From the NCBI GenBank assembly GCA_000151295.1, contig GG745342.1, forward strand, positions 1,042,515-1,106,514: a stretch of 64,000 nucleotides of DNA, given 5' to 3'. Under the pieces are notes generated by a model. The model did no database searches. It was not told the origin of the DNA and saw only the letters and a list, made by a program, of their open reading frames with translations. The DNA comes from Allomyces macrogynus ATCC 38327 (taxonomy: Eukaryota; Blastocladiomycota; Blastocladiomycetes; Blastocladiales; Blastocladiaceae). The position numbers and the translations under genes are program-made. This document shows, piece by piece, positions 1 through 64,000 of the stretch (the stretch's first letter is position 1; each line of letters begins with the position of its first letter).

Positions 1-106
1 ATGTGGGTGGTAAGCGTGCTCGCCGTTTACGACGACAGACACGTACTATCACTGAATCACCGACATTAGTTAAAACGCAAGATCGACAACGAACGGTCGC
101 TCGTGA

Positions 107-577
107 CGGTACCATCCCAAAGGAACTACGCCGGACGCCGCGTCGCTGACGGCGTCGCTCGCGGGGTTGTCGCTGTCTACGCCCACGCTTGCGCCGGTCA
201 CGGCGACCCCAACGTCGATTTCAACGCCGTCGTTTGTGTCGACGCCGACGATTGCGCCTACTCCGACGCTCGCGCCCGCGAACCGTACCTCCATCACTGC
301 GACCAGCAGTGCCGCGGCCAGTCCGTCCGTTGCCGCCGCACCTCTTCGCGCGCTCTTTACGACGGGCCTAGTCAACCTCGACGGCCTGAGTCTCGGCAGC
401 GGCGTGCAAACGGCCGCGGCGGGACCGTCAATGAACGCGCTCATGCAGACGCAGGCGACGCAGCAGGCCGCGCAGGCGGTTGGGTTGGGGAGCGCGCCGC
501 TCGTGCCGGCGCCTGCGGTGCCCGCAGGGGCAGTGGGAGCGGCGCCGGCGAAGGATGATTTCTTGTTGTTGCTGTGA
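107..577 (+). CDS. C-terminal exon of an unidentified gene, cut by the window edge
   Basis: An open frame runs from just after a TGA at 104-106 to a TGA at 575-577, with GC-rich third positions as in the certain genes here. It is Ser/Thr/Pro/Ala-rich for about 70 residues, then has a more ordinary part containing FTTGLVNLDGLSLGSG and a short hydrophobic end, KDDFLLLL. No convincing ATG lies in this frame, so it is probably the last exon of a gene starting left of the window or behind an intron in bases 1-106. The opposite strand is also open over much of this stretch, so the strand choice rests on codon composition. No family is recognised. Confidence 0.4.
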   Translation, partial: RYHPKGTTPDAASLTASLAGLSLSTPTLAPVTATPTSISTPSFVSTPTIAPTPTLAPANRTSITATSSAAASPSVAAAPLRALFTTGLVNLDGLSLGSGVQTAAAGPSMNALMQTQATQQAAQAVGLGSAPLVPAPAVPAGAVGAAPAKDDFLLLL

Positions 578-875
578 GGAAGAGGAGGGGGCGGTGTGAC
601 CCCAGAGATGTGGAGAGTTTTGAAAGCGCGTTTTTTGTGGATGAGGGTTTTGGTGGAATAGAGGATCCGGTTGGTTGGTGGTTGGTGTTGGCATGAGCAA
701 CGCTGGGCAACGGGACCGCGTCGCATGCCCAACCGCTGAGTGAGGCCTTGCTTGCATTGCACCAGCTGCCTCCCACCCAGCGCCTCGTGCGCTCTTCCCA
801 CGGCAGTCTCGCTCGGCCCGCGCCGCGACCGGTCTCGACAGGACGCGCCGCGCAGCGCCGCCCTCGGCACGCTCA
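578..875. other. Gene-free stretch
   Basis: Presumed 3' flank of the gene on the left and 5' flank of the next one. No motif, repeat or RNA gene was seen. Confidence 0.4.
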
Positions 876-1618
876 TTGGGACCGCCCCGTTCGGGACCAG
901 CGCGATCGCGCGCGCGCTATACATTGCCGTCCAACCCCGGGCCGGCACACGCGGCCCGCGGGGCGGCCGTGACGCCCAACCAGTGGACCGCGTTCAATTT
1001 CGACACGACCGGGGCCGAGTTGAACCCGTACTCGGTCACGTTCGGCAGTGACGGCGGGTACCTGATGGCCGTGGACATTGGGTGCGTGGGCGAACAGTTT
1101 GATCTCGAGCTGGTGGGCACTGGCGTCATTGGTATGGACAGAACCGTTCTCCCAACCACATCGCCGCGCGCGCCGCGGGCAACTAGGAAAGGCGGTGAGA
1201 GCCTAACGATGCGGTACTGGCAACACGGGTGGATTGAACTCTTAGGGTCGACGTCGCCGCCATCCGAGCCCCTGTGGTGCGACTGGGACGTCTTCACGGC
1301 CGACCCGATCAAGGCGTGGAAAACGCCCGTCTTCTCGCGCGGCGTGTTCCTGCTGCCGCCGGGCGAGACAATTTTCAACATCAGGCCCACGGGTGGCCGG
1401 GTTGGGGGTGGATGGTCCGATGCGTTCATGAAGGCTGGATCGGGCCCGGTACGCAGAAATCTTGCCTTGGATCGACGTGGTGTCTCGCTGCAGTGGAGCG
1501 AGGCGACTGACGCGGAGATCTCGTGCATCTGGTCGATAGTACGTTGACCCGGTGCTGGTCGCCTCTACCTGTGCACCAAGAAGGTGTCGAGTGGGAACGT
1601 GCGCCGGTCGGAGCTGTA
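876..1618 (+). pseudogene. Internally deleted copy of the lectin-like secreted protein
   Basis: This is a paralogue of the gene at 2162-3588 on the other strand. It keeps the first module (PNQWTAFNFD and VDIGCVGEQFDLEL), an intron at 1132-1245 in the same place and phase, the second exon (SRGVFLLPPGETIFNI) and the next intron, ending TAG at about 1540. Right after YVDPVLV the sequence jumps to the last 18 codons of the family (LYLCTKKVSSGNVRRSEL and a stop), so roughly 600 bp of the C-terminal module is missing. The frame at the junction is also lost. No clear signal peptide precedes PNQW, whereas the intact paralogue has one, so the 5' end may be defective or lie behind an unseen intron. The exact start is uncertain. 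Confidence 0.65.
1563..1618 (+). repeat. 56-nt inverted repeat, left arm
   Basis: Identical to the reverse complement of 2163-2218. It encodes the last 18 codons of the lectin-like family and ends within the stop codon. The paralogues are clearly diverged elsewhere, so perfect identity here suggests a recent copy or gene-conversion event. Confidence 0.85.
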
Positions 1619-2161
1619 GAGCAAGCGAGCGACTCGCTCGCCGTGGCGCATCGGTCCAAGTCACGCTGCACGCTGGCACCGGCATAGCCCATGCTTGCGC
1701 ATTGGGCACGAACGGGGGAGAGAGGGATCCTAGCCTCGATACCAGAATGAAGATTTATATTCTAGGGAGGTTTTGTGATTTTCGGGCACCTTCTTCATGG
1801 CTTTGTGAATGTGCACGAGTGGAAGGAGTGCCGCACGGACAAGTTGTCCAGCGAGCCGATTGAACAGGATCTTTGCGGTCACAACATCTCGGCATTCGCA
1901 GATCGTGCCTGCACCACGTCACTCGAGTCTCACTCCATTGTTGTGAAGCATCACCATGCGAATGAAATCAACACATCAAGAATGGTCACAAGCTCACACA
2001 GTTGACAACAGCACAGAACGTCGTTGTGGTATAACAATCTCGCTCCCACGCGACGTGCCTCTCTCGCGCGCTAGGGACTACAATACCTCAAGAGCATGAA
2101 CAGCGTTTCGTCCCATGTGCGCGCACCCGGCCCCTCCACTCTCCTCGACCCGTCGCCTTAT
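1619..2161. other. Gene-free spacer between inverted paralogues
   Basis: Somewhat AT-richer than its surroundings. It holds only short, low-quality open frames and no recognised element; it is the loop between the two inverted-repeat arms. Confidence 0.5.
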
Positions 2162-3588
2162 TTACAGCTCCGACCGGCGCACGTTCCCACTCGACACCTT
2201 CTTGGTGCACAGGTAGAGCTTGTTGCCTTGGATGTCCTCGGGCTCGACCACCGACCCGACGCCCGCAGCCGACCCGGTCGCGAGCGCGAGCGGCTTGTTG
2301 GATGCCTCTTCCCACCCGGCAATCCACACCTGCTGGTTCGCGCCGGCCGCGTTAAACGCGAGCGTCGCCGCCGTCTTGAACTCGTCGGCGCGCGCCCCGC
2401 CCAGAATCGCCGGTGCAAAGTCGGCGCCGAGCGCCGTCGTGCACGCGCTTTCCGCGTCCTGGGCCTTACCCGCGGGACCGACAACGGCCACGTCGCCGCT
2501 GCGCTGCAGGACCGTGGGCGGGATCGGGAGCGGGACGGCCTTGGGCGGCGCGCAGAGCGGGTACCGCGGCGCCGAGACGAGCGTGATCCCGCTGTTGGTG
2601 ATGGCGCCCGTCGCCGCGTCCTTGCGCAGGTTCAGCTGCAGGTTTGCGTCACCGTACGAGTCGCCGTTCCAAGTTCCAATAATCACAGCGTCGGTCGGGG
2701 TGAACGACACGGCCGTGCTCGTGCGCAGCACGTTGGCCATGTCGGCCCAGTTGGCCGTCGACACGCCGGCCAGTTCCATGCCCTGCTCTGCGCACGCCTT
2801 GACCGCGTCGGCACGCGTCGCGACCTTGCCGCTGGCCGTGATCACCTTGGGCCCGCCGAGCAAGACGAGCGCCGGGTCAATGTACTAGTCCAGGATGCAA
2901 TAATTTGCCGTTTCAGCCGTAGTCGTGTCACAGCGCGTCCAAGTCCAATTTTCTGCAAATGAAGGGCCAAAGGACCGTACCGGGTTCCCAGTGATCTTAA
3001 AGAAGCCACCTGACTTGCTGGATCCCGCCTCCAAGTTGATTTTGAACGTGACCGCCCCTGGCGGCAGCTTGAACGTGCCGCGCGAGTACCTGGCATCGTT
3101 GAAGGCCGTTTGCGGATTGTCGGTTATTCCGTCAGTCTTGGAGCAAGCGGCCGCCGCTGGCGGTGACATGACCTCTATCGACCGTGTCGCAGCCGCATTA
3201 ATTCGCGCTCGTCCATCATCGATGCTTCTTCATCCTCACGCTCTGGTGCAGCGCGCATCGGACCCGGATGGACGGCCCGCGTCGATTTGAACGACGCCGT
3301 CAGCGCTGAATCTGGCTACGTACCAAATGGGCCGTCATTCACACTGACTTTAAACTGGCTGCCCAAGCAACCCACGGCGGTGACCACCACCATACCCCCA
3401 CCGGGGCCGAGCGTCACGGAAAAGGCGTTGCTATCGTGCCCCGCGTAGAACGGGAAGGCCGTCCACTCGTTCAACTTGGTCACGGGCGTCACGTCAATCT
3501 CGGCGGGAGCCTTGCCCGTGGCCGCCGTGAGGGTGATCAGGATCAGGGCGAGCATCGCAAGCGTGCGGTGGCGGGTCGACGTGGCCAT
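2162..3588 (-). CDS. Secreted two-module protein, lectin-like C-terminal half
   Basis: Three exons (3588-3324, 3174-2981, 2884-2162) join in phase to 393 codons. The start ATG at 3588 is followed by a hydrophobic stretch typical of a signal peptide (residues about 10-25, LAMLALILITLTAA). Module 1 (about 30-150) contains LNEWTAFPF, VTAVGCLGSQF and YSRGTFKLPPGAVTF. Module 2 (about 155-393) contains two stretches of the form A..AC....G, the second followed by VWIAGWE and a C-terminal LYLCTKK, a spacing reminiscent of C-type-lectin folds; that likeness is inference. Two further copies in the window (876-1618 and 23795-24291) share the exon plan and are broken. Extracellular location is predicted from the signal peptide. 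Function is unknown. Confidence 0.72.
2163..2218 (-). repeat. 56-nt inverted repeat, right arm
   Basis: Reverse complement of 1563-1618 without mismatch. It is the 3' end of the coding region of the intact paralogue. Confidence 0.85.
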
Positions 3589-4421
3589 GATGGATCGGAC
3601 GGTGGGGCGAAGTGCGGGCGGGCGGGTTCTCGGCTTGCGGGTGGGCGAGGGATGATGAGGTGGGGACAAGAGCGGGAGGATTGCGCCGGGGTGCGGGCCG
3701 TTTATAGCCGCGCGGCCAGTCGCGTCCGAGGTTTATCGACCGTGGTTGAGCGAGGCCAGTTGCCCGGCCGCCGCGATCGCGCCAGTCCCGCAAGAGAGCC
3801 GCGCAGCGTGCAGTTGCTGGATCGCTGACTCGGTGCTCAGCACGGCCCGCACACGCGCGCGATGGGCCAGGCTTTGGCGCGCAGTTGTGCCGCAAGAGGC
3901 CAGTGCAGCGGTGGTCGCGCGGGGGCGGCATGGGAAATGGCGATCGGGCGCTCGCGGCGGAGGGAGACGTGGTCCCGCGCGAGCGTCAACTGTTGAAGGA
4001 ATTACTTCCATGATATTTCCTCCACGCGACGCGGTCACGTTGCAACCACTTCAAGGCGGGCCGGCTGGATTTTGACGGCAGGCTGCGAGCGGATGGGTCA
4101 GTGACGTGGTGTCCTAGTGCGCCCGCATCATTTGCTCGCCCTGTCGCCGACTTGTCGCTCCTACCGCCGCTGCCGCTGCCGCTGCCGCTGCCACCGCTGC
4201 CTGATCATTTATAACACGCCCTCACTGGCCAAGTCGAGCACTGCGACAACGACGGCACCGGCTGCAACTGGAACGGCAGCCCGCCCCGCCCGCCGGCCCA
4301 TTCGTCGCGCGCGCACGCTGCCGCCACACCGCCGTGCTTGCCGTGTGCCGCGCCCAACCCCCACTCGTCCACCGTGCCCTCCTCCCTCCGCCGCCTTCCG
4401 CGGCGCGTCAGCGACGCTGTC
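3589..4421. other. Divergent intergenic region
   Basis: Upstream region of the lectin-like gene (minus) and of the dysferlin-domain gene (plus). It contains the TATA box at 3701-3706 and a short CCGCTG-type repeat near 4165-4200. The reading frame of the dysferlin-domain gene is open upstream of 4422 but offers no ATG. Confidence 0.5.
3701..3706 (-). promoter_or_regulatory. TATA box of the lectin-like gene
   Basis: TATAAA on the minus strand within GGCTATAAACGG, about 113 bp upstream of the ATG at 3588, in an otherwise GC-rich background. Confidence 0.55.
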
Positions 4422-5788
4422 ATGCACCGCACGCCGCTCTCGCGGCGGTCGAGCTCGTCGAGCACCGCATCCGTGCGGCTCGCACCGCGCCCGCCGCCGC
4501 ACGTGCCGCCGCACGTCGAGTGTGAGGAGGTCTGGGAAAACCAGCGCGGGTAAGCATTTTCGGCTCGATGATCGCGTGCGTGATGGTGGACACCGACTGA
4601 CGTCCGTGCGTTTGGGGGTGCGCGCACAGAACGGCCATCTTTGGCCGCCCGAAATTCTCGGCCAAGTCGCTGCTCCCGACCGACCGCGGACCCTGGTCCG
4701 ACGAGCGCGGTAATTTCCGCATGCCGAAAGACCGGTTGCAGCTGCCGGACCCGGCCAAGTGGGAGTGGGACGGGTACCTATCCGGTCTTTTCTCACGCGG
4801 TCTCCACATCATTACCAGCACCGACCTGACCCATGCATGCAACTGCGGCTAGCGAGTGGATGATCGACATGTCCGGCGACGTCGACCCGGAAGGGTGGCA
4901 ATACGCGTTCAACTTCGGCACCTTCCCGTGGTCCGCGTCGTGCGGGCTGACCTCGTACGTGCGCCGCCGCCGGTGGGTGCGACTGCGCAAACCGCTCGCG
5001 ACTCCACCAGGCACCGGGCTCGCCGCGCTCACTTCTCCACCCGTGCTGCCGACGAGGGCACCGCAATTGCCCTCCCGCTCCCCACCCGTCGTCGTGACCC
5101 GCGCCGTCGAGGACGGGCCGCCGGGAAATCTGTTGCTCCGCGCTGTCGGGCGGCACACGCGGTCGATTGCCGGGCCGAGGCTCGACCGTGAACGGCTCGA
5201 GGCGCTTGCGGCGGCGCTCGGGGTGCCGTCGACGGTCGTGCGCGCGCTGCGCGCGTCGATGATGGGGCTTGCGGTGGACGTGGTCGTGGCCGAAACGGGG
5301 GCCAAGGATCCGGGGTTTGTAGTCGGTGACGAGGAGCAAGGAGAGGCAGCGATGGCGCCCGCGGCCGAGGGTGAAGGTGGGCCACGAGAGGAGGAGGTCG
5401 AGGCAATGGGTCCGCCGCCGCTGCTGCCGCGAGATGTAGCTGAAGAGGACTCGGCGCCACTAGTCGATGCGGCACGGTTGTTGGGCGCGACCGAAGCGGA
5501 CCAGCGCGCGAACGTAGGCGAGTTTTTGAGCACGTTTGATTTTGATGCCTCCAAGATCGTTGCAGTCGAGGTACGCGGTCTGTATGCGTTGGTTGGTGAT
5601 GGCTCGACGACTCACGGCGCGACTTCCCGCGCGTGTAGATGCTCCTGCGCTCGGTGCCGGATGTGGCCAGTGTGATCTGTGCGGTCGCGGCGAACCAGCT
5701 CACGTTTGCCATGGACCTTCAGGCGCTCGCGCAGTTGCAGACGCAGGTCGTGTTGAGGAGCGCGCGGCAGTCGATGGTCGAGGTGTAG
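4422..5788 (+). CDS. Dysferlin-domain (DysF) protein
   Basis: Four exons (4422-4549, 4630-4773, 4853-5570, 5639-5788) join in phase to 379 codons. The centre is a DysF domain: VWENQRG leads to LLPTDRGPWSDERGNFR, WEWDGEWMID, GWQYAFNF and an Arg-rich VRRRRWVRLR, the Trp/Arg pattern of the family. In fungi DysF domains occur in peroxisome-ER proteins of the Pex23/Pex30 class and in sporulation proteins. The transmembrane reticulon-like part of Pex30 is absent, so a peroxisomal role is not shown. The C-terminal half is acidic and ends in a short Leu/Gln-rich helix on the last exon. The start was set at the ATG at 4422 because the open frame upstream has no ATG. An earlier 5' exon cannot be excluded. 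Confidence 0.75.
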
Positions 5789-6373
5789 CCGTCCCAAGTC
5801 GCGGCCGCGACCATATATTGTCATAGCTAATTGATGCGGCATTGTGATGGTTGGAAGCTGGCCGAGGTTTTGGGCAACGTGGTGCACTTGCATCCTGCCG
5901 AACAGCAACGCCCGCATGGGTAGCATCAAGATGTCGGCCGCCAACGTGTTTGTCGAGACAGGCAACCGTGGACGTGTTGCCCGCTGCACCAGTACGGAGC
6001 GTTCCAGCGCTTGTCGTCACCCTCCACCCAGTCTTCGACACAGTCAAACGAACGTCTCTTTGCTCTTCCGCAACGATGTGGTCAGTTTTCGCCCAGAGAC
6101 ATCTCTTCTCGCCACCCACGAAGTGTTTATGGCAAACCTGGCCAATTAAATCATGTCAAGACTGTCTCAAGGCTCTGAACATTGCATTCCCCACGCAACG
6201 CACAAACAAGGGGCACCTCGTCAGAGCAACACAATGGAAAATTGATATTGGAACGGACAAGGTATGGTGGACATAGGGATGAATCTGCACGTTGTACTTG
6301 CGTGAAAAGATGATAAACAGCCATGCAGCTGACCGTCCAATGGAGGAGCATGGAAGCGGTCATCACCAGCAGC
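5789..6373. other. Intergenic region with coding-like remnants
   Basis: Convergent 3' region of the DysF gene and the four-repeat gene. Around 5905-5975 one frame reads NSNARMGSIKMSAANVFVE with good codon bias but has no start and no partner exon. It may be an old gene fragment; no family was recognised. Confidence 0.35.
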
Positions 6374-7690
6374 CTACTGGCAGAAAAACTCCTGCCACGG
6401 TTTCGGGACATAGTTATCCGGGTAGGCCCACATGGGATATGGCAGCCTGCTCCACATCTGGGGAGGCATGGTGCAGGTCATGCCGGGCTGGACGCTGCGC
6501 GTCCTAATGCTGCAGGCCTTGGGCTGCGCCGAGTGGAGGACCACCTTCATGCCCAGTGCCACGGGCGTGCCCAATCGCGACCCATCGGCGTGACGCACGG
6601 CCAAGACCTCATACCCCACACGCGACCAATGCTCCGTCGCGCCCGCAGCCACAGTATACCACGCGTCATCGCCCTTGTCCCCAGCGAGCTTGGTGACAAA
6701 CACGTCCACGGCCGCGTTGGTCGCGTTATGGAACAGCATCGCCCCGGCGTCAGCCTGGTTCGGAGCCTGCTCGAGCGTCGCGACCGACTGCCCGCGATCG
6801 AGGTGCCGCACGACAACGTGCGTGCCGGCCTCCACGTACGTGCCCACGACGCGGCCGCCGTGGCGTGCCAACATGGCCTCCCACCGCCCAGTGCCGCGCG
6901 ATCACGTGTCGGACGCGCCGGGCGCGATTGTGAACCAGGCCTTGGAGCCGCCCGAGTAGTTGGAGACCTGCACCTCGATCGGGTCCTTGGTCTCGTTGGT
7001 CACCTGGATCTTGGTCGTGTCCTCGATCGGCATGATGACGAGCGGTTCAGGGCCGCCGAAATCGACCTTGGACGCTGGCTCGGCCAGGACCGCGTCGCGC
7101 AGCCCGCCGTCGTACTGCACAATCACCATTTGCGCGTCGTTGCGCGTCCACTGCTTGAGCGCGCCCGGCTGGATTTCGGCCCACTGCCCGACCACGTCGC
7201 GACCGCTGCTGATCACGCTCGGCGTGACCTGCACCAAAATCGGCCGCGGCGTGCGGTTCTCGACAGCAATCACGTCCTCGGCCTGGTCGTTGCAAACGAC
7301 GCGGAACGACTCGGACACGAACGGCGTCGTCGACAGCGCGCGCACCGTGACTTCCGATGCCGACGGGACATGCACGGCCGCGCGCCGGCCAGCGGCGTCG
7401 CGCATGAAAATCGTGTCCCAGTCGTCGTTGGCCGCCGAAGCGACCGCGCCCGCGTTGTTGTGGGCCATGGTCGTCCACTCGCCGCGGTTCATGTGCTTCT
7501 TGGCGATCAGAATCTCCACATCCTCGCCCGCCTTGTTGACGACGCGCAACGTGCGCGGAAACTCGGTCTCGGCGAGCGCGCGCACTTGGATACCTTGCGA
7601 GACGGCAGCGGCTTGAAGGTTCAGCGACTGCTGGTAGATGGTTTGCGCGTCTAACGTCGTCATGGCCTTGGCGTTGTCGGTGGCCGTCAT
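6374..7690 (-). pseudogene. Four-repeat beta-rich protein gene interrupted by one TGA
   Basis: The frame is open from ATG 7690 to 6374 except for a single TGA at 6904-6902. About four repeats of 90-100 residues share a pattern: a hydrophobic strand with Asn/Thr, then W.xI.PGA, then W.R, then a Gly turn. Repeat 2 reads WAEIQPGALKQWTR, repeat 3 WFTIAPGASDT then TGA, repeat 4 WYTVAAGATEHWSR. The stop therefore sits exactly where the other repeats have Trp, as if TGG had become TGA, and the frame continues for 176 codons beyond it. No signal peptide or known domain was recognised. It could be a young pseudogene, a polymorphic null allele, a sequencing error or readthrough. A good TATA box precedes it. 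Confidence 0.6.
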
Positions 7691-8631
7691 GTCGGGCTGT
7701 CAAGTGCGGCTTGGTCTTGGAGTGATGCTGTAGTGCGTGGTTACATCGAGAGCAAGGCGGGGAAGAGTGCATTTTATACGCGCGCGTCGCTCATGTGTTA
7801 CTGTGCCGAATGTTCCACCAAGGAACGGAACACGACGCGCGTTGGTGGAGGTGCACGCTCGTGCTCGTTCTCCTCAGTTGGGACGTCGACAGAAACGCGA
7901 CTCGCAGGGAGCCGGGCAGCGTTTTCTTGCGTGGAAGACGGCCGCGCGCGCGCTGGTGGTGGTGCTGCTGGTGACGGGCATGGAAGTGGTGGCGGGGTGC
8001 GGATGGTGTCGACGGGGATGGAAACTGTGCACCAACGCGAGGCACAGGCTCTCAGATTAAGATGGCCGAAAGACCGTTTTGATCGCTGCATGATGGCCTC
8101 ACGCAGAGAGCGACCCAGTGGGGCCTTTCAAGTCCAAAATGACGTCCCCCGCCTTCAAAAACATGTCCCCTTGCCCCACTTTCTCGTCTCGTAACTCGTC
8201 CCCGCCATCAGGCAAGTAAAACATTGCTGCTTCCGAGGCAGGTTGTGGAGGATGGGGCTGAAGTGTGGAAAGAAGGCGCAAACGCGTCGTGTTTTCTCTT
8301 CCAAAGTTGAAACATCTCCACGCGCATCAATCTGCATCCTTGCGCCCACCATTCTTTTTCTTTTCCATATGCATCATCTGTGGTCGTTTGGTGAACAAGT
8401 CGAAATTGACGGCCGAAACACATGCATCGCGAAGCGCAAAGCATGGGGACGTCCACATCACTCCTCGACCACGTCAGACCGGATCCTGCTCCGGGCAACC
8501 GCTCATGTGCAGCCGCGTGATGCCACCCACACAGGGGAGCCAGCCTCTGCCGCACCTTTCGACAGATGGCCAAGGAGCCGCAAGGGGAGCACCCAGCACG
8601 GCCAAGAGCCACGCACCCACACCGACCACCC
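7691..8631. other. Divergent intergenic region
   Basis: Upstream regions of the four-repeat gene and UTP18. Only the TATA box at 7772-7778 was recognised. The UTP18 frame is open back to 8566, but the 8632 start is preferred. Confidence 0.5.
7772..7778 (-). promoter_or_regulatory. TATA box of the four-repeat gene
   Basis: TATAAAA on the minus strand inside CGCGTATAAAATGC, 82-88 bp upstream of the ATG at 7690. Confidence 0.6.
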
Positions 8632-10305
8632 ATGTCCGACCTCTTCGCCCTGCTCTCGACCACGGAGCACGCGCCGCACGGCGCGATCAGCGACGCCGGC
8701 GATTCCGACGACGACGGCCTCTTCTTTACCGACACGGCCGGCGAGGCCCTCCCGGCCTACTCAGACGACGATGCAGACGGCAACGACGACGCCGCACCCG
8801 CACCCGCGCGCCCTCCGGCAGCCAAGCGCGCAAAATGGCACGACGAAGACGACGACGAGACTGAAATCGACCTGACCTCGGTCAACCGGCTGCGCAAGCT
8901 GCGCAAGGACGAGGACGAGACAACCGTGTCGGGCGCCGAATTGCAGCGGCGCATGGCGGACCACTTCAGCAAGACGGCGGGCCAAACACCGACGTGGGCG
9001 CTCGCGCCGTCGGTCAAGCGCGAACTCGTCAAGGAGCGGCTCGAGCGCAAGCGGAAGCGCAAGGCCGATCAGGCCGTTGCTGCGCTCTTGAGCGAGGGAA
9101 GCAGCAAGAAGGCGAGTAAAGTCAAGGACGTGCTTGCGCCAACAGCCGCGCTCTTCAACGACGACGACCCGATGGGCGAGGACGATGACGATGACGAAGG
9201 GTTGCTGGAAATGCTCGACGAGGACGAGGCCGCGGGGCTCTTGGCATCGACGGCATCCCTCGTGCACACGTCCCGCACGCAACTGCCGAAAGAGTCGCTC
9301 TCGGTCGCGCGACTCCCGAATTTGCAGTACACGCACGCGTCGGTCACGTCGGCTGTGCGGTTCCACCCGACCGCGAATGTGCTCTTGACCGCAGGTCTCG
9401 ACAAGACGGTGCGACTGTCGCAGGTGAACGGCCGCGACAACCCGGTCCTCGCGCGCGTCTACCTCGAGGACCTGCCGATTCACAATGCCGTGATCCACCC
9501 GTCCGGCACGCATGCGATCCTGACGGGACGCCGCAAGTACGCCTACGAGTACCATCTCGAGACGGGCGCGATCACCAAGTTGCCGCCGATGGCGCACATG
9601 TCAGACGCGGTCTTGCCGTCGCTCGAGCAAGTAGCCCAGTCGCAGTCGGGCAAGTATCTGTCGTATATCGGCGCCAACGGCAACGTCGCGCTTGTCGACG
9701 GGCACACGAAGAAATGGGTCGCGAACGTGAAAATGAACGGCACCGTCAAGGCCGCCGCGTGGATGGGCGATAGCGTGCTCACGACGATTGGCGGCGACGG
9801 CGTCGTCTATGTCTGGGACGTGGGCATGCGCAAGTGCATCACCAAGTGGGCCGACGACGGCGGGTTCAAGAACGCGGCTCTCGCCGTAGCGCGCGACGGG
9901 CAGTATCTCGCGACGGGTGCTTACTCGGGCATCGTCAACGTTTATCAACCGACGCACTCGGACCTCGACTGGCAATGGCAGCAAAAGGAGTCGCCATCGC
10001 GGGCAACTCTTCCGCTCGAAAGCATGCGCCACATCAAGGCCGTGTCGAACTTGACGACGCCCATCTCCCAGGTCGGGTTCAACCACGACGCACAGATCTT
10101 GGCCATGTCCTCGCGGTCCAAAAAGGATCAGTTCAAGCTCGTGCACTTGCCAACGTGCCAAGTGTTTGCGAATTGGCCCACACAGCGTACGCCGCTGTCG
10201 TATGTCGAGTCCTTTGATTTCTCGCCGCATTCGGCCATGATCGCGATTGGCAACGACAAGGGCCGCGTGCTGCTGTATAAGCTCAAGCATTACCCGCGGT
10301 ATTAG
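8632..10305 (+). CDS. UTP18: U3 snoRNP/SSU processome WD40 protein Utp18
   Basis: A single exon of 557 codons. Utp18 is a nucleolar WD40 protein of the UTP-B module of the small-subunit processome, needed for early 18S rRNA processing. The N-terminal third is acidic and charged (several Asp runs and a basic KRKRKADQAV stretch at about 145-155). The C-terminal two thirds form the propeller, with blades visible at YTHASVTSAVRFHP, GDGVVYVWDVGMRK, GAYSGIVNVYQ and the family-typical end IAIGNDKGRVLLYKLKHY. The length matches the usual 550-600. The ATG at 8632 (context ACCACCCATGTCC) is preferred over one 22 codons upstream, because MSDLF begins the acidic tail cleanly. Confidence 0.9.
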   Translation: MSDLFALLSTTEHAPHGAISDAGDSDDDGLFFTDTAGEALPAYSDDDADGNDDAAPAPARPPAAKRAKWHDEDDDETEIDLTSVNRLRKLRKDEDETTVSGAELQRRMADHFSKTAGQTPTWALAPSVKRELVKERLERKRKRKADQAVAALLSEGSSKKASKVKDVLAPTAALFNDDDPMGEDDDDDEGLLEMLDEDEAAGLLASTASLVHTSRTQLPKESLSVARLPNLQYTHASVTSAVRFHPTANVLLTAGLDKTVRLSQVNGRDNPVLARVYLEDLPIHNAVIHPSGTHAILTGRRKYAYEYHLETGAITKLPPMAHMSDAVLPSLEQVAQSQSGKYLSYIGANGNVALVDGHTKKWVANVKMNGTVKAAAWMGDSVLTTIGGDGVVYVWDVGMRKCITKWADDGGFKNAALAVARDGQYLATGAYSGIVNVYQPTHSDLDWQWQQKESPSRATLPLESMRHIKAVSNLTTPISQVGFNHDAQILAMSSRSKKDQFKLVHLPTCQVFANWPTQRTPLSYVESFDFSPHSAMIAIGNDKGRVLLYKLKHYPRY

Positions 10306-10531
10306 ACGCCGTGCGGTTGCGTGGGTGGGTGGTCGTTTTTGCTCTTTCGGATTTGGTGTTTTCGTTTGGGTCTTTGTGCGGTTCATTTGAGAAAAATTCG
10401 GATACACTTTGGCGCCAGCCGATCGTCATTTCTCTCGATCCGAGCGGATCCGAGCGAGCGAGTCTCACGAAACCATTCTGTTGCAATGCAATATCCATTG
10501 AAGACAGCACAATGAGGATTGCGATAATGCT

Positions 10532-11448
10532 CTAGTCAAAATTGATGTCCTCAGGGCGCACTGGATGCTTGAGCGGAATGACCGATTCCTTGTTCACGTC
10601 TCGCGGCAGCGCTTTTCGCATATCTGGGGAAGCAGAGGGCAACGGTCAGGTCCACCGACGCGAAACTGGGCCCATGAAACAAGCGATCCAGCAAATCGAA
10701 CCTAAGGCGTCTTCAGAATCCTCGGGTCGCGTGCCGGAATAATACTCGAGCACGCGGCGATACGTCGTGTACCCGAGCTGCTCGTACATGCTGATGGCCA
10801 CGGCATTTGAAGCGCGCACAAACAGGTCGACAAAGTAGCCGTTGTAGCTGGAGAATGGCCAAGCGTCAGCGTCGGTCGCCACAGGGTGGAGAAGGTCGAA
10901 AACACGCACATCTTTTCGGAGACGTCTTCGAGCACCTGCATCAGCTGCTTGCCGAGGCCCAAGCGGCGGAACGCCGGGCCCACGGTCAGCGCCGTGACGT
11001 GGCCGTGCCATTCCTTGCCGCGGCCTTCGGCCTTGCCCATGACTTCAAAGAGCAGCGAGATCCGTCGATTTGAGTGCTCGACGCGCTGGAGCGTGCAGTG
11101 CAAGTAACGGACCGTATCCCATGGCCTGGCCAGACGCCGACTCGGCCACGGAAAAGTAGTCGGGCCACCGCGCGAGGTAAGTCAGATAAAACGAAATATT
11201 GTACTGTCGACATGCACGGAGAGTAAGTTGACGATGGTCGTCGAACCGTGCCGGTTTGTCGATCATTTTCGGTGTACGTTTTCCGTCAACGGGTCCAGGT
11301 TACTACGAGGCAGCGAACAGTCGAGCATGAGTCCAATTGACCCGCGCGGAATCATGGCGCTTCATTGATAATTTTCTGATCGAGCGGCAACGGACATGTT
11401 GTTGAGCGTGAACAGGTCGTCAGTCCTGAACCGACGCAAGGTCGTCAT
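10532..11448 (-). CDS. NAA20: NatB catalytic subunit, N-alpha-acetyltransferase 20
   Basis: Six exons (11448-11396, 11302-11278, 11203-11113, 11042-10910, 10847-10702, 10623-10532) give exactly 179 codons, the family length. NAA20 (Nat3) acetylates nascent chains starting Met-Asp/Glu/Asn/Gln on the ribosome, with NAA25. The sequence follows the family closely: MTTLRRFRTDDLFTLNN, INLDPLTEN, the GNAT acetyl-CoA loop RRLGLGKQLM after VTALTVGPAF, FVDLFVRASN, MYEQLGYTTYR and a C-terminal HPVRPEDINFD. Introns 1 and 3 use a GTCCGT donor. The gene is convergent with UTP18 and divergent from the p24 gene. Confidence 0.93.
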
Positions 11449-11938
11449 GGTTGCTGATCGTATGGCTGTTCAAATGGTCGGCTCGGCCGCAGGACAGTCG
11501 GGTCGCAATCAAATAGTTGCGGTAAGTCGCTTCCTTCCGATGGAATTCAATTTCTCGGTTTGGTGTTGAGCGCCAGACCGACACGGCGGCGATGAGAAGG
11601 GACTGCTCGCCACACCGCAATCTACCGCAGCATGCCGGAACATGACAGCCATGGCACGGCTCAACGTGGAAGTGTGGCCGAGCAGAAAGATTACGGCCAA
11701 GTGCGCATGCAACTGCTCTCGACGACCTCCATTCCTTGAGCGCCGCCTTCAACCCGCCTTGGACCACGCGCAACCGACGCGCGCGCGCTCGCTGCAACCT
11801 TTGCCACGGTCGCTGCCAACCCGCGGGCTGGATCCCGTGGCCCCGTGCCGACAGCTCCAGCACGAGACCAACCGACGGACTTGTCCTGTTTGCTGGACCT
11901 TTGCGCAGCCGTCCACGTTCCGCACCCGTGAACCGACC
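11449..11938. other. Divergent promoter region NAA20 / TMED10
   Basis: No recognised motif beyond promoter-sized spacing between two head-to-head genes. Confidence 0.5.
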
Positions 11939-12810
11939 ATGGCACTGCGATCGCGTTTCTCCTGGGCCGCTGCTGCGGCGCTGGCCGTCCTGGCCATTCT
12001 CGCGCTCGCCACATCGACGGCCTCTGCCGTCAAGTTTGAGCTGCCGGCGCTGCAACCCGGCACCGTTGACAAGAACCAACGGTGCCTGTCGATGTACATT
12101 GGCCGCAACGTCTTTGTGCGCGGCGAGTACGAGATTGGGCCCGGCGAGCACCAGCAAATCGACGTGCACGTGTCCGACGCCGGCATGCACCAGAACCAGT
12201 ACTACAAGCGGCAAAACGCGGCGACGGGCAAGGGCAAGTTTGCGTTTACGACCCAGGATCATGCTGAGGTGTCGGTGTGCTTTACCAACACGCTGACGGA
12301 CGGTACGCGAGTTTGGTTGCGTCTGCCCCTTGAAGGCGCGCGGAACGACTGACGCGCGATCAACCGCCACCAGGGTTCCAACCGTCACCAACGCTCACGC
12401 GCAACATTGCCCTGACGCTCGACACGGGCGCCGAGGCCGTTGCCGATGACGCGTTCGACGACAAGACCAACCACCTTTTGCCCGTCGAGATTGAAATGCG
12501 CCGGCTTGAGTCGGTCATGGAGGAGATTGTCGACGAAATGGAGTACCTCAAGGCGCGCGAGGCACGCATGCGCGACACAAACGGTACGTTGCGCGCGCAC
12601 GACTTCCGAGTAGCAGAACGGGTAGTGGTGCGACTGAACGGAACTGACCTCGCGCACTCGGCATGGCTCCATGTTGTCCGCCACCGAGCAGAATCGACCA
12701 ACTCGCGCGTCATGTGGTTCTCGTTCATTTCGATTGCGACGCTCTTGGCCGTGGGCGCATGGCAAATCTTCTACCTGCGCAAGTTTTTCCAGGCCAAGAA
12801 GCTCATCTAG
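11939..12810 (+). CDS. TMED10: p24 family cargo receptor, delta class (TMED10/Erv25)
   Basis: Three exons (11939-12302, 12374-12583, 12692-12810) give 230 codons. p24-delta proteins cycle between ER and Golgi in COPII and COPI vesicles and help sort GPI-anchored and other cargo. In order: signal peptide (about 5-28), GOLD domain starting KFELPALQPG with the conserved Cys pair (QRCLSMYI and VSVCFTN), a heptad coiled coil including MEEIVDEMEYLKAREARMRDTN, a transmembrane segment (SFISIATLLAVGAWQIFYL), and the cytosolic tail LRKFFQAKKLI. The tail carries the FF motif for COPII and a KKxx end for COPI. DTNESTN before the membrane is the delta-class signature. Confidence 0.92.
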
Positions 12811-13323
12811 CGCATGCGCATGCGGCATTGATCACGCAGCGCAGCCGCGGCTCCTCGTTTTGGGTCTTGGTGGAGGAGAGTGCGCGCGCGTGCGTTGTTG
12901 TAGATTGTACGGCTGCTGCTGAATCGACCACCGTTTTCTCCGGTTTGTCCTGATGGCGCTGGCGCTGCTCCCTTTGCGCCAACTTGCACCGTCCTCTTGG
13001 TGAGGAGCGAGACAGCGCGACGGTTCCCGCGTACGTTTGATCACGTCCATCCCGTAGCAGCATGCTTGGATCTAGGGGAAGCGCGTTGCCGGCCTGCAAA
13101 AGAGTGTCGCGCGGTTCAAGGCGACAAAACGAAGAGAAGGGAGCGCACGACGGTTGTCGCAAAACCAGCATTGTGGGCTGGAGGAGTGAGCTGACAATCT
13201 GACCAGAAGCAAAATGAGCACTCGAGAGGAACAGCAACACAGGCTTCAAAATGGTTTGGATGAAATCTGTATTACAGAACCACGAAGGAATCCACCCTCA
13301 ACCAATGCCAACCAAAATGGAAT
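12811..13323. other. Convergent 3' region
   Basis: Lies between the p24 and eS27 genes. Nothing beyond short shadow frames was recognised. Confidence 0.5.
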
Positions 13324-14136
13324 TTAGTTAGCCTTGGCGCGGTACGACGAGCCCTCGGTCAGGCGAGCCTTACCACCGGTCGGGGTGGCCAGGACAGTCT
13401 GGCACGACTGGCACAGGACGACCGTCTGCGCGTGCGAGAAGACCGTGTTGATGGCCGCGCAGCCCGAGCCTAGAAATCGAAGAAACGACCGAAATCAGCT
13501 CATCTCGTCCATTTTCGGCCATGACACAGTGGCGACTGGAAAACGCACCGCCGCAACGAACGTCCATAAAGTACGAGTTCGGGGCCTGCACAAGGCGCTT
13601 GAGCTTGTGCTTGCGCTTCTGCGACTCGAGCGAGGGGTTCAGGAGATCGACAGCCAGCTGGGGACAGCAACGACCAAAATGACCCCGAACGAGCGCATTA
13701 TCGCCGTTTTTCAGCGAACGAGTACGAGTGTAGGAACGGGTTTTCGGCCAAGTTGCAGGGCCGTAGGGACGAGATAGTGGGGTCGCAGTAGGGGTGGACG
13801 TGAGTATCCATCCGTTGGTGGGGTGACCGAACCGGCCTAGCACGGCCGCCCAGAACAGCCATTAACCGATCCCCGCCGCAGTTGCCGCCGCCGTCGTGGA
13901 GTTTCGCTTGCGCCGTCGTAACGGCGTGCCGCTCCGAGCCAAAATGGCGAGCGAGCAGGGTGGGTTCCGAGGAGCAAAGTTTCAGCCGCTCGAGCAGAGC
14001 GTTCGGTTGCCGCTGCGTGGTTTCGTGGCGATGACGGCGGCAGCGAGCGACGGCGTTCGTGAATCGGTCATAGCGGTAGTGCTGGGCGAGCGCGGTGCAT
14101 TCGGCGGTGTTGCAGCGGGTGGTTACGGACCACCAT
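13324..14136 (-). CDS. RPS27: 40S ribosomal protein eS27
   Basis: Three exons (14136-14131, 13657-13549, 13469-13324) give 86 codons. The protein is a zinc-ribbon component of the small ribosomal subunit. Exon 1 codes only Met-Val and is followed by a GTCCGT donor and a roughly 470-bp intron. Exon 2 reads [19 protein letters not shown] and [15 protein letters not shown]. Exon 3 reads [20 protein letters not shown] and [16 protein letters not shown]. The first knuckle is CGGSGC rather than the usual CPGC, two residues longer, matching the two extra residues over the common length of 84. Assignment of the two-codon first exon is the best available solution and rests on phase, the donor and the family start MVLA. 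Confidence 0.85.
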
Positions 14137-14844
14137 GTTGATATGTCCTTAGGCGAGAGGGGGATTGCGCCAGGAAGCGGTTGGCCGGATTCGACACAGT
14201 GTGTGCAGGGGTGTGCGGTGGGCCGAGATTCGGTGACAAATGCCACATCCATCGGGAGTTTGCTCAATGGAACACGTGTGGTCTCCACCGCACTTTCACT
14301 TGGACCTCTCAACGGCAAACCGCCTTTGGCCGCGGACTTCATCACCAGCAGGGCCTCGTCCGCGACGACAACGGCCTTGGCCCCATAATCACCACAACCA
14401 CGCCCTTGGACCCCGCGCGCGCGCAGCAAGTACCTGCAACCTGCTGCGATCCTCGCGCGCTTCTTCCGGCCCTTGCGCCGTGTGATCCGAGTGACGGTGG
14501 CCCGGTCGAGCACGAATCGCCACGCCTGACGAGTGCGTGCCGCAATCAGTCCTGTCTGGCCGCCGACACGCACCGGCCCAGGTTGAGATTGTGGTTGATT
14601 TCGCGAGCACCTGCGACCGGTGGATTTGGGGGTGCTGGACTTGGTCGACCTGTACTGGACTTGCCCGCCACCAGCAACGATTCTTGGCTCTCTCAAGTCC
14701 AGTCGGCACGACGCGCACACGCAAGCACGCTCTTCTCTGGCACCCGGCCGTCCCCCTGCTCCGACCACGGCTCTCTGATCTCACTCTTATCGCGACCTCT
14801 GCGCGCTCTTCGACACTCCGCACATCCGTGCGGCCCCGCTCGCC
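14137..14844. other. Divergent promoter region RPS27 / CSC1
   Basis: Intergenic DNA between two head-to-head genes. No TATA box or repeat was recognised. Confidence 0.5.
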
Positions 14845-17800
14845 ATGGCGACCCTGGATCAGGCCAAAAATTACGGCACGAGTCTGACCGGTGTTGGCCT
14901 GCAAATCGTCCTAACGACGACCATCACTGTGCTCTGTGTCGGCGGGTTTGCCTACTTTCGCCGCTCGCCAACGTTTCGTCATCTCTACGAGGGCAGATGC
15001 ATCGCCAGCGAGTATGTTGGCCCGTTTGTTCTGGCTCCTCGTCGCTCCTGGCGCAGCTAACCCGCGTGGTGCTCGTTTACCCGATTTCCCAGCTCGACGG
15101 AACCGCCACCGCCACCCGGGCTATGGGCCCTCTTTCGCCGCGTAATAGCCACGAGCGAAGAGGAAATTATTGAGCGGCTCGGGCTCGATGCGACCGTGTT
15201 CTTGCGGTTCAACCGCATGTGCATGCAAATCTGCCTCATTCTCTGCTTTACCGTCGCCATTACGCTCGTGCCGATCCACGCGTCGTTTACGCGCGCCGAT
15301 AACGCTGCGCACGCGGCCCCTGCCGGCTCGTCTGCGGCACACCTCGTCGACGCGACGCTGCCACCGACAGAATCGCCGACGTGGTCACCGCCAACCTTGC
15401 CTACGTGGGCAGCGGAATGGCTCGTCGACCCGCCCACGCTTCGCCCGCGTGCGGCCGCGATCGACCTCAATACCACGGCCACGCCGCAGCTCGCCAACAC
15501 GACCGACGCGGACGGCAAGATCCCGCTGTCGCTGATTGGCGCGCTCGACACATACTCAATGCTGAACGTGCCGCCCGGCAGTTCCGTCTTCTACTTCCAC
15601 GCGCTCTTCACTTATCTCGTCTCCGGAATGATCATGCTGCTGCTCTACCACAACTACCTGTGGTTTACCGAGCGGCTGCACCAGGCGATCGTGCTCGAAG
15701 TCGCGCAGGACGCGGTGCACGTGCGGTCGGTCCTGATCAAGGGCATCCCCGAGGACTTGCAGTCTGAGGATCGGCTGCGCGCCTACTTCCAACACCTGCG
15801 GCTCGGCGAGATTGAAACGGTTGTGTTTTGCCGGCAGTTTGGGAAACTCGAGCACCGCATCGACAAGCGTAATGCCTACCTGCACGCCCTCGAGATTGCG
15901 CACATGAAGCTCGCCAAGAATTACTGCGACGGCGAACTGTCGTCGTGGTTTGGGACGCCGCTGATTCGTTCGGCACGGCTCACGTTGTGCAAATGGTTCC
16001 CGTCGCTCGCGCGCAGTAAAGACGTGCCCGACCGACCACGGCAGCGGCCGGGGAAACTCATGCGCCAGATGACGCTGTTTCGCAGTGCCAGAACCACGCC
16101 GGACGACGGTGATTCGACCGACTCGGACGGCGACGACGATTTTCCGACGGCGGGGCGGCAGACGTTGGCAAGTGCTGGGACGACGGGACGTGCTGCGAGC
16201 GCGGCGTTGGACTCGGAAGCGCGCGTTGCGTCGCGCCGGCCCAGCGCACCCGATATTACGATCGAGCTCACGCGGCTGTCGAGCGGGTCGTCGGTCGCCA
16301 TGCCCGGGTCCGTGCCGCACTACCTGTCGACGCTCTTTGGGCCGTCGGCGGGCACGACCGCCAACAATTCGGCGAGTATCGGTGTCGTGAGCCCGGGTCC
16401 TCTCAGTGGCAGCGGCGAAATAAGCCGTGAGTCGGGAATTGCCACGCTCGCGCAGTCGCGGCAACCGTCGCTCTTCAGTTTCACGAACTTGTCGTTCCAC
16501 GGCATCGAACCACCCGGCCCGCCGCCGCCCAAGGACGTCAAGGACCTGACGTGGGATTTCTTGCTGCATCCGGCGAACCGTGAGCTGCTGCACAAGTACC
16601 AGCCGCGGCACCTGTCGCAGCTCGACCACTACGTCTACACGATCGACTACAGTCTGCAAAAACTGCTCAAGCACGACGCGAAAGTGCGCGTCTACCGCGA
16701 TTTCGGGCACGTGCAGGACAAGTTCAAGGTCACGTCGACGGCGTTTGTCACGTTCAACAGTCCCGTCGATGCCGCGATTTGCGCGCAGACCTATATCATG
16801 CAGGCACCAGGCACGCGCATCAAAATGGCACCAGAACCGCGCGACATTATCTGGTCGTCGTTTGCCCTGTCGGACTCGTCAAGACGGTGGATTGTGCGGC
16901 TCGTCATCAACATTGTGATTGGGTTCACGACGTTCATCTGGATCATTCCGATTTCGCTCGTCGTCGCGCTCGCCAACTTTGACCAGATCGTGCAGGTCGT
17001 CAAGTTTTTGCGGCCGATTGCCGAGAGCAGTCTCTGGATGAAGTCGTTTATCTCGTCAGTGCTGCCCACGTTCACGGCGACCGTGTTCAACATCATCTTG
17101 CCGTACCTGTTCATGGGCCTGCTGGCGATGCAGGGGTACTATGCCAAGAGCGACTTTAACGACCGGCTCACGCGCGCCTACTTTCACTTTCTGCTGTTCA
17201 ACATTCTCCTCACGTACCGCATCTTTGTCTTGCTGCTGCCGCAGCGATCTGTGTGTTGGAACGAGTGGACTGATCTTCTCACACCGGCGTCGTAGGTTTA
17301 CGATCGGGCAAACGCTCATCTCGACGCTGCTCAACTTGTTCTTCTTCTTGCCGCTCGAGATTCCGGGCCTCACCATGTCGAACGACGCATCGGCCACCCT
17401 GTCGAACGTGGTCCTGCTCGTCGCCAAGGCCATTCCAAAAGGCGCGAACTTTTACATTGGCTACGCGATCTTCCAGGCCAATTTGCACGGGTGCGAGTTG
17501 CTGCAAATCAACTGGGGTCTGTTTGTCGCCTGGTACCAAACGAGCCGATGGGTAGCCAAGACGCCGCGCGACCTCCAACGCGCGCGGCAGCCGTGGATGT
17601 TCCAGTACTTTTACTACTGGTGCTCGTCGGCGCTGATTCTCGTGATCGCCATTGTCTACTCGGTCATTCACCCGCTAATCCTGCCGGCAGCGCTGCTCTA
17701 CTTTGCGCTCGGCTACGTCGTCTACAAGCACCAGCTTCTGTTCTGCTCGGTGCCGCAGTACGAGACGCGCGGGCGCATCTGGCACGACGTGTGCACGTGG

Positions 17801-19141
17801 GTCCTCTACGGCGTCTTCCTGTTCCAGATTTGTATGGCGGGGCTGCTCGCGACCAACCAGATTTACGTCGGCGCCGCGCTCATGTTCCCGCTGTTTGGCG
17901 TCACGCTCTGGTTCCGGTTCTATATCTCGCACTACGTCAAGCCGCGCGCGATGCACGCGCCCGTCGAAGTCCTGCAGCGGCAAGTGCTCCTCGACGAGGC
18001 TCACGAACTTGCGGCGGACCAGTCGACCGAGCAATGCGGTGCCGGTGGTGGTGGTGGGGCAGTGAGTAACGCGGCGGGCAGTAGCCCTGAGGCCGGCGCG
18101 CGCCCGCGGCTCGGCAATATCGGGCACATGCTCTCGGCACCCGCCATCACGTCGCCGTTCCGCACGCGCACGACCGGGTCGGTCGACTTGGGTCCGGCGC
18201 TCGCCAAGGCGACGTCGCCCGCGCTCGTCAACGAGGACGAGAGTGTCGGGATTGGCAAGATCGCGCTCGACATGGCGTCAACGCACAGCCAGGCGTCGCA
18301 GACGCGCCCGCGCGTACGCAACCGCCGGTCGCAGCTGTTCGCGTCGGCCATGACGGGCAGTGTGTCGCGCACGTCTGCGACCGACGACGGGAGCGAGTCC
18401 GACGTGAGCGTGGCCGCATCCACGTCGGTCGAGTCGAATGCGAGCCAACGCGCTGCGTTCAACGAAGTGCGTGACGCGAACCCGCAGACTTACTACCCGC
18501 CGAGTCTCTGGACGCCGTTACCGTCGGCCATGTGGTTACCGGCCAACCCCGTGCATCCCGGCCGGTTCGACTTGACGCAGTGCCACCACTACGACCGGTA
18601 CGCGGTCTCGAACGACGCGCCGGCGTTTGCGCCACGGGATCGCGACGTGCGTAAGGATTTTACCGTCGACGACTTGACCGTGCGCCCGTCGGAGAACCGC
18701 AACGCCCTCATGCAGCGGCGGTCGGCGTCGATCCCAGTCTCGCCGAGCTTGATGGCGCCCATTCCGCCGGTACCCGTCCTGGTCCCACCGCCGACGGCAT
18801 CGTCGTCGTCGGCGTCGGCCTACCCGCACAATTTCACGGCGTCGATGCAGCAGGTGGCTGCGTCGATCTCGGCGTCGTCATTCCCGGAGACGGCCGATGC
18901 CGATGCTGATGTCTCGGCCGCGAGTCTGCGCCCGCCGCCGCTGCAGCCGCGAGGCACGCCAAGGCCGCTCGCGATCGTGCCAGACTCGGCCATGTCGCCG
19001 GTGGTCTTGTACGCGGACCCGGACTCGGTCGATGAGGGGTCGGAGGCGACAACGACGGCGTCGGCGGCGGGTGGTGACCGCGTTCGCACGGGCACGGCGC
19101 CGCTGCCGAGTCCACTGGGGAAGAACATTGAGTGGGATTGA
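14845..19141 (+). CDS. CSC1/OSCA/TMEM63-type cation channel
   Basis: Three exons (14845-15011, 15093-17213, 17296-19141) join to about 1377 codons. Members are plasma- or organelle-membrane channels opened by osmotic or mechanical stress. In order: first membrane segment GLQIVLTTTITVLCVGGF; the conserved linker STEEPPP-like DSTEPPPPPGLWALF and TSEEEIIERLGLD; two further segments before 15670; the large cytosolic domain (about residues 190-600) with an unusually long low-complexity loop at 16020-16500; then the seven-helix core, including FTIGQTLISTLLNLFFFLPLEIPG and ALLATN-type helices up to about 17940. The last 400 residues are a disordered Ser/Pro/Ala tail, longer than in most relatives. 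Intron 2 interrupts the core between LLFNILLT and the next helix. Confidence 0.9.
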
Positions 19142-19661
19142 GGGTGACGAAGTAGTGCTCTTGTTGATGTTGCTTTCTTTCGGTTGCGATTTTTGTTGTA
19201 TACCACCGCGTTCCGCGCACCCTCGTTTCGTTTCTGTTTTGCCGTACAACCACGATATATACACGCGCGGGACCCAGTTTTGAGCTGGCGTGGTGATGAT
19301 CATGATTCAGAAAGGTCGGGAATAGTTGACGTGTACTGGTCACGTCTACACGCATGTAAATGGAGGCTGGCCGCAGTTCTGGAGACCGCGCGAATGGTCG
19401 GCGTCGACGAGGGCGCATAGCCAGCGACCAGTTCGAGTGCGCAAGGAACGCGCTTCCAGCCGCGCGTGGAAGGAGCTAGTTACAGGGCTGAAATCTCCAA
19501 GAAAAACGCGAGTATCCAAAAGCATGCACTCCCCCCGCAACAATAATCTACTGGACTCAGAAGAATCCACAACACACGCCAACCAAAACCAAAAAGTGAA
19601 AAATAATGATCGAGACAACATGACAGAAGCGAGAAAAAGAACAATTCAATGAAACATCTGG
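19142..19661. other. Convergent 3' region
   Basis: AT-richer than its flanks. It contains presumed 3' UTRs of the channel and forkhead genes, and no recognised element. Confidence 0.5.
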
Positions 19662-22242
19662 CTACTGATGCGCGCCTCCATGACCTGGCGCCGAAGCAGG
19701 CGCTGATACCGCCGGGACATGTGCAGGCACTGCGGACATGGGTGCCGTCACGGCCACTGCGCCGTGGCCCATATACGACGCGTGCGGAATCAAATGCGCG
19801 TGCGGGTGCGGTTGCGGGTGCGGCGGTGGCGGCTGCGCATGGTGGTGTGTGTGCGGATGCATATGCACAGGCGCATGGTACGCGTGCTGCGGCGCCGGTT
19901 GCTGATATGCTGGTTGCGCGGCGTGGTACGCGGGCTGCTGCGACAGCGCGGCGACGTGGTGGTGTTCCTGTTGCTGCTGCTGCTGGCCATACTGCTGGTG
20001 CGCCGGGGCTTGATAGCTCGTGGCAGCAGCATATACGGGCGCCGCGCCAGTCGATCGCGCATGCGTTGCGGCCGAGCCAGTCGCTGTCGCATGCGCGGTT
20101 GATGGATAATACTGCACAGCGGGCCCTTGCGCCGGTTGCGACGGAGCGAGAGCAGTACCCGTGTGTAAATGGCCCGACTGCGCGGGCCGAGCCGCGTGCT
20201 GATGATTCGGCGTATAATGTGCGATCAGCGCGCCATACCGCTGCGAGTTGGCCGGATCGGATTGCACAAGTGCCGATGCTGCGTACTGGCGCTGCTGCTG
20301 CATCAAAGCGTGCGGCTGCTGGGACTGCGGCTGCTGCTGCTGCTGATGGGACGGCTGGTGTTGTATCGGCTGGTGCTGCATCGTCTGGTGCTGCACCGAC
20401 GGCTGGTGTTGCACCGGCTGATGCTGCGGCGCCTGGTACTGCGACAGCGATTGCGGCAGCGCGTGCGGCGACTGCTGCTGCGGCAAGGGGATGGCGTGTC
20501 CGTGGTGCTGCGACGCGTGCGTGCCGCCGGTGCCGTGCGCGTATGCTCCCGTCGGCGGGAGCGCGAAAGACAGGGCCTGTTGCGGTCCGGCATGTTGTCC
20601 CAATCCCGCCGCAACTTGTCCACCCAAGTTGCCTGCGGCGATGGGCCGCGTAGTCGATACAGCCGATGGCGGCGGTGCCGTCGCGACCGTCTCGAGCAAC
20701 CGAGAGAAATCCGCGTGTGTCCACCCGGGCTCAACGCCCAGCACGTTCGCGACCGCGGGCGATGCCGGCTGGCTTCCCGGCGCGACAGATCCCGTGTCAG
20801 ACCGGGTCGCGGGTACCATGTATGGCAAGAATGGCATGCCACCAGCGGTTGCCGACGTGCCTAAAGAATTGGCCGACGCCGGGCTCGGGTAAGCGACCGC
20901 CGCGGCCGCCGCCGCAGCAACAGCGGCCACGTCGGTCGCGACGCGCGTCACGCCCTTGCTGCTCTTGCGCGCGCGCGAGCGGCGCGAATCGTCCCACCCG
21001 GACCGCCGTTGCGAGGGGCGGTCGAGCAGAGGCGGGCCATTGACCGCGTCGAGCGTCCAGTAGCAGCCCTTGCCGAGATGGTGGATCGTCTTGTCGAGCC
21101 GGACAAATCCTTTGTTCACCGACAAGGTGTGGCGGACCGTGTTCTGTATACGGAATCGTGCGCGCGCGGGGAGTCGATCAGTGTCAGTGCGGTCACAAGC
21201 AAGCAAGCATCGCAACCACGCAGCGCACAACACAAATCCAGCACAACAACGCGACAACGCAGCACCAGCAACACATCGCAATACTGCAGCACAACGGCGC
21301 GACACGCTGCAATTTCAACACCGAATAACGCCACCGTACCTTCCAGTTGGTCGTGCACGTGCGGTAGTACGGATACGTTTCCACCATCCACGCGTAAATT
21401 TCAGCGAGCGTCGCTCGTTTGGCCGGCGTCGACACTATCGCGTGCGCGATCACCGTGGCGAGCGGGTACGGCGGCCGCTCGGTCGACTCGCTCGGCTGTG
21501 CCGGTTTCGGCGCCAAGGACACGGCGCTGCTGCTGCCGGGCACGTCCACCGGAAACAAGGGCATTGGCACGTCCGGTTGGTCGCCAAACGAGGCCGTTGC
21601 GTCGACGGGTGCCGCTGCGAGGACGTGCGACGGTGGTGGTGGCGGAGGTGGCGGAAGCGGCGCGAGATAGGTGCTCGTCGCCAGCGACGCGGCGTTGGGG
21701 AGCGGCGGCAGAGGGTAAGCGGTGGACGTGCTCGAACTGGCGTCGAACGAGGGCATCAGCACGACGGGCGAGACGACCGCGGCGGTTGCAGAGGGCGTCG
21801 CGGCACTGGTCGTCGCAGCAGCAGCAGCAGCAGCTAATGCTGCGTCCAGAGACTGCGGTTCGTCGCCAGCGCTCGGCGTCGACGGCGACATGGGGCCGAG
21901 CATCGTCTGGATCGCCGAGAGAACTGGTCGTGCTGAGCTCGCGTTACATGTCGACGTTGCCATTGCCGGGCTCGGATCAATAGAATGGAGCAAGACCGAC
22001 AGCGGCTGCGACTGGACGTGCCACGTGGCGGCCGCCGGCGTCGGCGTGTGATCCGACCCGCTTCCGTGGTTATCGGACCGAGCACTAGCACCAGGACCAG
22101 GGCCAGCACTGGCGCCAGCCATTTCGAGCAGGGCCGACGCGGCGGCCGTAGGCAATCGTGACATGGCCTGGTCGAGTCCCGCATGACCGTTGGCCGATGC
22201 GCCCGAGCGCGGGTCGGTGTGGTCGTCGCTTCGGTTGGTCAT
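19662..22242 (-). CDS. Forkhead transcription factor
   Basis: Two exons (22242-21340, 21143-19662) give 794 codons. The forkhead winged helix is split by the intron: exon 1 ends RPPYPLATVIAHAIVST, then LAEIYAWMVETYPYYR and NWK; exon 2 starts NTVRHTLSVNKGFVRLDK and continues GKGCYWTLD. The order is standard for helix 1, helix 2, recognition helix 3 and wing. A basic RRSRARKSSK stretch follows and could serve as a nuclear localisation signal. The N-terminal 270 residues are Ala/Ser/Pro-rich. The C-terminal 380 are Gln/His-rich with CAG-type repeats, probably an activation region. No FHA domain was seen. The start at MTNRSDDHTD was chosen as the last in-frame ATG before coding bias begins; upstream 5' exons are possible. 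Confidence 0.88.
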
Positions 22243-23794
22243 GGGCACAAGCTGCTGCACGTCAGGCGAGCTACAAACACGGGATGACCGCATTGTTGCA
22301 AAAATGAGCCTTGATCTGCAGCAGCGCGACACTCTCCACCTCGTTTTGCTGTCGCCGAGCAGTCCCCAAAGTGCCCACAGGGCGGCAGCGAGCCGGTACA
22401 TACGGAGGGTGCAGATCAGGTCGATTCTCTCGCGCTCGCGGCGCAAAGAACAGCAATACGGCGCGCGCGCGTAGGTGGAGGAGGAGGGAGCTCGGCCCGT
22501 GTGCGGCCGTGCCGGACAAACTTGGCGAATCGATACGGTGTGCAGCGTCGAGTTGCAGGAATGTTCGTGGGGGGTGTGGATGGTTGCACTGGTTGTCCAA
22601 CGATCAAGGGCGCCAGCTCGCACAAAAGTGGGTCGATCCAAGTCGGGGCCGGTGGGTCTCGCCCGACTGATAAACGCCGGTGGGGCACGACCAGGGCGAC
22701 GGGTGCCCGCGCGCGGGGGCGGCGGAGGCGGCAGCGTCGGCGCCGGTGTTGTCGGCGTCCCCCGTTGTGGAGGAGAACACAGGCGCGCGTGCGCGCGCGG
22801 TCTCTTTGGTGGCGTGCAACGACGGCACGGGAAAGGAGCACAAAAGGAGCGCGGGGGGCACCGAAGGCAACGAGGAGGAGCGCACGAGCGAGCAACGGCA
22901 AACAGAGGGGCGTACGGAGGATCACCAAAACGAGGCGAGATGCTGGTGATGGTGTTGCAAATGCATGGTGGTTGTTCGAACAGTGCCATTTTTACACACT
23001 CTGCCACCCCGCATTACATGAAACAGGGGGCTGATGTCGTCAGCGACATGAAACTGCGCCGGTTCTCGTTGCTTTTACGCACAGTTTACGCCACTTTACA
23101 TGCAATGTTCTAAAAGCCGCGCCAGAGTCTTGTTCTTCCGACGATATTGCCCATCGTCCCATCGACATCAACGACGACGATTCCTTTGGCCGAACAAACG
23201 AAGTCTGCTCTATGCTCTTGGTCGAGCCAAGCAACACATGAGCCTACTGTTTATCCCGCTGACGCGCGCGCCGTGCTCGCGCTGCGCGCTCCTGGTGCAG
23301 TTGCCTCTTGTGCAAGAACCGTCATGCCTGTGTGCAATCATACCGCACTGCGAGCCAGACCGCCCAAGATAAAGCCCCAAGCCGGGGATTGTGACAAAGC
23401 GCACGAACGATGGCCATGGGTGGATAGGGCGCGCACCCACTTAATCAATATTTACAGCTAGTTGTTTTGATTCCAGCTGAAATGTGCATAGCAACAGCAC
23501 CACTTTGAAGCGAACCAGAGGCGAAGCAGGTTGGCGACTTTCATGCAGCAACGTCAGCGAGAGAATAATTTGGCCAGGCGTGATGAGTTTGTAACTTGCT
23601 GCTGTTCAATGCTGCCAGCCAGGTTTGCTGGGTGCAGTCTTGGATCAAATGCTAATATTTGTGGCCAGTATTGAACCAGTCCCATTTCAAGTTGCAAAAG
23701 CAGCTTGATGTGTGTGTCGAGTGGATGCCTTCCTGACCATTTTACCTGGTAGAATCCTATGGCGCCCTCGGTCAGCAAGTTGAGACAAACGCAA
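22243..23794. other. Long 5' region of the forkhead gene, then AT-richer DNA
   Basis: About 22243-22950 is GC-rich and may hold the forkhead 5' UTR. From about 22960 to 23760 the base composition falls noticeably, with no convincing coding frame. On the minus strand near 23700 a frame contains FYQVKWSGRHP, faintly like a chromodomain, too short to call. A degraded mobile element is possible. Confidence 0.35.
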
Positions 23795-24291
23795 CTTGGC
23801 GTATGTACGCTCCAAGTCTTCGTACGGCCTGGTTGGTCCGCTGCCCGCTGGCGCGTCCAACTTTCAAATCAACCAGATTGTGCCCAACCGTTTGACTCTA
23901 TAAAGGTGCGTGATTCTTGCCACCCCTTTCGTGCCAACGACGCGCGGATCAGGGCCTATTCTGACCATTGATGGGAACCATCTTTAGTTGCAGGATCCGG
24001 CGCCGTTCAAGGTCGTCACGGCCACGGGCAGGGTCGCGTCACGAGCCGCTTTTGTTGCCGCGTGCCAGGCGGCTGGGATGAAGCTGGCCAAGATCACATC
24101 AGCGAACTGGAGCAAGGTGCTCAGCATCACCAGCAAGAGCACGGACATGTCGCTCAACCTGATGGGAGCGGTCGTCATCTTGGAATGGCGACTCGAACGC
24201 CGGAGTCGACCTGCAGTTGTCGATCTTGTCCACGAGCGGTGCAATCACGCTCCTGACGGCGCCGGCCTACCCGCTGTGCCAGAAGATTTGA
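23795..24291 (+). pseudogene. Third, decayed copy of the lectin-like secreted protein
   Basis: A fragment begins in the second exon of the family (RSKSSYGLVGPLPAGASNF). It keeps an intron at about 23907-23987 that ends TAG directly before LQDPAPFKVV, the same position as in the intact gene, and continues through ATGRVASRAAF and SANWSKVLSITSK. A frame change is needed near 23890 and another near 24180, where WNGDSNAGVDLQLS matches WNGDSYGDANLQLN of the intact paralogue in a different frame. It stops at 24291 after YPLCQKI, where the intact copy has about 130 more residues. The first exon and signal peptide were not found. Confidence 0.65.
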
Positions 24292-24608
24292 GAGGGGTCG
24301 ATCGACGTGCTGTAGCGGCGCGTGTGCATGCTTGACAAGTCAGAATTGTGAGAATGGAAATGCATTTGTTTTGCTTCGTGGGTATTTTCCGGGTCGGTTC
24401 TGGCCAAGCGCGAAAGAGCGTCTGACGTGGCCCACATGTTGGCTGGGTCCGCATCAACACACATCAACAACCAGCCGCCAAGGTCACGTCGGCAGCTTCA
24501 CCAACCCAACCACCACACCGCTTTTGCGCCCGTTTGCCAGTTGACGCAGTCCAACAGCGTCATTGCCCTCGAATCGCGCCAAGAATTATCAACAACCTCG
24601 CTACGACC
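24292..24608. other. Gene-free stretch
   Basis: Spacer before the DUF4272 gene. Nothing recognised. Confidence 0.4.
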
Positions 24609-25800
24609 ATGGTGTTCCGATCCTTCGTCCATTTGCGTGCGAGCGCGGCCGACACGGTCAAGGCTGCTACGGTTGCTCAAGAATTCGCGCTCAAGACACC
24701 GCAGCAGGTGGCGATGCGTGCCGCAGCGACGCACGTGTTCATGTCGCGGTGGGGGCTCGAGCGCATGGTGCACGACCTGACGGCGCGCGGGCTCAACGAG
24801 GGCCAGCGCACGCTCATGAGTGCGTTCTTGTTGGTGATCATGGTGCCCGGTTGATCCACAAGATTGCTGAACAATGGTGGCTCTGTAGTTGCGCGCGTCG
24901 GCGAGGCAAACGAAGCGCTGAAGAAATCAACGTCGTTGCTCGACTTGACGCCGTTGGTACGATTTGCACGGCCAATCACGGACCATGTCCACGACCAAGA
25001 TCTGATCGCGCGCGATACGTAGGAACAAGATTTTATCGCCAAGGACATCGGCACCTCGTCGCTGTCCGACATTGCCGCGCTCGAAGGCCGTTGGGAAGGG
25101 TTCGGTATCCTCCTGCATGCGCTGCACCTGCTCCCGGCCGTCCCGCCGTACTACCGCCCCTTCCCGATGGTGGACTTGCTCGGCGCGACTGGGATCGTCC
25201 CCGCCGAGCCGAAAACGATCGAGTCGTTCTTGGGCCGCGCGCACCAGCTGGTTCCGGAACCGGCGCTGGTCGCGGCGTTGAACCAAGCCGAGGCCTGGTA
25301 CTGGCGTGCGCGCGCGCAGGTACTGCTCAAGCTCAAGGAAGCGATTGACGACCCGTCGTGCGACTCGAGCGACATCAAGAAGCTGCCCAAGGCGTTGCGC
25401 GATATGACCAAGCACATTGGTACGTTGTTTGTTGGTCGTGCTTGGACTCGGATCCATGTGCTCACCCTCCCGATTCCGCATGTGGTCCACACTAGACGTG
25501 ACGCTCTTGTACGCCACGTCGCGATCGCTGCAGGACGGTCTGATCGACAAGGCCCTGCTTGACGACTTTGCGATCCCGGCCGATTTGACAGCGGCCGAAG
25601 CACCTGCGACCAACGCCGACGCCGGGTGGAAGCGGTACCTCGACGCGACCGACGACGAGGCTGCGCAGTTGCGCGTGATTGCCGAGGACCGACTCGCGGC
25701 GCTGGCGTGGGTCATGGCGGGTCGCGACTGGGATGCGCCGCGAGACGAGGTGTCCTTTGTGAACCCGATGAGCAGTCTCTGGCAGCCAGCAAGCGAATAG
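24609..25800 (+). CDS. DUF4272-family protein
   Basis: Four exons (24609-24849, 24889-24956, 25023-25419, 25496-25800) give 336 codons. The family is found in bacteria and scattered eukaryotes and has no agreed biochemical role. Supporting features: LLDLTPLEQDFIAKD followed by a Trp-centred helix EGRWEGFGILLHALHLL with a PPYY turn, QAEAWYWRARAQ, and the C-terminal EDRLAALAWVMAGRDWD. These are the landmark positions of the family as recalled. Exons 1 and 2 are separated by an intron of only 39 nt with a good branch site (GCTGAAC). Without it the frame meets a TGA. A mutated TGG is the alternative reading. No signal peptide or membrane segment; probably cytosolic. Confidence 0.7.
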
Positions 25801-25890
25801 ACATGGCAAACGAGGTCGGGTATTGTATGCAAATTTGTTTCGACATGCCAAAAAGATATTACAATGAACAGGTGGGTGGGAAGGCATCAA

Positions 25891-27948
25891 TCAATACGCG
25901 ATTGATCGTTTGCCGCCATACGGTGCGCGAGGGCCGGTCGCGACGGGCTCTGGTTGCCGCACGTGGTAGGCGTCGCCGTTTTGGGTGATGTATCGCACCC
26001 AGGGCAGTGCCGCATACCCTGACTTCTCGACCTACGTTTGGGAGGGTTCACAGTGAGATGACAAGCACGGTCCGCGTCCGCGCGCGAGCAGAAACGTACA
26101 ATCTTCAGGTAGCGGACTTGGATGCCCGACTACGGGAGGAGAATCGTCAGACCACGCCGGGAGTTTCAAACGTGGGAGCGGAAGAACGACACAAGCATCG
26201 CAGCACAGACGAGGTGGAGAATTGACGACGCACGATCGTAAAGTATGGAATTTCGAACTTGAGCTGGATCGGTGGCCGCTTGTCGGCGTCGACTACATGG
26301 GGAAACAGCGGTCAGTATCAGTCGAGCTGCACCATCACGCGTAAACCAAGGACGTACTGCTCTTGACCGTCGGCAGCCCAAACGTGGCGCGCAGCTGAAA
26401 CTCCATGCCGCCCTGGAAGTGTCTGATCTTCCAAATAATCGCGCTCTTTTCCGGGTGGTAGCTCGCGGACCCGACGACGGTTTTGAGCTTCGGCGAATCC
26501 GCGTCCTCGGGCACAGGCACCAAGACTTCGACATTATTCGCCGTCGACCTGCGCTTGAAGTTGGCCTTGACGAGGACCAGGTACTCAACGCGCGTGCCCG
26601 AGTAATTCTCGATCGTCGTCTCCACCGAGATCAGCGGCTTGACTTCAGCGCCGAGTCGGTAGGACATGAGCTCAAACTCGCCGTCGGGCGGGATAAACGA
26701 GATGGTGCGGTCGTGGTCGAACCGCGCGAGCCGCACACACTGGTGGAACTTGACGTCGTCCATTTCAATGGCCTTGCCGCGCGGCGTGCGGCCCGACGTC
26801 TCGAAGAGCACCTTGTCGTTGAGCCCCAGCCGCAGCTCGGGCATGCCCGACAGGAAACAGCGCATCTTGATGGCGCCGAGAATCTCGGAGCGCAGCACGT
26901 TGCCCTGCGGCGAGATCTGGCAGCATGACAAGTTGACGGGTCAGTTCATGCCATGAGAACGCTGCAGTGCAGAAATCGTAACGGCGCGCAACAGTAAGCG
27001 CGCAGGTCATGCGAGGTGCGACGAGAACGTACGAGCAGGTTGACCGACTCGATAACGTCGAGGAACACCTCGTTCTTACGGTACTTAATGCCCTCGGTGC
27101 GCCAAGAGACGGCATTAGTCACAGCAATCGGGGGGCGCGTCGTCGTCGCCGACTCGAGCTTGTAGGACTGTTGCGTGATGTATTCGCGCAGGACTTTGGA
27201 CTCGGTCGTTTGCGGATACCTGTTGACGGTGCGTGATCAGCCTGGGATGGAACACGGGCAGAACAACTCGAGGACAGAACGTGAACGCACCCAAAGTCCA
27301 TCATCTCGTCGAGCAGCTCGTAAATGATGACGAAATTGTCGCGGATCGACTCTTCCTCGACTTGCTTGAAGTATCCCGTGAAGACCTGGAGAGTTCCCAT
27401 GCACGCGTTTCGTCAGAGCACGCACGAGCGGCGTTCTTGGGGGGGGGGGGGGGGGTGCAAACCAATGCCGCGCACGCACCTCGGTCAGCCGTTGCAGGAA
27501 CAGGAAAATGGTCGCGGCGTTCGAGTTTTTGCGCGTCAGGGCCACGACTAAGGTGCAATGATGGCACAGGAGCAGGCACGACGGACGTCAGTCGAGCTGA
27601 ACTGAGTGCACGAGCAAGAGAGCGACATCACAAGTGCGACCGCAATGAATTTGATTGCTGACACGTACAATAGAGGTTGTTGTGCTTCATGTATCTGAAC
27701 GAAGACGCACGCGCAGATCGTCAGTTGCCAGCGCACAGTTCGATCGCGTGGGCCTTTGACGACATGAATTACAGGTAATGCACGCCGTTGGTGTCGACAA
27801 TGGGCGGCGGGTCTCCGTGGTCGTCGTCACGGTCCATGACGAGCGGCATAAACTGGTCGATAGCGGTCATGGGGATATCGCCGCGAAAGTCGCGCGCGAT
27901 CAGGGGCTTGCCCTTGACGTCGAGGATGAAGATGGCCGACGCGACCAT
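25891..27948 (-). CDS. AP1M1: AP-1 clathrin adaptor complex, mu subunit
   Basis: A many-exon gene. Exons seen include 27948 to about 27783, a short one with YMKHNNLY, then [68 protein letters not shown] and several more, to the TGA at 25891-25893. Mu-1 binds tyrosine-based sorting signals and works with beta-1, gamma and sigma-1 on trans-Golgi and endosomal clathrin coats. The longin-like N-terminus starts [19 protein letters not shown]. The mu-homology domain carries [50 protein letters not shown] and [18 protein letters not shown], which are diagnostic of AP-1 rather than AP-2 or AP-3. A run of 17 G (27439-27455) lies inside one intron. Confidence 0.92.
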
Positions 27949-28749
27949 CGTGCGGAAGTGGACGGTTGCTTGCAGTGCAACTGCTGGCTGATCTTAGGTG
28001 CTGGTCGTGCAAATAGATGGCGCGCCGGTGCTGATCCAAGGCCAGCAGGTACTGGGCGGGCGGGTTCAAGTCGGTCGTGCAGCTGGTCGTGGAGAGAGAA
28101 GATCGCAGAGGAATGGGCGAGACGATCAGGTTGCTCGTTTGGCGGCGCACAACGCGCCGACCTGCCGTCGAATAGCTGCAGGGGACCTGCAGGTACTCAG
28201 GCGCGCCGCAGGCACACTGTCCAGCCCGGTCCAGCTCGCATAAAGTGCTGCTACGCGTAAATTAAAACAAACAGTGGGGTCCTTTGCGAAAACTTCATTT
28301 CCCGGCGTTGCTGTCGGCGCGTTGGCTGGCGTGCGCGCATCCGGTGTGTGGTGGTTGTTTTGTGGCGCAGCACAGGCCGCGAGCAAAGCGAGGAGAGGTT
28401 AGGTTCGGTCGCATGTCGAAGTGCAGGCGCCTCCACGTCGATGATCCACGTCAAACCCTGTCCAAGTCGATGGGGGCCGCGATGGGGGCCGCTAAACGGC
28501 CCACCCGCCGGACACTGATTGCAGGCCCTGGCACCACAACACCTCACGCTCGGGTCGGCCGACGCTCACAAATCAACCTTGGCCAATGCCATATCACTTT
28601 ATGATGGCAACGGGCCAGAGCTGCATGCAGGCGGCGCGCTCGGACGCGGCAGGGAATGGATTTGAACGAAGCTTGAGACCGGTGCACGCATCCTCTCTCC
28701 AGCAACCACGAGCCCACCAAGTTCGCGGACGACAGTGCTGCAAGTCTCC
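27949..28749. other. Divergent intergenic region AP-1 mu / TLC gene
   Basis: The minus strand at about 28000-28090 has coding-like composition (PAQYLLALDQHRRAIYLHDQ) without a start or partner exon. It may be 5' UTR or an unplaced exon. Nothing else recognised. Confidence 0.4.
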
Positions 28750-29999
28750 ATGCCGACAACACGTCCACTACTCTCTGCATTCCGCACCGCGGCCGCACTG
28801 CTGGCCTTTGCCGCCGCCGCGATTGAGCTATCCTCGTTGCCCTCAGTCGTGACTGCCGCTGCGGCCGCGGTACCCGCACCTGGCTCGGCCGCTGCCCAAA
28901 TGACCAGCAGCATCATGAGCACAACGACCATCACGCCCGCAGCAGCATCCGCGCCGCTGATTGACCTGACTGTGGCGTTCCCGCCGCCATGGCCCGTGCA
29001 GTTCCTCGTCGACACTGTGGGCCTGCAAACGTTGCCGGCGCACTGGCACATTCTACTGGGATCGGCCGTGGCCTGCCAGGTGTTGCTGCTGCTGTCGCGG
29101 TACCTGTCGCCGCTCGTCGCGCCCGTCAGCTACCGCGGCCTGTCGTCCAAGCGGAAACTCGACTGGGACGTGCATGTTGTCTCGAGCGTGCACGCCGTGA
29201 CGATTGTGTCGCTCGCATGGCCGCAATTGTTTGATCCGGTGCTCGTTGCGAGCCCGGTGTTTGGGTACACGCACCGTGCCGGCACGACCTACGCGATTTG
29301 CTGTGGGTATTTCCTTTGGGACGCCATTTTCTCGTTGGTGCACGTCCAGACGTTTGGGATTGGGTTCCTTGTGCACGGGATCGCATGTCTTGCCGTGTAC
29401 CTGCTTTCCTTCGTACGTTTCTCGCGGGGTTCAGATTGCGGCGTGTCGCTCGCCGAGCCAGATTTTGCCTCACCCTGCCATGTCCGCACGAATGTAGCGC
29501 CCGTTCCTGCTCTACTACGGGTCGGTCTTCCTCATGTTTGAGCTGTCGACGCCCTTTTTGAATCTGCATTGGTTCATGGACAAGACGGGCATGACGGGGA
29601 CAACGATCCAGCTCGTCAACGGCATCGTCTTCCTCGCCACGTTTTTCCTGGCACGGATCTGCTTTGGGTTTTACTCGTCGTACCAATTTTTCGGTACGTG
29701 CTCCTCCGCTTGTCCCCCCGGCGCTCTCGCCGCTCTCGCTGCTCTCGCTGACCTTCTCCACCCTAGTTTCGGTCATTGCCGTGCTCGACCAGCTGCCGAT
29801 GGCCCTGTTTTTGGTCTACGCAGTGGCCAACATCGTGCTCAACGCGCTCAATCTCTACTGGTTCCACGCGATGATCCAGTCGCTGCGCCGGCGGTTCGCG
29901 AGCAGCCAAGTGCGCCTCGACTCACCCGTCCTCGATGAAAAGCCGTCACGCGGCCTGACCAAGTCCGAATCGACAGACTCGCTCGTGCACCAGCAGTAA
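28750..29999 (+). CDS. TLC-domain multi-pass membrane protein (TLCD4/TMEM56-like)
   Basis: Three exons (28750-29412, 29498-29693, 29767-29999) give 363 codons. TLC proteins sit in the ER or endomembrane system. This one lacks the Lag1 ceramide synthase signature (HH motif), so it is closer to the TLCD group, whose members influence membrane lipid composition. There is an N-terminal hydrophobic stretch (possible signal), then five or six membrane segments: HILLGSAVACQVLLLLSRYL, VVSSVHAVTIVSLAWP, YAICCGYFLWDAIFSLVHV, GIACLAVYLLSFRPFLLYY, IVFLATFFLARICFGFY and PMALFLVYAVANIVLNAL. RPFLLYYGSVFLMFELSTPF is the recognisable family core. The tail is Ser-rich and hydrophilic. Confidence 0.82.
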
Positions 30000-30091
30000 A
30001 CGGCGCGGCGCTGTTTGTACATGAACCCACTTCTCGGGAGTGTCGATGGAGACGAAAGAAGAACCAAAATAACAGCAGTAATGTCGTTCTT

Positions 30092-31382
30092 TTACTCCAA
30101 CCAGTCCACCTTATCCGTCGTATCTGGCATCGCGCGGTGCAGTCGTGCGAGGTTCATGTACTCGACGTGTTTCCCCTGCCGCAACGGCCGCGTCGGGCGC
30201 ACGTTCAAGTCGACGAGCGCGGCCGGGTTCACGAGCACGTTGCTCGGCATCGCGCGCGCGACCATGCGCACCACTTGGTCGACGGTGTCGCCAACGGCTT
30301 TGGCGTTAGCCGCACTATCCGTCCACCCCCCCCACACACAAAACGTCAGTCGCACGTTCGATCGTGCCAGGTATTGGCGCCACACGTACTTGATCTCCAC
30401 GTACTCGCCACCACGCGCCGCCGCCCACGCGCGCGCCTCATCTCGCGGGACCGCGCGCAGCGGGTTTTCTGGCGGCGGTGGGGGTGAGGCTGCTGCTGCG
30501 GCGGCCGCGGAGACGGCAAACGAGGGTGACCGCACCATCGATGCTGACCGCGCCATCGATGTGGATCCACGCATCCCGAGTCCCGTTGTGAGCGCGTCAG
30601 GCAGGAACGCGGTGCCTGTAGCCGCGGCGGCAGCGGCAGCGGCCGTGACGGCGGCGGGGACGGCGACGAGGTCGGCTTTGGTCCCGACGAGAATGGTCGG
30701 GCGTGTGAATTGGTTGGTTGCGGCATCGAGCAGGTGCGTCAACGTGGCCCAGTCGGCGAGGGAGTCGAATGAGGCGCGGTCGGTGACTGGTGCAGAGGGA
30801 GAGGGTCAATGTGCGCTGATTTCGGGCAGCGCGAGCGAGAACGAATACGCACGGTCAAACACGAGCATGCACGCCGTCATCGACCTCGCGTCAGCGAGCT
30901 TGGCCGTGGCCGTACGGCACCGCGCGGCGCCGGGCGTGTCCCAGAGCTCGACGCCCACAGCATAGCTGCCCATCCACGACTTGCGGGTTTTGAACAGGAT
31001 CATGTCGGCCTCGCCCGACGGGAACTGGTCGACGTAGGGCTATCGTGCGTGAACGTGGTCAGCGGCACGCCATTTCTCCACCCGCTGGTAAATCGGTACC
31101 GACCGCGCCAATGACTGTCCCGACCAGCGTCGACTTGCCCACCCCTGCATCGCCGAGGACGGCGACGCGAAACTCGCACAGGACCGTGTCACGGCCCACG
31201 TCGTCGGCGGTGCCATCGTGCACGAGCCATGATTCGCCGAGAATGCCGGCCGCGTCGACGCCGGCATGGGCATGGGCCGCGAGGGATCCCCCTGGCGCGA
31301 GTCCGCGGGCGGCGCGAGCTGCAGCGGTTGGCGACGACTGGCGGCCGTTGGCGTTGGGCGCTGAGGGCTTTGATGCGTTCAT
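30092..31382 (-). CDS. Ras-like small GTPase with a long Ala/Ser insertion
   Basis: Three exons, the first from ATG 31382, the last ending at 30092. Nucleotide-binding motifs are visible: G1 GDAGVGKST, G3 as WDTPG, G4 as VGTKADL (TKxD, as in Rho-type proteins), then VFDLTDRASFDSL. An N-terminal extension of about 60 residues precedes the P-loop. An insertion of about 70 low-complexity residues (Ala-rich, then Pro-rich) follows G4. The C-terminus lacks a CaaX or CC prenylation motif and ends KVDWLE, so membrane anchoring by a lipid is not evident. The subfamily is uncertain; a Rab-like or cilium-related GTPase is possible given the neighbouring dynein gene, but this is inference. The exon 1/2 junction is approximate. 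Confidence 0.7.
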
Positions 31383-32033
31383 GGCGGCAGGTTGCGGAGC
31401 AGTAGTAAGTCGTGGGGCAAAGGATCCAAAGCGGGCTTGTCGGCAGCTTCGGCGGTCGAAGCAAACAACCAGGATCAACCCGTCTCGCACGCCGTCTCTC
31501 ACTGCGCCCGAACATGCACGTGAGTTTCGTCTGGCGTCGCGTGATTGTGTCACTGACCTGGCTGTGGCTCAGTGAGGAATGCGCCCACGAGCTGGCACTC
31601 ATCATGGACGCTGAAAAGCAGCAAACGTGCACGTCCGGGCCAAAAGGAAGACAACTCTCGACAATGATGCACGTGTCCGTCGCGTCCCAATCCTTGCTCG
31701 TCGTGTCGGGGCGACGGGCCGGATCTCGCCTCGCACGCCCACAGCCGAGACTCGTGCCCTCAGGCCGACATGGCGTGACCGTGTCCAGATCCCCTGGTTG
31801 CAAGCACGCAACCGTCCTCGTCGTCGTCCATGGCAGGTACCGGCACCACTCCTGCCGTCGATCCGCCGCGCCAATCCCACCCGCACTTGCTGCATCCGCG
31901 CCGCGCGACTGCCCGCACCCGCTTGCTGCGCCGCCGCTGCACTCTCGCCCCCGCTGTTCCCGGCCGACCTGCCACCAACCACACCCGCTTGCACCGACCC
32001 ACCCTCTACGACCCGCACCCGCACCCGCCCACC
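31383..32033. other. Divergent promoter region GTPase / DNALI1
   Basis: Head-to-head spacing of about 650 bp. No clear TATA element or repeat was seen. Confidence 0.5.
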
Positions 32034-33080
32034 ATGGCCGCCGCCACCGCCTCTTCCGCAGCCCCGCTGCACTCGCTCGTCAAGTATGACAACCCGACAC
32101 TCGTCGCAAAAGCCTCGTCGTCGAACCACGACAAGACGCCCGGGAAAGCCGCCGTCGGAACGCACGACCGCCCATTGGCGCGGCCCGGGTCCGACAAGGC
32201 ACACAAGTTGCCGCCGGTCGACGATAAGGGCGCACGCGCCAAGTCGCCGACGCCGACCGAGGATATCCTGAATAGTATTTTGCCGCCACGGTACGATTCG
32301 GCGTCCCCGTTGCGATGGCGCGTGAGCGCGGTGACTCACGGCGAATGCGGGTGCAATCGATAGAGAGTGGGACGACCATGGCCAGCTGTGGGTGCAGCGC
32401 GTGTCGAGCACGCCGGCGACGCGGCTCGACGTGATCAACTTGCAGGTGCGTCCATCCCGCCAAATGCCGCGGTCGCTGGTTCGCGCGTCAATTCTCTTGC
32501 TCAAGAATGCATGCACCGCTTCTAGGAACAACTCGACCAAATGCTGCAAAAGCGGCAGGCGCGCGAGACCGGCATCTGCCCCGTGCGCCGCGAACTCTAC
32601 AGCCAGTGCTTTGGTGCGTTCCCTCGTCCTCCTCGGACTCGTCACCCGACGTTGCCCATGATCCCCCTTTCCTCACCGTTCCCCCTTCCCCACACAGACG
32701 AACTCATCCGGCAAGTCACCATCTCCTGCCAAGAACGAGGCCTCCTGCTGCTTCGCGTGCGCGACGAAATCCGCATGTCGATCGCGGCCTACCAAACGCT
32801 CTACGAGTCCTCTGTCGCGTTCGGGATGCGCAAGGCGCTGATGGCCGAGTGGGGGAAAGCCGACATGGAGGCGCGGACCAAGGCGCTCGAGGACGACAAG
32901 CGCGCGCTCGAGACGCAAGTGGCCGAACTCAAGGCCAAGTGCGACGCGATCGAGAAGCGCGAGGCCGAGCGCCGCGCCATGGACGAGCGCAAACATGCCG
33001 AGGAATTGGCATTTATGAAGAAGACGAACCTGCAGCTCAAGACGCAGTTGGAGGGGATTTTGGCGCCGCAGAAGAAGTGA
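32034..33080 (+). CDS. DNALI1: Axonemal dynein light intermediate chain (p28/DNALI1)
   Basis: Four exons (32034-32290, 32364-32445, 32526-32613, 32698-33080) give 269 codons, near the family length of about 258. The protein is a light chain of single-headed inner dynein arms and is made only by organisms with motile flagella. Diagnostic stretches: TEDILNSILPPREW, GQLWVQRVSSTPATRLDV, NLQEQLDQMLQKRQA, ETGICPVRRELYSQCFDELI, ERGLLLLRVRDEIRM and YQTLYESSVAFGMRK. A long coiled coil fills the last 80 residues. A 5' low-complexity segment of about 60 residues replaces the shorter N-terminus of animal forms. Confidence 0.95.
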
Positions 33081-33669
33081 TAAGTGGGGACGGGATGCGT
33101 ACTGGTGGAGGTGGGGGTGACTGGGAGATGAATGGCACTTTTGAGTCAAGGTCGATTTTCATGGCACCTTTGCTCCGATCTGAGAGACAGACAGATCCAC
33201 AGCGGATTTTGGGGATTTGACGAGGCGCTGGCTGACAGTCGTTCAGTCGTCGTCGTTTCCGACGTGGTTCATGGCGAGCCAATTCGGTTTCATCCATGAA
33301 TGAATGCGACTCTCGTTATGGCCCGCTGATTGCGTCGTTGCCGCGCCGAACCGCGCAGACCATCCTCCACACTCTCCCCCCAAAGGGGTATTCAAGAAGC
33401 GCGGAGCTCGCCATTCAATTCTTGCTCGCCCGCCCGGCCACACGCCCGACGACGCATCACTACACAAGACGACGACACCAAAACCCGACCCGGTCCGGGC
33501 CAATAAGGAAAGGGCAGGCAAAAACGAAACGAAACCAAGCGAAACCAAGGCAAACCAAATCAGCATCCACGACCCTCAAGCCCAAATAAACCCAAATTCG
33601 TCGACGCCCACGTCCTCTCCAGCGAGCGCGGGTGCACAATTAAATACTTCCCCACTCCGCGCCGGCAGA
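33081..33669. other. Convergent 3' region DNALI1 / SKN7
   Basis: Presumed 3' UTRs. The part at 33440-33600 is A-rich with repeated AAACGAAACC-type tracts. Nothing else recognised. Confidence 0.5.
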
Positions 33670-36600
33670 TCACAGCGCGTGCGACACCCCCGCCGCATCC
33701 GCCAACCGCATCCGTTTCGCCGGCCGCGGATCGCCGCCGTCGTGCGCGGCGGCTGCCGCCGCTGCCGCATGCAGAAACGCCGGGTACCCGGCGGGCGGCG
33801 AGAACGGGCCTCCCGCGGCGGCCGCGGCCCATGCGTTCTGTGCGGCGCGCTGTTGCTGCTGCTGCTGCTGCTGTTGCTGCGCCTGCGCCTGTTGCTGTTG
33901 TGCTTGCTGTTGTGCCTGCTGTTGTGCCTGCTGCTGCGTTGTTGTCTGCTGCTGCGCAAACACCCCCGTCCTCCCCACCGCCGCGGCAGCCGCAGCCGCC
34001 GCCGCCGCATTCGAGACGGACGGGTAATACCCCTGCGCCGCCTGCTGGTCGTCAAAGAACGGGTACCCGGCCGTCGGGTCCTGGGACGCGGCCGCCGCCG
34101 CGGCCGCGGCCGCAGCCAGTCCCATCCCCATCGACAGACTCGACAGCGCCGGATCCGTCTGCGGCGCGAGGCCCGCGGCCATAAGCACCGCCGCAGCCGC
34201 CGCGGCCGATGACGAATCGAGCGCGCCGTGGTGCGTGGCGTGGTGGTGAGCGGCAGCCAGATCTGGGTGCAAGAACGGCGCAGTCAGGTCGGCGAGCGGC
34301 GCGGTCGGTGCCGGGGCCGGCGGCGCGGGCGCGACGGCCGGGCCCGTGGGCGCGAAGCGCGCGAGAGATGCCATCGAGGCCGAGGCCGGGAGGAGCGCGG
34401 TGGTTGCGGTCGTCGTGGTGGGCGGCGCGAGCACGGGCATTGACGAGGACGTTGGCAGGCGCGCGTGCGCGGGCGGCGACGCGACGTGCGTGGTCGTGCC
34501 GTTATTGTTGGTCGCGTTGGTCGCGTTGGCGTTTGCGGCGGCGGCGGACGTTGGCGGAATCACTTCGGCGTTCGAGTCCAATTCGTCGACGATCTCCGTC
34601 AACCGTCCCTGCGCGTTGGCGATCGCGCGCGGGATCGTATCCCGCTCCCCAGCCCGCCGGGCGAGCCCGATGCCCAGCCCGAGCTTCAAGTGTGCGCAGT
34701 ACCGCTCGACGACGTCGCGCAACGCCGCTTTCGAAAACGGTTTCGGTAAGATATCGTTCATCCCGTGCGCGAGGTAGACCAAGCAGTCGGCCTCGGACGA
34801 GTTTGACGTCATCGACACGATCGGCGTGGTCTGGTCGAATGCGCGGATCTGGGAGGCCGCGGAACACCCGTCCAAATTGGGCATCATGATGTCCATGAGC
34901 ACGATATCGTATTTGCCGGCATTCATGCGGTGTACCGCCGCCATCCCGTCGGTGACCTCGTCGATCTGGCACCCGAACCGCTGCAGGAACCGGCCCGACA
35001 ACCGGCGGCACACGTCGTCGTCCTCGACAAGCAACACGCGCGGCGGCATCGTCCAGTCCAGCGTTGTTGCGTCGCCGCCCGGCTTGGACGCGTCGGATGC
35101 GGCGCCCGCGGTCGGCTGTGCGCGGGCTGTCCCGTCGCTCGCAGTGTTCGGTGCACGACGGTTCGGCTGCTGCGACTGCTGCTGCGTCTGCGCGGGTGGG
35201 GGCGGCGGCGCGACCCCAATCATCCCCGCATCGTCATCCTCAAGCCGCGCGCGCGTGCGGTCGCGATCCCGGTCCCGGTCCCGCTCGCGGTCGTGGTCAT
35301 CGTACCGCGGCGCGCCGCGACGATCACCGTACTCGTCCCCCCGACGGCGCGACGCGGTCCAGGCCCCCTGCGACTCATCATACCCGCGCGTCGCCGCGGC
35401 TCCTCCTCCGCGGTTCGAACCTGCGCAGATTCTATATATAATTTTAGATGTTTAAAATAGAATAGGATGAGTAGTTTTTTTTTTTTTTTGTTTGTGCTGT
35501 CAGTAGTTTTCTCAGTTGGTTTTTTTTTTTTTCCGCGGGTCGAGCGATCATCTTGTTACTAGTTGAGATATGATGAGTCGGATGTTCAGTGACTGATGAG
35601 AGCGACGATAGCATATGTGTTAGGATATCGTGGTAGTTTCTTTGATAGCTATGAGAGAGTTGGGATAGTCTGTCATTANNNNNNNNNNNNNNNNNNNNNN
35701 NNNNNNNNNNNNNNNNNNNNNNNNNNNNNNNNNNNNNNNNNNNNNNNNNNNNNNNNNNNNNNNNNNNNNNNNNNNNNNGTTCCGCAAAATGGGCAGGCCA
35801 ATGAGTCGCGTGGAGTGTGACGTGATGAAGCGTCAGCTCGCATACGACCAGTACTAACGACCCTCATGGACAAGACTGCGACTACTATATCAAAATCTAA
35901 ATTCAATCCATCACATATCCACTTCTTGCTGATTCCGAACATTCCTAGCCGGACACTGACGCTATCGTCTAGAATTGATATATACCCGAACCCGTCAACC
36001 ATTATTTACTAGGATTCCCTCTGCGCGGGAATCAATAAAAAGACAAACTTACAAATACCATGATCACTGTGAGGGGGTAGAATCGCAGCTGGGGGTGGTG
36101 GTGGTGGTGCGACGGGGGCGCTGGCGCGCCGCGCGGGCCACCGTACGCGGACGCTGACGTGGGCGGGCCGTGCGACGGCGGTGGCGGTGGCGGCGGCGCG
36201 TACCAGTCCGTGTCGTACCCGTAGGGCGGGGCGTCGTAGGAGTCGTCTAAGGGATGGATCACGTCAGCATGAGTGCGCCGGCGGGCCGGAAAAGGAGAAG
36301 GTTGTCGCGTACCGTGGTCGTAATGCGGCGCGCCCGCAAGATACCGGCGGGAACTGCCACTTCCTCCACCGTTCCCCGCACCCGCGCCAGGTCCCGACGA
36401 CGACAGCGGTGGCGGCAACGGCGGGAGTGACGGGCCGGACAGTGCCGGCGGGTAGGCCGACCGCGGCAGCGGTCCACCGGCACTTGCACCTGCGCCCCCG
36501 CGCCGGGCGTGCGCGCGTGCAGCCGCGGCGGACCCGGGCGGCGCGTGCTCGACCATATCCATGAGCCTTTGAATGAGCGATTCCTGCGACGCCGTCAAGT

Positions 36601-37510
36601 GGCGTAACCGGCCGAGTTCGTCGGCGACGAGCAGGTAATTATCGGCAAGCGACCGGAGGGACCGGGCCATATCGGCGTGCGCGCGGGCCAGGTGGTCGAT
36701 TTGCGCTTGCAGGTCGTGGTCGTCGGCGGCATTGTCGTTGTTGTTGGTATTGTTGTTGTTGTTGTTGGTCGCCGACCCGCCGTTGCCGGTCCCGGCGGCC
36801 GCGTCGTTGGCCGCGTTCCCCGCGGCGCCCTGCGGTTTCCTGCGAATCTTGTCGAGCAAGTCGGTGCGGCCATTGATGAAATGCGGGTGCTTGAACTCCC
36901 AGGCCAGGTCGCCGTGCGCGTTGTGCGCGCCGTCGGCCTTGACTTTCCGAAACGCGTACTTGTTGCACTGCCGCACAAATGACGAGAAATTGTTGTGCTT
37001 GAAGTGCGTCGGCAGGATCGACCGTGCAAACTCGGCCGGGTCCTTGACGACAAACGAGGTCCCGGCGCCGGCCCAGATGACAATGTGGTTCGACGAGGCG
37101 TCTTCGAGCATGCGGTAGAGTTTCTTGACAAAGTCGGGGATCGCGTCGCCGTGCGCGGCAAAGAACTCGGCGGTCGCGGTCGGCGTCGAGGCAGCGGTGC
37201 TGGGGCCGCCGGTCGGGCCCGTGGTGGTGGTCGGGGTCGCTGCCGCGGGGGTCGCCGTCGCCGACGGCGTCTGGCTCGCGCTCGCGGGCGTACTGGCAGT
37301 AGCGGCATCGCGCGCGACGGCCCCTGCAGCGGCGGTGGCTGGAGTAGCATCGGCCGTCTCGGCGTCATGTGTGCCGGCGGCGGCGGCGGCGGCGGCAGCA
37401 GCGGCAGCATCATCCATGACGCGGCGCGGGTGCGCGAGCGGCGCCGGCGTGGGCTGCAGCGGCGGCGAGGGCGAGGCCGACGTGGGCGACTCGGACGCGG
37501 ACGCGGGCAT
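33670..37510 (-). CDS. SKN7: SKN7/Prr1-type response-regulator transcription factor, spanning an assembly gap
   Basis: Two coding blocks on the minus strand in the order expected for Skn7. Block 1 (37510 to about 36040) holds a heat-shock-factor DNA-binding domain, with DFVKKLYRMLEDA, VVKDPAEFARSILPTHFKH, NNFSSFVRQCNKYAFRKV and WEFKHPHFINGRTDLLDKI, then a coiled coil (LQAQIDHLARAHADMARSL). Block 2 (about 35400 to 33670) holds a receiver domain: acidic pocket LLVEDDDVC, phospho-acceptor Asp in IVLMDIMMPNLDG, Thr in VSMTSNSS and Lys in LPKPFSK. Ala- and Gln-rich tails follow. Skn7 receives phosphate from the Sln1/Ypd1 relay and acts in oxidative- and osmotic-stress transcription. The joining exons are unresolved, because the 100-N gap and AT-rich sequence lie between the blocks and the visible splice phases do not match directly. 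Two separate genes remain a less likely alternative. Confidence 0.8.
35679..35778. other. Assembly gap of 100 N
   Basis: Exactly 100 unknown bases, the usual placeholder for a scaffold join of unknown size. Flanking sequence (about 35440-35678 and 35779-36040) is strikingly AT-rich with T runs, unlike the rest of the window. Confidence 0.98.
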
Positions 37511-38229
37511 GGCGATGGCGGAAGCCGACAGGGGTCGACGGGCTGGTCAGGTCAGGTCGGGTGGTTCGTTGGGCGGCCGGGGAGAGCGTTGCGGGCAGTC
37601 GGAGGCGGCGTGTGTGCTTCGGTCGGCCGGTCGGCGATGCTGGAAGGAAGAGCAGTGCGACGCACGCGCGATCGGCCGGCGGGCGGTGGGCGGTGGGCGG
37701 TGGGCGAGCGGCGCGAGCCCAGGCCCAGGCCGGTCGCAGCGAGCCGCAGGTTGGTCGCAGGTCGGCCGCAGGCAGCCGCGGGCGGTCGCCGACGAGTCGC
37801 AAGGGGAGCGTGGATGGCGCGCACGCTTGGCTGGCTTGCTGCTGCTGGAGCGCTGCGTCGCGTTGGTGGGGCGCGCGCGTTTGGCGGCACGGCGTCCAGG
37901 AATCTGACGCGAACGAACAAACGCACGAGCGAGCGGCCGACCAAGCTCGCGCACGGGGCACGCGGCAGCGATCTTTAGGGCAGGGGGAGGGAGAGAGGAT
38001 CGGCGGACGCGACGCGGCGGGGCGCGGCGCGGCGGTGTTGCCGGCCCGCTTGTGGTCGGGACGGCGGCAGCACGGTGGTGGTGTTTGGGCCCAGAACGCC
38101 GCGCGGCTCGTTGGCGGCCGCTGCCAAGTCGATGTCTGCCGAAGCCGCCGACCGCGCGCAGCAGAGTTCGCGGCATGGGCGCAGCCGGATGGCGAGCGAA
38201 GCCACAGCTGAGCCACGTTGCACGTGCCG
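37511..38229. other. Divergent promoter region SKN7 / coiled-coil gene
   Basis: Very GC-rich head-to-head spacer. No TATA box. Long overlapping open frames here follow from the base composition. Confidence 0.5.
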
Positions 38230-39678
38230 ATGCCTGCCCTCCACGTGCGCGGATCCACCGCACGCCCCGCGCCACCCCCGCGCGCCTCGGTCGACACTCA
38301 CGACGACGCGCCTGTCCCTTCCGCTCGCTCCGACACGAGCACCGACACCATCAACAGCGCCATGCACCCGCTGCACGCTCCACCGGCCGCCGCCATGCCC
38401 GCCGCACCCGGCGTGCCGATGCACCCACCCACCGTCGGCGACCCGCGCTGGCTGCCGCACGCGCACGCGACCATCACCAGCGCCATGGCGCACTCGCTCG
38501 CCTGCCTGCACCTCTGGGACGACATGCACCACGCGCACGCTTTGCTGCGCCGCGACGCCGACACGCTCAACGAGCACGCGCGGTCGATTGACCAGCACAT
38601 GGCCGCACTCGACAAGCGGTCGCGCCGGCTCGCGAGGCAAGAGGATAAACTCGCGCGTCGAGTGCAGCGGCTCGATCGCGCCATGGCGCAGTTTGATGCA
38701 GCGCGCGCAGCCTGGTGTCGTGCGGCGGGACTGCCGAGCGATACGTATGCGGTGCAGCCGGCCGAGGACGGGGACGACGGGAGCGATGCGTCCGACTCGG
38801 AAGATGAAGACCAAGTTGACAACGGCGAGCAGCAGCAACGCGACGCAGGTGATGCTAAGTTGCCGTCTTCCTCGCCACCCGCCGCACCCACGACCGCCAA
38901 CAGCATGGTCGGCGGCCTCGTCGGTTCTGCGTGGAAATCCATCGACCGCGCGTACGCTGTGCGGTCGAAGCTTGGCGCCGTCCCGCTCGTCGGGTCGCTC
39001 GTGCAGTCGGCGCTGCCCGAAAACGAGACCGACGAGGTCACGACCCCACCTGATTCCGACTCGGTGTCCGCTCCCGCCGCTGCTGCGGTCGCGCCCCCTC
39101 CGACCCTTCCTTACGCGCCCTACGCGCCCTACTACCTGTACTACCCCGGGGGCGCCGGCGGTGCCATCACCCCGCCGACCTCGATCCCGGACGGTACCAC
39201 CGGCTCGCCACGCGCCCCGTCGGTTTCAACGACCTCGCGCGTCCGGTCGGCTGCGGGCGCCGTCCTTCGCCGCGCCGCATCCGTCGCGAGTCTGTCCCTC
39301 GGCTCCACCCCAGCCGCTGCCGCCAATGACGCGCACACGACTTCCCCCACCCCAACGCACGCGGCCATGTACCCGTACTACGCGCCGCCGCACGCGCACG
39401 CGCACGCGCACGCACACATGATGTACGCTGCACCGCCAATGCCGTACGCGGCGCCGGCGGCGTACACGCCGCCGCAAGTGCATCCGGCCCCGACGGTCGA
39501 CGAGTTCGGGCACCTGGTCCAGTCGATGGCGTCGGTGGCCTCGGTCGCGAATTCGGTGACCGGTGGGGCCGCGTCTCCGGCGGGCGTGGTTAAGTCGGTC
39601 GGCGGGTGGGCGTTGAATAAGGTCTTGGGCGGAGGGAGTAGGGCGGGCGGGTCGACGACGGGTACGGCGAGCGGGTAG
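38230..39678 (+). CDS. Low-complexity protein with a central coiled coil, unidentified
   Basis: A single exon of 482 codons. After a Pro/Ala-rich start there is an ordered helical part (about residues 75-165: HATITSAMAHSLACLHLWDD, then heptads through ARSIDQHMAALDKRSRRLAR and VQRLDRAMAQFDAARAAW), an acidic linker, a second ordered patch (SMVGGLVGSAWKSIDRAYAV) and a Tyr/Pro/His-rich tail with an AHAHAHAH run. The C-terminal patch SVTGGAASPAGVVKSVGGWA partly echoes the second ordered patch. No known domain was recognised. Codon bias and the clean start and stop support a real gene. Confidence 0.6.
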   Translation: MPALHVRGSTARPAPPPRASVDTHDDAPVPSARSDTSTDTINSAMHPLHAPPAAAMPAAPGVPMHPPTVGDPRWLPHAHATITSAMAHSLACLHLWDDMHHAHALLRRDADTLNEHARSIDQHMAALDKRSRRLARQEDKLARRVQRLDRAMAQFDAARAAWCRAAGLPSDTYAVQPAEDGDDGSDASDSEDEDQVDNGEQQQRDAGDAKLPSSSPPAAPTTANSMVGGLVGSAWKSIDRAYAVRSKLGAVPLVGSLVQSALPENETDEVTTPPDSDSVSAPAAAAVAPPPTLPYAPYAPYYLYYPGGAGGAITPPTSIPDGTTGSPRAPSVSTTSRVRSAAGAVLRRAASVASLSLGSTPAAAANDAHTTSPTPTHAAMYPYYAPPHAHAHAHAHMMYAAPPMPYAAPAAYTPPQVHPAPTVDEFGHLVQSMASVASVANSVTGGAASPAGVVKSVGGWALNKVLGGGSRAGGSTTGTASG

Positions 39679-39986
39679 ATGCACGGGTGGAGGGAGATGG
39701 AGAGGGAGGGAGGAAGCCGGATTTGTGCTAGAGAGGGCCGGATAAGTTTTGTGCCTTGGCGGATGTTTGTGGATGTGTTGGCAGCTCGTTTTGTTCATAT
39801 ACACAGGCGAATTTCATACCCAAGACCAGGAATTAATCGGCTCGGAATCGTCAGGATTCTGGTCCCAACAACGAATCCAAAAAGGACAGAGGTTGCGTGC
39901 CAGCAATCCAACACGACTTTACAAAAAGTGTCATTCACGCCACAACAACGAGTGCACGCTTCCAGAACAAATCGTTCCTAATATCT
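39679..39986. other. 3' flank between coiled-coil gene and tRNA
   Basis: AT-richer presumed 3' UTR. Nothing recognised. Confidence 0.5.
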
Positions 39987-40094
39987 TGCTCCAGGCGGGG
40001 CTCGAACCCGCAACCTCCGCGTTGCTTCGTGCGTGTAATTATACGGGGAACGCCCATATAAGCACGGCGCTCTAACCGATTGAGCTACTGGAGC
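39987..40094 (-). tRNA. tRNA-Ile(UAU) with a 34-nt intron
   Basis: On the minus strand the acceptor GCTCCAG pairs with CTGGAGC. The D arm is GCTC..GAGC, the T arm GCGGG-TTCGAGC-CCCGC. The anticodon stem CCGTG pairs with CGCGG (one G-U). Loop C-T-TAT-A is interrupted after position 37 by an intron at 40056-40023; the anticodon TAT is at 40060-40058. Nuclear tRNA-Ile(UAU) is an intron-bearing isoacceptor in many eukaryotes. No clear T-run terminator follows within the first 20 bases. Confidence 0.9.
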
Positions 40095-40252
40095 CCGCGC
40101 TGACGCGTTCCATATTTAGCTCTCATCTGCGCGCTTGCACTGTCTCCCACGTCATCCCAATTCTCTCTTCCAATCCCTTACTCGAGCCGACAGTCCTCAG
40201 TCTCGGGCGTGTAATCCAGTCTCTCGAGTCCCTCCACCAGTCCCGGTTCCCT

Positions 40253-43129
40253 TCACAACGCACCCGCCGCCGCCGCAGCCGTTGGGGACCGCGCCAGTAC
40301 CGCGCGCGGTGCAAACGCCGTCTCGAGCTCGACCAGGTCTGCGGGGGCCAGGTCGCCACCATTCGTCCCGCCGCGACGGCGCGACGGTTTCGGTGCAGGA
40401 AGACTCGTCGGTGCCGCCATGGATGGCGCGGGAAGTCCCGACGCCGGTGCCGCCGCGACAGACGCAGATCGTACCGGTGCCGCCGCGACAGACGCAGATC
40501 GTGCCGGCGGTGGTGCTGGTGCGGCGGCCGCAACGAGTCCGCCGGCCGACCGGGACGCCGACGAAGGCCGGCGCGCGACAGGTGCGGCCGGGTTCGGCGT
40601 CGTGCCGGTCCCGTTGGCCTCGGTCGGCGCAGTCGGCGCCGGGGTCATCGCGCGCCGCGCCGACGTTGGCCGGCGGCGCACGGACGCGGCGGTCGCGGCA
40701 CTTGGTGGGCGGCGCGGGAGCTACATAACGACCCAACTTTCCGTGAGCATACATCCACGTCAACATGGACAACACGAGCGCAGCGTACCTGAGTCGGCAG
40801 CGGCACCAGCGCGCCCTGCGACCGGCTATCCTGCGCCTCGTACTGCCGGAGACACTCGTCGCCGACGGGCTCGTCGCTCGCAACGCCCAACTCGGCCATT
40901 GGGTCGATGCCGTCATCGGACCCGCCTAAATCGTCGTCGTCTTCGCCGTCCTCTTCGGCATCGTCGTCGCCTTCGTCAAGGTCGTCGTCCGAGTCGGGCT
41001 CGTCGACGGGGGTCAGGGGCGCGTCTGTACGAACGTGTGCCGCCGAGCGTGAGCATCCCGTTCGGTCTCGCTCGTGACCGAAAGAACGTCCTCCGTACTG
41101 TCCTTCAGTTTCGCCAACACATGGTGAATCTGCCTCGCGACATGCGGCGGCCCGACGTCCACCAAACAGCCCAACAGTTCCGGCAGTCCGATCGCCCTCG
41201 CCCTCTCGGCCACTTGCGGCGCGTCCAGCGCGCTATACAGAATCCCATGTACGTACGTCCTGACCAGCGGCGCATCGTGTTCCAGCAACGGCACGACCGC
41301 GGCCAACACCGCTTCCGGCACCGCTGCTGCGCGTTTCCGGCCCGCCGTGCGCAGGCACAAATTCATCAGCAACGCCGTCGCGTAGACGAGCGTCGCGTCC
41401 GAGACGGCGTCCGGGTCCCGTAATACGCCGACGACGAGAAAGCGGACCACGTCGGCGTTGATCAGCACGGATTGGACCGCGCGCCGGACGGACAGCTTTT
41501 CGAGTAAGCCGAGACTGTGTTGTAAGGTGGCCGGCCGATCGGCGGTCTTGATGGCATTGAGCACAGTTTTCAGGAGAGGGGTCAGGTGCCGCGAGGTCAG
41601 GTAGGTGCGGCCGGCGTAGTAGCTGCACAGCAGGTTGCCGAGCTTGGCGGCTTGTTCGCGGACGGCGGAGACGGCGTGCGTGAAGAGGCCGAGCGCCGGC
41701 TTGAAGGGACGGTGAGGGTTGGGGGTGAGTGGGTCGTGTCCGTGGGGAGCGAGGAATTGCGCGCCAACGCACCTGATTCGAGCTGAACCCGAGCACGTCG
41801 TAGTCGATGTAGGTCTTGGCGACGAGCCGCCGCTGCTGCGGCGTCGGTGCCGCCGTGACGCGCTACGATCAGCACATTCCGGTCAGCCTGACGGTCTCCA
41901 CGTCCGCAGAGGACGCGCGACAACGCACCATGCGCAACGCGTGCAGTAACACAGCCTTGGTCTTGCCGCTCGCCGTCAAATCATTCAGAAGCGCCTGCCG
42001 AATCAAATCGTACTGCACGTACTTTGGCCCAACCCGCGCCGCGACCGTTGTCGGCACCGACGCGCGCTTGAACACCTGCATGCGCTCGACGACGCTCGTG
42101 ATGTACTCGGGCGTGATCTGCACAGAGAAGCAGGCACCTCGCAATCAGTTGGAAGGCTTCGACGCACGGTGAGCGGGAGCGGAACGGACCGGCACGCCGT
42201 GCAGCGAATTGGCCAAGACGCCAATCAGTTCAGCCGCGACCGAGAGCAGGTTATGATAATCAGCCTGCAGGATCTGGTGCTTCTTGATCAACTTGGTCTC
42301 GCGCGCCTGCACCTCTTCGACTGTTTGGACGAGGTCGGCGAGTCGCGAGGGGGTCACGACGTGGACGTTGACGGCAACAAAGTCGAGCAGTTTGCGGCGC
42401 AGGTCGGCGCCCCATTCGCGCTATCATGGGGATAGAGATGAGTGATAGGACGATGGGGACCCAGCGATGAGATGGGAGAAGCGCACCGTGAAGACATTGG
42501 CGAACGCTGGGTGCACGCTCGGGTCCGGCAGGTACGGCAGCGCATAGTAGGGCAAGAACTCGGCCGTCTTGGAGAGTTGCGCGCCGCGCGTCTCGAGAAA
42601 CGCCTTGAATGTGTCGAGCGTCGCGGCAAGCGGGAGCTACCAACCCACGCCACACAAACGAGTCAGAGACCCCGCCAAAAACATTCCGAATTTCGTACTG
42701 ACCTTGCTCACGTTCGGATCCACATGCTGGTGGCACGGGAACACGGCAAAGTAGATGCTCGAATAAAACTCGAGCCGCAGCGCCTCGTCGGCAGCGCGCA
42801 CAGCTTCGGGAACGTGTGCGTCCCACAGGTTAAAGAATTGCGCACGGTCGCCGCGATCAAAGTAGGCCAATATGTCATGCTTGACCTGCGCCGAGGTCGG
42901 GCGTGGCGCGGCGTTGGTGCCCGAGGACGGTGCAAGGGGTAGGAACTGGCCGCCTTTGGCAGCATGCTCGGTCTCGAACGCCGCGAGCGTTGCGGCGTGC
43001 TCGGTGACTTGCAGGTACTACTGCGCGGGGAATCGAGGGGCGGCTGAGCATGGTGCTGGGTCGTAGATTGGGCTTTGGATGGGCACTGACCTCGCGGACC
43101 AGGCTGGCGGGTTGGCGCTCGGCGCTCAT
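40253..43129 (-). CDS. ARMC9: LisH/armadillo-repeat ciliary protein ARMC9
   Basis: About nine exons. Exon 1 (ATG 43129) ends LVRE and joins YLQVTEHAATLAAFETE, forming the LisH helix. Next come VKHDILAYFDRGDRAQFFNLW, EFYSSIYFAVFP, LSKTAEFLPYYALPYLPDPS, IKKHQILQADYHNLLSVAAEL, ITPEYITSV and the armadillo-like block with SLGLLEKLSVRRAVQSVLI and YATALLMNLCLRTAGRKRAA. An acidic DDDLDEGDDDAEEDGEDDDD tract and CLRQYEAQD follow, matching the order in animal ARMC9. ARMC9 sits at the ciliary base and is a Joubert-syndrome gene in humans; it is expected only in ciliated lineages. The last exon (to 40253) is a disordered Ala/Pro tail. Introns were placed by GT-AG and phase and are approximate in part. Confidence 0.9.
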
Positions 43130-43973
43130 TGGGTGGAGTCGGCGGGGTTGCAGCTGCTGGACGGCGAGGATGCGGGCGGTGCGGGTGCAGCGCAGCGTTG
43201 CTGGTGGCCGGAACGACTCTGGCTCGACGACGGTGCGGGGGAGCGAGCCAAGATCAACGTGCGAGACACGCGAGCCAACAACAGGGCGCCGTGGCGTGAC
43301 GCACACGTGCTGCGTGTGAGACGTGTCGTGATACTGCAAATGGCAAATTCGCGCTGTCTCTGGCGCGCGTCGCCGCCGGCGTTCTCCCACCGCGCGCGGC
43401 CGCCGCTGCAGGTGCAAACGCCGCGGCCACGACCGCACCGCTTCCACGCACGGCCGCCGACCCTCGCCCGTCCCCGGGCCGACTTCCCCTCTCTCTCCCT
43501 CTTTCCCCCGCAGCACCTGCAACTCCCCGCACTCGCGGCGTCGTCCTCGCTCCAGTCGATCGCGACGCTCCCCCTGCTCCCCTCCGCATCTCGACCTCGA
43601 TACACCCTCCCGCTTGCTTCCAGGGGCTCGCATACACGTCGTCACCGCACCGACAGCCTTCTCCTGCTCCCTCTGCACCTTCCGCGACACCGTCGCCGCC
43701 ATCACCGCCGCTACTCGTCTACTTCCCGACGCCCGCTCTGTTCTACCGCAGGTGCGCTGCTCTCGGCACGCCGCGGCCGCCCTCGCCGGCCCCCCGCCAC
43801 GGACGCGATCCTCCGATCATTGATCCGTGGTCTACCATCTGCGGTCCCTCTCCACGCGAGCGCGCGCGTCGGCCGTGGCGGATCGACCGACCGGCAGCAG
43901 CCCCACCCTCTCCCTCCCCGTGACCCCCGGCATTGACCTCCTCCCCCCACCCTCACTTGCCCTCCCGCCAGCC
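43130..43973. other. Divergent promoter region ARMC9 / RGS
   Basis: Head-to-head spacer of about 840 bp, C-rich on the plus strand with CT tracts around 43490-43620. The RGS frame is open upstream from 43827, but the 43974 ATG is preferred. Confidence 0.5.
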
Positions 43974-44522
43974 ATGTCCACTGCCGCGTCGACCTCGCCG
44001 AACCACGCGCTCGCGCTCGCCGGCAAGTCGTCGGCCGACCGCAAGCTGAACCTGGCGTCGATTCTCGCCAACGAAACCAGTTCCCCCTACTCGCTCGCCG
44101 ACTTTGAAGACTTTCTGCGCACGCGCGAGCACTCTGAGGAAAACCTCGACTTTCTCAAGGCCGCGGCCGCGTACCGGTCGGAAGCCACCGCCAACGCGTG
44201 GACCATGAGCACGCACGCCGAGAACATGAAGCAGGCAATGCTCGCTGTCGTGCAGCGGTTTATCGTGCCCGGCGCGCCGCAGGAAATCAATTGCCCGAAC
44301 ATTGTGCGCAAGCGGTTCCTCGACGAGGTGCAGAGCAAGGGCAACTACGCGCCCGAGCTACTTGCGCCGATCGAGGATAAGATCTTTGAACTGATGCGGC
44401 TGAGCTCGTTCCCGCATTTTGTCCGCCACGTCGAGCAGACGACTCAGCTCGCGAATGCGCAGCAGGCGCAAGGGACCGGCTCGAGTCCGCCCGTCAAGGC
44501 GCCTAACGGTGCGGCCAACTAG
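43974..44522 (+). CDS. RGS-domain protein
   Basis: A single exon of 182 codons, essentially one RGS domain (about residues 25-160). RGS proteins speed GTP hydrolysis by G-alpha subunits. Features: LNLASILANETSSPYSLADF, the helix FEDFLRTREHSEENLDFLKA that starts the fold, AVVQRFIVPGAPQEIN, and the C-terminal helices with FPHFVRHVEQT. No DEP, GGL or PX domain and no membrane segment, so it is a minimal RGS like those common in basal fungi. The tail is short and disordered. The choice of start is supported by the typical MST beginning and the coding bias. Confidence 0.83.
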   Translation: MSTAASTSPNHALALAGKSSADRKLNLASILANETSSPYSLADFEDFLRTREHSEENLDFLKAAAAYRSEATANAWTMSTHAENMKQAMLAVVQRFIVPGAPQEINCPNIVRKRFLDEVQSKGNYAPELLAPIEDKIFELMRLSSFPHFVRHVEQTTQLANAQQAQGTGSSPPVKAPNGAAN

Positions 44523-45037
44523 CAGCGCGGAACGTGAGCCGGCACGGGGCGCGGCGTCGCGCCCGTATAGGGCTGCGTCGGCGACGCGTCGGTGTGTCGG
44601 TGGTGGGACTCGTTGGTTGGGATGTGCGCGCCCGGGCTGCCGGGTCGGTCGGTCGACGCGACCGGCGGCGCGGGCAGTGCATGGTGGTTTGGTGGATGGG
44701 ACTCGCGCCGCTCGTTTCTTGGTGTTTCGATGGATTCCCCCTTCTCTTTGCGCCGTGTATCAAATGAAAAGCGTCGTCGTCGTTGCCCTGATCTCACAGC
44801 GGCGATGCGGGACCGAAGTACAGGCAGGCAGGCAAGCGCCAGCGAACACACCGCCGAAGCACGAAACAAACCGCCGTCAAATAATCATCGCGCCCAACAA
44901 AGCAAACTAACCCAACACACGTAACGTAACACGATCAATACGACCCGCTTCCCTTCGACCAAGCAACCCGCACGCGACGCGACACGCACGCAAACCGACG
45001 GTGACTTTTCGTTTGCCCCACCCTGCCAGCTCCCCCC
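44523..45037. other. Convergent 3' region
   Basis: Pres. 3' UTRs of the RGS and striatin genes. Nothing recognised. Confidence 0.5.
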
Positions 45038-47358
45038 TCACACCGGTTGGTACACGCGCACGACCGCATCCGCCCCCGCCGCCGCGACCCACCCGAACGA
45101 ATGAAACCTCGTCGTCCAGACCCCCTCGTCGCGCCGCCGCGCCACGGGTTCCGGCAACGCCTCGGCCACCACCGCGCGCGCCCCAACGTCCCACAGCCGT
45201 ACGCGGCCATCATGCGCCCCCGCCGCGAGTGTGAGCCCATTCGGGTGCAAATCGACCGCGGCGACCCCTGCCGTCCCGCCCGGGGCCGAGTGCAAACACG
45301 TGCCCGCGACCGGGTCGAGGAACCGGACCGCGCCGGACTCGTGCACGGAGACGAGCAGGTTGGTCAGTGGGTGCGCGACGACGCGGTTCGCTGCATCCCC
45401 CGCGACCGACGGTTGGATGGTGCAGGTGATTTGGCCCGTCTCGAGGTCGAATTGGCGCACGGTACCGTCGGTTGACGACGACCACAAGTGCCGCGCGTCG
45501 GCGGCGAGGAAGGAGACGGAAGTCGGGATTGATCCGGCCGGGGACCGGAGCGTGTGTTTCAGTGGGGTGGAGGTGGACAGTTGCGTGTCCCACAGGTGGA
45601 TCGCGCCGTCGGCCGAGCACGACGCGAGGAGCGCATGGAACGGGTGCGTCTTTAGGTCCCATACGGCGTCGGTGTGCCCGGAGAAGTCGCCGAGTCGCAG
45701 CGACTTGTCTAGTGGGTGACGTGAGGAAAAGTGAGTGTCGAGGCTTCAGCGAGATCGGAAAGGAGGAATGCGCAGCGTACCGTACGGACTATACATGGTC
45801 CGCTCGCTCGGCACCTTCCACAGCTTGATTGTGCCGTCAGCCGCGCCCGAAAACACTTTCTCGCCCGTCATGTCAAATGCGACGCTCAAGACGGGTGCCA
45901 AATGGCCGCGGAACGTGGCAAACGCCTCTGTGTCCCTGTGAAATCGAACGAACGCCGCATTAGATCTAGACCACACGGCAGCGCGCACACCAAAAAGGAC
46001 GTACTTCTTGGCGCGCTGCAAATTCCACAACTTGACCGTCATATCCTCGCTGCCCGACACCATGATCGGATCACTCGGATGGAAATCCACCATGCGCACC
46101 ACATCCACATGGTGCCGCAGCATCGACCGCAGCCGGTACGCGTACTGCGACGTCGACACCGGTGGCGGCGCGCTGACCGCCATCTCCTGCACCTCCGCGC
46201 CGTCCATGCGCGACATCGACTCGCGCCGCATTCGCCTGCCGGGAGCATTCCGCCGCCGGTCCGGCGCGTCCTGCTGACCGAGAAAGATGACACTGTTCGA
46301 CTCGGACGCGTCGGACGCGATCGAGACGGGCCGCGGGGCCGGCGGCTGGTCGGACCGTGCGCGCGGCATGAGCAGCATGTCGAGACTCGTCGATGCGCGC
46401 AGCGCCGGTGGCGCCGCGGGGGGTTCGTCGCGCGCAGACGTGGTGGGGGCGCCGGCGGCGGGCGGTATTGCCGGATCGACCGAGTCAGCGGCGTGCGCGG
46501 AGCTGCCGGGGGCGACGAGCGAGCTGACTTCCTTGAGGTAGCTAGATTGAAGGAGAAGGGTGGCGTGAGCCCCATGATCGTGCCGTGAAAGGCAAAAACG
46601 CAGCGATAGGAGCGAAACGTACGCTTTCAGCACTTCTCGACTACGCGTCGTCTCCTTGCGCGCCTTGAGCGACAGAATCGACGGCCGCTCGCGCAGCGTC
46701 GTGACGCCCGGCGGCGGCAAGAGTTGCGTGGGCGCTACAGGCGCATTTGCCGAGTCGGTCGCGGGTGCTGCTGCGGTCGTCGGACGCGGCGGCGTGTCAG
46801 TTGCCGTCGGTGCCGTGGCCGCGGCAGCAGCGGGTGGAGCGTCGAGCGCGCGCTGAGCAGTTCTCATCCTGGTGCAGGGAACCGCTCGACAGTCAGATTG
46901 TAGACGCCCTGTGGAGCAAGAAACCGCAACACCACATACCGCTCCTGGCGCAGCGCAAACTCGAGCAACTTGATGCGCTTGAGCAAATCGGCCTTGACGT
47001 TTTCGAGCCCGCGGCGCTCGCCCTCAAGAACCGCGACCCTGGACTGCGTGCGCGCGCCGCACTCGCGTCGTTAGGTCCCGCTCCCGTGCCCGGTTATCGC
47101 ACTCCACACGAAGGCACCAAGTACCTCGAGCTCGGCGCGCTCAATCTCCCAGGTATTGCGGTCCAGCTCGAACCGGCGCCATTCCGACTGAATAAACGCC
47201 AGGACCTTGGGCAGCGTCAACTGCGCGTCGGATGCGGCTGCCGCAGACGAGTTCGGACCGGGTACGCCCAGACCGAGCGCAGCGGCCGACCCGGTCAGCG
47301 TGCCGCGGTGCATGCTGCCACCGATGCCGTTGGGCAGGCGGTCGCCCGACGAGGCCAT
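45038..47358 (-). CDS. Striatin-family WD40 scaffold (STRIPAK)
   Basis: Six or more exons. Exon 1 (47358-47125) ends in the striatin N-terminus LTLPKVLAFIQSEWRRFELD and WEIERAELE, joined through the next exon to VADLLKRIKLLEFALRQER-type sequence, the caveolin-binding segment and coiled coil. After an Ala/Pro-rich linker comes a short conserved SREVLKAYLKEVS. The C-terminal half is a seven-blade WD40 propeller: HHVDVVRMVDFHP, EDMTVKLWNLQRAKK, FRGHLAPVLSVAFD, DGTIKLWKVPSERT, GHTDAVWDLKTHP, DGRVRLWDV and the end GADAVVRVYQPV. Striatin is the regulatory B subunit of PP2A in STRIPAK, which in fungi controls cell fusion, fruiting and septation. No calmodulin-binding segment was verified. Confidence 0.9.
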
Positions 47359-48002
47359 GGCGGGACTTGGTGGTGGTGGGGCAGCGACGGCCCGTGTGGG
47401 AGCAGCGGTCGCAAAACGGCGACGACGTTGGTCCAGGAACGGTCACGTCACGCTGCCAACGAGCTGGTTGGCTGGTCGCAGTTTCGGCACGGGCGGGCAC
47501 ACCGTCGGGCCGTGCAGATTGACGGCTGAATTCGGGCGTGAGCGTGCGGCTGCGAGGAGACGTAGGGTCGACGCTGGCTTGGCTGGCGGCGGCGGTTGGC
47601 GGATCGCGCACGGTGGACGGTGCTGGCACGGTTTGCGGGCACTGTTTGCTGCAGTTGGGGCCGGACGGGATCGGGGCGCACGGTCGCTGTCGTCAGCGGT
47701 CGCGCTGGTCGAAGTTGAAGGGACGGCGGGAGCGGGGTGGTGGTGGTGCGTTTGCCACTGCGTTGCTTTTGTTCGGGTCGCTCCAACCTCGACCGCACGG
47801 TTTACCGCAGCGCGTGCTCTGCGACAGACTTGGCAGTTGCAGTTCAACCCGAGAGACAGGGCTGCGCCGCCGAACGAGAGACGCGTTTCGCCACCCTCTT
47901 TCGAACCCGTCAATCCAAGTTGTTTGCATTTGCAGCATTCTGTCGCCGGCGTCCGGCACGCTCCACTCCCCACAATGGTATCAATCACGTCCACCCCCTT
48001 CC
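47359..48002. other. Spacer between striatin 5' end and UAP1 3' end
   Basis: Striatin promoter region plus UAP1 3' flank. No recognised motif; the long open frames on both strands follow from GC content. Confidence 0.5.
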
Positions 48003-49591
48003 TCACGCATCAATCTGGCACGGCGCCTGGACCGTCTTGCCCGCAAACCGCTCGAGCCCTTCGCCCGCATACGACGCGAGCGGCGAAATCTCGACCGCGC
48101 CGTCCCCCACAACCACGGCACCGACCGCGGCAAGGTATCGCCGGTGCAAGTCGAGAATGGCCTCGCGCGACGTGGCCGGCGAGTCGGGTCCCTCCTTGTT
48201 CTTCAGCGGCGCAAACTCGTCGCGCCGCTCGCCCTCCCAGACGGCAAACTGCGCGCAGAACGGGAACACGTCAAAAATGAACAGTTCCATCTTGACGCCG
48301 TTGGGCTTTTCGGGCTTGACCCCGCTCCCCGTGGCCAGGTCGACGTGCGCAATCTTCTTGTGCGCAACGTGGTACTCCAGCTGGTCTTCAATCTCAACCA
48401 CGCGCTCGAGGAACGCGCGCGTGTAGAAGTGGTTGGCGATATTCGCCGCCGACAATGCCAGCGACCCGTCCGGGTTGCGCGCGTGTGCGAGCTCCTTTGG
48501 GATCTCAGAGTACTCGACGACGCCGTACTTGCCGTTGCGCACGCACACGACGCCCACAGGCTCGTCAGCGTCGGTCTTGCGCACCGTCTTGGCGCCGACT
48601 TCAGCGCCGCGGTCGAGACAGTACCCGAGAAAGACCGGGTCAGCCACCTTGACCAGGCAATTGTCGACGCAGTAGGCGTGCAGGTACTCGATCCCGTGCT
48701 GCTTCATGTGCGCGAGCACGCCCGACGTCGAGAGCGCCGCGTATACGCCGCCGTTGCCGTCGGGCGCGAGCGCGAGACGGTGCTTGGCCTCGAGGTAGAT
48801 TTTGCCGTCCTGCGTGAGCGCTGGGAGCGTGCCTATGTACCGATCGAGAATTCCATTTCAATTGCCCCGTCATGCATGAACTGCCATGCGCACCCTCCGT
48901 GTGCCGAAGTACCGAAGAGGAGCCATGGCCGGTCCCGGATCATCAACGTACCCTGCTCGAAAAAGTGCACCTGCTCCTTGTCGAGCCCAAAGTACTTGTG
49001 CTTCTCAAAGAACGCAACCGTCTCGGCGCGGGTCGGGCCCGACACCATGACATACCACGGCAGCGTCCCGCCGGCCACCGTCTGCAACCGGCGCAGCCGT
49101 TCAGCCTGCAACTGGAACAGCGACTTCCCGCTCGGCAACCCGATATCGTAGCACCCCTTGGGCGCGGCCGACCCGAGCCGCGTTCCCTGCCCGCCGGCCA
49201 TCAGCAACACGCCCACTTGGCCGGCCTTGATCGCAGCCAGGCCGCGCGCGCGGTACTTGTCCATGGTCTCGGCGGCGACCGACGCGGACGACTGGAACGC
49301 CGTGGCGGGCAGCGGCGCGATCGAGGCGGTCGCCGGGTCGACGCGCGACGCGGCCATGGCCGCGGCGTGGATCCGGTTCACGCGCGCCGGGTCGATCGAC
49401 GCGAGCTGCGCGGCAAGCTCGGCTTGTTCCGTCGCGGAAAGCGTCGGCCAGAACGTGAACACGTGGCCCTGCCCGGCGGCCTCGTACTTGGCGCGCAGCG
49501 CGTCGACGGTCGCAGCAGCGACCGTCGTCGTCGAGGACTTGCCAGGAGCGGGCGTGGGTTGGGCTTGGGGTTCGGTTTGCGTCGGCGCCAT
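48003..49591 (-). CDS. UAP1: UDP-N-acetylglucosamine pyrophosphorylase
   Basis: Two exons (49591-48952, 48832-48003) give 489 codons. The enzyme makes UDP-GlcNAc from UTP and GlcNAc-1-phosphate, the precursor for chitin, N-glycans and GPI anchors, in the cytosol. Signature: LLMAGGQGTRLGSAAPKGCY (UTP-binding loop) followed by GLPSGKSLFQLQAER. Further family blocks are WYVMVSGPT, EQVHFFEQGTLPALTQDG, LALAPDGNGGVYAALS (uridine and sugar binding), GIEYLHAYCVDN and ELFIFDVFPF. The length and order are those of yeast Qri1 and human UAP1. An ATG in a short 5' UTR with a TATA box about 90 bp upstream supports the start. Confidence 0.94.
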
Positions 49592-50498
49592 GGTGTGTCT
49601 TGTGTGCGAACTGGAAGGTGGGGTCGGGGCAAAGGGGTGCAGTGCCGAGGAGAGGAAAAGGAGCGCGGCAGTGGCGGGAATTTATAGGCCGAACAAGATT
49701 ACCCACGTTGTGTGCTGAAGACCCGATCGATCACAACGAGAGAACCACGTTTGTGGCCGTCGCGAAGCGCCAAACTTGCGAGTCACGGCACCAAGTCTCG
49801 CACACCAGAAAACGGCCGCAAACAGATGTTCGCGGCAAAGCACCGCCGTCCCATCTCCACATCGCCAACGCACAGAAACCATCCACCCTTTGAGCACGAT
49901 TCCACAGACAGGGTCATCGAAAATGCCGACTTCGCGCATAGTTCAAGTTGTCATGGCGAGGGCTTGCAGAGACCAGAGCCGAAGCATCAGGCCAAAGGGC
50001 GCGCAACAGCTGGCCAACAATCCAGCATCCGACTGGCCTCTCTCCGCGGGCCCGATTGCGGGGAGTGCCGCCTCGATTGGTGGGCCCTCGCCTGGAAAGC
50101 TCCGCATCATGGACGTCGGGAGGGGATGCGAATGATTGTGTGTGATTATTACCAAACATGGGAGCGAACGCGTCTCGCGGGCGTCTCGCGATGCTCTCGT
50201 TCACCGACGCGAGCGTGCCGCACGTGCGCCTCCGGCTCACCTCCTTCCCCCGCGCGACGGACGCGGCCGCGCCCTGCCGCACCGCGGAGCACAGCCGCCC
50301 CACCTTGTCCGCCCAAGTACCATTTCATATTCCGGCAACCGACTTGCTGCAATCTCTGTGCCCGCGACCCGCGCCCAATAAAGCGCGCCTGCCTGCCGCC
50401 AGTCGCCTCTGCCGCCGTCGCTTCTTCTTTCAAGGACCGCGCCGCTGCCGCCACCAACGTCGCCTCTGTCCTTTGATCCGAGGCCGCTGCCCAGCACC
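49592..50498. other. Divergent promoter region UAP1 / alpha-actinin
   Basis: Holds the TATA box for UAP1. The left half (49690-50150) is less GC-rich. No repeat or RNA gene was recognised. Confidence 0.5.
49681..49686 (-). promoter_or_regulatory. TATA box of UAP1
   Basis: TATAAA on the minus strand within GGCCTATAAATTCC, about 90-95 bp upstream of the ATG at 49591. Confidence 0.55.
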
Positions 50499-52996
50499 AT
50501 GACGCCCTCGCCCATGAAGACGTCGTCGCAGCACGGGTCGCACGACTCGCTCGCGACGTCTGGCCCGAGCGCCGCGTCGCGCTCGTCGGTCCAGGACACG
50601 GCCAAGATCATGGACAAGGCCTGGGAGGACGTGCAGAAAAAGAGTACGCCTTGGCCATCTCGCTCTCCACGCTCGCGCGCAAGGAGGCAAGGAGGAAGCA
50701 CACCAAAGTGGCAGTCCTGCATTCGTGGGTTGGGGACACGACAGCTGACGACGAGATCCAGCGTTCACGAAATGGGTCAATACCAAGCTGCAGATGCGCG
50801 GGCTCGCCATCAACGACATCACGACCGATTTGACCGACGGCGTCAACTTGATTCAGCTGCTCGGTACACTTTTCTCGCGCTTGCTCGAATATCGTCCCGA
50901 TCATGCCCGAAATTCTGACGCTTCGCCTGCCCTCGATCCCCAGAAATCATTGGCGACGAGTCACTCGGCAAGTTCAACCGCGTGCCCAAGATGCGCATTC
51001 AGAAGATCGAGAACCAGAACACGGCTCTCGCGTTCATCAAGCGCCGCGGCGTGAACCTGACCAACATTGGCGCCGAGGACTTGACCGACGGCAACGAAAA
51101 GCTTGCACTCGGCCTGATCTGGACCATTATCTTGCGGTTCACGATCGCCGATATTTCCGAGGAGGGGCTCACGGCCAAGGAGGGGTTACTGCTCTGGTGC
51201 CAGCGTAAGACGGCGCCCTACAACCCGGAGGTCCAGGTCAAGGACTTTTCGTTTAGCTGGCAGGACGGGCTCGCGTTGTACGTTTGCTTTCGGATTCGGA
51301 TCGGGATTCGATGTTGCTTGAGACTCATACGACGACGGCTCGGATCGCTCTCGTTTCTAGCTGCGCGCTGAGTACGTGTCGCAATCCCTCTCCAATCTGC
51401 GTGTGCTGGCAACTTTGCCCAACTCACCCGTTAATCGACCTCAAATCCAGTCCACCGCCACCGCCCGGACCTGCTCGACTTCCACGCACTCAACAAGGCC
51501 GACAAGCACGGCAACATGGCGCTGGCGTTTGACGTGGCGGCCAAGCACCTCGGCATCCCGAAACTGCTCGACGTCGAGGACGTGGTCGACTTGCCCAAGC
51601 CCGACGAGCGGTCCGTCATGACCTACGTCGCGCAGTACTTTCACGCCTTCTCACAGCTCGACAAGTATGAAGTGGCCGGCCGCCGCGTCGCCAAGTTTGC
51701 CGAACTCATGTCCTCCGTCTTCCAAATGCAAAACGACTACGAGCGGCGCGCGCGCGCGTTGCTCGACGGCATGGCCGCGCAGCAGGCCGCGTGGCACGGC
51801 GAGCCACCCGCCGCGGCGTACGTGGATGCTAAGCAGCAGTCGAACGCGTTCAACGAGTACAAGTCGACGGTCAAGCGCGGGTGGGTCGCGGAGAAGCGCG
51901 ACTTGGATGCGTTGCTCGGCAATATCCAGACCAAGCTCATTACATACCACTTGAAGCCGTATGCCCCGCCCAAGGGGCTCGCCCCGGCCGATGTGGATGC
52001 GGCGTGGCAGGCGCACCTCACGCATGAGGCCAACCGCAAGAAGGCGATCAACGCACAGATCAAGGAGATCAAGGAGAAGCTGATGGTCGCGTTTGCCAAG
52101 ACGGCCAACGACTTGCAGGCGCACTTGAACACCATGTCGGCCGCGCTCGCCGGGTTGAACGGCGAGCTCGACGACCAGCGCGCGAAAGTCGAGGCCGCGC
52201 AGGCCGAACTGCCCAAGCACCAGGCGGCGCTGCAGGAACTGAAGCGCATCGGGCGCCAGTGCGAGGCGGCGAACGTCGAGGAGAACGAGTACACGATTTA
52301 CGCGGTCGAGGACGTTGAGTTTGATCTCGGGCTCGTGGCCACGGCGCTGACCAAGAAGCTGCAGTTTATCGAGAACCAGTCGGTCGCGCGGCAGCTCACC
52401 AACTTGACGCCGCAGCAGCTCGAGGAGTTTGAGGTGCGCACTTGCTTCGTCGTTTGGGTCCTTCTGATGGCCCGGCGTGGAGCTAACCCGGATCGCGGAC
52501 GCGTGCGGTCGAACTCTAGACGACGTTCCGTCACTTTGACAAGGATCTGTCGAACACGCTCAACGCCATCGAGTTCAAGGCGTCGCTTGCGGGTCTCGGC
52601 ATCGCCTATACGGTACGTTTAGTTCTCCCACACGGTACACTCACACGACGACCAACTCACGCTCTCCCTTCCGACGCCGACCAGGACGCCGAATTCGACC
52701 AAGTCTTCACACAAGTGTCGGGCGGCACGGCCGAGATCAACTTTGAGCAGTTTGTGCAGTACATGCGGTCGGTGACCGAGGACAAGACGTCGTCGCCCGA
52801 CCAAGTGCTCGCTGCGTTCCAGGCGCTCGCGAACGCCAAGGGCCACGTCACCGAGGCCGATATGCGCGTCGCGCACATCACTCCCGAGGTCATGACCTAC
52901 CTGCGCGAGGCCATGCCGCACGCCAATGGCGACAAGGACGCGCTCGACTACCGCGCGTTCCTCACGCAGTGCTTTGAGGGCACGGGCGTGCAGTAA
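50499..52996 (+). CDS. Alpha-actinin (short-rod fungal type)
   Basis: Seven exons (50499-50643, 50762-50863, 50944-51277, 51361-51371, 51451-52433, 52520-52612, 52685-52996) give 659 codons. It cross-links F-actin in the cytokinetic ring and at adhesion-like sites. Two calponin-homology domains: CH1 with [13 protein letters not shown] and [13 protein letters not shown]2 with [31 protein letters not shown] and [20 protein letters not shown]. Then a short rod of one or two spectrin-like repeats (about residues 255-500) and a C-terminal calmodulin-like domain beginning [14 protein letters not shown]. In the EF-hand loops several Ca ligands are replaced, suggesting Ca-independent binding. Exon 4 is only 11 nt and encodes FCALI residues in CH2. 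The size is like S. pombe Ain1. Confidence 0.93.
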
Positions 52997-53433
52997 GGAA
53001 GGTGGAGAAGAAGGAGAAGGGCGTGGAGACGCTCCGCACCGCATGGTGAAGGAGAGGGATGAAACTCGTTTGGCGGTGGAGGAAGTCGAGGAGGAGCAGA
53101 ATACCACTCGCAAGCCAGCCAACGTTGGGTCGGCTGGTGAATAAATCGTTTCCTGGTTCATGGTTCAGGAGCGCGTCCACACCCCAAGAGCATTTGGGAT
53201 TGCAAGTGTGGGCACCTGTCATTTCGCTTCAGCCCAAATCCACTGATCAGGTCAAGGGAGGTCTCGCGGTAGGCGCAAGGGTCGTCCATGGAAATACTCT
53301 GGCAATCTCTTCTATTTTCCTATCTCACCAAACCCTGCCACCATCCCATTTTTGCTGTCTTTCTCCAAGTTCGCCGACCTCGCCGACCGACAACTGCTCG
53401 ACCGATTGCCCACAACAGCGCTGGCTCGAAGAA
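52997..53433. other. 3' flank of alpha-actinin
   Basis: Presumed 3' UTR followed by the degraded 5' end of the AMP-binding pseudogene. Nothing else recognised. Confidence 0.4.
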
Positions 53434-54600
53434 TATCCTCTCCCTTCAGACCCCCTGGGCATCCTGCACATTCGCGACCTAATTGTTCCGGGTCAGGCCA
53501 TGCTGCCGTCGACCGAGGCGCAGCTGGGTCTGGACGACACGGCGATCATTCTCTTCACCACGTACGTCCGGTCGCCTCGCTTCCATTTCGCGTCGTCGTG
53601 CACAACTGACCCCGCATCCCGCGTCCATGACAATCGAATCAGCGGCACGACGGGCGCCCACCGCAAGGCCTTGCAAGTCACGCGCCGCATGATCTTGAGC
53701 ACCATGGTGCAGCTGCACATGCCGCAAAAGGGCACGGCGGCGCGGTCCGACGACCCGACCAAAATAGTGACCATCAACGCGCAAGTGCGGCACGATGGCG
53801 TCGCCGGGTTCTACCATCTGTCGGGCACGCTCGTCGGCCTGAGCTCGGCGCTGTTGGGCTCGCGGCGCCGCAGTCGGGGGCGACGCAGAAGAATGCAAAG
53901 GAGATCTTGGGTGGTACGTCGTTCTGCTTGCCATCCGGTGATCCGTTCATTTCGACCCGGTCAGCTGAGCAAACCGTCCTCGGTGATTGATCTAGTCAAC
54001 GTCATTCAAGGGTACGGTTCGACCGAAGCGCTCGCGGTCGCCATGCCGCACTGGGGCAAGGGCGCGCTGCGGCACGGCACGATTGGTTGGCTCAAGCCCG
54101 GCATGAAAGCGCTGCTCTTCGACCCGACGACGCAGCAGCCGCACCCGATTAACAAGAACGGGTCGATGGGCCCCGGCGAGTTTGTGATCCGCGCGGCCCG
54201 AGCGTTATGTCCGATACGACGGGCTACTCTGACCGCCCCTGAAGTAGCCAAGGCCGTCTTTGTCACATTTGGCGGCAAGTCGTTTTACCGCATGGGCGAC
54301 TTGGTCGTCATGGGCGAGTCCGATTTTCTCAAGCGGCATGACGTGCTCGACGTGGTTGTTGTGCCCGTCCCCGCTGTTTCGGGTGACGGCGACGACAATG
54401 ACCAAGCTGCGTGCGCGCTGGTCGCGCCGCGGTCCAAGTCTGTGCTCGCCGACCCGGCCGCGCAAAAGGCGCTCGCCAAGGCCATTGCCGACCAGGTCGC
54501 GCGGGCCTTGCCACCGCACATGCATTTGACGGGTGGCATTGTTATGAACTATCCCTCCTCACTTGCGATGCTAATCGACAGTACCTTTCTCACATTCAGC
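53434..54600 (+). pseudogene. Decayed AMP-binding (acyl/aryl-CoA synthetase-like) gene
   Basis: Pieces of the adenylate-forming family occur in order but not in one frame: LGLDDTAIILFTT and, after a possible intron, GTTGAHRKAL (weakened A3 core), FYHLSGTLVGLSSALLG, then in another frame APQSGATQKNAKEIL, then GYGSTEALAVAMPHWG (A5 core), FYRMGDLVVMGESDF (A7 region) and VVVPVPAV. The large segment normally between A3 and A5 is missing. Frame changes are needed near 53860 and 54220, and the A8 hinge with its Arg/Lys-Asp and the catalytic A10 Lys are absent. An uninterrupted long frame exists, but it reads through these parts out of phase. It was probably a 4-coumarate-CoA-ligase-type enzyme. Confidence 0.6.
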
Positions 54601-54654
54601 GATGAACGCAGACGTTCATGATACTTCCTAGTCACCACACCGCGGCTGGCTGTT

Positions 54655-54740
54655 GTTGACGTGGTTCGCTTGTTGACGTGTTCGCTTGTTGACGTGGTTC
54701 GCTTGTTGACATGGTTTGGGCTGCTGACGTGGTTTGGCCC
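54655..54740 (+). repeat. Five tandem copies of a 16-18-nt unit
   Basis: Unit GTTGACGTGGTTCGCTT at 54655, 54672, 54688, 54705 and 54723. The last two are diverged (GTTGACATGGTTTGGG and GCTGACGTGGTTTGGC). Confidence 0.85.
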
Positions 54741-54911
54741 TCAACGTTCGGTGTCCCGCGCCGCTCATACAAAAAACGGCAGCGTGGGCGAGGCGAGATC
54801 ATCATTCCCCTCGCTCCCTAACTCCTCTCACAACTCGGACTTCGCTCCCGCTCCGCTGTTACTTTCCTGCGCCGCCTGGCCCTTCCAACCTCGCCTTCAA
54901 CAATTTGAAGC

Positions 54912-56200
54912 ATGAGTGCTGCGCTCTCCTCGCAAATGGAGACGTTGGAGTTGGAGAAGGGAACGCCCAATTCAACGGCACACCACGTCTGTTGCGACTG
55001 TCTTCCACACGGACCCCAAGAACGAAGCTCTCGACATTTCTCTCACGCCTGCACAGCATGTATCGGCCATCGAGGCGCTCCCGATCAATGTGAAAAACCG
55101 CATCGCCAAGTGTTTCGTGACCCCAGGGTTTCATGGGATGACCTGGTACGACACCACCGTCGCTCTTGCACAGACGTCACCATACTGGTATGCATCAGCG
55201 CTGGACGCAGCTATCCGGTATGCTTATGGGATTACGACCTTGCACAGCGGCTAGAACGTCCCGGGTATTGGTTTTACTGCATTCGGACGACCGATTGGTC
55301 ACTTGGTTGCAGCTCCACACGCCGATCCGCCGCATGTGTACCTCGTGCTCGAGGCACGACCTGTTGCTGAGGCCATTCCCACTGAAACATTGGAGAACAT
55401 TGCAGAGCCCCAAAATGGTGGCACTCACCATGTACACTTTATTACGTCGTGGACCCGCCTCCCGCTGACGGCTCTGCGTGGCCACGTTTGCATTGATCCC
55501 GAGTTTCGTCTTGCACATGTGCCACAAAATATCACGTCCATCAAGATGTTCAAGGACAATGATAATGATGACGGCATGCCAACCTGGTCCCAATACCTGT
55601 TGCAACTGCCAGTCACACTTCACTCTCTCGACGTGGAGATTCTGGGTAATGGTGAGGACGACCTTGCTTCTGCACTCTGTAAACTCAACCAACTGTGCAC
55701 GCTCAAGGTGATAAAGAGATGGGCCCAGGTGTCGGAGTCCTATAATTGGCAAGCCTTTTTTGCCTCTATCTCATGCTTGATTCAAACAATTGAGTGGGCA
55801 GTTGACAGCAACAATGCTGCAAGCGACCAAGTATGACGCTGCCATTTCCGGCTCTCAAGGATATCGAGTATTACGCAGAGAGCCACTCGAAACAACCTGG
55901 ATGGTTCCTCGCATCCATTGCTGCACCGAACCTGACATGTCTCACGATTCACTTCTTGGATGAATCATGGACTCGGGCTGAAGTTGGCGTGATTGCGCGC
56001 CAGCTGCCCAAGTTTCCCGCACTCCACAAGCTTTACCTTCTTGGTGGGGTTAGTGAAGTGGGGGAGCGCCCTGCAGCGAATCGTGCTGCTCGCAGGCTGG
56101 TCCAGCCCTTGTTGAGAGGGATTCCCACGTCAGTAGTGATGCTCACCGTGAACTTTCGATTCGAGAAGGATGTCAACGATAGCGACAAGGTCTGCATCGT
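54912..56200 (+). pseudogene. Leucine-rich (F-box/LRR-like) gene, interrupted
   Basis: Three coding-like blocks follow each other in different phases. An ATG at 54912 leads into a block with NEALDISLTPAQHVSAIEAL, needing a frame change or a 34-nt intron near 54990. An in-frame TAG lies at 55252-55254. Then come PADPPHVYLVLEA-type sequence, VPQNITSIKMF, LPVTLHSLDVEIL and LCKLNQLCTLKVI, the spacing of irregular leucine-rich repeats. A further frame change near 55835 leads to FPALKDIEYYAES and APNLTCLTIHFLDES. No F-box was verified. The AT content is higher than in neighbouring genes. It resembles lineage-specific LRR proteins of fungi and looks recently inactivated. Unusual very short introns would be the alternative. 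Confidence 0.5.
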
Positions 56201-56383
56201 CGCCGCACGCACTGCCCCAGCGCCACGGCCAGCAAGGGCAGCACCAACCCGGCCAGCACCGCCACCACCCGCTCCATCGCATCGTGCTCTCGCCCTGGCC
56301 GAGGGTGCCGCGACAACTGTCGAGCAGGCGGGTGGGCTGCTGGGCTCGCTCCAAAAGGCAACGGCACCACTAAGACGAAGAGC

Positions 56384-56593
56384 TTGCTCGCTGCCGGGGC
56401 CAAGAAGGTGACGCCGACCGGCAAGAAGGCCGCGTCGATCAAGGCTCCGGACAAGGCCCTAAAGGTCGTCGCCAAGCCCAGCCACGCCGCGTTCAAGAAG
56501 ACGAGGGCTGCCGCGCCTCCACAGCCGGCAGCGATCGCCAGCAAGGCCCACGCGGCGGCAGTAGCAGCGGCAGCGGCCCCGGCCGTGCAATAG
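56384..56593 (+). other. Lys/Ala-rich open frame, uncertain
   Basis: A frame with VTPTGKKAASIKAPDKALKV followed by Ala-rich sequence and a stop at 56591-56593 resembles a histone H1-like basic tail. The opposite strand of the same bases is open too and very hydrophobic, so composition alone could explain both. No start exon was found. Confidence 0.25.
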
Positions 56594-56782
56594 CGCGACG
56601 GAGACTTGAATCTCGTGCAGTTGACACCGTTGAGCGATTTTCTGGTCGCGGTGCAGGTACATGTGGTGCAAACGCGTACGTGGGGTGCCAACGGATGGGA
56701 TGGGTTGCTGGATTGCAAGACGAACCAACTGAATTCTCTGTTTCGGCGGTTTTGTAGGTGATATGGAAGCGAACTGGGCGTG

Positions 56783-57668
56783 AGAGGGGCCTACAACGAG
56801 ACTCCCGAACTTGATCAGCTTGCTCGCTTCTTGTACGCTCGCGACAGTGCCTCTCCGTTATTTTTTGTTCCTGATAGTCGGTCACTGACGACCTGATTCG
56901 TGGCGCTATGATCCAGATTCCACCACCTTCTCGACCCGACTACCCTTGTCGCGTTTTTGCAACCGCGGTACCCCAACGTCCCGCTCTGCGTGGAAAGCCT
57001 GCAAATGCTCTTCCGGCTCCCGCGCGACATGAGACGGCCGATTGACCTCCACCTGCTCCAAGTGCACCTCGACAAGCTACGTCGCGTCAAGTCGCAGCAC
57101 GGTAGCCGCGTGCAGTACCGTGTCTTCATCTATGCTCGACCTGAGCAGTTGGCCGCGTATCAGAGTGAGCACGGCGACCTGGCCACGCTCGTTCCGTGGC
57201 TCCGTGGATCGTTCCCGGTCATCATTGTCCCGACCCGGCTTGACGACCCGTTCCGGCGAGTGCCCATTGATCGCACGTTTGCGAGCGCGATTGCGCAAGA
57301 CGCAGCGGTATTGTTTCCGGATCAGATGCCCGAACTGCCCGGTGGGCTGGCCATGCACCGTATAGTGACAGCAAGGCCGGGACCGAGGTGTGCGAGCGTT
57401 CGTTAATTGCAGCAAACCCGCTTCGCATTTGAACTGACCGAAAACACGCCGTGGATCATAGACGATCGACTACACGATGGCGTGGCAGCTCATGGGAGAG
57501 GAAGAGCATCCGCCGGCCGCCGCGATTGTCATGGGCACCTTTGCTGTCGGTCTGCGAAACTTGACGGCCACGCTGCACCACCGCGGCAACATGTGCGCGC
57601 TGCGCGCGGCCGACGTGGACGAGCTCTTGATGCTTCACACTTGGGTGTCGATGTGGTGTACGTGGTGA
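56783..57668 (+). pseudogene. Unidentified broken gene
   Basis: Coding-like blocks: NETPELDQLARFL, a possible intron (about 56835-56921), then HLLDPTTLVAFLQPRYPNVP, ESLQMLFRLPRDMRRPIDLH, SFPVIIVPTRLDDPFRRVP and PELPGGLAMHRI. After a possible intron to about 57411 comes QTRFAFELTENTPWI, then a frame change to MAWQLMGEEEHPPAAAIVMG and ADVDELLMLHTW, ending at 57666-57668. There is no in-frame ATG at the 5' end and one frame break near 57475. The blocks read like an ordered cytosolic enzyme or scaffold, but no family was recognised. Confidence 0.4.
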
Positions 57669-57881
57669 TTCGCTTGTGGAGACCGGAGCGAGGACATCAA
57701 CAACTTTATTTATCAGCACTGTTTTCCGGTATGGAATGGAGACCGGAACGAAGGAAGCGACGTGCAAATACTGTCGACATTACAGCAAGTAGGGCTCCTT
57801 TTGCGAGCAGTGTATTTCGTGAGCGCTGCAATGAAACTTCATAATACTACGACGATACGTCCAACAACGAACTAGCCCGTC

Positions 57882-60426
57882 TCAATCGTCCTTGTGTGCC
57901 GCGACGTGACGATACTCGCCCGTTGCCGTGCTCACCGACCGTTCGGTCGTGGCGCGCCACACCCACCACCCAATGGCGCCAATCCCGAGCACGCCCACGA
58001 CCACGGCCGCGATGGGCCCGACCAAATCGCCTCCGGCCATCGTCACGAGCCATTCGCCGCGCTGCGCGCGACTGCCCGGCACATACGTCCCGCGGTACTG
58101 ACCCCGCTCGCGCGTCGCGACCTGGTGTGCGACATCGTCCAGCGCCTTGGCAATCTCGGCCGTCTTGAACGCGAGAGGCTTGCCGTCCGGGCTCGTGCGA
58201 TAGACCATGTCTTTCGCGGGCACGGCCAAAGCAACGCGCGGCAATTCCGCGGGGGTCACATCAAACATGCGCTGCGCGTAGGCCGCGTACTGCGCGCCAT
58301 TGAGCCAGACAAACCGCACGTCGACGCCGTGCATTTGCAGCCCTTGGTGCACGAGCGACTCAGCGAGCCGGTGCAAAATATCGCGCTCGGCGTCCGAGTG
58401 CGCCGGGTCCAGAACCCCCACGACCACGACGCGCCGCGCGCGTGGGCCGTCGAGATCCACACCGTCCATGAGCTCGAGCGCGTTCGCCGCCGTCAGTTCC
58501 GGGACCAGCGGGTACCGGCGCGCGCGCACAAACTCGACGATCCGCGACACCGTGAACGCAAACCGCTGCGCCTGCTCGCGCTTGGCGCGCTCGCGCGCCT
58601 CCTGCTCGAGCTCATCGACCGCGTCCTCGCCGTCAGGCAAAACAAACGCCTTTTGCGGACCCGGCTTGTACTCGTCGGCGGGCCGGTCGGCGGGAGCCAC
58701 GGGCGGGAACCGGTCGGTTTCCGGGAACCCACGCCGTGCGACAAGAATCGCCGGGCGTTCGCCCGGGGTGATGCCCGGGTCGGCCGACGCGAACAGGCCC
58801 GTCGTGCCGCCGACCGACCACGTATCGGCAGCATCGAGGAAGGCGCACATGGCCTCGGACGTCGTGTGCGCGTCCATGGCGAGAACCACGGCCACGTCGT
58901 GCTCGGCGCGCATGCGATGGAATTCGGCGGCGGTCACCATTTGCACGGGTCTCGGGATCAGCGCCGCGTGCGAGAATTCGAGGAGCGCATCCTGCGTGCG
59001 TGGGCCGCGGTAGTCGCGCGAGATCCCGCGCCGCACGAGCTTGATGGTCGGGTACCCGCGAACGAAGAAGCGGTTCGCGAGGTCCACTTCAACGTCGGCG
59101 TTGATGCGACCAACGTTCATTTTACCGGCGAGTTTACGGCCGACGGTTTCGTAGATGGGGAGAAAGGCCTAGAACAGCGAGATTGGGATGAGACCAGCTA
59201 GCAAGCGCATTCAGACAGCAGAGTAGCGCCGGAGACAAAAAAAAAAAATAGAGTGGCAGACCTGGCTTTGCTTGCTCCACGCCGCGTAAAACATGACGAG
59301 CCACGGGCCGCTCTTGGACGTCATTTCCTCGAAATTGTCGCCCGTGAGCTCCACGACGCGGCCGTACTGGCCCCACGTTTTCGTGCGCGCCGCGCGATCG
59401 GCGGCCACCGCCTGGAACTCTTCTGCTTTGGCCGCCAGCGCCGCATCCAAGGCCGCAGAGTGCGCTTCCGAGGGGAAGTCGTGCACGGCGTGCTTGCCGC
59501 CCTGGTGCACCTCGTGCGGAGAATCGTTCAGGACCGAGTCGGCGGCCTGCGCCGCGGCCTTGGCAGCGTTGACCTCGATCTTGGCCGTGGCCGTCGTCAC
59601 GTATTCGAGCAGGGCTTTGGTCGTGCGGTCGCCTTTGTACTCGCCCTTGCGGTGACCCTCGTGAAACAGATACAGAGCTGGTCAGCAGGGGAAGAGGTGA
59701 TCAGTTGGACACGTCGTGAGTAGCGCAAAAATAGAATGGTGAATATACGCACTCGGGAACCCTTCCACCTCATGGCGTCGGCAAAGCGCCTCGTTATCGA
59801 CGCAATCCACCTTGGCCACATAGACTTGCTTGGACTTGCGCCACGGAGCAACGGTCGCGGCCATTTCCTCGTATTTGGGCGCGAGCTGCTTGCAGTGCGG
59901 ACACCATGGTGCTATTCGTGAAACAGTGAAGGATGGTCAGTGGCGGGTCGCAGCGTGGCCAAATGAATTCGCGGTGGACACGTACCGTAAAACTACGTAG
60001 ATCGCAATCCGATGGGCGTTTCCAGGCACGGTCAGGTCGTGAACTGTCAATACATCAAATCCAGCCGTTCTACGCACGTCGACAAGCCTGGAAAAAGGCC
60101 ACAATTGCGCCAAGCGTTAGAAATATTTGCTTCGCATAGGTTTCTCTTCAATCTTGCATTCGGAAAATCATCCAGCTCGCGACTTAACCATACCACGTGC
60201 CCGACGCGACAGACTTGTCGAAGTTGGCGGTTGTCAGCGTGATCACTGCTGTCGATTCGGCGCGCACGACAGGCAATAGGGCCAGCACGGAAGCGACGAG
60301 AAGGAACACGGCCCATTTTGCGCGTGCAAGCCCGTTGCTGGTTGGTGACAGAGATGCGGGTCCGTTGCCGTCTGCTTGTTCATTTCGCAGCAGGCCAAAT
60401 CGCCTTGGCCGGTCGTTCCTGAACAT
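57882..60426 (-). CDS. Membrane-anchored protein disulfide isomerase relative
   Basis: Six exons (60426-60194, 60087-60078, 59992-59986, 59911-59753, 59677-59262, 59168-57882) give 703 codons. PDIs form and rearrange disulfides in the ER. A hydrophobic signal or anchor sits at about residues 35-55. Thioredoxin domain 1 has the active site WCPHCK (after LVDFYAP) and the cis-Pro loop EGFPT. Domain 2 has WLVMFYAAWSKQSQAFL with no CxxC, so it should be redox-inactive, but keeps RGYPT. Further thioredoxin-like folds without active sites follow. Near the C-terminus is a membrane segment (GPIAAVVVGVLGIGAIGWWV) and a short cytosolic tail, an arrangement like TMX3 or yeast Eps1. Exons 2 and 3 are only 10 and 7 nt and encode the residues just before the active site. 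Confidence 0.88.
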
Positions 60427-61054
60427 GCTGATCGTCGAGTCCCAAGTCGCGGGAATACTTTGCAGCGTCTTCGGCCAAGATTGATTTCGGTAAATTGGTT
60501 GGATACGGCCGCGCCTTTGGCAAAGGTGCAGCAGGGCAAGAATTCTGGCCGTTTTATCGCCTCGCCATTGCCGCGCTGCGACCACATCACTGGTCCCTTT
60601 GACCCGCTAGCATGCAAGCTTGATGTTGAACTGTTGATCCTCATCGCAGCCTCCATGCGTGCTCGTCAACAACGATCGATGCAGATGTCTTGATGTCGAC
60701 GACCGCGCACCTGCTGTTCACCAAGCGGATTTATGAGCGGGTTCCCCAAGCTTCTCCTGTGCCAGGCCACAAAGGATGAGCAACCAGCACTCTCGAAGCT
60801 TTGGTTCCACCATTCAGTTTCGGCATTCAGTATCTGGCAGAAAAAGCGGGTGGAGAAACATTCTGAAGTGATCCTCTTCTTGAGACAGGTGCTCAACTCG
60901 CGATTGGTTTTGCTGTGCAGGAACCACACCAATATTGCCTGATGGTCAGGTCCCATTCTGCAACACGCCACTACAAACAAAAATGAAGAGATATACGGCT
61001 AAGATTCAGATCTTAATATAAACTCGTCTGCCTTCAAGGTATCAATCGTGGCCC
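60427..61054. other. 5' flank of the PDI gene and left edge of the mobile region
   Basis: GC falls sharply from about 60730 rightward. No terminal inverted repeat could be fixed by eye. Confidence 0.45.
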
Positions 61055-62540
61055 TTGGCCCAAGTTGTGGGTTTGTTAAGAGCAGCACAACATTCAACAC
61101 CAAGCACAACCACCCAAGGGGTCACACAAAGCGAAAAGCCGTTGCCAGTGCAGAAAGGGCCAAAAGCTGGGCAAGAAAAAGTTGGTGCAGCAGAAGAAAC
61201 TGTGAGTGGGCGCCAAATGCAATCTGTCCACAACAAGAAGCTGGACCCTGAGCCAAAACTGCCAAAGGAGGAAATGAGGAAGCATGTCAAGGTGGGTATT
61301 GAAAAGTACTACGCTTACATGGCGCATTTTCGCAGCAGTGATGAGTGTCAGCGTGTCCAAGGGCCGTCTGATTGCTGGGTTCAGACAATCTGTGTGATTC
61401 AAGAGGAGTTTGATGTTGCAAGGCATGACTTGGCCCAACTGCAGCAGGGAGAGTCGCCTTATGATGACTTGGTGCTGGACCCAGACAAAGTGGCCAAGCT
61501 TGTTGTGGCCACGCCCACCATCATGCCTAACTTCAAGGCTCAGTGGCGTTTTCTCACAATTGACACCAAGGTCATTCACGATTGTTCAGTCACCAAGTCT
61601 CAGAGTATCATGCATTGTGAGCAAGAGCGCATGGAAGAGGAGCTCAAGGCCATGGGTTCGACCATGACATGGAAGGAAGTGCTTGAGGATCTTGACAAGC
61701 TGAATGACATTGTGTTTTGCATCAAGCCAAGCACCTGGCCAATACTTCGACCTGAATACCACAATCCTGGCAATGTTGGAAAACCTACCACTGCTCAAGT
61801 CTGTGCCATTCTTGCCAACAATGTGCCGCCCAACTATATCCAGGACAAGATTCAGACCTGGTATCAAAAGAGTGACAGGCTGAGTGTGCTGAATGCATGT
61901 TTTGGGACATGGCAGGGCATGGGACCAGGCATCTCACTGGCCAGTCTAACTTGACCAAGTGCCTAACAGTTTTGCGCCAGGGGCCTGATTCTCAAGGCCT
62001 ACATGGACAGCAAGCCCACGCTCAAGACACACCAGATGCATGAGTTTCTTGCTGTGACCACATGTTGTCAAGGATGCACAGTGTCATGCAGCATGTGCTG
62101 TGCTCCTTTGTTGCCAAGATGACATTTCGGAAAAACAATTGCAAACAGTCCTTTTGGGACGCCTTGGTTGCATGACTCATGAAGCCCATGGGCGGCTCCA
62201 CCAAGCTGCCACTGATCATGATTGGCAATGCTGGTGCAACAAACCCATGTGGTTGTACCACGCTTGTCAAGCAGTTTATCCAGCAGCTTGTCCACACAGG
62301 TGCTCAGGCCATGCTCGTTGATGAGTATTACACTTCAAAACATGCGCCAACTGTGGAGTGAACCTGGTGCAAGACCCAGATGCATGGGGTTCCAAGCACT
62401 GCAAGGGACCATGTTGTCAATTGATTTCGCATGATTGCAACGCCACCTTCAAATATTTTCCGGGTGGGCATCTGTGACAGGATTGTCGACTGGGATGTGC
62501 CAGCAGCGTGGAAGAACAGTGGCCACCCACTCTTCCATGA
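61055..62540 (+). mobile_element. TnpB/Fanzor-like nuclease remnant (broken)
   Basis: An AT-richer frame from about 61055 to 61954 (EKYYAYMAHFRSSDE, DDLVLDPDKVAKLVVATP, YIQDKIQTWYQKSDRLSVL) is followed, in changing phases, by KQSFWDALV, a TGA at 62173-62175, LPLIMIGNAG, then MLVDEYYTSK and, after a frame change at about 62340, TCANCGVNL with a second knuckle CKGPCC. HDCNAT and SNIFRVGI follow. Thr-Ser-Lys-x-Cys-x-x-Cys-Gly, a second Cys pair, and Asp-x-Asn-Ala ahead of Asn-Ile are the zinc ribbon and last RuvC motif of TnpB and its eukaryotic Fanzor relatives. Fanzors occur in zoosporic fungi and inside several transposon classes. The N-terminal half is not confidently Fanzor. At least one stop and two frame breaks make this copy dead. 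Confidence 0.55.
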
Positions 62541-62599
62541 CTGGCAAGGAATTTATGGTCACAGAGATGCGCTAGCTGCTGTGGCGGCTGCAGCTGTGG

Positions 62600-63640
62600 C
62601 TACCAACAATGTTGACAATTCTGACAATGATGGCGACTTTGATTATGGTGGACCTGGCTCAATGCCTCCCATGCTGCTGCCCCAACCACCGCCAAAGATT
62701 GACACATGCTTGAATGCCATCACAACAGGGGCACTGTCAGACAGTGACACACTCATATCACTCTTTGACCAGGTCATGGACTGGCTGGATGAAGAGGAGC
62801 GCATCAAGATTGCAGAGCGTGTTGAGGCCAAGTCCCAGCTTCTGAATGTCATGGGCTTTATGAATGGCTCCAAGGCCAAGATCTGGTGCGTGTTCCTGGC
62901 TCCTGACAACCTGAAAAGCTCACCCTCTCTCTGTGATGTCTGACAATGGTAGCAACAGATTCTGCCTGACGTTCAATGGCCAGGCGTTCTACAACTGCAG
63001 CAAGAATTATTCCATCAGCATCCTGGCCATTTGCAATGACAACAAGCTGTTCCAGCACTTCATCTTGGGGTACACTGGTGCAACCAATGTTGTGGCCATT
63101 TTCAATGAATCTGGGCTTGTGCTTTAACCTCATCAGTTTTTCCATGCCAGTGAGTACCTGATTGCTGACAAAGTGTTCACTTGCATCCCAACTGTCATCC
63201 TGCTGTTCAAGCATGAGCCTGGTGTCTTTCTCACTGACCAGGAGTCACACTTCAACAACTGCCTGTTGTGTGCGTGCATCCAGATTGAGCATGCATTTGG
63301 GATCCTCAAGGCACAGTTTCAGAGCCTTGATGGGCTCTGCCACATTGTCTTTGCCAAGGAGCATGTCTTCTTGGTTGCCAATTGGGTTTTTGTGACAGTC
63401 ATCTTGCACAACTTGCTCACACTGTTGAATGAGCTGCAACCCAACCCTATTCCCTGGGACGATCTGTTACCGGACCTGGGAGATGATGATGACCTAGCTC
63501 CATTTGTGGATGGGGAGTGTGATGGGCTGTGGCAGCATGACTGTGCAAAGTGCAGTGCCCTGATGCGCTTCCTTGAAAGGCTGGCTGGGCTTGGACTGGT
63601 GGAGGAGGTGGAGCAGATGGAGGGGCTTGAGGTGGAGTGA
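62600..63640 (+). mobile_element. PIF/Harbinger (HARBI1-like) DDE transposase remnant
   Basis: Blocks in order: WLDEEERIKIAERVEAKSQL, GFMNGSKAKIW (the first catalytic Asp, normally GFxDGS, is Asn), a frame change near 62930, YNCSKNYSISILAICND, HFILGYTGATN, an in-frame TAA at 63125-63127, FFHASEYLIADKVFTCIP (second Asp), and IQIEHAFGILKAQFQSLDG (the Glu), then VTVILHNLL. These are the motifs of Harbinger-type nuclease proteins. The C-terminus is acidic (DDLLPDLGDDDDLAPF) and ends at 63640. A stop, a frameshift and the D-to-N change make it inactive. It follows the Fanzor-like remnant on the same strand, so both may belong to one element. Confidence 0.75.
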
Positions 63641-64000
63641 TTGGTGAGGGAAACAGACATGGCTTCATTGTTTTTCACAAAACACGATTTGTTGACAATT
63701 ATGACCCAACTCCAAAAGTGGAAAAAGCAATGTCAAACTCTCACAGGGCACCATGGAACAATATGACAGCCCAAGCAACACACAACCACATCAGCACACA
63801 TCAGGAGTGACATGTCAGATGCAGTTGCAGCAGGGAGGAAAAGAAGGAGAGCTGGCCATGACCATGTCCATTGCCAGCTGGGACTGGCATGCAACCCATG
63901 GTGGTGGAGCATGCCCACAAGCACAATCACGCCTGCTGGCACAGACGCTCAAGCTCCACCTGCAGTTCCACTGCACCTCAAGTCTCTTCATTGTGAGCTC
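63641..64000. other. Right part of the mobile region, cut by the window edge
   Basis: Same lower-GC composition as the transposase remnant. No terminal repeat, tRNA or clear gene. The element probably continues beyond the window. Confidence 0.4.

Follow-up and report, generated by a model that had tools for sequence, protein, structure and literature searches.

A decayed Fanzor-like gene abutting a Harbinger-type transposase remnant in a CpG-poor block of Allomyces macrogynus

The window analysed here is a 64 000-nucleotide stretch of the Allomyces macrogynus ATCC 38327 genome (contig C61:1042515-1106514); the searched assembly comprised 54 Mb. A single low-CpG block was found within the window, from 61001 to about 64386, and it holds the remnants of a Fanzor gene and of a transposase (Table 1). 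Fanzors are eukaryotic relatives of the TnpB RNA-guided nucleases, and an intact member of the present family would be expected, by analogy, to be an RNA-guided nuclease.

Table 1. Features at the end of the window and immediately beyond it (window positions)
Feature	Position	Strand	Remarks
Left flank	56174..61064		Ordinary host sequence; aligns to a segment of contig C58 (79% identity); CpG observed/expected 1.27
Low-CpG block	61001..64000, continuing past the window end to ~64386		Repeat-type
Fanzor N-terminal/middle part	61058..61774	+	Open frame 61022-61954; lacks 5' sequence that copies on C69, C47 and C75 have
Deletion scar	61775..61786	+	RuvC-I stretch with the DPG aspartate gone, judged against P0001 and the C47 copy
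Fanzor RuvC/TNB part with frameshifts	61787..62478	+
Alternative glutamate	62323-62325	+
Zinc knuckles	62343-62357 and 62400-62417	+
RuvC-III HD	62430-62435	+
Fanzor C-terminal tail	62479..62747	+	Cut at 62747; C69 relative ~380 bp longer
Harbinger-type DDE transposase remnant	62748..63640	+	N-terminal part missing; frameshift near 62915-62943; TAA at 63125-63127
Broken open frame	63818-64321, of which 63818..64000 in the window	-	Within the low-CpG block; matches no Pfam family; second copy not found

Judged by its sequence, region 61058-62747 is a Fanzor gene in decay. A first-pass annotation had listed a TSK-TCANCG knuckle, a CKGPCC knuckle and an HDCNAT...SNIF block in the TnpB order. All were recovered on the plus strand in that order, as VDEYYTSK (62317-62340), CANCG (62343-62357), CKGPCC (62400-62417), HDCNAT (62430-62447) and SNIFRVGICD (62449-62478), the five strings being spread over two frames through small indels. 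The reading as a Fanzor-like remnant was borne out by homology: a 229-aa open frame of the relative on contig C69 scored 223 bits on the real region (61000-62750) and at most 29.3 bits in 200 dinucleotide shuffles of it. Against the TnpB/Cas12f zinc ribbon profile (PF07282), the same C69 frame scored 43.2 bits. The proposed profile check was divided in its outcome: the C-terminal part of the window copy, read through with X at two frameshifts, just passed PF07282 (27.1 bits against a cut-off of 26.3), whereas nine unjoined window pieces reached no TnpB/Fanzor profile in the Pfam scan and the 44-aa piece carrying the knuckles matched none. At the DNA level, 61000-62560 matched C69 (85%) and C47 (81%), both in its 3' half, C71 (67%), and shorter pieces on C75, C40 and C47. 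The decay described earlier was evident in the frameshifts, the deletion of the RuvC-I stretch and the truncations.

In the portion of the source available, the marks of a Fanzor are a RuvC-I DPG motif and a glutamate placed six residues ahead of the first CxxC (PMC10711439). The spacing of this alternative glutamate is exact in the C69 copy (DEYYTSKKCAVC). In the window, the glutamate is present 17 instead of 18 bases ahead of CANC, i.e. one base was lost. The window copy has lost the DPG through a deletion between 61774 and 61787, and relatives keep it (IDPG in Allomyces javanicus P0001, VDPG in the C64 locus). An RD at RuvC-III after the zinc finger is also described as a Fanzor motif (PMC3627910, as available in part); the window has HD, with the aspartate retained, and the C69 copy has RD. 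On these signatures, the Fanzor assignment holds for the family and not for each motif of the window copy. A working nuclease or guide RNA is not expected from this copy, which has lost its RuvC-I aspartate along with its 3' end, and it is most likely without present function.

The C69 copy had its best protein relatives in Allomyces javanicus: one protein is 77% identical over 55% of the query, another 62% identical over 60%. A profile of 12 Fanzor sequences (from this genome and A. javanicus) matched 30 solved structures, with the mimivirus TnpB-like protein L79 (PDB 9b0l) at the top (E 1.4e-6) and Parasitella parasitica Fanzor 1 (PDB 9cf0) at E 2.7e-3, both mainly over the RuvC-II/zinc-ribbon/RuvC-III part; the Spizellomyces protein was absent among the 30. 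Several bacterial TnpBs outscored the Parasitella Fanzor 1, so that assignment to Fanzor1 or Fanzor2 is not settled. The viral_contigs were scanned with the Fanzor and with the transposase, and no relative was confirmed for either protein.

The presence of a Harbinger transposase on the same strand was confirmed with the DDE_Tnp_4 profile (PF13359), which matched piece 63128-63637 above the cut-off (E 4e-11, 43.2 bits) and piece 62915-63124 just under the cut-off of 24.8 bits (E 8e-5, 22.7 bits). In the genome scan, the remnant scored 76.0 bits with one stop (TAA) inside. The string GFMNGSKAKIW at 62854 may be the DG box, and about 35 codons are left ahead of this site. The N-terminus must be regarded as missing, since the upstream reading 62425-62747 is Fanzor tail. 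A close relative or second copy of this transposase was not found in DNA and protein searches of the genome, and among 5.8 billion proteins neither a 170-aa piece nor a 296-aa read-through retrieved a relative at E 0.001. PIF/Harbinger transposons are recognized by terminal inverted repeats and a 2-3 bp target-site duplication, and carry a second gene for a Myb/SANT-type DNA-binding protein. The broken minus-strand frame (63818-64321) has a cysteine/histidine-rich stretch and is possibly this second gene. No pair of inverted repeats bounds either the block or the transposase (60900-64700 and 61985-65485 examined); the Harbinger repeats may be gone, since its left end was lost at the junction. 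A separate protein on contig C75 (L029 418-2010, 531-aa open frame, 120.6 bits) is the best-scoring DDE_Tnp_4 protein of the genome. A 5' fragment of a Fanzor is located about 11 kb away, and the window transposase did not recover this protein in DNA or protein searches.

The transposase had been placed 100-200 bp from the Fanzor motifs. The Fanzor homology in fact continues to 62747 and the transposase starts at 62748, with zero gap. Both genes are truncated where they meet, the Fanzor lacking its 3' end and the transposase its N-terminus. The C69 (85%) and C47 (81%) relatives align with the 3' half of the window copy only to about 62747. The copies on C69, C53, C71 and C40 extend beyond this cut point into further tail, without a Harbinger. 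Matches of the C69 copy in the window stop at 62748, and no remaining Fanzor tail was found past the transposase. A 15-bp near-perfect palindrome (62732-62746) ends one base ahead of the junction and is a possible break point.

The CpG observed/expected ratio was 0.31 in the Fanzor part, 0.16 in the transposase and 0.15 in the tail to 64553, compared with 1.27 and 1.29 in the flanks. The Fanzor part kept 33 of 107 expected CpGs and stretch 62748-64400 kept 12 of 107; the levels differ between the parts, yet without a sharp step. Unequal retention fits separate histories of the Fanzor part and the rest. Past methylation of the block is perhaps the cause of the depletion. Two Fanzor relatives are equally CpG-poor (C69, 0.10; C47, 0.20) and three are not depleted (C53, 0.96; C71, 0.76; C40, 0.86). 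Both flanks align to a segment of contig C58, up to 61064 on the left (79% identity, 5.0 kb) and from 64554 on the right (78%, 4.8 kb), and this segment was taken as homeologous. Since both flanks match C58 with other sequence between them, the block counts as inserted, or as a replacement, on C61 when C58 is the reference. The use of C58 as an empty site was ruled out by the 6.8 kb of other sequence that it carries there. That stretch (C58:920292-927116; L051, L052) contains, in the place of the Fanzor/Harbinger block, a pair of open frames on the minus strand, 234 and 235 aa long and similar to each other (57% identity), plus a third stretch related to them. The longest exact direct repeat of the block edges is 7 bp (61064-61070 and 64411-64417). 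A target-site duplication left by insertion of the entire block could look like this, though chance alone would give about 0.6 matches of this kind between the compared stretches (arithmetic), and the repeat was rejected as an insertion mark. The suggested check for shared terminal repeats and target-site duplications thus yielded, at this block, no bounding inverted repeats and only this chance-level match.

At least 12 Fanzor loci were found in the genome, namely the window, C69, C47, C71, C53, C73, C40, C48, C64 near 433 kb, C74, C75 (5' fragment) and C64 near 705 kb (fragment). DDE_Tnp_4 loci also numbered at least 12 (14 rows, two pairs merged), both counts being lower bounds. Among the loci found, the two parts occur together in the window only, the next nearest pair being the one about 11 kb apart on C75; pairing was seen at 0 of the 11 other Fanzor loci and 0 of the 11 other DDE_Tnp_4 loci. 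Ten Fanzor queries gave no match when run against the remaining 11 DDE_Tnp_4 loci, each taken with flanks of 1.5 kb. The window transposase gave none, at E up to 1, in 10-kb stretches around 10 other Fanzor loci (a set that excludes the C64 705-kb fragment and in which L018 and L021 were partly masked). PF13359 matched the window alone among the Fanzor loci, and no transposase domain was found in 20 chosen open frames near the others. Under uniform placement, the expected number of pairs within 1 kb is about 0.005 (12 + 12 loci, 54 Mb; arithmetic), or 0.004 for 10 + 11 loci. With chance adjacency this low, some link between the two parts is needed. Most simply, the link would be nesting in repeat islands followed by deletion; clustering in such islands would raise the chance figure.

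The reading that we consider probable is that separate Fanzor and Harbinger elements met in a repeat island, that their stumps were joined by a rearrangement and that both decayed. A Fanzor element, of a family carried without a recognizable transposase in the other copies found here, and a separate Harbinger would have come together because one inserted into the other or next to it. Next, a deletion or recombination event would have cost the Fanzor its 3' end and the transposase its N-terminus, leaving the stumps in contact at 62747/62748. CpG depletion, presumably by methylation followed by deamination, would have affected the block as a whole, as it did the two closest Fanzor relatives, and both reading frames would have been disrupted. 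Against two elements stand the common strand, the single low-CpG block and an abutment that is unlikely for randomly placed elements. A simpler nested insertion, in which the Harbinger entered the Fanzor tail and the junction lost nothing, agrees with the position of the junction within that tail. It is improbable, given a transposase without its N-terminus, a junction at which a terminal repeat was not found and the absence of the rest of the Fanzor tail after the transposase, where the C69 matches end at 62748. That the motifs are a chance resemblance with no Fanzor present is hardly credible: the unjoined window pieces do match no Pfam TnpB/Fanzor family, as such a resemblance would have it, and the idea was refuted by the DNA matches of 81-85% to copies passing PF07282, by the shuffle control (223 bits against at most 29.3) and by the read-through score above the PF07282 cut-off.

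The first-pass annotation had assigned both parts to one composite element. This would be a Harbinger with Fanzor cargo in which an internal deletion later removed the end of the Fanzor (3') together with the N-terminus of the transposase, and it would account for the same strand, the missing gap, the single low-CpG block, the flanks matching C58, the low chance adjacency under uniform placement and the weak 7-bp repeat near the block edges. It also has a precedent in Mucor MCi-5, where a Fanzor1 and a Harbinger transposase occur together (PMC3627910, as available in part). A composite was not supported by the survey of the genome: there is no further pairing at the 11 + 11 loci, related Fanzor copies reach their 3' end without the window's transposase, the block has no bounding inverted repeats, and CpG depletion is unequal (33/107 against 12/107), though without a sharp step. 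We therefore regard a single composite as unlikely. The more specific proposal of a Fanzor-bearing Harbinger that arose in the Blastocladiomycota independently of MCi-5, had the Fanzor C-terminus and the transposase as adjacent genes of one element, and is now extinct but for this block, is unlikely as well. The transposase's own repeats offer no evidence on a composite here, since only this copy of it was found. That a Fanzor adjoins a transposase does not in itself demonstrate a composite; what decides is whether the pair recurs among the copies and whether the junction is intact, and the probable reading of two joined elements was preferred.

In a full-text search, Fanzor and Harbinger co-occurred in PMC3627910 and PMC12292965. 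The combination of a Fanzor1 with a Harbinger-type transposase has been reported for Mucor circinelloides MCi-5, and three Fanzor1 families (AMa) for A. macrogynus itself (Bao and Jurka 2013, PMC3627910, in the text available). Given these reports, the window pairing is a decayed member of an already known kind. MCi-5 resembles the window in having both genes in one place and no obvious terminal inverted repeats, and differs in comprising five loci, three of them with the transposase, and putative 6-bp duplications (PMC3627910, same portion); the window has a single pairing, with both genes truncated at the junction. The AMa families resemble the present one in being Fanzors with a C4 zinc finger, the best hits of the C69 copy being in A. 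javanicus. The part of the AMa account at hand names neither element type nor transposase, and the comparison with the window is by description only. Spu-1/SpuFz1 of Spizellomyces punctatus is a Fanzor1 without transposase, in which it is like the other Fanzor copies of this genome, which appear to be carried without one; unlike the window's family, for which none were found, it has terminal inverted repeats and intact copies (PMC3627910, PMC10432273, both as partly available).

For the Allomyces genome, the present loci add decayed Fanzor copies. Intact copies elsewhere had been expected to define a guide RNA. Since no intact member of the window's Fanzor family turned up, a guide RNA is not definable from the window. 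A second Fanzor family is represented by three copies (L023 3949-5533, L025 3861-6177, L027 3053-6328). The copies on C53, C71 and C40 have a 3' end common to within about 20 bp, which is a candidate place for a guide RNA, and no terminal inverted repeats were found between their 3' and 5' ends. L027 also contains longer inverted matches (284, 78 and 41 bp), which were taken as an internal duplication; apart from these, the Fanzor families show short inverted matches only. Folding of these three 3' ends gave z-scores of -2.0, -1.6 and +0.4, and 6 of 59 pairs in their alignment had two-sided changes (three sequences only). Since this folding signal is weak and inconsistent, no guide (omega) RNA is claimed.

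Better-preserved Fanzors of the same genome, above all that on C64, would be more useful objects of study. Two long open frames there (L020 1325-3895 and 3978-5657; C64:430324-434656), of 857 and 560 aa, together look like a well-preserved Fanzor, with VDPG, a glutamate six residues ahead of CxxC, a zinc ribbon (49.3 bits), RD and a CpG observed/expected ratio of 1.2. They may include host-gene parts, because L020 900-2400 also matches C73:974435-975918 (78%) and L020 5630-6400 matches C45 (69%). A divergent Fanzor on C74 has its N- and C-terminal parts in long open frames (L022 1692-3128 and 4713-5888) with 1.6 kb between them, in a CpG-depleted block of about 4.7 kb (observed/expected 0.14).
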